Source of the DNA: Candidatus Poribacteria bacterium
GTDB taxonomy: Bacteria; Poribacteria; WGA-4E; PCPOR2b
Reading direction: 5' to 3'
NCBI GenBank assembly: GCA_022822785.1
Contig: JAJEAL010000031.1
Location: 1-32,171 of the forward strand
Length of the DNA: 32,171 nt
In this document: positions 1 to 32,171 of the stretch, one piece after another
Numbering within the stretch: the first letter of the stretch is position 1
Layout: each line of letters begins with the position of its first letter
The notes under the pieces: model-generated
Database searches by the model: none
Seen by the model: only the letters and a program-made list of their open reading frames with translations
Told to the model about the DNA's origin: nothing
Position numbers and translations under genes: made by a program

Positions 1-2
1 CA

Positions 3-1286
3 GTTGCACGGTTATTGCAAACCCCGCCCAATCCTGTCCCGCTCGATTTTGTCGATGCCTCAATTGACCGGCTTGAAAAGCAGATGAAGATTCATTTTGC
101 TGCCAATCAGCGGGAGGCGATTAAGACCGCGTTAAGCGCGAAGGTGATGCTCTTAACCGGCGGGCCGGGGACCGGAAAAACGACGACAACCATCGGTATG
201 CTCCATCTTTTTGAAGCACTTGATAAGCAGGTACTCTTAGCCGCGCCAACTGGACGGGCGGCGAAACGCATGAGCGAGACAACTGGACGTGAAGCCAAGA
301 CCATCCACCGCTTGTTGGAGTTCTCGCCGCAGGAGTTCGGTTTCAAGCGGAATCAGGATAATCCCTTGGAAGCGGATGTGCTTATTATTGATGAGATGTC
401 AATGGTCGATCTGATCCTGATGAACAACCTGATGAAGGCGATACCCTGGAACGCGACCCTCATCATGATTGGCGATGTGGATCAACTGCCCTCGGTGGGC
501 GCGGGAAATGTCTTGACAGACCTCATCGCTTCTGAACAGGTCACGGTTGTCAGGTTGACGGAAATTTTCCGTCAAGCGCAGGAGAGTTATATCGTCACCA
601 ATGCCCACCGTATCAATCGTGGCAATTTTCCGCAGACGACCGGACCCGCCGACCGCAACTTCTTTTTTATGGAAGAGGAAGATCCGGATCGAGCGGTTGA
701 CCTGATATGTGAGCTTGTGGGGAAGCGTTTGCCCAAACACTACGGCTATCACCCGATGGACGATATTCAGGTGCTCTGTCCGATGCGACGTGGCTCGGTT
801 GGTTCCGAAAATTTCAATAAACGATTGCAGGAAATCCTCAACCCATCGTCGGAGGAGACGATTCGAGGCGGTCGAAACTTCCGTGTCGGGGATAAGGTAA
901 TGCAGGTTCGGAACAACTACGATTATGACGTTTTCAACGGCGACATCGGGCGTATCACCGATGTGGATCTTGTCGATAAGCTAGTCACAATCGAGTTCCC
1001 TGAAAAGCGGGTCGCTTTTGATATGGCGGATCTGAACGAATTGGTGCTCGCTTACGGTATCACCGTCCACAAGGCACAGGGCAGCGAATATCCCGCCGTC
1101 GTTATACCATTGATGACGCAGCATTATCTAATGCTGCAACGGAATCTGCTCTATACCGGCATCACGCGGGCGAAGGAGTTAGTCGTCCTCGTCGGGACCA
1201 AGAAGGCGCTCGGTATGGCGATCCGGAATAACAGAGTTGTTGAGCGGAATAGTTTTCTTGCGGAAAGACTTCGACGTGCTTTATAG
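3..1286 (+). CDS. recD2: RecD2-type ATP-dependent DNA helicase, C-terminal part (5' end outside window)
   Basis: This is a superfamily 1B DNA helicase that unwinds duplex DNA using ATP, as RecD2 enzymes do in repair and recombination. The reading frame is open back to the window edge (VARLLQTPP...), so the N-terminus lies upstream; about 428 residues are present, against roughly 700 or more in whole RecD2 proteins. Visible motifs are Walker A GGPGTGKTTT (about nt 162-190), motif II LIIDEMSM, motif III IGDVDQLPSVGAG, the EIFRQ motif, the SH3-like segment around FRVGDKVMQVRNNYD, and the UvrD-like C-terminal AYGITVHKAQGSEYPAV and LLYTGITRAK motifs. A TTG at 15 can be read as a start, but family alignment argues against it. 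The stop is followed within a base by a palindromic repeat, and the next gene converges on it. The family assignment is secure; only the symbol is a choice between RecD2 and close relatives. Confidence 0.93.
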   Translation, partial: VARLLQTPPNPVPLDFVDASIDRLEKQMKIHFAANQREAIKTALSAKVMLLTGGPGTGKTTTTIGMLHLFEALDKQVLLAAPTGRAAKRMSETTGREAKTIHRLLEFSPQEFGFKRNQDNPLEADVLIIDEMSMVDLILMNNLMKAIPWNATLIMIGDVDQLPSVGAGNVLTDLIASEQVTVVRLTEIFRQAQESYIVTNAHRINRGNFPQTTGPADRNFFFMEEEDPDRAVDLICELVGKRLPKHYGYHPMDDIQVLCPMRRGSVGSENFNKRLQEILNPSSEETIRGGRNFRVGDKVMQVRNNYDYDVFNGDIGRITDVDLVDKLVTIEFPEKRVAFDMADLNELVLAYGITVHKAQGSEYPAVVIPLMTQHYLMLQRNLLYTGITRAKELVVLVGTKKALGMAIRNNRVVERNSFLAERLRRAL

Positions 1287-1364
1287 TAGTAGGCATACTC
1301 CGTATGCCGTAACACCTGCATCAAAGTAGTAGGCACACTCCGTGTGCCGTAACCGCCTACTACT
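1285..1364. repeat. Pair of hairpin repeats nested in an inverted repeat between convergent genes
   Basis: Two 29-bp copies (1285-1313 and 1325-1353) each form a 7-bp stem with a TCC loop: GGCATAC/GTATGCC at 1292-1308 and GGCACAC/GTGTGCC at 1332-1348. The copies differ by a compensated T-A to C-G change. The second copy is itself enclosed by AGTAGTAGGC (1325-1334) and GCCTACTACT (1355-1364). It lies where transcripts of recD2 and the RND gene meet, so it could act as a bidirectional terminator or mRNA-end structure, although no T-run is obvious. Confidence 0.75.
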
Positions 1365-4300
1365 ATGTTCTTACCCTTTTCTCTACCTCCTGGGTCTCAA
1401 CGCGGACCCCGCGCCATTGACGAATATCATCGCTGATTGCATAAAACGCCGGAATCACAAACAGCGTCAGCAGGGTCGCCACCGACAACCCCCAGACGAT
1501 GGTACTCGCCATCGGCATCCATATCGCAGACTTCCCACCGACTCCCAACGCCATCGGCAGCAGACCGCTCACGGTTGTAATTGAGGTAAGCAAAATCGGG
1601 CGTAGGCGTGTGCGTCCCCCATTGATGATCGCCTGCCATTTTCCCGCCCCCGCCGTCCGCTGACGATTGATAAACTCGACCAACACAATCGAGTCATTGA
1701 CGACAATACCAGCTAACGCAACAAGCCCATATGTCGAAGCGACGCTCAACGGGTTTCCAGACGTGATCAATCCTACCATCGCGCCGATGAACGCAAAGGG
1801 GACAGTCATCAGAATAACCAGCGGTTGGAGGAATGACCTGAACTGCGTTCCCAGTATGAAATAGACCAGCATAATCCCAAAAGCGAAGAAGATGGGGATG
1901 TCCCTAAAAACCTGCTGAAACTCGGCAAATTCGCCGCCCGATTCGAGGGTGTAGCCCGGATAGCGCGGACTGATCTTATCGAAACGTGCACGGAGCCTCT
2001 GATTCACTGCAACCCCAGAAGCGACTTCTTCATCCACGTTAGCGGTAATTGTGATAGCCCTCTCCCCTTTGTAGCGATGAATTGTGGAATAACCTTGTGT
2101 CACACTCAGCTGGGCGACATCTCGGAGTGGGACGGGCACACCCGTTGCACCCATCAATTTCAGGTCTTCCACATCTTTGAGCGTCCTACGCGCGGATGCA
2201 CTGAATTTGACGACGACATCAATCTCCTCATCGCCATCGCGAAAAACAGTTGCCTTCGCCCCTTCAAACGCATTGCGCACGGTGAACCCAATCTGCTGCA
2301 CCGTCAACCCATATTCGTTAGCCTTGTCCTCATCAATATGTAGTTTAATCTCTTCTTGACCTAAAGCATAGTTGTCCTTGATGTCAGTGACGCCGGGAAT
2401 CTTGGAGAGTGCCGCTTTCAGTTCGTGGGTGATTGCTTCCAGTTCGTCGAAGTATTTTCCTTTTACTATGACTTCGACATCCGCGCCGGCGGGCGGTCCC
2501 TCTTCTCTTGTCTGAAATCCGACACGCTCGGGACCCGTGATATGACTGTATTTCTGACGAAGTTCCGCGATGATTTCATCAAGCGTCCGCTCGCGATCTT
2601 TGGCTTCAGCGACTTCAATATGGAGCATTCCGAGGTTACCGTTACGTTCATTAAAGTTGTTCTCTACCTCGTGCCACCCCGTTCTCGCGATAACTGCCTT
2701 GACTTCAGATTTGGGCATCGCGAGTGTAACTGCCTCAAAGTCGCGGAGGACGTCATCCGTCGTCTCCAAACGGGTGCCCACCGGCATTGTGACATCGACA
2801 AAAATCATTGGATACTCGTCGCCGTGGAACATGTCAACCTCGACCAATCCGAACCGGATAGGGAGAAAACTCAGAAATAGGCAAAGGACAATACCACCCA
2901 GCACCCAGTAACGACGGCGTAGGGCGAATTTCAAAAGCCGCGTGTAGGGCTTTAGGAGGTAGCGCATGAGTCTATCTTGGGATTTGGGGCGCCCGACTTT
3001 GCCCCAATCCGCAATGTGGGACGGTAAAATGAAGAAGCATTCAAACAGAGACGCGGCGAGCGTCAACGCGACGATGATTGGGATGATTTTCATGAATTTG
3101 CCCACAATCCCCGGCAATAGCGCGAGCGGAAGGAAGATGGCAGCGGTCGTTAAGGAGGCGGTTATCACGGGCCAGGCAACTTCATAGCCGCCGTTGATAG
3201 CCGCTTGGATCGGCGATTCCCCTTCCTGCATGTGACGATAGACGTTCTCCATCACAATGATAGCATCGTCCACAATGATACCAAGCACCAACACCAGCCC
3301 GAACAACGACATATTGTTAATTGATTCGTTGGCAACGCCCATCAGCCCAAAAGTGATCAGGAGTGTCAACGGAATGCCGATGGCGACAAAGATTGCGTTC
3401 CTCAATCCCATGAAGATGCACAAGGCAAGGAGAACAAGCAGTACACCGAAAAGTGCGTTTGTTTGTAGCTTTCCGAGCGAATTGCGGATGTGGATTGAGC
3501 TATCGTTCACCCATGTGATTTCCGCATCTTCCGGCAGCCGATTTATCCGGTATGTCTCCACTACGGCTCGCACTGTATCGACAATCTGAATCGTACTCCC
3601 CTCGCCCCGTTTTGCTACTGAGAGTGTAATTGCTGGTTTGCCGTTCAAACGGGGGATTACGGTCGCCTCTTCATAGGTGTCTCGAACCTGGGCAACGTCC
3701 CTGATGCGGATCTTGCCGCCGCCGGGAATCTGTCGCACAATCACGTCTGGGATTTGGTCAATTGAGTCAAATTCTCCGACGGTACGCAGCAGGTATTCCA
3801 ACCGTCCGATCTTCAACTCCCCTGCGGGGACGTTCATATTCTTGGCTGCTAGCGCGCCGACAACTTGTTGCAACGTCAAGGAATACCGATCAAGGCGGTC
3901 GGGATCGACTTCGACCCAGATCTGGCGGTCACGAATCCCGTAGACCGAAACCTCCAACACATCCTCAACCGCTTCAATTTCATCTTGGAGTTCTTCCGCC
4001 AGTTTTCGCCGCTCTTTTTCGGGGAAATCTCCCGCTACAACAACATCAATCACCGGCGTTAGTGTGTTTGATTCTAACTTGAACATGACAGGATCCTCCG
4101 CATCTGCGGGTAAATTGGGGACTTTGTCTAGCTCTGTGCGGAGGTCTTGATACAGTTTGTCAAACTCGTCACGTGAGATATTCTGATCAAATTTGACGCT
4201 GATGCCGGTGAACCCCTCAGCAGCGGTTGAGGTGATAGACTCAATTTTATTCACATCGGCGATCTCATCCTCAATCGGTTTGGTAATCAGTTTTTCAAGC

Positions 4301-4476
4301 TCTTCAGGTGAAATGCCGGGGTAGGTCACCCAAATAAGTACCCAGTTGAAGGACATATCGCGTTCGAGTTCGCGGGGCATGTTGATGAGCATGTAAGAGC
4401 CCAAAACGATTGTCGCAATGGTGATCATGTGAACCAATACAGGATTATTGACGGACAGCCTAAATACAGATTTCAT
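1363..4476 (-). CDS. RND-family efflux permease (AcrB/HAE1-like inner membrane pump)
   Basis: This is a proton-driven resistance-nodulation-division permease, expected to work in the inner membrane as the trimeric pump of a tripartite exporter. At 1037 residues it has the full family length. TM1 is at about residues 12-32, followed by porter-domain sequence. A TM block at about 340-480 contains GIIVDDAIIVMENV with the paired proton-relay aspartates D403 and D404. A second porter half and a second TM block at about 850-1015 follow, including GLVALAGIVVNDSIVLVEFI and GRTRLRPILLTSITT. The ATG at 4476 has an AAGGA box about 10 nt upstream. No membrane-fusion protein or outer-membrane channel gene is next to it here: upstream lies a divergent gene and downstream a convergent one. 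The partners must therefore be elsewhere, or the pump works with shared ones. The substrate cannot be told from sequence. Assignment to the RND superfamily is secure. Confidence 0.95.
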   Translation of the reverse strand: MKSVFRLSVNNPVLVHMITIATIVLGSYMLINMPRELERDMSFNWVLIWVTYPGISPEELEKLITKPIEDEIADVNKIESITSTAAEGFTGISVKFDQNISRDEFDKLYQDLRTELDKVPNLPADAEDPVMFKLESNTLTPVIDVVVAGDFPEKERRKLAEELQDEIEAVEDVLEVSVYGIRDRQIWVEVDPDRLDRYSLTLQQVVGALAAKNMNVPAGELKIGRLEYLLRTVGEFDSIDQIPDVIVRQIPGGGKIRIRDVAQVRDTYEEATVIPRLNGKPAITLSVAKRGEGSTIQIVDTVRAVVETYRINRLPEDAEITWVNDSSIHIRNSLGKLQTNALFGVLLVLLALCIFMGLRNAIFVAIGIPLTLLITFGLMGVANESINNMSLFGLVLVLGIIVDDAIIVMENVYRHMQEGESPIQAAINGGYEVAWPVITASLTTAAIFLPLALLPGIVGKFMKIIPIIVALTLAASLFECFFILPSHIADWGKVGRPKSQDRLMRYLLKPYTRLLKFALRRRYWVLGGIVLCLFLSFLPIRFGLVEVDMFHGDEYPMIFVDVTMPVGTRLETTDDVLRDFEAVTLAMPKSEVKAVIARTGWHEVENNFNERNGNLGMLHIEVAEAKDRERTLDEIIAELRQKYSHITGPERVGFQTREEGPPAGADVEVIVKGKYFDELEAITHELKAALSKIPGVTDIKDNYALGQEEIKLHIDEDKANEYGLTVQQIGFTVRNAFEGAKATVFRDGDEEIDVVVKFSASARRTLKDVEDLKLMGATGVPVPLRDVAQLSVTQGYSTIHRYKGERAITITANVDEEVASGVAVNQRLRARFDKISPRYPGYTLESGGEFAEFQQVFRDIPIFFAFGIMLVYFILGTQFRSFLQPLVILMTVPFAFIGAMVGLITSGNPLSVASTYGLVALAGIVVNDSIVLVEFINRQRTAGAGKWQAIINGGRTRLRPILLTSITTVSGLLPMALGVGGKSAIWMPMASTIVWGLSVATLLTLFVIPAFYAISDDIRQWRGVRVETQEVEKRVRT

Positions 4477-4593
4477 TGTCGGCTTTTCCTTACGGATTGC
4501 ATTATGTTATAGATTATTGTGCACTTCTATGCTTGACGTTATCCCCTTTTTCGGATATGCTTGTGCTGACACGAACGGGAAGTCACACCACAA

Positions 4594-4710
4594 TTTATGG
4601 TGAATCAATACCCCTTGGCGATGTTTCAAAAGTCCCCCTTGATAAGCGGGATTTAGGGGGTTGACTGTACATCGTAAGGTTTATTAAGTCATTATAGAGT
4701 TCACCATAAT
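4594..4710. mobile_element. MITE-like element, TGGTGAA family, copy A
   Basis: A 117-bp non-coding element bounded by inverted termini TTATGGTGAA (4595-4604) and TTCACCATAA (4700-4709), both with TA at the outer edge. Its right half holds a CCCCCT...AGGGGG palindrome near 4633-4660. The right half resembles that of copy B (15970-16108). The TA-flanked TGGTGAA ends suggest a TA-targeting (IS630/Tc1-like) origin by inference; no transposase is present. Confidence 0.65.
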
Positions 4711-4759
4711 TAACGATAGTAATAGTTAGTAGCGTTGACCACTGGGGGCAAATTTGAGC

Positions 4760-5185
4760 ATGGCTTGGATAAAATACGCACTAATCACCGCATGTGCGCT
4801 GGCAGCTGCGGATCTTTGTGTGAAACTGGCAGCGAACAGGATTTCTAGCAGCTTAGCAGTATTAATGTATGGCAGCTGCACATTCTCCACTGGACTTGTG
4901 TGGGTGCTGTGGCAATGGGCGCGCGGCAACCCGCAGCATGCCCAACTCTCAGGCATTTTGGCGAGTATGGGTATGGGATTTGCATTCAGCGGCGTGCTTA
5001 TAGGATTGCATGTCACCTTTAGTGCGGGGGCACCCATTTCTCTCGGTTCGCCCGTCATCCGGCTCGGAGGGATATTGCTGGCGAGTATAGCTGGCTTGAT
5101 ACTGCTTCGGGAGCCGCTCACGTTACGATATGTTATCGGCATACTTCTGGTCTGTGGTGGTATGTATCTGATTGTTACAAGATAG
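4760..5185 (+). CDS. EamA-like small membrane protein (half-size drug/metabolite transporter type)
   Basis: A hydrophobic protein of about 141 residues with four likely membrane helices: about 3-22, 32-52, 66-88 and 92-140 in two passes. The C-terminal pattern is PVIRLGGILLASIAGLILLREPLTLRY followed by IGILLVCGGMYLIV. The REPLTLR-GILLVCGGMYL signature matches the end of an EamA repeat in the drug/metabolite transporter superfamily. Full-size members carry two EamA domains; this is a single one, as in small EmrE-like or paired half-transporters, so it probably works as a dimer. The substrate is unknown. I chose ATG 4760 (MAWIKYAL) with GGGGGC about 10 nt upstream; a TTG at 4754 is an alternative that would add two residues. 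The gene stands alone between repeat-rich stretches and is divergent from the RND pump. Confidence 0.75.
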   Translation: MAWIKYALITACALAAADLCVKLAANRISSSLAVLMYGSCTFSTGLVWVLWQWARGNPQHAQLSGILASMGMGFAFSGVLIGLHVTFSAGAPISLGSPVIRLGGILLASIAGLILLREPLTLRYVIGILLVCGGMYLIVTR

Positions 5186-5281
5186 CAAGCTCGTGAAACG
5201 TGAAAATCGTTTGGTCAGAACTATAGTAGCTCTTACGAATTAATGAGACACGCCAAACCGAATCGCATTGCACCCAGGCCC

Positions 5282-5347
5282 GGTAGGTGCGGTTTCTAAC
5301 CGCACCGCACTCAATCTAACCCGGTAGGCGCTGTTTCCAACTGCGCC
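5282..5347. repeat. Two GGYGC hairpin repeats with 41-bp period
   Basis: Two 25-bp units begin exactly 41 bp apart, at 5282-5306 and 5323-5347. Each folds into a 9-bp stem with a 3-nt loop: GGTGCGGTT-TCT-AACCGCACC, and GGCGCTGTT-TCC-AACTGCGCC with one T-T mismatch. The stem differences are mostly compensated. The same unit with the same period recurs at 18899-19005 and singly at 18677-18701. The rest of 5186-5401 shows no gene. Confidence 0.8.
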
Positions 5348-5401
5348 GATGCAACGCCTACCATACACGAGGAGCGAAAGCGTCTATCTGTTTTTAGGAT
5401 T

Positions 5402-5493
5402 GGCTCATGTAAAAAGAAAGTGCAAAGCACAACGAGAAACCGAGTTTTTTCTTCAAAACTCGGTTTCTGTTGCACGATTTCTTAACATGAGCG
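5402..5493. mobile_element. 92-bp miniature inverted-repeat element with 8-bp target duplication
   Basis: A 92-bp near-palindrome beginning GGCTCATGT and ending ACATGAGCG, with a central hairpin GAAACCGAG...CTCGGTTTC (about 5436-5468). It is flanked by a perfect 8-bp direct repeat TTAGGATT (5394-5401 and 5494-5501), as expected for a target-site duplication. A second copy with the same length and the same spacing of flanking repeats is at 24081-24172. It encodes no protein, so mobilisation would need a transposase elsewhere. It sits just beyond the broken end of a GNAT gene. Confidence 0.8.
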
Positions 5494-5515
5494 TTAGGAT
5501 TTACTATAACAGGGC

Positions 5516-5907
5516 TTATGCTTCCCATACATACTTCGCCCGGACATATGCCATCTCGAACCCGGCACGGCGTAGATTGCGATGTGAAACGAGCGGGGCG
5601 CGCGGCTTGGGGGCCGCAGTCTCGCTTGTAAACCAACTACATCCCCATTCCAATCCATCAAACACACGTCGATCCACCATTGCTTTTTGAATCCCACGCC
5701 GTCGGAATGGTGCGAGGGTGGCGGCATCTGTCAGGTGTGCCGCTGCATCTTGAGCATACATCGCTGCAACCGCCACAGGCTCATCACCATCATACGCTAG
5801 ATTTTGGCGGCATACTCTTTGGGGGCGCTGCGATGGAACGCTGCTCCCGAATGCGCTTCAATATTCTCAATAATCTCGCTCAATTCTCGTGTGACAGTTT
5901 TGCCCAT
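5516..5907 (-). pseudogene. GNAT-family N-acetyltransferase remnant, frameshifted
   Basis: Read on the minus strand, the C-terminal frame gives CRQNLAYDGDEPVAVAAMYA, then LTDAATLAPFRRRGIQKAMVD and SHRNLRRAGFEMAYVRAKYVWEA, stopping at 5516. The RRRGIQ segment is the acetyl-CoA-binding motif A (R/Q-x-x-G-x-G/A-like) and RNLRRAGFE is the usual motif B of GNAT enzymes, which move an acetyl group from acetyl-CoA to an amine. The apparent N-terminus, MGKTVTRELSEIIENIEAH from ATG 5907, is in another frame that stops near 5790, so the two parts cannot be one protein. The joined length is only about 130 residues, so an internal deletion is also likely. It lies 27 nt downstream of yfiH in the same direction and was probably once its operon partner. 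The substrate is unknown. Confidence 0.6.
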
Positions 5908-5934
5908 TTTCTTTCGATTTTAATTGCTATCAAC

Positions 5935-6750
5935 TCACGCTGACAACATAATTCCCGCTCCGAATCTGCCCGTCCTTCCTTTTTGGTGTCGCTCAGAGAA
6001 AAACAGGTGTGCGTTGCAATAGGTGCAGATCCGAGCGACCTCTATGTTTTGTGCCGGGATACCTGCCTCTATGATTTGCCGCTTGTTCGCTTCCCACAGG
6101 TTAAAATATCCTTTGCCGTCAGGACCCTTGTCGTTGATATAGCCATCTCTGCCCCCAAAGGTCCCCTCAACTTGTGCGATTACCTCAGGACCGACTTCGT
6201 AGTGACAGGGACCGATGGATGGACCAATCCCTATAAGGAGGTCAGCGGGGGCACAGTCGAATTTTGTTTTTAAGGTTTCTGCCGTTTTCTGAGCCACCAA
6301 TTTGACCGTCCCACGCCAACCCGCATGGGCGGCGGCTATCACCCGCTTTTGGGGATCGAAAAAAAGCACTAGCACACAATCCGCCGAAAGCACTGTTAGG
6401 CATAGGTTCGGCACATCGGTTACCAGTGCATCCGTCGCTTTAACAGCTGTATCAAGGTTGGATGCGCCGTAACCCCGCATCTCCTCCGTTACAATTGTCA
6501 CCGTGTCACTGTGCACCTGTTCTGCGATTGTGAAATCGGAGAGCGGGATTCCGATATTGGCCGCTAAACGTTCACGATTTTTTAGGACAGTTTCAGGAGT
6601 ATCTTCGACATGAAACCCAAGATTCAGAGATTCGTAAGGTGGGAGACTCAGACCGCCGATGCGGGTGGAAACAAAGTGGTTGATTCCTCCCCGCTCCGAC
6701 AGGTTCTGAAACCGAAATGTAGACAGCGACTGAAGGTGGGTTTCTAACAT
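5935..6750 (-). CDS. YfiH/LACC1-family purine nucleoside phosphorylase (former 'polyphenol oxidase')
   Basis: A 271-residue soluble enzyme of the DUF152/YfiH family. Members are zinc-dependent and act on purine nucleosides (phosphorolysis and deamination of adenosine and inosine); older annotation calls them multicopper laccases. The zinc ligands are visible: H80 in EQVHSDT, C125 in SADCVLVL and H142 in AAHAGWRGT. They are followed by GIGPSIGPCHYEVG and the C-terminal CTYCNAHLFFSERHQKGRTGRFG block. I start at ATG 6750 (MLETHLQSL), four nucleotides after the stop of the upstream mannonate dehydratase gene. A longer frame starting at 6891 only translates the overlap with that gene. The tight spacing implies co-transcription with the sugar-acid genes. 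Why a purine enzyme travels with them is not clear from sequence. Confidence 0.88.
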   Translation of the reverse strand: MLETHLQSLSTFRFQNLSERGGINHFVSTRIGGLSLPPYESLNLGFHVEDTPETVLKNRERLAANIGIPLSDFTIAEQVHSDTVTIVTEEMRGYGASNLDTAVKATDALVTDVPNLCLTVLSADCVLVLFFDPQKRVIAAAHAGWRGTVKLVAQKTAETLKTKFDCAPADLLIGIGPSIGPCHYEVGPEVIAQVEGTFGGRDGYINDKGPDGKGYFNLWEANKRQIIEAGIPAQNIEVARICTYCNAHLFFSERHQKGRTGRFGAGIMLSA

Positions 6751-6754
6751 AGCG

Positions 6755-7750
6755 TTAGGAATTGCTTTCAAGCGCTTGGAGCAACCCACGCATGTGACCA
6801 ACGCAGTAAGCGATATATTCTCTGCCCTCGGGTCCATCTGTGGTGAGCCGCATGATGTGGTCGTAGTCGAGAACAGCATCGTAACCGACATCGTGTAAGG
6901 CTTTGGCTACCCGGAACATGTCCATGTCACCGGTGTCGGGAATCACCTCTTCGTACCCCTTCCTTTCAGGAATCTTTCCACGCACGTTTCGGAAATGGAC
7001 GTGGAAGATTTTGCCCTGCCCCCCGAAGTGACGAATCCCCTCAAAGACATCTTCACCTGACTCGTAGCGGGTGCCCACACAAAAGGTCATACCGTTGTTC
7101 GGCGAAGGCACTTCAGAAAAAAGACGGTCGAAGGCCGCAAAGTTGTAAAGAATCTGTGGCACGCCGTAGATGCTAGGAACAGGTGGGTCGTTGCCGTGCA
7201 TCGCGACTTTGACCCCAACACTCTCCGCCACAGGCACCACGGTCCTAAAGATCTTCAGGGTGCGTTCCCAGATTTCATCATGGGTCGGGGCACCTTCCGG
7301 CGGCGGTTGGTCGAGCGCTTCGCTCAGATCCACTTTCAGATGGCTATATCCGCCTCGTCCTTCGATGTAGCTGTGCATGGACTTAGGAAAATGACCGAAT
7401 TGGCTCGCTTGGAAACATTGGATACCCATCACCGGCAGATTAAATTCGCCGCACAGCTCAGCGTTGACAATCAGGTTGTCAATTTCCTCCTCAGAGCCGG
7501 GTTGACCGAGAAACGTTTTAATATAGTGACCGTTAGCGGTGTTCGCGCGTTCGATCTTGAGGCCGGCTTTGTCAATCGCCGCTACAACCGTTTCTAATCC
7601 CTCGCGATTTGCACGACCACCAGCTTCAGAATAACCGGGACAGATGTCCAAAGTAATGTCCACGCAATCAACGCCAATCTGCTTGAGAAAGGCGAGGTCG
7701 TTTGGACGATTCAACCAGTCGGGACTGATACGCGTGCCAATTTTCATCAT
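6755..7750 (-). CDS. uxuA: Mannonate dehydratase (UxuA family)
   Basis: A TIM-barrel metalloenzyme that converts D-mannonate to 2-keto-3-deoxy-D-gluconate in hexuronate (glucuronate) breakdown. The protein has 331 residues, somewhat shorter than the roughly 390 of enterobacterial UxuA. The metal-site signature segments are all present: AMHGNDPP (H185), FCVGTRYESG (C224), FHVHFRNVRG (H252) and VLDYDHIM (D297), with GDMDM before the last. The start at ATG 7750 (MMKIGTRISPDW) has a strong AAGGAGG box 8-10 nt upstream; the open frame back to 7801 lacks one. It lies between the PLP-enzyme gene (75 nt away) and yfiH (4-nt gap), and the three probably form an operon. It could act on another sugar acid, since the family is broad in environmental bacteria, but the fold and reaction type are well supported. 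Confidence 0.9.
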   Translation of the reverse strand: MMKIGTRISPDWLNRPNDLAFLKQIGVDCVDITLDICPGYSEAGGRANREGLETVVAAIDKAGLKIERANTANGHYIKTFLGQPGSEEEIDNLIVNAELCGEFNLPVMGIQCFQASQFGHFPKSMHSYIEGRGGYSHLKVDLSEALDQPPPEGAPTHDEIWERTLKIFRTVVPVAESVGVKVAMHGNDPPVPSIYGVPQILYNFAAFDRLFSEVPSPNNGMTFCVGTRYESGEDVFEGIRHFGGQGKIFHVHFRNVRGKIPERKGYEEVIPDTGDMDMFRVAKALHDVGYDAVLDYDHIMRLTTDGPEGREYIAYCVGHMRGLLQALESNS

Positions 7751-7825
7751 TTTTGTGTCCTCCTTGTAGTAGATCTCGTAGCTTAGGTTGGGCGGAAGCA
7801 AACCACAACCGACGATGTTATTCCC

Positions 7826-8968
7826 CTAATGAACCTGCCCGCGGGCGACAACGTCCCACTGTTCCGTGACCTGCCCATCCTTTAGTACCGCGTATGTGTC
7901 CAATAGATTTGCAACGACACATGAGTGGTTCGGCACCAACCGAACTTTAGAGCCTGTCGCCAGATCGAAATCCTTGCGTGCGACAAAGCCGTGTTCTTCC
8001 GACAGTCGAACCACAATCATCTCACGGTCTTCATCCTCGAATCGATCCGCGGGATACGCCAACCCGAATCCTTCCATCCCCGGCATTCCATGTGCGCCTT
8101 GATCCGAGCTCAAGGTTTTGGAGCCCGCATCAACAATAAAGTAATCCGAGTTCTGACTCACCACCGTTGCTAACACTGAAAGCGCAATCTGGTTTAACTC
8201 GATAATCTTAAGACGTAGCGGCATTCTATCCATGAAAATGTAATTGCCCGGTCGGATCTCCGTTATGCCGTCGTAGCTATCACTGACAAGAGTGCCGGGG
8301 GTAGACCCAACGGACACCTCCGGGACTTCGATGCCGTTGGCCTCCAGCTTTTTCCGCACGCGCATCATAATCTCGCACTCCTCTTGGGTGACTTTTCGCG
8401 CTGCATCGGCATCATCTGCGCCATAGGTATGCCCGGCATGGGATAAAAGCCCGACAAAGGTCAAGCAAGGTTCTTGGATAACTTTTTGCACTAACCCTAC
8501 CAAGCCTGGAGCATCTTCTTTGAGCCCACAACGGTGTAAGCCCACATCTATCTTCAAGAAGATACTAATCTGCTTCCGGTGTTGCTCCGCTGCTTGAGCA
8601 ATCGCTTTTACCCCCACCTCACTATCCACGATGAGTCGGAGGTCAACATCATTTGACCGCGCACCGGCTATCAGTCGGTCAAGCTTTGAGGCAACGACCA
8701 AAGGATACGCCACAGTGACCGAACGAATCCCATTGTTGATAAAGACGAGCGCCTCGTCCGGTTTTGAGGAGGTAATTCCGACCGCGCCTGCGTCTATCTG
8801 CTGCCGGGCGAGCTCAAGGCACTTGTGGGTTTTGATATGTGGGCGGACATTGACGCCGCGCGTATCGCCGATATTCTGAATTAGGTGGATGTTGGCTGCT
8901 AATCTATCCTGATCTAACAGGATATGAGGGGTTTCTAAGTCTAAGAGAGATTGGTCTATCTGTCCCAT
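7826..8968 (-). CDS. D-threonine aldolase / D-serine dehydratase-like PLP enzyme (fold-type III)
   Basis: A 380-residue enzyme with an alanine-racemase-like N-terminal TIM barrel that binds pyridoxal phosphate, and a small C-terminal metal-binding beta domain. Relatives cleave D-threonine or other D-3-hydroxy amino acids, or dehydrate D-serine. The start of the barrel reads LETPHILLDQDRLAANI, followed by RPHIKTHKC with the Schiff-base lysine in the PHxKTHK motif (K46 or K49). The phosphate-loop-like SVGSTPGTL comes later. The C-terminal LVPNHSCVVANL carries the H348/C350 pair that holds the divalent metal in this family. ATG 8968 is preceded by GGAGG. It is codirectional with uxuA. The exact substrate cannot be fixed from the sequence; the family is secure. 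Confidence 0.87.
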   Translation of the reverse strand: MGQIDQSLLDLETPHILLDQDRLAANIHLIQNIGDTRGVNVRPHIKTHKCLELARQQIDAGAVGITSSKPDEALVFINNGIRSVTVAYPLVVASKLDRLIAGARSNDVDLRLIVDSEVGVKAIAQAAEQHRKQISIFLKIDVGLHRCGLKEDAPGLVGLVQKVIQEPCLTFVGLLSHAGHTYGADDADAARKVTQEECEIMMRVRKKLEANGIEVPEVSVGSTPGTLVSDSYDGITEIRPGNYIFMDRMPLRLKIIELNQIALSVLATVVSQNSDYFIVDAGSKTLSSDQGAHGMPGMEGFGLAYPADRFEDEDREMIVVRLSEEHGFVARKDFDLATGSKVRLVPNHSCVVANLLDTYAVLKDGQVTEQWDVVARGQVH

Positions 8969-8991
8969 ATATTTGCCTCCAAGTCAGATGC

Positions 8992-9008
8992 GGGCGGGAG
9001 CCCCGCCC
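8992..9008. repeat. GC-rich hairpin between genes
   Basis: GGGCGGG-AGC-CCCGCCC forms a perfect 7-bp stem with a 3-nt loop in the 81-nt gap between the DUF3604 gene and the PLP-enzyme gene. A related GC-rich hairpin (GGCGGGGC/GCCCCGCC) is at 18797-18817. It could slow or end transcription within the minus-strand block, but it lacks a U-tract on that strand. Confidence 0.5.
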
Positions 9009-9049
9009 CTCCGGTTTTGCTTCATCAGTGAACCACTCTGTTAAATGCG

Positions 9050-11209
9050 TCATATTGTCACATAGATAGGACTTGCCCACGCTTTTGCTCCGTCCGTTTG
9101 TAAGACACGAACCCAATAGGGATGGCAACCCGTGGGCAACGCTGCCTCTTGAAACGTGAATGCAACTTCTCTGCCAACACCAAGCGGTAGTCGTTCAAAC
9201 GCTACCTTCATATCGATCCCACCGGCATCGACAACAAGGGGGGAATCGTTGATTTCCTGAAGCGAAACCGTCCGATTCAACACGGGTGTGTTAAAATCGA
9301 AAATTGTCTCAGGCGGCGCATCAAGTGTCAAAATTACGCCATCAGCGTCGCCGGTGGTCACAGATTTCCAAGACACAGTCCGCTCGGTTACCGTCTCGAT
9401 CCCTTCGGACGGGGTGTCGAAGGCGTAACCTGCTGCACTTATAATCCGTCCCCTATCGAGGTCAAGGCTCCCATCCCATCGCACTAGTCGGTTCCGCGCT
9501 CGGATGCGTTGCCCTGACCACGCGACGCGAACCCGGTCTTCCGACCGCTCGGTTGTCGCAGGGAAGGTGTGCACCTGTTCTAAACCCCTGAAGATGTCCA
9601 CGCGTTCAATAGGAGCGGCGCCGATGACCTTCACAGCAATCTCCGGCGGCTGGCTCGCCTGATACGCTGAGCCCATCGGTTTGCCATCTGCGGTCACATC
9701 GAGCAGGATGCGCTGTCCGGTCGTTCCGTAACATCGACGCGCCTTCAACGCTTCCCACAACCCTTCTCGTGTCAGCTCCGTCGCATAGATACACGTCAAT
9801 CCGCCGTACACACCGAAAGAACCGCTACCCGGAGGCGCGGCGCCGGGCCGTCCCTTATGGTCATCGCTCCCAGCGGTGAAACCGACCCGGTAACCTTTCT
9901 CCAACGCTTCCCGCAGAAACCACTCAAACTCCCCCCACTCGGAATACACCTCAACGAGCGGTTCCAGTTCCGAATCGTGCCAGTTGAGGTTGGCGTAGCG
10001 TCCCCCAACATGGGGCAACAGCAGGACATCTTTTCCGCGCAACGTGGCATAGAGATCTGTAACATGCGTACAGTCGGTATCAATATCCGATTTATCAGAA
10101 ATCAGCACATGGCTGGAGCGGTGTAGAGGACCGTCGTTTCCCGGATAATAGACATTGTGGTCGCCACCGAGCGGCGTATTCGCTGACCACTCATATCCGA
10201 CAAAGGTGACAAAGCGACCGGGGGCGTATTGGGTATTCGCCTGCGATTTAATCTCCCGCCAGATCGCTTCGGTGATTTGGAAGTCGTTGCCCTGATGTCC
10301 AGCGAAATCGACCAGGGCCGACTCCCGCGCAAAACGGAAATAGGAGGAAACCGGATTGGTGCCAACGGTTTCTTCGCTCTGACCGTGAAGGTCACCCCAG
10401 AAGGGCTGATACGTGCTGCGGGCATCTACACAGCGGAGTGGATTCCCTTCCGCAGCTAACCCGTTCTCTACATCTGCTGCACCCACCCAATAGGTTCCGG
10501 GCTTAGGCGCCTTCACACCTTCAAACCGGCGCACACCTCGGTCTGCGGCTCGGAACCGATAGGCTTCTGGTAAACCGGTCAATCCCCCAGCGTTAATGTG
10601 GACCGTACCGGTATATCCGGTGCTCGGATTGCCCCAGATGTCCTCCGCTTTGACCCCGATCCACGTCGTTACATCGGGTGTGGTCTCAGAGGGACTTAGC
10701 ACCACCAACCGATGGGGTGGGCCACTGACAATCGGAATCTTTGGCGATGGGACCTCTGTGTAAACCCATGTACCACACCAATCGACAGCGACACGGAACT
10801 CAAAAGCGTCCTTACAGAAGGTCTGCGCTCGACTCCCCGGACTCCCCTCCGACGTGTCTCCGAGTGTAAGGGTGATACTATCCCCCTCAGAGAGGGAATC
10901 ATCGAATACATCAATGGTAACGCAAAGTCGCCACGGACGGAGGTAACGTTGCTTTTCAAACCTCCCCCGCAGCGACGCCGGACCGGTCGTAGAGACAGTG
11001 GCATACTCCGGAGCGGAAGGATCTTCAAACTGAGGTGCCGCCCAATCGCTGACATCGCGCCAAGCGAATTTAACCACCCCGCCATCGTCCACACCGTGAC
11101 GACCAACGTGGTAGGTAATACGCCATGTGCCGACCGATCCCGCCACAACAGGGGCAGCTGGATCGATCTCCGCCCAACCGTATAGGGCACGAATTTCTGA
11201 TCCCGTCAT
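9050..11209 (-). CDS. DUF3604 protein with PHP-like metal-dependent hydrolase core
   Basis: A 719-residue protein with no evident signal peptide. Residues 1-260 look beta-rich (Ig-like, with a substituted linker reading SPSETTPDVTTWIGVKAEDIWGNPS). The DUF3604/PHP-like core spans about 268-500 and carries metal-ligand motifs in the expected order: WGDLHGQS (271-278), FAGHQGNDF (302-310), FVGYEWS (336-342), GGDHNVYY (348-355), LLPHVGGRYA (397-406) and GSDDHKGRPG (447-456). A C-terminal beta region follows. PHP-superfamily enzymes are usually phosphoesterases or related hydrolases; the substrate of DUF3604 proteins is not established. The gene lies in the minus-strand catabolic block, 97 nt after the dehydrogenase gene, and a role in degrading a carbohydrate-derived or phosphorylated organic compound is inference. 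The start ATG at 11209 is the first of the frame. Confidence 0.85.
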   Translation of the reverse strand: MTGSEIRALYGWAEIDPAAPVVAGSVGTWRITYHVGRHGVDDGGVVKFAWRDVSDWAAPQFEDPSAPEYATVSTTGPASLRGRFEKQRYLRPWRLCVTIDVFDDSLSEGDSITLTLGDTSEGSPGSRAQTFCKDAFEFRVAVDWCGTWVYTEVPSPKIPIVSGPPHRLVVLSPSETTPDVTTWIGVKAEDIWGNPSTGYTGTVHINAGGLTGLPEAYRFRAADRGVRRFEGVKAPKPGTYWVGAADVENGLAAEGNPLRCVDARSTYQPFWGDLHGQSEETVGTNPVSSYFRFARESALVDFAGHQGNDFQITEAIWREIKSQANTQYAPGRFVTFVGYEWSANTPLGGDHNVYYPGNDGPLHRSSHVLISDKSDIDTDCTHVTDLYATLRGKDVLLLPHVGGRYANLNWHDSELEPLVEVYSEWGEFEWFLREALEKGYRVGFTAGSDDHKGRPGAAPPGSGSFGVYGGLTCIYATELTREGLWEALKARRCYGTTGQRILLDVTADGKPMGSAYQASQPPEIAVKVIGAAPIERVDIFRGLEQVHTFPATTERSEDRVRVAWSGQRIRARNRLVRWDGSLDLDRGRIISAAGYAFDTPSEGIETVTERTVSWKSVTTGDADGVILTLDAPPETIFDFNTPVLNRTVSLQEINDSPLVVDAGGIDMKVAFERLPLGVGREVAFTFQEAALPTGCHPYWVRVLQTDGAKAWASPIYVTI

Positions 11210-11306
11210 AAATTCTTTCTCCGCAGAAGACCAGCACAGTTACGCCGCCTGTCCCAGTCGATTTCCCCTAGAACTACGGCGCAAGGCTGTTGGTATCTTC
11301 GAGATT

Positions 11307-12269
11307 CTAGTACCACGCCGCTTTGTTGACCACGTTCCGTAACGACTCATCAGCGGCAAACCGACGTGCATTTTCGAGGAGAATCTCAAATCGACGTCCC
11401 GGGACGTTCTCCGCATCCCTGACCGCGATGTGAGGTGTGAGCAGAACGTTAGGTAGGTTCCATAAACGGTGATCTGCCGGCAGCGGCTCTATTTCAAATA
11501 CATCAAGACCGACCCCAGCGATTTCACCCGCCTCAACAGCAGCCGTGAGATCGTCGATTTTCATGGTCTTGCCACGACCGATGTTGATAAAGTAAGCGGA
11601 GTTCTTCATCAGGCGGAAGCGTTCGGCATTCCATATCCCCTCGGTCTCCGGGGTGTGTGGCGTTGTCGCTATCACGAAATCCGCGCGGGGGAGCACGGCA
11701 TCCAGATCCGCCGGCGGATGCATCTCAACGTACGGGAGGTCATATTCGGGTCTCGGCTCTACCCCGATTACCTTCATACCGAACTCCGCAGACAGCCTCG
11801 CGGTCTCATGGCCAATACCGCCTACGCCGAAGATAAGCGCAGTCGATTGAGCGAGATCCACGTAGTTTTTACGGGCGTCCGGGGCCCATCTCCGCTCTCG
11901 CTGTGCTTCGACGTAGAAGGGCAACCCACGGGAGAGTGCAAGCATAAACATCATAATATGGTGGCTGATATGGTCGAAGTAGATACCGCGTGGGTTACAG
12001 ACCACTACCGAGTGCTCAATAAGCTCCTTGTAATAGTAGCCCGGAAAGGGACCTGCATCCGGATTTTGGAGCCACCGCAATTTTGTTGCGACCTTCAACG
12101 CTTCAGGCGGTATCCAACCGAACGCAGCATCGGCATCAACTATTTCGCGGCGTGCATCTTCGTCGGTTTCGGGGACAGCGACCTCATACTCCGGAAGGGC
12201 TGCCTCCAGACGCGGGGCAAACTCGCGCTTGAGGTCATCTATCGGTGGCATCATTACAAACTTGATCAT
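11307..12269 (-). CDS. D-isomer-specific 2-hydroxyacid dehydrogenase (NAD(P)-dependent)
   Basis: A 320-residue cytosolic oxidoreductase that interconverts 2-keto acids and D-2-hydroxy acids. The N-terminal substrate domain runs to about residue 100. The Rossmann domain begins at IFGVGGIGHETARL (GxGxxG at 148-153), with VEPRP at the end of the second strand. The catalytic triad is visible as R232 (NIGRGK), E261 (FEIEPLP) and H280 (LTPHIAVRDAE). I start at ATG 12269 (MIKFVMMPP), which has AGGAG about 8 nt upstream; the frame extends to 12299 without support. In the context of the block it could reduce or oxidise a glyoxylate-, hydroxypyruvate- or keto-sugar-acid-type intermediate. The substrate cannot be assigned from sequence alone. 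Confidence 0.92.
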   Translation of the reverse strand: MIKFVMMPPIDDLKREFAPRLEAALPEYEVAVPETDEDARREIVDADAAFGWIPPEALKVATKLRWLQNPDAGPFPGYYYKELIEHSVVVCNPRGIYFDHISHHIMMFMLALSRGLPFYVEAQRERRWAPDARKNYVDLAQSTALIFGVGGIGHETARLSAEFGMKVIGVEPRPEYDLPYVEMHPPADLDAVLPRADFVIATTPHTPETEGIWNAERFRLMKNSAYFINIGRGKTMKIDDLTAAVEAGEIAGVGLDVFEIEPLPADHRLWNLPNVLLTPHIAVRDAENVPGRRFEILLENARRFAADESLRNVVNKAAWY

Positions 12270-12330
12270 AGTATACTCCTCTGTAACCACTAAAAACAAA
12301 GGTGGTTAATATTGAAGGGAAGCGCAGGGC

Positions 12331-12385
12331 CGATTAGAGAAACCAAGTTTTTCCGAAAAAACTCGGTTTCTTTGCACGGTTCATT
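12331..12385. repeat. Diverged relative of the GAAACCGAG hairpin
   Basis: The sequence from about 12339 (GAAACCAAG) to 12370 (CTCGGTTTC), followed by TTTGCAC, matches the central hairpin of the 92-bp elements at 5402 and 24081. The terminal inverted repeats and flanking duplication are not recognisable. It is either an older copy or a stand-alone hairpin lying between the dehydrogenase and ThDP-enzyme genes (gap 12270-12428), where it could affect read-through. Nothing else is seen in that gap. Confidence 0.5.
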
Positions 12386-12428
12386 GACGTTCGCGACAAA
12401 GATTAATGTCAAGAATAGCGAACGGAAC

Positions 12429-14069
12429 CTAGCTGAAGCGAGATCGGCGTGCCTCCATGTTGGTGTGCACATCGAGCAGAACCGTACGACCGTCCGCATT
12501 CAACTGCTGGGCCTGTTCAAGCGCAGGTATCATTTCGGTCGGTTTAATTACGGTGATACCGACCGCCCCCATGCCTTCTGCAATTTTCGCGTAGTCGCCC
12601 GTCATCTCCGTTGTGCCAAACTGTTCACGGGCCGTCGGATAGCCGCCCGGATAGGTTGCCATGCCGCCGTTATTGAGAACAACGGTAGTGATGGGAGCAC
12701 CGGCGCGCGCAGCAGTTTCGATGTCTAAGCCGGACATTCCGAAAGCACCATCGCCCATGAAGTTAAGACAGAACCTATCCGGCTTGGCAATCTTCGCCCC
12801 GATCATCAGCGGTATACCGAAACCGAGGTGGGTGGTCTTGCCCCAACCGATGTAGCTGTGCGGGACAGTACCGGGGTAGAAAGGCATAATCGAATCGCGC
12901 GGGGCACCGGCATCGTGAGTGACGATGCTGTTCTCCAGATTCAGCGCCTTGACCATATCCCCGATCACACGGTATGTGTTAATCGGTTCTTCGTCAGAGT
13001 TGAGTAGGGGTGTCCATTCCGCCATCCATGTTTTCTTCAGCTTGGCAATCTCTGCGGCAACCTGCGTTTTACCTTTTCTCCCATTTTCGCCGAGTTGAGA
13101 TTTGGCTTCCTCGATCATCGCCTCTAGCGTCAGCTTCGCATCGCCGGGGAGCCCAATGTCAACAGAGAACTCTTTGTTAATGTCTTCGATACTTTCGGCG
13201 TTGTGGATGATTACCTTGTCCTCCGGAATCGGTTGACCGTACTGCGTCCGGGTCATACTTGAGCCGACAGCGAGAAGCACGTCCGATTCCTGTAGCCATC
13301 GCCGCGCGGGAAGGGTCGTCGCGCCGCTGCCGGAACCGACGGAAAGGGGATGGCGCTCGTCAAAGGAGGACTTGCCGGGCATGGTGCAGTAGACCGGTAT
13401 CTCGGTCAACTCAGCAAACTGCGTGAGCGCCTCGGTCGCGCCGGAAAGCAGAACACCCATACCGGACCAGATGACCGGCTTCTCCGCGTCGAGCAATGCC
13501 GTAACGGCATCCTTGATATCGCCGGGCGCGGGAACTTGCAGCGCACGTTTAGGCGATTTATAGCTAAAAGCATCGTCCGGAACTTCCTGTGAGCCAATAT
13601 CGCTCGGTGTTTCAACAATTACGGGGCCCGGACGGCCATTCCGCAGGTGGTGGAAAGCCCGCCGCATGACGTTGGCAACTTGACCCGGCTTGGTAATGAC
13701 TTCGCCGTATTTCGACACTGTTTGGTACGTGCGGACCGGCGAAAAGGACGGACGAACCGCATACTGATCGAGCGAGGGACCGCCCGGCAGATACAGGATC
13801 GGAACGTTATCGGTAAACGCTTGTGCGATACCGCCCATCGAGTTTTCGGCACCGGGCCCACCCTGTGTGATAATAACACCGAATTTATTGCGGTCATTGA
13901 CCCGGCTGTATCCATCGGCTGCCATCACCGCACCACGTTCATGACGGAACATAACCGTCCGGATGCCTTCTTGGGCAACCACTTCGATGAGTTGGTTGGA
14001 GGGGAAACAGGATATCCACTCAACGCCTTCAATTTTCAATATTCGCGCTATGGCTTGTGTTGTATCCAT
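12429..14069 (-). CDS. Thiamine-diphosphate-dependent enzyme, acetolactate synthase-like
   Basis: A 546-residue enzyme with the three-domain layout of the acetolactate synthase / benzoylformate decarboxylase / oxalyl-CoA decarboxylase group. The N-terminal Pyr domain carries the ThDP-activating glutamate E44 in FRHERGAVMAADGYSR, and also TQGGPGAENSMGGIAQA. The central domain covers about residues 190-330. The C-terminal PP domain has the Mg-ThDP motif from GDGAFGMSGLDIETA (439 on) to NN at 467-468. These enzymes cleave or form C-C bonds next to a carbonyl. True acetolactate synthase is possible, but the gene sits with sugar-acid enzymes, no regulatory ilvN-like subunit is adjacent, and the central domain is not diagnostic, so the reaction stays open. 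ATG 14069 has a GGAAGG box upstream. It is the first gene of the minus-strand block. Confidence 0.88.
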   Translation of the reverse strand: MDTTQAIARILKIEGVEWISCFPSNQLIEVVAQEGIRTVMFRHERGAVMAADGYSRVNDRNKFGVIITQGGPGAENSMGGIAQAFTDNVPILYLPGGPSLDQYAVRPSFSPVRTYQTVSKYGEVITKPGQVANVMRRAFHHLRNGRPGPVIVETPSDIGSQEVPDDAFSYKSPKRALQVPAPGDIKDAVTALLDAEKPVIWSGMGVLLSGATEALTQFAELTEIPVYCTMPGKSSFDERHPLSVGSGSGATTLPARRWLQESDVLLAVGSSMTRTQYGQPIPEDKVIIHNAESIEDINKEFSVDIGLPGDAKLTLEAMIEEAKSQLGENGRKGKTQVAAEIAKLKKTWMAEWTPLLNSDEEPINTYRVIGDMVKALNLENSIVTHDAGAPRDSIMPFYPGTVPHSYIGWGKTTHLGFGIPLMIGAKIAKPDRFCLNFMGDGAFGMSGLDIETAARAGAPITTVVLNNGGMATYPGGYPTAREQFGTTEMTGDYAKIAEGMGAVGITVIKPTEMIPALEQAQQLNADGRTVLLDVHTNMEARRSRFS

Positions 14070-14231
14070 CTATAAAATCCTTCCTTTAGTTGTGGTTCGT
14101 TGATTGGATTGATAAAGCCTAGATAGTGTATAGCAATTTGCACAAGGGTCACCGGATACAAAGCGTGGACTTAGGTTATTATAACGGATTCACTATAGTT
14201 TCGCAAGAGTTATGATTGCCGCCGCGTATGC

Positions 14232-14260
14232 TTGACAACCCATGGGAAACGGGATAAAAT
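14232..14260 (+). promoter_or_regulatory. Sigma-70-type promoter ahead of the ECF sigma gene
   Basis: The -35 TTGACA (14232-14237) and -10 TAAAAT (14255-14260) are separated by exactly 17 nt. The -35 is perfect and the -10 differs from TATAAT at two positions. Transcription would begin near 14267, giving a leader of about 260 nt before the sigma-factor start. Confidence 0.55.
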
Positions 14261-14342
14261 AGATTTTGTATGCACTTAGCCGGTATGTATGCGGTTTAAC
14301 GATAAATTGCTACTCAATTCTTCTTAGGAGTTACGCAGTTCA

Positions 14343-14402
14343 GTTTGTAGTCGCGCAATTCAGTGCGCGTCCCGACAGGCGATAAATCGCCCCACTACAA
14401 AC
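14343..14402. repeat. Three-way-junction (Y-shaped) palindromic element
   Basis: An outer stem GTTTGTAG (14343-14350) / CTACAAAC (14395-14402) encloses two hairpins: CGCGCA-ATTCAG-TGCGCG (14352-14369) and GGCGAT-AA-ATCGCC (14378-14391). Further outside, CTTAGG (14323-14328) pairs with CCTAAG (14402-14407). All stems are perfect. It lies inside the predicted leader of the sigma-factor gene. It could be a dispersed REP-like element or an RNA structure in the leader. Confidence 0.7.
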
Positions 14403-14530
14403 CTAAGACTTTACTGTAGGTGCCCGATTCATCGGACATTGAAAATTGTGTCCTATGGTAACGAATCGCTGAACTACGAAACGTTGAGTGTTCAAGTGCG
14501 TAAGTCCTATCTTCTGTATGGCTGAGAAAA

Positions 14531-15118
14531 TTGAACGACCAACACGTCCCTAGCGAAGCGAGATCCCATGACATCAGTGAACATGAGCTCGTCCGCCGAT
14601 GTCAAGATGGTGACAAGCGAGCTATGGAAACCATTATGCGCCAGTACCAGGGGTGGGTGTATAATATCGCCTACGGGATGCTCGCGAATCCTGAAGATGC
14701 CAGCGATGTAGCGCAGGACGTTTTTCTTTGGCTTTGGGAAAATATTGGACAGTTTCGATTCCGATCTAAGTTTTCGACGTGGCTCTATCGGATTGTTACT
14801 AACAGGTGCCTCAATTTGAAAGACCAGCGGCAGAGACGTAAGACCGATCCGATGGAGATTGACGACTCGCAGCCGTGGGTGCCCCACGACACGGTCACGC
14901 CTGAAAAGACGGTCCTGTTAGCGGAGCAACGAGAGATTTTACAAAAAGCGCTCGCTAGCCTCAAGGATGACTATCGAAGGATACTAATCCTTCGCGAAAT
15001 GCAAGGACTGTCCTACGAGGAATTGGCACAGGTGCTCGGCTGCTCTGTTGGGCGTGTGCGGTCACGGCTGCATGAAGCGCGACAAGCGTTGCGACAAGCG
15101 ATACAACGGCTTGAGTGA
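14531..15118 (+). CDS. RNA polymerase ECF-type sigma factor (sigma-70 family)
   Basis: A 195-residue sigma factor with the minimal two-domain ECF layout, which directs RNA polymerase to a specific promoter set. Region 2 covers about residues 20-95, with EDASDVAQDVFLWLWENI and FSTWLYRIVTNRCLNLK, the core-binding and -10-recognition helices. Region 4 covers about 130-190, with LKDDYRRILILREMQGLSYEELAQVLGCSVGRVRSRLHEARQALR shape, the -35-binding helix-turn-helix. The linker carries a TDPMEIDDSQPWVPHDT stretch. The start is uncertain: TTG 14531 is the first codon giving the expected N-terminus but has only a weak ribosome site, and the frame stays open upstream. No anti-sigma factor gene follows, which is unusual for ECF genes. 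A good sigma-70-type promoter and a structured leader lie upstream. Confidence 0.9.
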   Translation: MNDQHVPSEARSHDISEHELVRRCQDGDKRAMETIMRQYQGWVYNIAYGMLANPEDASDVAQDVFLWLWENIGQFRFRSKFSTWLYRIVTNRCLNLKDQRQRRKTDPMEIDDSQPWVPHDTVTPEKTVLLAEQREILQKALASLKDDYRRILILREMQGLSYEELAQVLGCSVGRVRSRLHEARQALRQAIQRLE

Positions 15119-15163
15119 TGCGCGAAACCTAAAACGTGAGAAGAAATCGTTTGAACCCCTTTA

Positions 15164-15175
15164 GGTGTTAACACC
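15164..15175. promoter_or_regulatory. Perfect 12-bp palindrome, possible operator
   Basis: GGTGTTAACACC lies 20 nt before the TIM-barrel gene start and 46 nt after the sigma-factor stop. Its size and symmetry fit a dimeric repressor site, but no regulator gene or second copy is seen, so this is tentative. Confidence 0.25.
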
Positions 15176-15195
15176 AACTCGAAAGGATCTCTGTT

Positions 15196-15951
15196 ATGTC
15201 ATTTCCACTTGCCTATAGTGCCCTCCGTTGGGAGAACCCCAATTTGGAACAGACGCTCGTGCAGCTCCGAGAGACTGGTTGGGACGGTTGGGAAGCGCGT
15301 CAGTCGCTCGACTGGCTCGGCTCCGCACGTCGCGTTCGGCAGATCTGCGACGCTGTCGGTGTACAGGTCGCTGCGATATGTGGTCCCAATGTCACACTCG
15401 ACGTCGCCCACCCAGCTCACGAAATTAACAAACGGCGGATTGAATTCGCCTCCGACCTTGAGGTGCCCACCTTCATGACCAAAGGGCCCGGACGACTTGA
15501 AGGGGAAACCACAGATTTCGACCTGGACCGTATGGCGGCGGTCTATGAAGATCTCGCCGCTTATGGCGAACCCCTCGGTGTTACTGTTACCTTTCACCCA
15601 CATACAGGACATGTGGTGGACAGTGCCGATGAGTGGAAGCGTTTCATGACACGTCTGCATCAGTGTCGTCTCTGTCTCGATATGTCGCACGCTGTCCACT
15701 GGGGATACGACCCGATTCAGGCGGTCTACGACTATCAAGATCGTATCTCCTACGTCCATCTCCACGATCATAAAGATGGCGCCGGCGTCGAGCTCGGCGA
15801 GGCGATGATGTGCGACTATCCCGCTTTCCTGAAGGCATTAGAAGATGTCGGTTACAGCGATTGGATAACCGCCTGTCCGGGAGCAACAGAGCGCACCGAC
15901 GAAGCGAAGATGCGAATCAACCGCGCTTACCTGAAAAGCATCGGCTATTGA
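15196..15951 (+). CDS. Sugar phosphate isomerase/epimerase-like TIM barrel (xylose-isomerase-like, AP_endonuc_2)
   Basis: A 251-residue single-domain protein of the xylose-isomerase-like TIM-barrel superfamily, which contains sugar isomerases, epimerases and inosose dehydratases. Candidate metal or acid-base residues are E33 (GWEARQS), the FHPHTGHV segment at 133-140, D162/H165 in CLDMSHAVH, and HLHDHKD at 188-194. The FHPH motif followed by TG recalls the YHHHMGT motif of IolE-type inosose dehydratases rather than classical xylose isomerase. The final barrel glutamate usually found near the C-terminus appears replaced in WITACPGATER. ATG 15196 has AAAGGA about 10 nt upstream. It lies 77 nt behind the sigma factor gene in the same direction and may share its transcript. 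The substrate is unknown. Confidence 0.8.
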   Translation: MSFPLAYSALRWENPNLEQTLVQLRETGWDGWEARQSLDWLGSARRVRQICDAVGVQVAAICGPNVTLDVAHPAHEINKRRIEFASDLEVPTFMTKGPGRLEGETTDFDLDRMAAVYEDLAAYGEPLGVTVTFHPHTGHVVDSADEWKRFMTRLHQCRLCLDMSHAVHWGYDPIQAVYDYQDRISYVHLHDHKDGAGVELGEAMMCDYPAFLKALEDVGYSDWITACPGATERTDEAKMRINRAYLKSIGY

Positions 15952-15969
15952 TGTTGGTTGATTGGTTCA

Positions 15970-16108
15970 TTATGGTGAACGATATAAAGATGTAGACGTT
16001 CACCAATAGTGCTCCTTATCGAAGCCTCATCAAGTCCCCCTGACAAGGGGGATTTAGGGGGTTGGTTGTGCATCTAAGACGTATAGACAATTATAGAATT
16101 CACCATAA
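15970..16108. mobile_element. MITE-like element, TGGTGAA family, copy B
   Basis: A 139-bp element from TTATGGTGAAC (15970-15980) to TTCACCATAA (16099-16108). Its left end (TTATGGTGAACGATATAAA, then TGTAGAC) matches copy D, while its right half, with the CCCCCT...AGGGGG palindrome, matches copy A, so it is mosaic. It lies 27 nt before the comEC start and could carry that gene's upstream control. Confidence 0.65.
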
Positions 16109-16135
16109 ATCATTATCACGGAGGAACGCAGTCAC

Positions 16136-18607
16136 GTGCATCGACCTGCTCTCCGCACACTCGTTCCCTACACGCTCGGCGTGCTTATCGCGGGGTTCCT
16201 GCCCATCCCCCTGTTCTGGATCTGGTTGGCTGCGTTGATCTGCTTATGCAGCGCTATCGGGTTGTCCTATCTGTCGAAAGGCGACCCCCGTAGATTACAG
16301 ATCGCTTGGGCGCTCCTACTGGGGGCACTCTGTGTCTGCGGCATGTTCCGCTTGAAAGTTGCACTGACCTCACCCATTCCCCCAGACTTCTATGATCAAC
16401 CGGTACATTTCGTAGGGGAGATGACCTATCAGCCAGAACGCGGGGAGCAGTGGGAGGCAGGTTACGCAAGTGGAACGCTCCGACCGGTGGCAGATCCCGA
16501 TTCAGCGGTTAAGGCAAAACTCCTGATCCGATTCCGTGAACCAATCCCTCTGCGCTACGGAGACCGGATTGAGTTGGAAGGGATATTACGCCGTCCAAAC
16601 GGGCAGCGCAATCCGGGCGGCTTCGATTACCGCTCCTATCTCGCCCGTCGAGCGGCCTTCGGGATTCTCTATCCGCATCGAGGTCAGGAGATTGTCACAA
16701 CGACCCGATCCGGCTTCCCGCTATTCCACTGGACGGAAAAGCTGCGTCGGCGGGTTGAATCCGTGATTGATAAAGCCTATCACGAACAGCCAATCCACTC
16801 CCAAGTGCTCAAAGGAATGTTCTTGGGCCAACAGAGCGGACTGGCGCCTGACGTTCTCGACGCATTCCGTAATAGCGGGAGCATACATATCCTCGCTGTC
16901 TCAGGATTGCACGTTGGGCTAATTGCGACCGTCTGCTTTTTCGGTTTTTCGCTGCTGCGCCTGCCTCAAAAAGCCACCGACCTATTGACGATTGCTGCCG
17001 TCATCCTGTACGCCTGCCTTGTCGGCTTCCGTCCCTCCGTTTTCCGTGCGTCACTGATGGCGGTTATCTTCTTGGTCTCACGGATTATAGAGCGGGATAG
17101 AGATCTGTATAATCTGCTTGCGTTCGCTGCCCTTGTGCTGTTGTTGATGAATCCCGCGCAACTGTGGGACATCGGTTTCCAACTCTCCTTTGTCGCCGTG
17201 GCGTCTATTGTCTATCTCGCGCCTAAGTGGGAGGGGTTTATCGCCCGTATTGCCCGATTAAATCAAACCGATTCAACAACCAATCCTGATCGTCGGTGGC
17301 TGCCCCGCCCCCTATGGGGACGCGCAGCGTGGTGGGTGGCGATGGGGTTTGGGGTAACGTTATCCGCGCAGGTGGGTACGACGCTAATCGGCGCATGGCA
17401 TTTCCATCGGGCTTACCCAATCGGACTCGTGGCGGGACTCTTTACCGTCGGGCTTGCCGCATTTCTGGTCAACATTACATTGGTTTCGGTCGTGCTCGGT
17501 TTAATCTGGCTACCACTGGCGCTGCCGTTCGTTTATGCCAACCACTTTATTCTTTGGATATTTCTAGGTCTTGTCGAGCTTTTCGGTCAATCGTGGACGG
17601 TCCTGAAGACGCCAACACCAAGTCTCGGTTTTATCGTTATCTACGTCGCCGGCTGCTTTGCGGTTGTGCATTGGGTGTGGGTATGGATGCACCGAAAACA
17701 GGTTATGGTCATTGGGTTGGCAGTCTTGTCAATCTGGATCTGGGACGCCGCTTGGCGCGAGCCGGGCAAGCTGCTAGACGTTACGTTCCTTGATGTCGGG
17801 CAGGGGGATGCGGCGTTCATCCAATTCCCTGACGGAAAGACCATGCTGATTGATGGGGGAGCCAATTCGTCACGGATTGAGGTGAATGAAGCGGGGATTG
17901 CGAAGCGGGTGGGGTATGACCATGGTGAGCGAACGCTTGATCCGTTTTTGTGTCACGAAGGGGTTTTTGGGATAGACCTTCTCCTTTTGAGCCATCCGGA
18001 CAACGATCACGGCGGTGGGTTTGGGCACATTTTGCGCGAGTTTGGTGTTAAGCGGGTATTGGGTGTACCACATCAGGATTTGTCGAAGTCTACTCATCAG
18101 ATTTTGCATGAGATTATTGATGCGAAGGATATTCCCCATGAACTCGGTTATGCGGGAACGGTTGACTTGACTTCTACGGCAAAATTGGAACTGCTGCACC
18201 CATTCGATGTTGCCTCGACAAATCTGCACGATAGAGATGTCAACAACGATTCACTGGTATTGACGGTGACCTACGGTGACCTACGCATCCTGTTCACAGG
18301 GGACATCGGACGAAAGGTTGAATTGGAGCTCATCGAATCGGGAGTAGATCTGAGGGCAGAGATTCTTAAGGTGCCCCATCACGGGAGCAAAACCTCCAGC
18401 AGCGCGGAATTCCTCGACGCCGTGCGTCCACGATACGCAATTTTCTCGCTGGGCCAACGGAATCGATACCGCTTTCCCTCTGAAGAGGTCGTGGAACGCT
18501 ACCGAGAACGGGGGTGCCGTATCTTGCGGACAGACCAGCTTGGCGCCCTCCGTTTCCGAACCGATGGACGGCGGTGTTGGGTTACGCATCATGTGGGGGA
18601 GCAGTGA
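16136..18607 (+). CDS. comEC: ComEC/Rec2-family DNA uptake channel with C-terminal metallo-beta-lactamase domain
   Basis: A polytopic inner-membrane protein of 823 residues that carries single-stranded DNA into the cytoplasm during natural transformation. The N-terminal part (about 1-210) has three membrane helices and the soluble DUF4131/OB-like segment (FYDQPVHFVGEM, RYGDRIELEGILRRPNG). The Competence domain (about 215-510) begins near FLGQQSGLAPDVLDAFRNSG and has HILAVSGLHVGLIA, with many helices. The C-terminal metallo-beta-lactamase domain starts at FLDVGQGDAAFI. It has the metal motif HPDNDH (620-625), FTGDIGRK and KVPHHGSKTSSS. This three-part length matches complete ComEC proteins. 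GTG 16136 is chosen because of GGAGG 11 nt upstream. No comEA or comF is nearby. Confidence 0.93.
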   Translation: MHRPALRTLVPYTLGVLIAGFLPIPLFWIWLAALICLCSAIGLSYLSKGDPRRLQIAWALLLGALCVCGMFRLKVALTSPIPPDFYDQPVHFVGEMTYQPERGEQWEAGYASGTLRPVADPDSAVKAKLLIRFREPIPLRYGDRIELEGILRRPNGQRNPGGFDYRSYLARRAAFGILYPHRGQEIVTTTRSGFPLFHWTEKLRRRVESVIDKAYHEQPIHSQVLKGMFLGQQSGLAPDVLDAFRNSGSIHILAVSGLHVGLIATVCFFGFSLLRLPQKATDLLTIAAVILYACLVGFRPSVFRASLMAVIFLVSRIIERDRDLYNLLAFAALVLLLMNPAQLWDIGFQLSFVAVASIVYLAPKWEGFIARIARLNQTDSTTNPDRRWLPRPLWGRAAWWVAMGFGVTLSAQVGTTLIGAWHFHRAYPIGLVAGLFTVGLAAFLVNITLVSVVLGLIWLPLALPFVYANHFILWIFLGLVELFGQSWTVLKTPTPSLGFIVIYVAGCFAVVHWVWVWMHRKQVMVIGLAVLSIWIWDAAWREPGKLLDVTFLDVGQGDAAFIQFPDGKTMLIDGGANSSRIEVNEAGIAKRVGYDHGERTLDPFLCHEGVFGIDLLLLSHPDNDHGGGFGHILREFGVKRVLGVPHQDLSKSTHQILHEIIDAKDIPHELGYAGTVDLTSTAKLELLHPFDVASTNLHDRDVNNDSLVLTVTYGDLRILFTGDIGRKVELELIESGVDLRAEILKVPHHGSKTSSSAEFLDAVRPRYAIFSLGQRNRYRFPSEEVVERYRERGCRILRTDQLGALRFRTDGRRCWVTHHVGEQ

Positions 18608-18628
18608 CCAAAACGGTTATTAGGGCTA

Positions 18629-18739
18629 TTTATGGTGAATTAGAGAAATAAATAGACACTTTCGCTCCCCGTGTTGGGTAGGCGCTGTTTTCAACTGCGC
18701 CAATTGGCAGTGTTCAAGTAGTTCTAAAATCTACCATAG
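18629..18739. mobile_element. MITE-like element, TGGTGAA family, copy C
   Basis: A 111-bp element opening with TTTATGGTGAA and closing with the decayed terminus CTACCATAG. It contains one GGTAGGCGC hairpin unit (18677-18701) and the tail GTGTTCAAGTAGTTC shared with copy D. It lies just downstream of comEC. Confidence 0.55.
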
Positions 18740-18796
18740 TTTTCCATTTTTTGACCGATTTTAGTGGGTAGACGGAAGACGGGGCCTTACACCGTA

Positions 18797-18844
18797 GGCG
18801 GGGCATCTTGCCCCGCCGTAGCCTCGACCGGGAGATCGAGCTAC
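18797..18844. repeat. Two adjacent GC-rich hairpins
   Basis: GGCGGGGC-ATCTT-GCCCCGCC (18797-18817) is followed by GTAGCCTCGA (18818-18827) pairing with TCGAGCTAC (18836-18844), one base bulged. They sit between copies C and D of the TGGTGAA family and encode nothing. Confidence 0.5.
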
Positions 18845-18851
18845 GGGAAAA

Positions 18852-19043
18852 TTATGGTGAACAATATAAATATGTAGACACTTTCGATCCACATGTTTGG
18901 TAGGCGCTGTTTCCAACTGCGCCATCCAGTCTCCTATTTGGTAGGTGCTGTTTCCAACTGCGCCGTCCAGTCTCCCGTATGGTAGGCGCTGTTTCCAACT
19001 GCGCCGGTATAGAGTGTCCAAGTAATTCCAAAATTCACCATAA
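18852..19043. mobile_element. MITE-like element, TGGTGAA family, copy D, with three 41-bp hairpin units
   Basis: A 192-bp element with termini TTATGGTGAA and TTCACCATAA. Inside are three 25-bp GGTAGGYGC hairpin units at 18899, 18940 and 18981, an exact 41-bp period. The two 16-nt intervals are similar to each other (ATCCAGTCTCCTATTT and GTCCAGTCTCCCGTAT). The start resembles copy B and the end resembles copy C. Confidence 0.7.
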
Positions 19044-19071
19044 ATGCCCCGGTAACGGTTATAGAAACCCC

Positions 19072-19100
19072 TTGAAATATGGCGAGGTTTATGATACTAT
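19072..19100 (+). promoter_or_regulatory. Possible sigma-70-type promoter before the defence island
   Basis: TTGAAA (19072-19077), a 17-nt spacer, and TACTAT (19095-19100) lie just past MITE copy D, about 300 nt before the first ATPase gene. Each box differs from consensus at one or two positions. The leader between contains only repeats. Confidence 0.35.
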
Positions 19101-19304
19101 CGCAGCAGAGTAACAACGCACCCGTAGGAGCGAGGTTGCCCCGCCCGATAAGCGCTTTTCGCTCCAACGGAGCGACATGTCTATAGAATTTGGAATATTA
19201 CAACGCCTGCACTCCAGAGGAGCGCTATGTGCATGGCAGTACCGAATTGCCCAAACAAAAAGCCCCAGCCGGGCGACAAGTGTATAGAAAAAACACAGGG
19301 ATTG

Positions 19305-19332
19305 GTAGGGAACGCAGATCTGCGTTCCCTAC
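19305..19332. repeat. Perfect 28-bp palindrome
   Basis: A fully self-complementary 28-bp sequence with half-site GTAGGGAACGCAGA, centred between 19318 and 19319. It lies 65 nt before the first defence gene. It could be a large operator, a terminator-like structure or another dispersed repeat; the GGTAGGGAACGCAG half looks like the repeat families elsewhere in the window. The rest of 19101-19397 shows no gene. Confidence 0.6.
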
Positions 19333-19397
19333 GATAAGCGTCAACAGAACTTAGAGGTTTTCAGTAACGGTACGACGGCGATTGTGGAGGTATCGGT

Positions 19398-20795
19398 ATG
19401 AGTCTGAAAATAGAGTTAAAAAATCTTGGCATCCTAAAACAGGCGGAGTTTTCGCTCGGAGATTTGACCCTTATCTGTGGAAAAAATAACACCGGCAAAA
19501 CCTATATTGCCTATGCACTGTATGCTTTCTTGAATGCTTGGCGCGGACTGACTGAGTTTGGGGTGAACAGTACTCAAATTCAACGCCTGCTTACAGATGG
19601 TGGTATCAAGATTGAGTTGGGGGGATATGCCGAAAAGGTGGATCAGCTGCTCGCAGAAGCATGTAAACGATATACCAATCAACTAGATAGCACAGTTTTT
19701 GCGACAACTGAAGGCCGATTTCATAACAGCGAGTTTCACGTCCAGATAGATGCGATTGACATACGCAATAAAGAACTCAAACGCGAACTGGGAATTGCTC
19801 AAGAGCGGTTTCTTAGGTATTCAAAGGAACGAGGTAGTGAAGAACTCACGGTGAGTTTGGTAGTGCAAAGAGATCAAGAGAGAGAAATAGATCCTTTTTT
19901 TACCGAAAGATCTGTTAACTTCATTATCGGCAATGCTATTTTTTCCGATTCTTTGCCTACTCCCTTTATTGCTTCAGCCGAGCGCACCGGACTCGCTATT
20001 TTCCGTAGGGAACTCAATTTTGCTCGGAATCGCTTACTTGAGGAAATGGGACGATCGAACCCTAAGATTGATCCTCAGGATTTGCTATTCAAAGCGTATC
20101 AAAGTTACCCTGTGCCGATAGAAGATAACGCGGATTTTATACGTCAACTTGAAGATATTGCAAAAAGAAACAGTTTTCTTGCTAAAGAACACCCTGAAGT
20201 ATTAGACGACTTCACTGACATTATCGGTGGCGAATACACTATAACACAAGATGACCAACTCTACTACACCCCCAAAGGGACGCGGCTTAAATTGACTATG
20301 GTTGAAAGTTCGAGTGCTGTGCGTTCACTTGTGGATCTCGGTTTTTATCTGCGCCATGTCGCCCAAAAGGGGCACCTACTTATGGTAGATGAGCCGGAAT
20401 TAAACCTGCATCCGGCAAACCAACGTCGCATTGCCAGACTTTTTGCACGTCTGGTGAATTTGGGTGTTAAGGTGTTTATCACCACCCACAGCGATTACAT
20501 CGTCAAAGAGTTGAATACCCTCATTATGCTCAATCACGATAAACCACACCTGAAAAGGATTGCCAAAGAGAACGGTTATCAGGAATCTGAGTTAATCCGT
20601 TCAGATCAGGTCAAGGTCTATATGACTCAAGAAGCACTAGTGCCATTAGAGGAGGGACAAAAGAGACGTAGAAGGGCCCACACGCTTGTGGAGGCTGATG
20701 TTGATCCAGTACTTGGCATTGAAGCCCGCAGCTTTGACGAGACGATTAATGAGATGAACAGTATTCAGGCAGACATTGTGTGGGGTGCGGAGTAA
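19398..20795 (+). CDS. ABC/AAA_15-like ATPase of a defence ATPase-nuclease pair
   Basis: A 465-residue P-loop ATPase of the SMC/OLD-like (AAA_15/AAA_21) class used as sensor or motor in many phage-defence systems. Walker A is GKNNTGKT (28-35). A long central insert (about 50-300) holds helical, coiled-coil-like sequence (RNKELKRELGIAQERFLRYS). A signature-like MVESSSAVRSL at 301-311 precedes Walker B LLMVDEPELNLHP (327-339) and the switch histidine H364 in FITTHSDYI. There is no TOPRIM domain at the C-terminus; a short acidic tail ends the protein. ATG 19398 has GGAGG about 8 nt upstream. The nuclease-like gene starts four nt after its stop and res follows, so the three form an operon. The exact defence family is not recognised. 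Confidence 0.85.
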   Translation: MSLKIELKNLGILKQAEFSLGDLTLICGKNNTGKTYIAYALYAFLNAWRGLTEFGVNSTQIQRLLTDGGIKIELGGYAEKVDQLLAEACKRYTNQLDSTVFATTEGRFHNSEFHVQIDAIDIRNKELKRELGIAQERFLRYSKERGSEELTVSLVVQRDQEREIDPFFTERSVNFIIGNAIFSDSLPTPFIASAERTGLAIFRRELNFARNRLLEEMGRSNPKIDPQDLLFKAYQSYPVPIEDNADFIRQLEDIAKRNSFLAKEHPEVLDDFTDIIGGEYTITQDDQLYYTPKGTRLKLTMVESSSAVRSLVDLGFYLRHVAQKGHLLMVDEPELNLHPANQRRIARLFARLVNLGVKVFITTHSDYIVKELNTLIMLNHDKPHLKRIAKENGYQESELIRSDQVKVYMTQEALVPLEEGQKRRRRAHTLVEADVDPVLGIEARSFDETINEMNSIQADIVWGAE

Positions 20796-20799
20796 GATT

Positions 20800-21363
20800 G
20801 TGAACGATATTGAAATATTGAAGGAAATGCTCGTCTGCGATGTCCAAGTTTCGTTACAACAGAAAGGAAGTCAACTGCCCTCTGTTAAACTAAAAGATAG
20901 ACAGGCGAACACGACTGTGGAGATAAAAGATTTGCCTCATGACTCAATTGTGATCAAAGCGGAAGATTTTAAGGACCCTCCTACTGTCTTTCAGGGGTCG
21001 AAGGACGAAGGCAGGCGGGCTGATTTTGTGATTGTATCCAATGACGGAATGAAAAAATGGATTGTTTGTATTGAAGTTAAGAGAGGTACAAGGATACGAC
21101 GAAACAGGGTTATAGCACAATTACGAGGTGCACGGTGTATTATGGATTACTGCAAATCTATAGGAAGAGAATTCTGGTCAGCAAGGGGATTTCTCAAAGG
21201 CTATGAATACCGATTTGTAGGTATAGCACGCCTTAACATTCAAATCCAACCAACACGTTCCGGTGCTTCTGGTGGTCCTTCCAGAACAAATTTGCATAAT
21301 CGGCCTGAGGCTTTTCTACGAATTTTAGGAAGGCAGAGCCTCTATTTCAACGAGTTGACCTAA
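20800..21363 (+). CDS. Predicted PD-(D/E)XK nuclease partner of the preceding ATPase
   Basis: A 187-residue protein that I do not recognise as a named family. It shows a PD-(D/E)XK-like core: GRRADFVIVSNDG (D75), then a strand WIVCIEVKRG giving E92-V-K94, then IAQLRGARCIMDYC, where Q107 fits the helix glutamine often found in such nucleases. An N-terminal helix and a C-terminal segment YEYRFVGIARLN complete it. GTG 20800 is chosen: it is four nt after the ATPase stop with GGAG at 20789-20792; a TTG at 20776 would overlap the ATPase end. The coupling implies that the ATPase and this nuclease act together, as in ATPase-nuclease defence pairs. It could instead be a nuclease-like fold without activity. 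The function is inference. Confidence 0.65.
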   Translation: MNDIEILKEMLVCDVQVSLQQKGSQLPSVKLKDRQANTTVEIKDLPHDSIVIKAEDFKDPPTVFQGSKDEGRRADFVIVSNDGMKKWIVCIEVKRGTRIRRNRVIAQLRGARCIMDYCKSIGREFWSARGFLKGYEYRFVGIARLNIQIQPTRSGASGGPSRTNLHNRPEAFLRILGRQSLYFNELT

Positions 21364-21375
21364 TGAGGTATCCTG

Positions 21376-24057
21376 ATGGCACTACATCCCAACTTCCCCG
21401 AATCGCCACACGAAATTATTGACCCCGCAGTGCGCTGGCTTCCAGACAACCAAACACTCGGAGACACCGATTACGGAAAACTGCTCCCCCCACTTGTCCA
21501 CAAGATTCGCGCGGAGGTCAAAGCGTGGCGCGATAGCGACTACAGCGGTGCTACCGAAACGAGCAAAGCGCTTCTCAATTGGTGGTTCAATACCCCTCAC
21601 CCGGTAGAGGAGTTAGATGGTACGATGACCGAGTTTCAGTACTACTTTGCCCAGCGCGAGGCACTGGAAACCATCATCTACCTGTACGATGTGTTCAAGG
21701 TGAGAGACAGATACGACCTGATGCGTTTCGACAGTTCGGGTGCTATTTCAACGGGGATGTTCGACGAAGATTGGCGGCGATTTGTGCTGAAAATGGCGAC
21801 AGGGACAGGCAAAACAAAGGTGATGAGCCTTGCGATCGCTTGGAGTTTCTTCCACAAACTGTACGAACCCGATTCCGAACTATCCCGCAACTTTCTGGTC
21901 ATTGCCCCCAATATCATCGTGTTGGATCGTATCTATCATGATTTTCAGGGGTTGCGTGTTTTCTTTGAGGACCCTGTGTTGCCCGATAACGGTTTTGAGG
22001 GGCGGGACTGGCGCGACGATTTTCAACTGACCCTACATCTACAGGACGAGGTACGCGTCGTCCACCCCACCGGCAACATCTTTCTGACCAATATCCACCG
22101 CGTCTACTCCGGGGATCAGCCGCCGCCGTCCCCCGACGACGACAACAGTATGGACTACTTCTTGGGGACGCGGCCAACGGGCGCAACCACCGATTCTAAG
22201 GTAGACTTGGGCGTAATTGTCCGTGACATTGACGAATTGATGATCTTGAACGATGAAGCACATCATATCCACGACAACAAGTTGGCATGGTTCAAATCGA
22301 TCGAGGACATTCACAATCGCCTGCTGCAGAAAGGGGGAGCGTTGGCGTTACAGGTCGACGTAACCGCCACGCCCAAGCACAACAATGGGGCGATTTTTGT
22401 GCAGACGGTGGCAGATTACCCGCTCGTGGAGGCGATTTCGCAAAATGTGGTCAAGCGTCCCGTACTTCCCGATGAAGAAAGCAGGGGCAAGCTGACCGAG
22501 CGACAAAGTGCGAAGTACACCGAAAGATACGCGGACTACCTCGATCTCGGCGTTATTGAGTGGCGTAAAGGGTCCGCAGAGCATGAAAAGGTAGGAAAGA
22601 AAGCCATTCTGTTTGTGATGACCGACCACACCCGGAACTGTGACGAGGTCGCGGAATATCTTGAAAATAGCTATCCCGATCTGAAGGAGGCTGTGCTGGT
22701 GATTCACACAAAGCAAAACGGCGAGATTTCCGAAGCTGCATCCGCTAAGAATCAAGAAGAATTAAAGAAACTGCGTAAACAGGCGAAGGAGATCGATTCG
22801 CCAGAGAGTCCGTACAAGGCGATTGTCTCAGTGTTGATGCTCAAGGAGGGGTGGGATGTCAAGAACGTTACCACCATTGTCGGACTGCGCCCCTATTCCG
22901 CCAAGAGCAACATTTTACCTGAGCAGACGCTAGGACGTGGGCTACGTCGGATGTACACCGAGGAAGTGCCGGAAGTTGTCAGTGTTGTCGGCACCGATGC
23001 CTTTATGGAATTTGTCGAATCAGTTCGAGTAGAGGGCGTGGAATTGGAACGCCGCCCGATGGGGCTAGATACCAAACCCAAAACGCCACTTGTGATCGAG
23101 GTGGACAAAGAAAACGGGGACAAGAACATCGACGCCCTAGATATCGAAATTCCAACCTTAACGCGGCGCGTTTATCGCGAATACAGGAATCTGGAAGGTC
23201 TGGACCTTACACAACTCGACTTTCCGCCTGTGACGTATCAGGGCTTTAGCAAAGAGGAGCAGCGGGAGATTGTTTTTCGGGATATGACAACCGGTGAGGA
23301 AACACACAGAACAGTGATGGATAGTACCGGCGTCGCAGATTATCGCAGCGCGGTCGGCTATTTTGCACAGACCATCATGAAAGAGTTAAAATTGGTCAGC
23401 GGTTATGATGTGCTGTACGGGAAGGTTAAAGAATTTATCCAAAACCAGTTGTTCGGTGAGCCGGTGGATTTGGATTCACCCAATACCGTCCGCAATCTGT
23501 CAGAACCCGCTGCCACAAAAACCGTGATTGAAACCCTCAGACGAGCCATAAACGACCTCACGATACAGGATAAAGGTGAAGCACAGATTAGCGAGATTAT
23601 CAGGTTACGGGATATACGGCCCTTTGTGGTCAAGGAGCAATCCTATTTGACCCCCGAAAAATCTGTGTTCAACAGAATCACCGGCGATAACCAATTGGAG
23701 CGGGATTTTGCCGCATTTCTGGAGGACAGTCCTGATGTAGTTTCCTTCGGAAAAAATTATTTTGCGACGGGTTTCAAGTTGGATTACGTCAATGATGATG
23801 GCGGCATCTCCAACTACCATCCCGATTTCTTCGTAAAATTGGCGGACGGACGGATAATTGTCGCCGAGACCAAAGGACGGAAGGATGTGGATGTAGATCC
23901 CAAGATGCACCGACTGGCGCAATGGTGTAAGGATGTCAACATCAACCAATCCGATGTCGTCTACGACTTTGTTTATGTTGATGAGGATAATTTTCGGGAG
24001 TATACACCGAGAACATTTCAGCAACTACTTGAAGGATTCCGGGAATACAAAACCTGA
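21376..24057 (+). CDS. Type III-like restriction enzyme, Res subunit (SF2 helicase plus PD-(D/E)XK nuclease)
   Basis: An 893-residue restriction subunit that would translocate on and cut DNA lacking the partner methylation. The helicase core has Walker A ATGTGKT (141-147), FLVIAPNIIVLDRIYHDF, the DEAH-like box NDEAHH (292-297) and VDVTATP (327-333). The second RecA domain has LMLKEGWDVKNVTTIVGLRP and QTLGRGLRRMY. The C-terminal endonuclease motif is YHPDFFVKLADG...AETKGRKD, with D817, E831 and K833. The N-terminal block (LLNWWFNTPH, FQYYFAQREALETIIYL, LMRFDSSGAI) resembles what I recall as the BPTD_3080-type restriction endonuclease group. ATG 21376 has GAGGT upstream and a 12-nt gap from the nuclease gene. 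Its methyltransferase is 2.3 kb downstream, beyond three unrelated genes, and comes after res rather than before it, which is unusual for type III loci. Confidence 0.92.
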   Translation: MALHPNFPESPHEIIDPAVRWLPDNQTLGDTDYGKLLPPLVHKIRAEVKAWRDSDYSGATETSKALLNWWFNTPHPVEELDGTMTEFQYYFAQREALETIIYLYDVFKVRDRYDLMRFDSSGAISTGMFDEDWRRFVLKMATGTGKTKVMSLAIAWSFFHKLYEPDSELSRNFLVIAPNIIVLDRIYHDFQGLRVFFEDPVLPDNGFEGRDWRDDFQLTLHLQDEVRVVHPTGNIFLTNIHRVYSGDQPPPSPDDDNSMDYFLGTRPTGATTDSKVDLGVIVRDIDELMILNDEAHHIHDNKLAWFKSIEDIHNRLLQKGGALALQVDVTATPKHNNGAIFVQTVADYPLVEAISQNVVKRPVLPDEESRGKLTERQSAKYTERYADYLDLGVIEWRKGSAEHEKVGKKAILFVMTDHTRNCDEVAEYLENSYPDLKEAVLVIHTKQNGEISEAASAKNQEELKKLRKQAKEIDSPESPYKAIVSVLMLKEGWDVKNVTTIVGLRPYSAKSNILPEQTLGRGLRRMYTEEVPEVVSVVGTDAFMEFVESVRVEGVELERRPMGLDTKPKTPLVIEVDKENGDKNIDALDIEIPTLTRRVYREYRNLEGLDLTQLDFPPVTYQGFSKEEQREIVFRDMTTGEETHRTVMDSTGVADYRSAVGYFAQTIMKELKLVSGYDVLYGKVKEFIQNQLFGEPVDLDSPNTVRNLSEPAATKTVIETLRRAINDLTIQDKGEAQISEIIRLRDIRPFVVKEQSYLTPEKSVFNRITGDNQLERDFAAFLEDSPDVVSFGKNYFATGFKLDYVNDDGGISNYHPDFFVKLADGRIIVAETKGRKDVDVDPKMHRLAQWCKDVNINQSDVVYDFVYVDEDNFREYTPRTFQQLLEGFREYKT

Positions 24058-24080
24058 TATTGGAATTGGTAAGGTTTTTC

Positions 24081-24172
24081 GGTTCATGTCAAAAGAAAGT
24101 GTAAAGCGCGAAGAGAAACCGAGTTTTTTCTTGAAAACTCGGTTTCTGTTTCACCATTTCTTAACATAAACC
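24081..24172. mobile_element. 92-bp miniature inverted-repeat element, second copy, inside the defence island
   Basis: It begins GGTTCATGT and ends ACATAAACC, with a central hairpin GAAACCGAG...CTCGGTTTC. The flanks GGTTTTTC (24073-24080) and AGTTTTTC (24173-24180) match at 7 of 8 positions, an aged target duplication. It has the same length and architecture as 5402-5493. It separates res from the ParA-like gene and could reduce read-through or place new signals between the two operons. Confidence 0.8.
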
Positions 24173-24198
24173 AGTTTTTCTTTTAGGAGGAGTGTACT

Positions 24199-25290
24199 AT
24201 GACAGCTTACGCTTTTTGGAACAACAAGGGGGGCGTTGGCAAAAGTTTTTTAAGTTTTGTTGCAGCAACTGAGTATGCCCGCACGTATCCAGACACTGAT
24301 GTCTACGTTATAGATCTATGTCCGCAGGCAAATATTTCTGAGATGTTGCTCTTGAATGCCGAAATGTTAATTGATTACGACGACATGTCGCTCATCAGCT
24401 ATGATGTGATTCACAGAAATTATGATGTGATCCACAAATTGATAGAAAAGAAACCCCGTTGTACAGTCGCAGGCTATCTTGAAGCACGACTAAATTCTCC
24501 TTTTCGACCTATTGAGGATGTGTCTCCCTATGTGTGTCGGCCTCGGGACTTCAACACAAAACTTCCAGTAAATTTACAGTTGGTTTGCGGTGATTATCTT
24601 CTTGAAATTCTATCAGAAGCAATTCGCCAAACTTCGCAACTCGCGATTCCAGTGGATGCGTGGAAACAGGTGATCAATTGGATCAAAGATTTAACAATGA
24701 CGTTGCGTCAGCGGAGCGGAAACAGAGATGCACTTTTTATTCTTGACTGTAATCCGAGTTTTGCGATCTACACCCAGTTGGCTCTCGCGGCTGCAGACAA
24801 TCTTGTTGTGCCTTTTACGCCTGATGATAGTTCGCGCCGAGCTGTGGAGAATGTCGTTGCGCTGCTATATGGCAATGGTATGGGGGACCCGAAGATAGAA
24901 ACGTATGCAAAAATCAATTTTGCCAATAGGGCGAGAGAAGAAGGTTTGGATATTCCGAAACTTCACACCTTCGTTAACAATCGCATAACACTCTATCGTG
25001 GCAAAGCAAGCAAGGCTTTTGAAGCGGTGAGCGAGTCTATTAAGGAAACCGTGGATGCTCTTCACAAAAAGCATCGCCAAATCTACGCAACCCCGGAAGA
25101 GTTGCCGAGCAAAAGGTTCATAGACGTACCTGACTATCATAGCGCATGTGTTGTTATGACCGTTAAAGGAATACCCTTAGATAGCCTTCAAGCAGGACCA
25201 AATAGGCTTGGCGATAAACAGATTCAACTTAATTCCGAACCATTAGAACGGTATCGAAAAGCACTCACCAAATTTGTAAATTGTCTTTGA
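24199..25290 (+). CDS. ParA/MinD-like ATPase in the restriction-modification locus
   Basis: A 363-residue ATPase with the deviant Walker A KGGVGKS (10-16) of the ParA/MinD class, which form ATP-dependent dimers on DNA or membranes. Switch I is VYVIDLCPQAN, where the usual D-x-D-PQ-N has Cys in place of the second Asp. The LFILDCNPSFAIYTQLALAAADNLVVPFTPDDSSRRAVENV stretch (about 182-222) is the typical ParA Walker B and following region. No ParB gene or parS site accompanies it, so chromosome or plasmid partition is unlikely; placing or gating a complex is more plausible. A 21-bp tandem repeat gives YDVIH twice around residues 68-80. A strong AGGAGG box precedes ATG 24199. The membrane-protein gene follows after 103 nt. 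The role is inference. Confidence 0.85.
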   Translation: MTAYAFWNNKGGVGKSFLSFVAATEYARTYPDTDVYVIDLCPQANISEMLLLNAEMLIDYDDMSLISYDVIHRNYDVIHKLIEKKPRCTVAGYLEARLNSPFRPIEDVSPYVCRPRDFNTKLPVNLQLVCGDYLLEILSEAIRQTSQLAIPVDAWKQVINWIKDLTMTLRQRSGNRDALFILDCNPSFAIYTQLALAAADNLVVPFTPDDSSRRAVENVVALLYGNGMGDPKIETYAKINFANRAREEGLDIPKLHTFVNNRITLYRGKASKAFEAVSESIKETVDALHKKHRQIYATPEELPSKRFIDVPDYHSACVVMTVKGIPLDSLQAGPNRLGDKQIQLNSEPLERYRKALTKFVNCL

Positions 25291-25393
25291 CTTACGAGAT
25301 CTCTAGCATCTGGCAATTAACCGAGGAAAGTTAATAAATAAAGTCAATGAAGGAGGCTTGTAGGAAATAATTCCTTTGATACACCGATAAATT

Positions 25394-25858
25394 ATGAAAA
25401 ATATCAAATACATCGTGCCAGTGTCAATCGGTTTAGGCATCTTGGCATTAATAATACTTGTGGTCATAGCAGCCACACGAAATTTGAGTGGTTTGGAGAG
25501 TGTACTTTTGCAAATTATTCTCTTAGCAATAGGCAGTAGTATTTCGTTCTTTATTGGTCAAAAGTCGGCTCGTGAGGCAGCGAGCGAAATCATCAAGCCA
25601 CATGCACGGTCTGCATTCCGTCGCCTTATCTCCCTTTATAACGGTCTCTCTCGGGCAGCAAAGGCAATCGAATCATCACAGAGTTCAAAATCCGATGAAG
25701 ACTATCAAGTGCTACTCGCCCGTCTTAGAGAAATCGTTGCCCATCAACTAATAACAGCAGACAATGCGCTAGAAGATTGGAACGACATTGTTCCGGAAGA
25801 TGTGAAAGAGTTAAAGCAGAAACTTCAATCTGACAATACAACGGAGGAAAGACAGTGA
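25394..25858 (+). CDS. Two-helix membrane protein with cytoplasmic coiled coil
   Basis: A 154-residue protein of no recognised family. Residues 6-27 (IVPVSIGLGILALIILVVIAA) and about 35-54 (VLLQIILLAIGSSISFFIG) are two membrane helices separated by a short loop. The remainder (about 55-154) is charged and helical: KSAREAASEIIKPHARSAFRRL and LLARLREIVAHQLITADNAL, likely a coiled coil in the cytoplasm. The last four bases (GTGA) overlap the start of the next gene, so the two are translationally coupled. The 103-nt gap before it holds an AAGGAGG at 25350-25356 and a small hairpin AGGAA-ATAA-TTCCT (25362-25375), but the direct ribosome site for ATG 25394 is weak. Position beside the ParA-like ATPase suggests a membrane anchor for it, which is inference. 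Confidence 0.7.
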   Translation: MKNIKYIVPVSIGLGILALIILVVIAATRNLSGLESVLLQIILLAIGSSISFFIGQKSAREAASEIIKPHARSAFRRLISLYNGLSRAAKAIESSQSSKSDEDYQVLLARLREIVAHQLITADNALEDWNDIVPEDVKELKQKLQSDNTTEERQ

Positions 25859-26310
25859 GCACACCGATTCGCGGAAAAGTCGCCTATGTGCTTAACAACG
25901 GCGACATCGTAATAAACGTAGGAGCAGCCCATGGCGTACATCGAGGTATGTACTTTGATGTGCTAGATGACCGTAATTTAGAGATAAGAGACCCCGATAC
26001 GCAGGAAGTAATAGGTTCCCTTGAGATTTCAAAAATTAAAGTAGAAGTTATTGATATTCAAGAAAAAATATCGGTAGCAACCCCACACCTATCGGTAGAA
26101 AGGAGGACTGAGGATAGCTACAGAGTTTCAATACCCCTTGGTCCATTCGCTCGATCTCTTATGCCCCCCGGCTGGGTAACAGAGGAGGCAATATCCCGGA
26201 GTAAGAAGGATAACAACGTGGGGATCGGGGATTCTGTCGTTCAATTTATTGGAGAGATTTATCCTGATAATATTGACAGGGAACAAATAACAGTAGATAT
26301 AGAGGAGTAA
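25855..26310 (+). CDS. Small beta-rich protein, FlgT-C-like repeat domain
   Basis: A 151-residue protein of unknown function. The N-terminal half reads GKVAYVLNNGDIVINVGAAHGVHRGMYFDVLDD, then DPDTQEVIGSLEISKIKVEVIDIQEKISVAT. This G-x-V...I-N-x-G...G-V-x-x-G-M-x-F-x-V layout resembles the small barrel at the C-terminus of FlgT and related surface or ligand-binding proteins. The C-terminal part (about 85-151) is less distinct. There is no signal peptide or membrane helix. GTG 25855 overlaps the upstream stop by four bases, with GGAGG about 8 nt before it, so it is co-translated with the membrane protein. It may form a soluble adaptor for that protein. I cannot assign a function. Confidence 0.65.
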   Translation: MSTPIRGKVAYVLNNGDIVINVGAAHGVHRGMYFDVLDDRNLEIRDPDTQEVIGSLEISKIKVEVIDIQEKISVATPHLSVERRTEDSYRVSIPLGPFARSLMPPGWVTEEAISRSKKDNNVGIGDSVVQFIGEIYPDNIDREQITVDIEE

Positions 26311-26342
26311 TCTCCTGAAATCGAGGGAGAATAGATACACCC

Positions 26343-28595
26343 ATGCCACGACTCACAGAGCAAGAACAACAAGAAATCATCCGCTTTCTTGAGGCGGACA
26401 AGCCGCTGCCCGAAAAATACCGCTTTCTACTATTTGAAGACAAACGTGAGGTCGAGTTAGTCTGGAACGGCAAAACCAACGAAGTCTGCAACATCGTCCT
26501 GCCCTTCCAATCAATTGAACTAGTGGATGAGCCCCGCGCCGAAAAGCCGGACGAAACCACCTTGCAACTGGATCTGTTTGATGAGCGGGGGCGCCAGCGC
26601 AAGGGCTGGACCAACAAACTAATCTGGGGCGATAACAAGTTGATTCTTTCATCGCTCAAGAATGGTCCCCTGCGCGAGGAAATCGAAGCACAAGGGGGCT
26701 TGAAGCTAATCTACATTGACCCACCCTTTGACGTGGGCGCGGATTTTTCGATGAATATCGACATTGGTGAAGACACCTTTACCAAGAAACCGAACATCCT
26801 CGAAGAGATTGCCTACCGTGACACCTGGGGCAAGGGAGCGGATTCCTTTATTGCGATGATCTACGAGCGGTTGGTTCTGATGAGGGATCTACTGGCAGAG
26901 GAGGGGAGTATTTACGTGCATTGCGATTGGAGAATGGTTGGCTATCTAAGAATAGTTATTGATGAAGTCTTCGGATCTGACCATTTCCAAAACATAATTA
27001 CTTGGCGTAGAGGACCGCAAAAATCGCACGGGTTAGGTTATGGGCATAATGCAGACTACATAATTTATGCAACCAAAACGGATCGAGTTGTATGGAATAT
27101 ACAAACCGGTGAATTATCAGAGGAATACTTGGATTCTTTCAAAGAAGATGAGCACGGGAAGTACGTTACAACTCCTCTGCATAGTGGGCGTCCACCGAAA
27201 AATGTACCTGAATGGCGTGGAGTCAAACCTCCACTAGGCAGAGGGTGGGCATACGCGATTGAGACATTGGAAAAATTAGATAAAGAGGGCAAAGTTGAGT
27301 GGAGCAAGAATAGAGTTCCACGACTAAAGCGATATTTGAATGAGATAAAGGGTGCTGCGGTTCAAGAAATTTGGACAGACATTAAACCGCTATTAGCAAA
27401 ATCGTCATCGCATGTCGGTTACCCCACCCAAAAACCGGAACCCCTACTGGAACGCATTATCAAAGCATCCTCTAATGAGGGGGATCTCGTTGCTGATTTC
27501 TTCTGTGGATCCGGCACCACCGCCGCCGTTGCTGAAAAACTGGGGCGCAAGTGGATTTGCACGGACCTGGGCAAGTTTGCCCTCCACACCACCCGAAAGC
27601 GGCTGATTGGAGTCCAACGTCAACTCAAGGCGGATGGAGAGGACTACCGCGCCTTTGAAATCCTTAATCTTGGCAAATATGAGCGTCAACACTACATCGG
27701 TCTCAATCCAAACCTGCGCGAAGCCGAACAGGAGCAGCAGTTAGAAGAAAAGGAGAAGGCGTTTGTCAATCTCATCTTGCGTGCCTATTCCGCCGAAATA
27801 ACGGACGGTTTTACCGCCTTTCAAGGGTTGAAAGCGGGGCGGCTTGTAGCGGTGGGTCCCGTCAACCTGCCGGTGACACGCCTCTTTATTGAGGAGATTA
27901 TCTTAGAATGCCGCAAACATCGGATCAGTCGTGTGGACATTCTCGGCTTTGAGTTTGAGATGGGGTTGTTCCCCAACCTGTTAGATGAAGCGCGGAGCAA
28001 AGGCATTGACCTCGCGCCGAAATACATCCCCGCCGAGGTGTTCGACAAACGGGCGGTGGATCGAGAGCAGGTCGTATTTCACGATGTGGCGTTTATTGAG
28101 GTCAAGCCGATCGTGACACCCGGCAAGAAGAGCACACCTCCTACCGTGGCGGTGGAGTTGACCGATTTTTCCGTGTTCTATTCACAGGATGCTAACACCG
28201 ACGCCGATCAGCAGCTCAAAAACAGGAGTAGCTCGGTTAGGGTCGAACAGGGGCAGATTATAAAAGTGAGCAAAGATGCAAACGGGGTTGTTGACCGTGA
28301 AGTGTTGACGAAACAGTGGACGGACTGGATCGACTATTGGTCGGTAGATTTTGACTTCGAGAGCAAACGCGAAATTATCCGCGTGCAAGATCCGGGGACG
28401 GGTGAGTGGGAAGAACAGTGGACCGGCGACTACATCTTTGAAAACGAGTGGCAAAGCTTCCGCACCAAGAAGGACCGCTCGTTGGAATTGACTAGCGTCG
28501 CCCATGAATGCAACCCCGGACGACGCAAGCTCGCCGTCAAGGTGGTGGACATTTTCGGGAATGATACAATGACGATTGTGGAGGTAACAGTGTGA
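26343..28595 (+). CDS. Type III-like adenine-specific DNA methyltransferase (Mod)
   Basis: A 750-residue beta-class N6-adenine methyltransferase that would both modify and, with Res, recognise the target. Catalytic motif IV is LIYIDPPFD (DPPF at 126-129) and the AdoMet-binding motif I is DFFCGSGTTAA (385-392). The target-recognition region lies between them (about 200-355), and GYPTQKP precedes motif I. The C-terminal third (about 430-750) carries extra domains that usually contact Res (FSVFYSQDANTD, DWIDYWSVDFDF). The ATG is 16 nt after a GGGAG box. The stop overlaps the following ATPase start by GTGA. The recognition region has visibly lower G+C (for example 21/60 on 27061-27120 against 37/60 on 27541-27600), as if exchanged. 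The last 129 nt recur at about 31809-31937 with 93% identity. Confidence 0.92.
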   Translation: MPRLTEQEQQEIIRFLEADKPLPEKYRFLLFEDKREVELVWNGKTNEVCNIVLPFQSIELVDEPRAEKPDETTLQLDLFDERGRQRKGWTNKLIWGDNKLILSSLKNGPLREEIEAQGGLKLIYIDPPFDVGADFSMNIDIGEDTFTKKPNILEEIAYRDTWGKGADSFIAMIYERLVLMRDLLAEEGSIYVHCDWRMVGYLRIVIDEVFGSDHFQNIITWRRGPQKSHGLGYGHNADYIIYATKTDRVVWNIQTGELSEEYLDSFKEDEHGKYVTTPLHSGRPPKNVPEWRGVKPPLGRGWAYAIETLEKLDKEGKVEWSKNRVPRLKRYLNEIKGAAVQEIWTDIKPLLAKSSSHVGYPTQKPEPLLERIIKASSNEGDLVADFFCGSGTTAAVAEKLGRKWICTDLGKFALHTTRKRLIGVQRQLKADGEDYRAFEILNLGKYERQHYIGLNPNLREAEQEQQLEEKEKAFVNLILRAYSAEITDGFTAFQGLKAGRLVAVGPVNLPVTRLFIEEIILECRKHRISRVDILGFEFEMGLFPNLLDEARSKGIDLAPKYIPAEVFDKRAVDREQVVFHDVAFIEVKPIVTPGKKSTPPTVAVELTDFSVFYSQDANTDADQQLKNRSSSVRVEQGQIIKVSKDANGVVDREVLTKQWTDWIDYWSVDFDFESKREIIRVQDPGTGEWEEQWTGDYIFENEWQSFRTKKDRSLELTSVAHECNPGRRKLAVKVVDIFGNDTMTIVEVTV

Positions 28596-30130
28596 AAATA
28601 GATTCAATTCATTTACAGAATTTCAAGCGGTTTACCAACTTGAAAATTCAAAATATCCCTGCGATGGCGAAACTGGTGGTTCTGCTTGGTCCCAATGGTT
28701 GTGGAAAATCATCGTTGTTTGATGCCTTACACTACAAATCTTATGAATATAGGCGGTTAGGACGCAATGAGGATCCTGATTATTATTTCAAAATACCTAC
28801 TCAGGAACGGCGGTCAAATCTAATAGATATTGAATTTCACAACCCATCGCAATCTGATATGGGAAAAGCGATTTATGTGCGAACTGCCTACCGTAATGAC
28901 CCGGTGATAAATGTAGAGTCAATACAAAGGATGCAATCGGCTATCCGAGAAACAAGATTCAATAGCCTAATTGAAAACGATGCTGCAGCTACCGGCAATT
29001 ATCAAAGACTTGCCTCTAACGCACTAGAGCGTGCATTTAGAAGGGAGGATCGGGCAAAAAGTTTGGGAGATTTTCAAGATGAGACCCTTGGGGAGATTCA
29101 AGCTGCCATGAATCGGCTTTTTCCTGATCTAATGCTCAATAGTTTGGGGAACCCCCTTAGTGACAGAAGCTTTACTTTCGACAAGGGAACAAGTAAAAGT
29201 TTTCTTTATAAGAATCTTTCGGGTGGAGAAAAATCTGCTTTTGATTTACTCTTTGATATTTTTGTCAAAAGGGTAGAATATGATGATACTGTTTTTTGTA
29301 TAGACGAGCCGGAAGCACACATGAATCCTAGATTACAGGGGCATCTTCTTGAGGAACTTTTTCGGTTGATGAACGATAAATCGCAATTGTGGATTGCGAC
29401 CCATGCTATTGGTATGATGCGACAGGCACTGCAGCTATACGAACAATACGGAGAGGAGATAGTATTTCTTGATTTTAGCGATGGAAACTTTGACAGCCCG
29501 GAGATTATAGAGCCTACCAAGCCCAATCGTAGATTCTGGGAACAAACACATGAGATTGCTTTAGACGATTTAGCTGCGCTCGTCGTACCGAACCAGATTG
29601 TTATTTGTGAGGGAAAACAAGGGGATAAAGGTCTCGACGCAGAATGCTACAATCATATCTTTTCCGAAGAATTTCCCAATACAAAATTCATTTCGGGAGG
29701 GGGTAAGAGAGATCTACGAAATTACATCTCAGTTATTGATGCGGTTGCGAAAGGTGTAACTGTCTTTGGCCTCAGAGATCGTGATCAAGCCTCATGTGGG
29801 GAAGTAGCCCAGTGGAAACAAGAGGGAATAAAAGTTTTGGAGCAAGGACAACTCGAAGACTATCTGCTAGCAGACGATGTATTACGCGCACTATGTCAGC
29901 ATAATGAACTAGAACCTTACGAGGAAAAAGCAGACGAATTGATAGAATTACGAGACAGTATTTCAAATATCAAAGACGCTGCTAATCAAATTCGTCGAAA
30001 GGTAATTGATTGGGGAGTGCACGGGGCGGGCGAGGCTCCTGAAGGATTTCTGCGCGATACAGTCGCTCCACGGATCAAACCCGGAATGCCTACTTATGTC
30101 GAATTGAAACAGATAATTTTTGGGTCGTGA
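28592..30130 (+). CDS. ATPase fused to DUF4435/TOPRIM-like nuclease domain (fused PARIS-like, OLD-like)
   Basis: A 512-residue protein with an ABC/AAA_15-type ATPase and a C-terminal TOPRIM-like domain. Walker A is GPNGCGKSS (33-41), the signature is LSGGEKSAFDLLF (209-221), Walker B is VFCIDEPEAHMNP (234-246) and the switch histidine is H271 (IATHAIG). The second domain starts at IVICEGKQGDKGLDAECY, with the TOPRIM glutamate E340, and has the D-x-D pair D396/D398 in LRDRDQ. That order and spacing fit DUF4435, the AriB-type nuclease domain, while the front half fits AriA. PARIS systems are known in fused form and respond to phage anti-restriction proteins. The start GTG 28592 overlaps the mod stop by four bases, so it is made with Mod. 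OLD-family or another ATPase-TOPRIM fusion is the alternative; subfamily assignment needs alignment. Confidence 0.8.
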   Translation: MKIDSIHLQNFKRFTNLKIQNIPAMAKLVVLLGPNGCGKSSLFDALHYKSYEYRRLGRNEDPDYYFKIPTQERRSNLIDIEFHNPSQSDMGKAIYVRTAYRNDPVINVESIQRMQSAIRETRFNSLIENDAAATGNYQRLASNALERAFRREDRAKSLGDFQDETLGEIQAAMNRLFPDLMLNSLGNPLSDRSFTFDKGTSKSFLYKNLSGGEKSAFDLLFDIFVKRVEYDDTVFCIDEPEAHMNPRLQGHLLEELFRLMNDKSQLWIATHAIGMMRQALQLYEQYGEEIVFLDFSDGNFDSPEIIEPTKPNRRFWEQTHEIALDDLAALVVPNQIVICEGKQGDKGLDAECYNHIFSEEFPNTKFISGGGKRDLRNYISVIDAVAKGVTVFGLRDRDQASCGEVAQWKQEGIKVLEQGQLEDYLLADDVLRALCQHNELEPYEEKADELIELRDSISNIKDAANQIRRKVIDWGVHGAGEAPEGFLRDTVAPRIKPGMPTYVELKQIIFGS

Positions 30131-30160
30131 CACGGTGTTACACATTTTGGGGAGAGAACC

Positions 30161-30526
30161 ATGCCGGAAGATATTCAGGTATCCATGTTTGAAGTTGTGG
30201 GCGGTCCCTTGTGCGTCGCTTCCAACGATGGGCAAAAGGTTTATGAACGCCTTGCCGCTGCCCTTAAAGCCGACCGGCATGTTACACTCTCATTTCGCAA
30301 GGTCACGACGTTGACCGCAGCATTCCTGAATGCTGCAGTTGGTCAGTTGTATGGGACCTTTGGTAAAGAAAAAATTCGTTCACTATTGAAGGTGAAAGAC
30401 GTGGAGCCAGTAGATCTTGCACTGTTGAAGCGCGTTGTTGATAATGCCAAACTATACTTCAAAGATCCGCAGAGATTTAACCAAGTGATTCGGGAAACGC
30501 TGGAGGATGAAGATAGTGCGCCATAA
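30161..30526 (+). CDS. STAS-like domain protein (DUF4325)
   Basis: A 121-residue single-domain protein. The segment RHVTLSFRKVTTLTAAFLNAAVGQLYGTFGKEKI is the core of the STAS-like DUF4325 family, whose members resemble anti-sigma-factor antagonists and sit in signalling or defence clusters. The STAS phosphorylated serine position appears as T or A here (VTTLTAAFL), so phosphorylation control is unlikely. The C-terminal helix (DLALLKRVVDNAKLYFKDPQRFNQVI) is typical. ATG 30161 has GGGGAGAG about 6 nt upstream. It starts 30 nt after the ATPase-DUF4435 gene, in the same direction, and is probably on the same transcript. No partner kinase is seen. Confidence 0.72.
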   Translation: MPEDIQVSMFEVVGGPLCVASNDGQKVYERLAAALKADRHVTLSFRKVTTLTAAFLNAAVGQLYGTFGKEKIRSLLKVKDVEPVDLALLKRVVDNAKLYFKDPQRFNQVIRETLEDEDSAP

Positions 30527-30893
30527 AGCAGTACCAGTACTCCTAATGACAACCGTTACAACGCTGCAAAATGAGATAAGCAACTCTAGGCTAATACAGA
30601 CTAATTACCTCCGGAAACTGGAAAAAGGGCACCGACAACCGACATCTCAGGCAGCGAGCACGTTCAACGCCGCACATAACAATCTAAAATCTACAATTTT
30701 ATCCTTTAGCCCAAAAATCGAGGGACACAAAGGATAGGGAGAGGCAAACGAAGCAGCTGTCACGCTAGCGAGCAATAAAGGAATACTGCGGTAAAATCAA
30801 AGAAGGAATTCGCTCACTGTGGATTGATAAGGCCGCAGCACGTTTTCAATGACCTGTGCGGACAGTAATGCCCTATACAGGAGGTTGAAAGAA
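30527..30893. other. 367-bp gap without a supported gene
   Basis: I see no convincing gene, RNA or repeat. A 76-codon frame (30507-30737) begins with its ATG directly abutting GGAGG and has no recognisable domain. An AGGAGG at 30879-30884 belongs to the following CPBP gene. Confidence 0.5.
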
Positions 30894-31757
30894 ATGTTGA
30901 GCGAAACATATGCCCATGTTCGTGTAAGACGGGTGATTTTGGTCGGTAGTCTCGGCTTGATTGCTACATTGTTGGTTGGGCGGATGCTCTGGCCGGATCT
31001 CTATATTTCTGGCCTTAACGAACCAGGTCTTGAGCTCGCGGTATTAGAGTTGACATTATACGGTTTCCCCGGTTTATTGATATGGCGCTTTTGTGGGCAG
31101 AATTGGGGAGTAAAAAAAAATTTCGGCCCGTGGCCGAATCGGAGAGAGGTGTGGATTTACCTGGCCCTTGGCATTCCGATGATAGGTATCGGTTTTTTAG
31201 GACAGTATCTGTTGTTTGGACCGTTATCTTATGTAGCCCCGACGTTTGTTTCTGAGTGGCACCTAGATACACCGCCTGCTACCTTTATTGGAACATACTC
31301 GCTAGAAGCGATACTAGTGAATGGCTTAGTGGTTTTGAACACATCACTGCTAGTCCCGATTGTAGAGGAAATCGTGTTTCGGGGGTTTATACTCCATCGA
31401 TGGTGCGACAAGTATGGCGAGACGAAAGGGATTGTACTGTCGTCAATTTTGTTCAGTCTACTGCACTCCGAGATACTCGGAACTTTCGTCGGTGCGGTGA
31501 TCGTTAGTGTGCTTTGCCTACACACAGAATCGCTAGTTGGGCCCGTTCTCATCCATGTCGGCAATAACTCTGTGATAATGTTGGTGGTACTATTGTTCTG
31601 GCTCATGGGAGGAGATATGGCGGAACTTTTAGCCCCCCAAACGATTGCGGAGTTTCGATCGACTTGGTGGCTTGCGCCTATTGGTGCGATCATCGGCATT
31701 CCGTGGTTATACTGGTTTGTGAAAACCCGGTTGTTGGAATCAAACACCTCAACCTAG
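30894..31757 (+). CDS. CPBP-family intramembrane metalloprotease
   Basis: A polytopic membrane protein of 287 residues from the CPBP (Abi, CAAX-protease and bacteriocin-processing) family. The catalytic motifs are complete: VEEIVFRGF with E158, E159 and R163 (EExxxR), FSLLH with F187 and H191 (FxxxH), and HVGNN with H221 and N225 (HxxxN). They lie in the expected C-terminal core of about 150-235, with about seven predicted membrane helices overall. ATG 30894 is chosen for AGGAGG at 30879-30884; an ATG at 30849 in the same frame lacks a ribosome site. It is on the same strand as the island genes, 367 nt from the STAS-like gene. The family processes peptides or lipidated proteins, or matures bacteriocin-like products; its role here is unknown. 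Confidence 0.85.
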   Translation: MLSETYAHVRVRRVILVGSLGLIATLLVGRMLWPDLYISGLNEPGLELAVLELTLYGFPGLLIWRFCGQNWGVKKNFGPWPNRREVWIYLALGIPMIGIGFLGQYLLFGPLSYVAPTFVSEWHLDTPPATFIGTYSLEAILVNGLVVLNTSLLVPIVEEIVFRGFILHRWCDKYGETKGIVLSSILFSLLHSEILGTFVGAVIVSVLCLHTESLVGPVLIHVGNNSVIMLVVLLFWLMGGDMAELLAPQTIAEFRSTWWLAPIGAIIGIPWLYWFVKTRLLESNTST

Positions 31758-31805
31758 ACAACGGATGCTGTGATTAGTCAATAAGTAACAAAGTTTTAGC
31801 CTCAA

Positions 31806-31933
31806 AAAAGGACCGCTCGTTGGAATTGACCAGCGTCGCGTATGAATGCAGCTCCGGACGACGCAAACTCGCCGTCAAGGTGGTGGACATTTTCGGGAAT
31901 GATACGATGACGATCGTAGAGGTAACAGTGTGA
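31806..31933 (+). pseudogene. Diverged fragment of a second mod 3' end
   Basis: Residual frame KDRSLELTSVAYECSSGRR..., then VDIFGNDTMTIVEVTV and a stop at 31931-31933. From 31809 the sequence aligns without gaps to the end of mod at offset 3338: 28471-28599 matches 31809-31937 at 120 of 129 positions. Of nine differences, six are synonymous and three change residues (H to Y, N to S, P to S). There is no start or catalytic region. It is what is left of another mod gene. Confidence 0.85.
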
Positions 31934-31983
31934 AAATCGCTTCAATTTGTTTGAGGGATCATGTCCGCCTTGTCAAGCCAGCG
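31930..31983 (+). pseudogene. Vestigial start of an ATPase gene behind the mod fragment
   Basis: GTG 31930 overlaps the mod-fragment stop by GTGA, exactly as in the intact locus, and reads MKIASICLRDHVRLVKPA then stop. The intact ATPase begins MKIDSIHLQNFKRFTN, so K-I-x-S-I-x-L is kept before similarity fades after about 31955. It shows that the fragment once had the same mod-ATPase junction. Confidence 0.6.
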
Positions 31984-32000
31984 TGAGCGCTTGACAAGGC
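31967..32000. repeat. 11-bp stem hairpin after the mod remnant
   Basis: GCCTTGTCAAG (31967-31977) pairs perfectly with CTTGACAAGGC (31990-32000) around a 12-nt loop. There is no T-run after it, so it is only a possible terminator or the end of a rearranged segment. Confidence 0.45.
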
Positions 32001-32171
32001 CCCTTGGATTAAAACCGTTGTCCAAAGCCTAGCAGAATGATTGATGTTTTGCTTGCAATATGTTATTCCGATATGTTAAAATAGTAATCACATATTGACC
32101 GAAGAGTTATTAGGACGTGTTAACATTTTGCTCTTGCTGTTGCCAAAAACGCTCAAGTTACTGAAAAAGCT
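32001..32171. other. A+T-rich tail of the window, no gene supported
   Basis: No coding frame is supported. TTGCAA (32053-32058) and TTAAAA (32076-32081), 17 nt apart, could be a weak plus-strand promoter for a gene beyond the window. Nothing else is seen. Confidence 0.3.

What the first reader, a model, noticed from the sequence alone, without database searches (positions are those of the whole stretch)
24199..26310. ParA-like ATPase + membrane coiled-coil + small beta protein lodged between res and mod
Three genes with no known part in type III restriction (a ParA/MinD-like ATPase without parB, a two-helix membrane protein with a cytoplasmic coiled coil, and a FlgT-C-like beta protein) sit between res and mod on the same strand. 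The last two overlap by GTGA. A membrane anchor next to a ParA-type ATPase suggests a module that localises or gates the restriction complex at the envelope, perhaps where phage DNA enters. This could be an undescribed defence module; only the gene order and domains are observed.
Basis: partly seen in the sequence, partly recalled or inferred. Interest (0 to 1): 0.75.

Follow-up and report, generated by a model that had tools for sequence, protein, structure and literature searches.

The report
Two accessory cassettes inside restriction operon
Between the cutting and the marking gene of a bacterial DNA-restriction system sit two separate add-ons: a ParA-type ATPase whose toxin partner has been deleted, leaving a scar, and a membrane protein paired with a small beta protein, a pair that recurs beside defence genes, on plasmids and in a prophage of distant microbes and seems not to have been described.

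Summary
In detail: ParA, a two-helix membrane protein and a FlgT-C-like protein lie between res and mod, and this recurs in relatives. But they are not one trio; the res-mod gap is a slot for interchangeable cassettes. (1) The ParA belongs to a ParA-HEPN RNase dyad, predicted in 2013 to be a toxin-antitoxin pair. HEPN directly follows ParA in 16 of 20 Poribacteria loci and 24 of 25 related loci elsewhere. The window has lost HEPN: the last codons of a HEPN gene survive as a scar right after the ParA stop, and no other copy was found in the genome. Relatives lost HEPN independently, yet ParA stays intact and under purifying selection. (2) The membrane/FlgT-like pair is a separate cassette, usually with its own promoter; it assorts independently of ParA (p = 0.69). 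The same two-gene architecture occurs beside a type II R-M system with Vsr, on three bacterial plasmids (one with a TIR gene), on a haloarchaeal plasmid and in a prophage. I found no description of it. Most likely both are back-up defence cassettes riding on the R-M system; the pair's mechanism (membrane effector plus cytosolic partner) is inference. Localisation of the restriction complex by ParA is not supported.

The parts
19398..20795 (+). AAA ATPase of candidate defence pair PDC-M47A / PD-T4-4_A
   Evidence: PADLOC PDC-M47A E 2e-203, PD-T4-4_A E 7e-158
20776..21363 (+). PDC-M47B partner
   Evidence: PADLOC PDC-M47B E 5e-55; overlaps the previous gene by 20 nt
21376..24057 (+). res: helicase-nuclease of a type III-like R-M system
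   Evidence: ResIII E 9e-16; PADLOC REase_III; NCBIfam BPTD_3080 E 3e-79 but below its cut-off; ATGTGKT, DEAH and PD...ETK motifs invariant in A5
24199..25290 (+). ParA/Soj-type ATPase, clade A (normally followed by HEPN)
   Evidence: purifying selection
25291..25321 (+). scar: 3' end of a deleted HEPN RNase gene (ACTTAC..AGCATCTGG ~ T-Y-x-x-x-S-I-W), directly after the ParA stop
   Evidence: 24 of 31 and 24 of 30 bases match HEPN 3' ends of L045 and L035; 0 of 500 shuffles and 0 of 492 genomic stretches score as high
25378..25393 (+). degenerate copy of the promoter (extended -10 TGATACA..) upstream of the membrane gene; transcript would be leaderless
   Evidence: TTGACA-17 nt-TGATACAAT ending about 8 nt before ATG is conserved in relatives (L038, L180, L182); the window copy is weaker
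25394..25858 (+). two-TM membrane protein with cytoplasmic helical domain
25855..26310 (+). FlgT_C-like small beta protein, no TM segment by hydropathy
   Evidence: PF16538 E 3e-5; PHROG 27728 (unknown function) E 4e-6; fold hit FlgT 3w1e
26343..28595 (+). mod: beta-class N6/N4 DNA methylase, DPPF..DFFCGSGTT, variable target-recognition region
   Evidence: PF01555 E 6e-41; MTase_III E 2e-104; A6
28592..30130 (+). OLD/AriAB-like AAA-type protein, 4-nt overlap with mod
   Evidence: PADLOC AriAB E 3e-37
30161..30526 (+). STAS-like DUF4325 protein
   Evidence: PF14213 E 1e-15

Best explanation
The res-mod gap of a type III-like R-M locus is a cargo slot that holds interchangeable back-up defence cassettes. 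The window's slot carries (i) an orphan ParA, the regulatory/antitoxin half of a ParA-HEPN RNase dyad whose toxin was deleted, and (ii) an independent two-gene membrane cassette (2TM protein + FlgT_C-like protein), usually with its own promoter. Shown: the separate histories, the scar, the recurrence of both pairs elsewhere. Inferred: in intact loci ParA holds the HEPN RNase inactive until infection or loss of R-M function releases it (as PrrC guards a type I R-M system); the 2TM protein acts at the membrane as effector or entry block, and the FlgT-like protein is its cytosolic sensor or regulator.
For: HEPN directly follows ParA (gap -1 to 15 nt) in 16 of 20 Poribacteria and 24 of 25 other clade-A loci; HEPN_RiboL-PSP E 1e-9 with an invariant RHxxAH motif. 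Deletion scars in the window, L046 and (only ~3 codons) L048; losses independent on the tree (supported branches force at least 4 label changes). ParA dN/dS 0.04-0.19. ParA and membrane gene assort independently. Slot cargo varies: ParA-HEPN, 2TM-FlgT, c15 TM protein, Mrr nuclease; a same-genus relative has no recognisable cargo (L194), and outgroup loci are mod-res with no slot. Conserved promoter ahead of the membrane gene whatever lies upstream. Membrane gene overlapping or abutting a small FlgT-like gene recurs beside type II R-M + Vsr (L217), after a TIR gene (L211), on plasmids L212, L220, L221 and in phage P7.1 next to an HSDR_N protein; such a neighbour occurs by chance in 1.1% of ORFs of this size. 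HEPN-ParA dyad predicted as toxin-antitoxin by Anantharaman 2013 (PMC3710099).
Against: No functional data. FlgT_C is below Pfam's cut-off, and sequence similarity of the membrane proteins between phyla is weak (hhalign E 0.002 but probability 13%) or undetectable, so common descent of the pairs rests mainly on the FlgT half and gene order. A solitary membrane gene persists beside lpdA in four genomes without FlgT or res/mod. The window's promoter copy is degenerate. Other defence loci lie in the same island, so linkage alone does not prove joint function. The recurrence sample outside the phylum is small (six pairs).
Confidence: 0.6

Rival explanations
1. After the toxin was lost, ParA was recruited to the membrane/FlgT pair: the window's three genes are a new functional unit in which 2TM-FlgT replaced HEPN as the effector under ParA control.
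For: All 4 HEPN-less slot loci have the membrane/FlgT pair directly after ParA, against 3 of 11 with HEPN that carry the pair (p = 0.026); ParA stays under purifying selection.
Against: Only 3 supported independent pairs, sign test not significant; the pair keeps its own promoter and occurs without ParA elsewhere.
Confidence: 0.15
2. One reading: ParA, membrane protein and beta protein localise or gate the restriction complex at the envelope.
For: Recurrent position between res and mod.
Against: ParA and the membrane gene assort independently; ParA's regular partner is HEPN; the pair occurs beside unrelated R-M systems and without any R-M.
Confidence: 0.07
3. Hitchhiking: the genes are decaying passengers of a defence island with no current function here.
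For: HEPN is deleted and the promoter degenerate in the window; many relatives show stumps of res, mod or cargo (L033, L040, L043, L050).
Against: All three ORFs intact; ParA dN/dS 0.19 or less; ParA kept after independent HEPN losses; branch to the window's ParA not longer than its sisters.
Confidence: 0.15
4. The orphan ParA is an anti-addiction antitoxin that protects against incoming ParA-HEPN elements (compatible with the main explanation).
For: No HEPN partner found in the 96%-complete genome, yet ParA is conserved; close relatives carry active-looking dyads.
Against: Antitoxin activity of this ParA is itself only predicted; distant clade-B ParAs are solitary in prophages and plasmids, one next to a repressor, suggesting a function of ParA alone.
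Confidence: 0.2

Closest known systems
HEPN (MAE_18760)-ParA/Soj predicted toxin-antitoxin dyad (Anantharaman et al. 2013, PMC3710099)
   Same: ParA-type ATPase gene directly followed by a small HEPN protein with an Rx4H motif
   Different: HEPN here matches Pfam RiboL-PSP rather than a model named MAE_18760; the window has lost HEPN; the dyad lies inside a type III-like R-M locus
PrrC in type I R-M operons (works like)
   Same: HEPN RNase module embedded in an R-M operon as possible second line
   Different: ParA-type rather than ABC ATPase, separate proteins, type III-like R-M, toxin lost in the window
Type III restriction-modification (res/mod)
   Same: ResIII helicase with PD-ExK end and beta-class Mod with variable TRD
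   Different: res precedes mod, with a cargo slot between them; outgroup loci are mod-res adjacent
FlgT (flagellar H-ring) C-terminal domain
   Same: beta fold of the small protein; 3w1e among the top fold hits
   Different: stand-alone, no apparent signal peptide, paired with a 2TM protein, no flagellar genes seen nearby
2TM membrane effectors of CBASS-type systems (works like; from general knowledge)
   Same: small two-TM protein beside a cytosolic partner in a defence context
   Different: no cyclase found in the locus; partner is FlgT_C-like

Membership tests
Type III R-M | Res with SF2 helicase motor and nuclease domain | tested here: met
   ResIII E 9e-16; motifs invariant in A5
Type III R-M | Mod of beta-class N6 methylases with TRD | tested here: met
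   PF01555, MTase_III; variable middle region in A6
Type III R-M | ATP-dependent cleavage between inversely oriented sites | not testable with these tools
   needs biochemistry
ParA-HEPN dyad | ParA ATPase with deviant Walker A | tested here: met
   NNKGGVGKS conserved
ParA-HEPN dyad | HEPN gene directly downstream | tested here: not met
   absent in the window, scar only; present in relatives
ParA-HEPN dyad | HEPN toxicity neutralised by ParA | not testable with these tools
   no experiment found in the papers searched
ParABS partition system | parB next to parA, parS sites | tested here: not met
   no ParB among flanking genes by Pfam; parS sites were not searched for
FlgT protein | PF16538 above cut-off, full-length periplasmic protein in a flagellar cluster | tested here: not met
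   24.8 against 27 bits; 151 aa, no N-terminal hydrophobic segment
Known PADLOC defence system | model match for ParA, 2TM or FlgT-like | tested here: not met
   no match for ParA and FlgT-like; one weak Cas5_IIIh match (E 0.003) for 2TM, judged spurious

The most novel reading that the evidence does not exclude
The membrane/FlgT_C-like pair is a new, phylum-crossing two-gene antiviral membrane module (bacteria, archaea, plasmids, prophage) that plugs into different defence systems (type III and type II R-M, TIR) as their membrane-acting arm.
Probability: 0.4. Interest if true: 0.78.

Novelty: new variant of a known kind. Interest (0 to 1): 0.6.

Why it matters
It turns an odd trio into two testable modules. 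One is a ParA-HEPN dyad predicted in 2013 but, as far as I could find, never tested, shown here to lose its toxin repeatedly while the ATPase is kept. The other is a recurrent, apparently undescribed membrane/FlgT-like pair tied to restriction systems and mobile elements. A slot between res and mod that swaps back-up cassettes would make R-M operons organised platforms for layered defence, as known for PrrC in type I systems.

Tried and rejected
Joint trio: rejected by independent assortment and by occurrence of each pair alone. Plasmid partition: no ParB among neighbours; clade-B ParAs on plasmids and prophages are solitary, one sitting next to a CI-type repressor. Another HEPN copy in the genome: none with the A1 profile; one sub-threshold PF18735 match in a 59-aa frame. 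Viral-contig scans for the FlgT-like protein found no relatives. Fold search of the membrane protein gave nothing significant. FlgT-like ORFs without a membrane partner (G188, G227, G364, G365) were set apart as another group. Gifsy-1 STM14_3218-3220 (ParA-like gene in a prophage immunity region, needed for RtcR activation; PMC9879122) was noted, but its relation to this ParA was not tested.

Full report
Observation. The three ORFs exist as described, on the + strand between res (21376-24057) and mod (26343-28595), with a GTGA overlap of the last two. ParA carries the deviant Walker A NNKGGVGKS, DLCPQAN and DCNPSF. The 154-aa protein has two TM segments and a helical remainder. The 151-aa protein is FlgT_C-like: Pfam E 3e-5 just under the cut-off, confident core 4-78, second Foldseek hit FlgT 3w1e at E 2.5e-4. 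The top PDB hit, the LPHT ring 8z5n, is from general knowledge also a flagellar structure. The genome is Poribacteria-like, judged by its nearest named relatives.

Surroundings. Upstream is a PDC-M47/PD-T4-4 pair. Downstream of mod lie an OLD/AriAB-like ATPase and a STAS protein. res and mod are intact by motifs, and the target-recognition region of mod varies as expected.

Recurrence. ParA at about 70-85% identity occurs in 20 readable loci of the order, and 15 lie beside res and/or mod. Two more keep a stump of mod or res (L033, L040), and three stand beside a dihydrolipoyl dehydrogenase-like gene. ParA and res co-occur by genome (16 of 21 against 12 of 52, p = 4e-5).

ParA's partner is HEPN. 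In 16 of 20 loci ParA is followed after about 9 nt by a 200-aa HEPN_RiboL-PSP protein (E 1e-9) with an invariant RHxxAH. This pair exists far outside the phylum (Caldilineaceae, cyanobacteria, actinomycetes, proteobacteria): 24 of 25 loci. A more distant clade (about 37% identity) is solitary, in prophages and small plasmids; in the one plasmid inspected it follows a CI-type repressor. Anantharaman et al. 2013 (PMC3710099) predicted a HEPN-ParA/Soj toxin-antitoxin dyad; I found no test of it.

Lost toxin. In the window the 31 nt after the ParA stop match the 3' end of HEPN genes, better than 500 shuffles and 492 genomic stretches. L046 keeps a 24-nt 5' stump, and L048 a 7-nt match that is not significant alone but lies in place. 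HEPN-less ParAs are scattered on the tree, with at least 4 changes of the label on supported branches. The scars give the direction, loss. No HEPN was found elsewhere in the 96%-complete genome. ParA remains under purifying selection (dN/dS 0.04-0.19).

A slot with exchangeable cargo. Between res and mod lie, in different genomes, ParA-HEPN, 2TM-FlgT, a multi-TM protein (c15), an Mrr nuclease, combinations of these, or nothing recognisable (L194). L038 has membrane-FlgT before ParA-HEPN, other loci after. ParA and membrane gene assort independently (p = 0.69). HEPN-less loci all carry 2TM-FlgT (p = 0.026), but the tree-based test is not significant. The table behind these tests was compiled by hand, and some loci are cut by contig ends. 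A TTGACA-17-TGATACAAT promoter ending at the membrane gene's ATG is conserved in many copies whatever lies upstream; the window copy is degenerate.

The pair elsewhere. A small FlgT-like ORF preceded by an overlapping or abutting membrane-protein gene occurs on a Glutamicibacter plasmid right after a CAP12-type TIR gene, on Psychrobacter, Ca. Megaera and Haladaptatus plasmids, on a chromosome beside Vsr, DUF4928 and a C5 methylase (L217), and in Lacticaseibacillus phage P7.1 between an HSDR_N-type protein and an integrase-like gene, called from its sequence. Background frequency of such a neighbour is 1.1%. FlgT-like proteins match PHROG 27728, unknown function. The membrane partners are similar to each other only weakly (window-Glutamicibacter, Psychrobacter-Megaera) or not at all. 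Searches of the paper library found no description.

Mechanism. Best supported: an R-M locus with a cargo slot for back-up cassettes. Step shown: modularity and histories. Steps inferred: ParA restrains HEPN; 2TM acts at the membrane under control of the FlgT-like protein. In the window the first cassette is disarmed, so the membrane pair, if any, is the working one.

Limits. No function was measured; MAG assemblies may hide copies; the survey outside the phylum is small.

Noticed in passing
window 19398-21363: PDC-M47A/B (PD-T4-4_A-like) pair directly upstream of res; in many relatives the same pair lies at the other end, after mod/STAS (L034-L049).
   Followed up: partly
window 26343-30526: Downstream of mod is a second variable zone: OLD/AriAB-like ATPase, STAS (DUF4325), another unassigned protein (c26), PIN protein, in varying combinations.
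   Followed up: partly
window 26343-28595 (A6): mod is highly conserved except about residues 200-350, the target-recognition region, suggesting exchange of specificity.
   Followed up: no
L037, L040-L042, L181, L183, L189, L190: A second spot, next to a dihydrolipoyl dehydrogenase-like gene, holds ParA-HEPN or a solitary membrane gene; L040 has a res stump, so it may be a decayed R-M locus.
   Followed up: partly
L209 (Salmonella plasmid) and prophage loci L137-L179: Distant solitary ParA follows a CI-type repressor on a 5.9-kb plasmid that looks like a phage immunity region; many prophage copies also have a gene of about 230 aa upstream.
   Followed up: partly
L066 (OY282381.1, Caldilineaceae): ParA-HEPN at 72% identity in another phylum, suggesting recent transfer between phyla.
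   Followed up: no
L080, L082: ParA-HEPN lies near a type IIG restriction-methylase (L080) and a gene with mad8/SspH matches (L082).
   Followed up: partly
window 24115-24146: Inverted repeat GAAACCGAG..CTCGGTTTC between res and ParA, possible repeat element or terminator.
   Followed up: no
L045 11395-16762: FlgT-mod unit duplicated in tandem.
   Followed up: no
L032 6408-7556: TnpB-like gene (382 aa, judged from sequence) inserted between HEPN and mod.
   Followed up: no

What the first reader, a model, noticed from the sequence alone, without database searches (positions are those of the whole stretch)
28592..30130. Fused PARIS-like ATPase-DUF4435 gene translationally coupled to a type III mod gene
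The protein combines an AAA_15/ABC ATPase (Walker A 33-41, signature 209-215, Walker B 234-241, H271) with a TOPRIM-like domain (E340, D396, D398) in the AriA+AriB order. Its GTG start overlaps the mod stop by four bases. PARIS detects phage anti-restriction proteins, so an arrangement in which Mod and a PARIS-like effector are made from one coupled message would be a guard built into a restriction locus. The motifs and the overlap are seen; the guard role is inferred.
Basis: partly seen in the sequence, partly recalled or inferred. Interest (0 to 1): 0.8.

Follow-up and report, generated by a model that had tools for sequence, protein, structure and literature searches.

The report
Fused PARIS-like protein in restriction loci
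A sponge-bacterium restriction-modification locus makes, straight after its DNA-methylating enzyme, a one-piece relative of the PARIS anti-phage suicide system, and relatives occupy the same kind of spot in other sorts of restriction locus, which suggests a built-in back-up defence.

Summary
ORF 28592-30130 is an OLD/ABC-type ATPase fused to a TOPRIM domain. Its GTG start overlaps the stop of a type III mod gene by 4 nt, behind a GGAGG in the last mod codons. By profile the TOPRIM half is DUF4435/AriB-like, not OLD-like; by fold the two are close (AriB Z 9.1, OLD Z 8.0). The window protein itself misses the Pfam DUF4435 cut-off; six relatives reach it.
Linkage to type III mod is not constant, yet linkage to restriction-modification (R-M) goes beyond it. 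Of 22 family genes with upstream sequence in the phylum (Candidatus Poribacteria), 14 abut a methyltransferase gene: 9 type III mod, 5 Eco57I-type. One copy in another phylum lies between hsdM and hsdS. Of 33 other DUF4435 loci in the same genomes, 0 abut one, though some two-gene PARIS pairs lie close to R-M genes. The slot after mod turns over: two PARIS-like clades (41% identical) share it while mod and res stay about 80% identical; other mods carry other genes or none; scars remain.
Likely a back-up abortive effector co-made with its R-M enzyme; guarding is inferred. PrrC, Ronin and PARIS in BREX are precedents: a new variant of a known kind.

The parts
28592..30130 (+). fused PARIS-like protein, 512 aa: ATPase about residues 1-320, TOPRIM/DUF4435-like about 326-512
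26343..28595 (+). type III DNA methyltransferase (mod), 750 aa
   Evidence: N6_N4_Mtase 6.2e-41; PADLOC MTase_III 1.8e-104
28580..28584 (+). GGAGG, Shine-Dalgarno-like, inside the last mod codons, 7 nt before the GTG start
   Evidence: read from sequence; a GAGG stands there in 24 of the 28 mod ends, also in some without a following gene, so it is not specific to the coupling
28592..28595 (+). GTGA: start of the fused gene overlapping the mod stop
21376..24057 (+). res-like restriction gene, 893 aa (ResIII helicase; weak TnsA-like/RE_endonuc C-terminus below cut-off)
   Evidence: upstream of mod in most mod-linked relatives
24199..25290 (+). ParA-like ATPase between res and mod
   Evidence: AAA_31 1.3e-11; present in part of the relatives
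25394..25858 (+). small protein between res and mod
   Evidence: present in several relatives; weak VTT_dom below cut-off
25855..26310 (+). small protein between res and mod
   Evidence: present in several relatives; weak FlgT_C below cut-off
30161..30526 (+). STAS-like DUF4325 protein, frequent next gene in the cassette
   Evidence: PF14213 1e-15
31805..31947 (+). 143-bp relic: mod 3' end plus the first codons of a second fused gene
   Evidence: 91.6% identical to 28467-28609
19398..21363 (+). PD-T4-4 / PDC-M47 A and B pair (19398-20795, 20776-21363) beside the cassette
   Evidence: PADLOC 2.1e-203 and 5.4e-55; present in many relatives of the locus

Best explanation
The gene encodes a single-chain PARIS-like effector (ABC-type ATPase sensor/switch plus AriB-like TOPRIM nuclease), translated from the same message as Mod, in a slot at the 3' end of an R-M methyltransferase gene where accessory effectors are exchanged. 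Shown: domains, gene overlap, repeated R-M embedding, slot turnover, purifying selection. Inferred: it is held inactive while the R-M enzyme works and fires when a phage inhibits restriction (an anti-restriction protein such as a DNA mimic, sensed by the ATPase or through Mod). The TOPRIM domain would then cut RNA, perhaps tRNA as AriB does, and stop the cell before phage release.
For: Domain identity. Coupling: 4-nt overlap with mod in 8 of 9 mod-linked copies and one in-frame Mod fusion. R-M embedding: 14 of 22 phylum copies abut a methyltransferase (the five Eco57I-type genes by Pfam), against 0 of 33 other DUF4435 loci (Fisher p 7e-8, loci not independent). In the phylum of a SAR202 genome: hsdM - 14 nt - fused gene - 4-nt overlap - hsdS, with an hsdR-like ORF about 2.3 kb on. 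Slot turnover: fused protein 41% identical between clades against about 80% for mod and res; scars of its start after mod in L122 and L128. Precedent: PARIS senses Ocr and halts growth (PMC9122126, passages); PrrC in EcoprrI and Ronin sense R-M inhibition (PMC12409349, PMC12707154, passages); ATPase + DUF4435 genes sit between pglX and pglZ in StySA BREX (PMC9009780, passages), and PARIS-like modules are called back-up effectors in BREX (PMC12839542, section 35 part 1).
Against: No trigger, toxicity or nuclease activity was tested. Of 16 loci from other sources 14 showed no R-M gene close by, so the protein can probably work alone. Rousset et al. [quoted passage not shown] Many mods of the same kind lack the gene, so Mod does not need it. 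Some two-gene PARIS pairs in the same genomes also lie near R-M genes (L182, L183, L185, L188), so nearness alone is not special. The ATPase (about 320 aa) is shorter than AriA (386-465 aa in 14 Poribacterial pairs), so an Ocr-type sensor surface may be absent.
Confidence: 0.5

Rival explanations
1. It is an autonomous fused PARIS: the ATPase itself senses a phage protein and Mod has no part beyond shared expression. Sitting after a methyltransferase only ensures steady co-expression and joint transfer.
For: Copies with no R-M gene seen close by in Alphaproteobacteria, SAR202, a Zymomonas plasmid and viral contigs. E. coli PARIS works without EcoKI (PMC9122126, passages).
Against: Coupling recurs with three methyltransferase types, once inside an hsd operon, and one copy is fused in frame to Mod; shared expression alone does not predict a site at the methyltransferase gene.
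Confidence: 0.27
2. It is a passenger: R-M and PARIS-like genes pile up in defence islands, and the 3' end of mod is a recombination hot spot that accepts any small defence cassette.
For: The slot also accepts HATPase-like and DUF4325 genes or stays empty; scars and relics; two-gene PARIS pairs L182 and L183 lie 0.1-0.3 kb behind a ResIII gene, and L185 lies between a helicase gene and a DUF1156/methyltransferase-like gene.
Against: 0 of 33 other DUF4435 loci abut a methyltransferase in the same genomes; 4-nt overlaps with mod (8), Eco57I-type genes (2) and hsdS (1).
Confidence: 0.15
3. It is an OLD-type DNA nuclease that serves as an extra restriction nuclease on unmodified DNA rather than an abortive RNase.
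For: OLD C-terminal domains fit the TOPRIM model almost as well as AriB (Z 8.0 against 9.1 and 7.8 for two AriB chains), and OLD is the top Foldseek hit, E 0.0097. Whether fused AriAB is a separate OLD class is open (PMC10568477, passages).
Against: No PF20469 match; DUF4435 cut-off passed by six relatives; profile match to AriB 96.4%, E 1.1e-9 (no like comparison with OLD was run).
Confidence: 0.08

Closest known systems
PARIS (AriA + AriB, including AriAB single-gene fusions; Rousset et al. 2022)
   Same: ABC ATPase followed by DUF4435 TOPRIM nuclease; PADLOC AriAB is the best profile; fusions already described (PMC9122126, passages)
   Different: Compact chain (512-612 aa for the Poribacterial copies read in full, against AriA 386-465 plus AriB 262-320); often directly after an R-M methyltransferase; trigger and target unknown
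ATPase + DUF4435 genes inside BREX (StySA: STM4493, STM4494 between pglX and pglZ; PMC9009780, passages)
   Same: ATPase + DUF4435 placed in a methylation-based defence locus next to the methyltransferase
   Different: Two genes; BREX rather than type III, IIG or I R-M; no overlap with the methyltransferase gene mentioned in the passages read
PrrC in EcoprrI, and Ronin (ronA) (PMC12409349, PMC12707154, passages)
   Same: Effector encoded within an R-M or R-M-like locus, fires on anti-restriction proteins
   Different: Other effectors (that PrrC carries a HEPN domain is recalled); here sensing is not shown
OLD class 1 / GajA
   Same: Single-chain ABC ATPase + TOPRIM; similar folds
   Different: No PF20469 match; relatives pass the DUF4435 cut-off

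Membership tests
PARIS (AriAB fusion) | AAA_15/AAA_21 ATPase over the cut-off | tested here: met
   61.3 and 66.5 bits against 32.1 and 27
PARIS (AriAB fusion) | DUF4435 (PF14491) over the cut-off in this very protein | tested here: not met
   no hit at E<=10; own genome 0 matches
PARIS (AriAB fusion) | C-terminal domain homologous to AriB/DUF4435 at family level | tested here: met
   six family genes over 27 bits, one of them 74% identical to the window protein; one of the six, L053, again 29.7 bits; two mod-linked copies below cut-off, L047 19.1 and L045 14.6 bits; hhalign to AriB proteins 96.4%, E 1.1e-9; 8ux9_A Z 9.1, rmsd 4.4, 162 aligned
PARIS (AriAB fusion) | TOPRIM catalytic acids (Glu, DxD) | tested here: met
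   E340, D396, D398 invariant in 8 of 8 and 12 of 12 C-terminal sequences
PARIS (AriAB fusion) | activation by Ocr or another phage anti-restriction protein | not testable with these tools
   needs an experiment
PARIS (AriAB fusion) | tRNA cleavage by the TOPRIM domain | not testable with these tools
   needs an experiment
OLD family (class 1/2) | OLD-like TOPRIM (PF20469) | tested here: not met
   no hit for the window C-terminus at E<=10; 3 matches at E<=1e-5 in 84 genomes, none a family member
OLD family (class 1/2) | OLD TOPRIM fold | tested here: inconclusive
   6nk8_B Z 8.0, rmsd 5.0, 156 aligned, between the two AriB entries (Z 9.1 and 7.8)
R-M guard of the PrrC kind (function) | gene inside an R-M locus | tested here: met
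   mod overlap; hsdM - fused gene - hsdS in L197
R-M guard of the PrrC kind (function) | latent complex with the R-M enzyme, released by an R-M inhibitor | not testable with these tools
   one natural Mod fusion is suggestive only
MADS (Mad3 ATPase) | NCBIfam MAD3 score over the cut-off | tested here: not met
   26.2 bits against 420

The most novel reading that the evidence does not exclude
A family of single-chain PARIS-like proteins has become an exchangeable guard subunit of R-M enzymes. It moves between type III, Eco57I-type and type I loci, is made together with the modification subunit, binds the methyltransferase, and reads its inhibition by phage, so that the modification subunit itself is the sensor.
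Probability: 0.25. Interest if true: 0.75.

Novelty: new variant of a known kind. Interest (0 to 1): 0.52.

Why it matters
Two-gene PARIS can act without an R-M system, whereas PrrC is bolted to one. A PARIS-like protein repeatedly wired into R-M loci of different types offers a direct test of how independent sensors become dedicated guards. It bears on the open question whether fused AriAB proteins form their own OLD class (PMC10568477, passages), and it marks the 3' end of methyltransferase genes as a place to look for other back-up effectors (HATPase-like, DUF4325).

Tried and rejected
Direct Pfam support for DUF4435 or OLD-TOPRIM in the window C-terminus: none at E<=10. MADS: rejected on score. 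The whole-chain fold search was filled by ATPase domains (PtuA, retron, SMC/Rad50) and barely tested the TOPRIM part, so that part was modelled alone. Foldseek alone put an OLD C-terminus first, E 0.0097, with no hit at E<=0.001; AriB came first only in the VIA re-alignment.

A simple motif test for methyltransferases gave false positives: a ~560-aa gene in L192 and 13 further loci with two-gene PARIS is conserved but has no Pfam match (scanned once, L192). It also misses genes: it missed L046, L055 and L059, which Pfam found. L197's upstream ORF, flagged by the motif, looked like a spurious GC-rich frame until Pfam showed it to be hsdM. Flanks of L062 and of most loci from other sources were judged by motif and eye only.

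Constant linkage to mod: rejected. Two-gene PARIS as a clean negative control: only partly. L182 and L183 (and L184 by likeness, not scanned) follow a ResIII gene by 0.1-0.3 kb; L185 follows a helicase gene and precedes a DUF1156/methyltransferase-like gene by 275 nt; L188 has an N6_N4 methylase about 1 kb before AriA. For the two-gene pairs the gene before AriA was not tabulated systematically. Rows dropped before the slot count: L115, L123, L124, L126 (mod end broken or off the contig) and L129 (33% identical mod).

The primary paper on ABC-ATPase conflict systems and the PARIS (2024) and Ronin (2025) papers are not held and are cited only through others. The eight paper searches listed none that names this arrangement in title or abstract start; they cover open-licence papers only. 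'Chloroflexota' for SAR202 and for the group of L197 is recalled, not from a call.
Full report
What is there. The ORF at 28592-30130 (+) is 512 aa and begins with GTG. The mod gene 26343-28595 ends in TGA, so four bases (GTGA) are shared; GGAGG at 28580-28584, inside the last mod codons, could serve as a ribosome site 7 nt before the GTG. The N-terminal 300 residues match AAA_21 and AAA_15. The best PADLOC profile is AriAB, 3e-37, and it is the only strong one for the C-terminal part (1.7e-8).

Which TOPRIM. The window C-terminus hits neither DUF4435 nor OLD-TOPRIM in Pfam. Across 84 genomes of the phylum, PF14491 passes its cut-off in six members of this family, one of them (G036:C63) 74% identical to the window protein; PF20469 gives 3 hits at E<=1e-5, none in the family. 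Two other mod-linked copies reach DUF4435 only below cut-off (L047 E 0.0012, L045 E 0.028). A profile of the family C-terminus (35 rows, 34 kept) matches a profile of 15 AriB-type proteins from the same phylum, 14 of which have a gene of over 250 aa directly before them (96.4%, E 1.1e-9, 104 columns). The Glu of the xEG motif, the acidic pair and the LExYL segment fall in register. The N-terminus matches the AriA partners (97.8%, E 1.2e-12, 90 columns); swapped comparisons give under 1%. No such comparison with OLD was run. The C-terminal model (pLDDT 86) fits 8ux9_A best (PARIS complex; chain of 306 residues, taken to be AriB since chain B is AriA): Z 9.1, rmsd 4.4, 162 residues. An OLD C-terminus follows (Z 8.0), then a second AriA-AriB entry (Z 7.8). 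I therefore call it PARIS-like: profile and fold point to AriB, but the window protein itself misses a defining Pfam cut-off and no function was tested.

Where it occurs. In that phylum 20 of 84 genomes have the family at E<=1e-30: 25 places, which I count as 24 genes (one is hit in two pieces; the two G050 fragments are taken as separate). Elsewhere it is rare: 4 of 385, 1 of 369 and 3 of 400 genomes in the class of G084 (Leisingera), class of G088 (OMG group) and phylum of G089 (SAR202), each count including the seed, with at most 3 candidates scored per genome. One plasmid of 72,556 has it and 4 viral contigs; one phage, in two records, has a distant match, 22% identity.

Neighbours in the phylum. 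Of the 24 genes, two have no usable upstream sequence (L052, L064). Of the other 22, 14 abut a methyltransferase gene on the same strand. Nine follow a mod homologous to the window's: 8 with the 4-nt overlap, and L043 fused in frame across a short deletion, giving a 1225-aa Mod-ATPase-TOPRIM reading frame in one MAG. Five follow an Eco57I-type gene of 1226-1252 aa at -4 (two), +5 (two) or +11 nt (Pfam). Six more have an R-M family gene within about 3 kb: L046, L055, L057, L059, L060, L063 (L055 barely over the cut-off, L057 an HSDR_N protein). L050 and L062 showed none by motif and eye; the sequence before L050 resembles a decayed mod end (by eye).

Neighbours elsewhere. Of 16 loci from other groups, a plasmid and viral contigs (14, 2), L197 (phylum of G089) reads hsdM - 14 nt - fused gene - 4-nt overlap - hsdS, with an hsdR-like ORF about 2.3 kb further on. 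L010, a broken copy, follows an AlwI-type nuclease by 360 nt and a D12 methylase before that. The other 14 showed no R-M gene close by; they were judged mostly by motif and eye. The Zymomonas plasmid has a type I R gene about 8 kb away.

Control. One search listed 42 DUF4435 places; 36 are not of this family. I read all 36 (17, all); 33 had a readable ORF and upstream sequence. None abuts a methyltransferase; most are AriA-AriB pairs. 14 of 22 against 0 of 33 gives Fisher p 7e-8 (an earlier 0 of 17 gave 2.5e-5). The loci share ancestry, so p overstates independence. Against my reading: L182 and L183 lie 0.1-0.3 kb behind a ResIII gene, L185 lies between a helicase and a DUF1156/methyltransferase-like gene, L188 has a methylase about 1 kb before AriA, and L191, a more distant fused ATPase-DUF4435, starts 137 nt after an Eco57I gene. 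PARIS near R-M is thus not rare in these genomes; what sets this family apart is abutment to the modification gene.

A slot that turns over. Searching mod itself and reading what follows gave 28 mod 3' ends: fused gene clade 1 in five (window, L042-L045), clade 2 in four (L047-L049, L061), a ~290-aa protein in four (L111, L116, L117, L125; HATPase_c below cut-off in L111, no match in L116), DUF4325 directly in six (L108, L109, L118-L120, L122), res in two (L114, L121), nothing related in six (L107, L110, L112, L113, L127, L128), and the window relic. Two ends without the gene keep a scar of its first codons: L122 (21 of 21 nt) and L128 (27 of 29 nt). In the window a second mod end plus the first codons lies at 31805-31947 (91.6%), followed by a stretch repeated at nine other places in the genome. 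Between the two clades the fused protein is 41% identical (74% and 81% within), while mod is 80% (81-83% within) and res 80% (up to 93% between clades) (best single alignments, some partial): the gene was apparently swapped while its neighbours stayed. dN/dS in clade 1 is 0.11-0.20 over 10 pairs (NG86).

How it probably works. Shown: domains, overlap, repeated embedding, turnover, constraint. Inferred: a latent back-up effector. Known PARIS is triggered by Ocr and halts growth (PMC9122126, passages); AriB is a tRNase whose E26 is needed (PMC12409363, passages). PrrC sits in EcoprrI and fires when Stp inhibits it, and Ronin is proposed to sense anti-restriction proteins through modification subunits (PMC12409349, PMC12707154, passages). 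ATPase + DUF4435 genes occur between pglX and pglZ in StySA (PMC9009780, passages), and BREX-borne PARIS-like modules are proposed as back-up effectors (PMC12839542, section 35 part 1). The idea of a guard built into a restriction locus is therefore not new. What I did not see in the searches named under Tried and rejected is a fused PARIS-like family coupled to type III, Eco57I-type and type I modification genes with a swappable slot.

Verdict. Identity is well supported. A back-up effector tied to the R-M locus is about one in two; the strict form with Mod as sensor, one in four.

Noticed in passing
L111 3202-4074 (-), L116, L117, L125: In four loci the slot after mod holds a ~290-aa protein (HATPase_c below the Pfam cut-off in L111) with the same 4-nt overlap, followed by DUF4325: another candidate back-up effector pair.
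   Followed up: partly
window 30161-30526 and relatives: DUF4325 (STAS-like) is a frequent next gene of the cassette, in several loci followed by a PIN-domain gene (L108 9861-10412) and the PD-T4-4/PDC-M47 pair.
   Followed up: partly
L192 6207-7889 (-) and 13 other loci: A conserved ~560-aa gene without a Pfam match (scanned in L192 only) lies just upstream of one kind of two-gene PARIS pair in Poribacteria.
   Followed up: partly
window 31952-32100: The stretch after the relic is repeated, in whole or part, at nine other places in the genome, perhaps the end of a mobile element.
   Followed up: no
L123, L125, L127, L128 (G032, G077): Mod is interrupted near codon 592-600. In G032 codons 1-592 end at a contig end, and two other contigs begin with another reading frame joined to codons 600-750: an insertion in mod, a copied C-terminus or an assembly break.
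   Followed up: no
L182, L183: Two-gene PARIS pairs lie 0.1-0.3 kb downstream of a ResIII-type gene.
   Followed up: partly
window 24199-25290: A ParA-like ATPase gene sits inside the res-mod cassette in a good part of the Poribacterial loci; its role is unclear.
   Followed up: no
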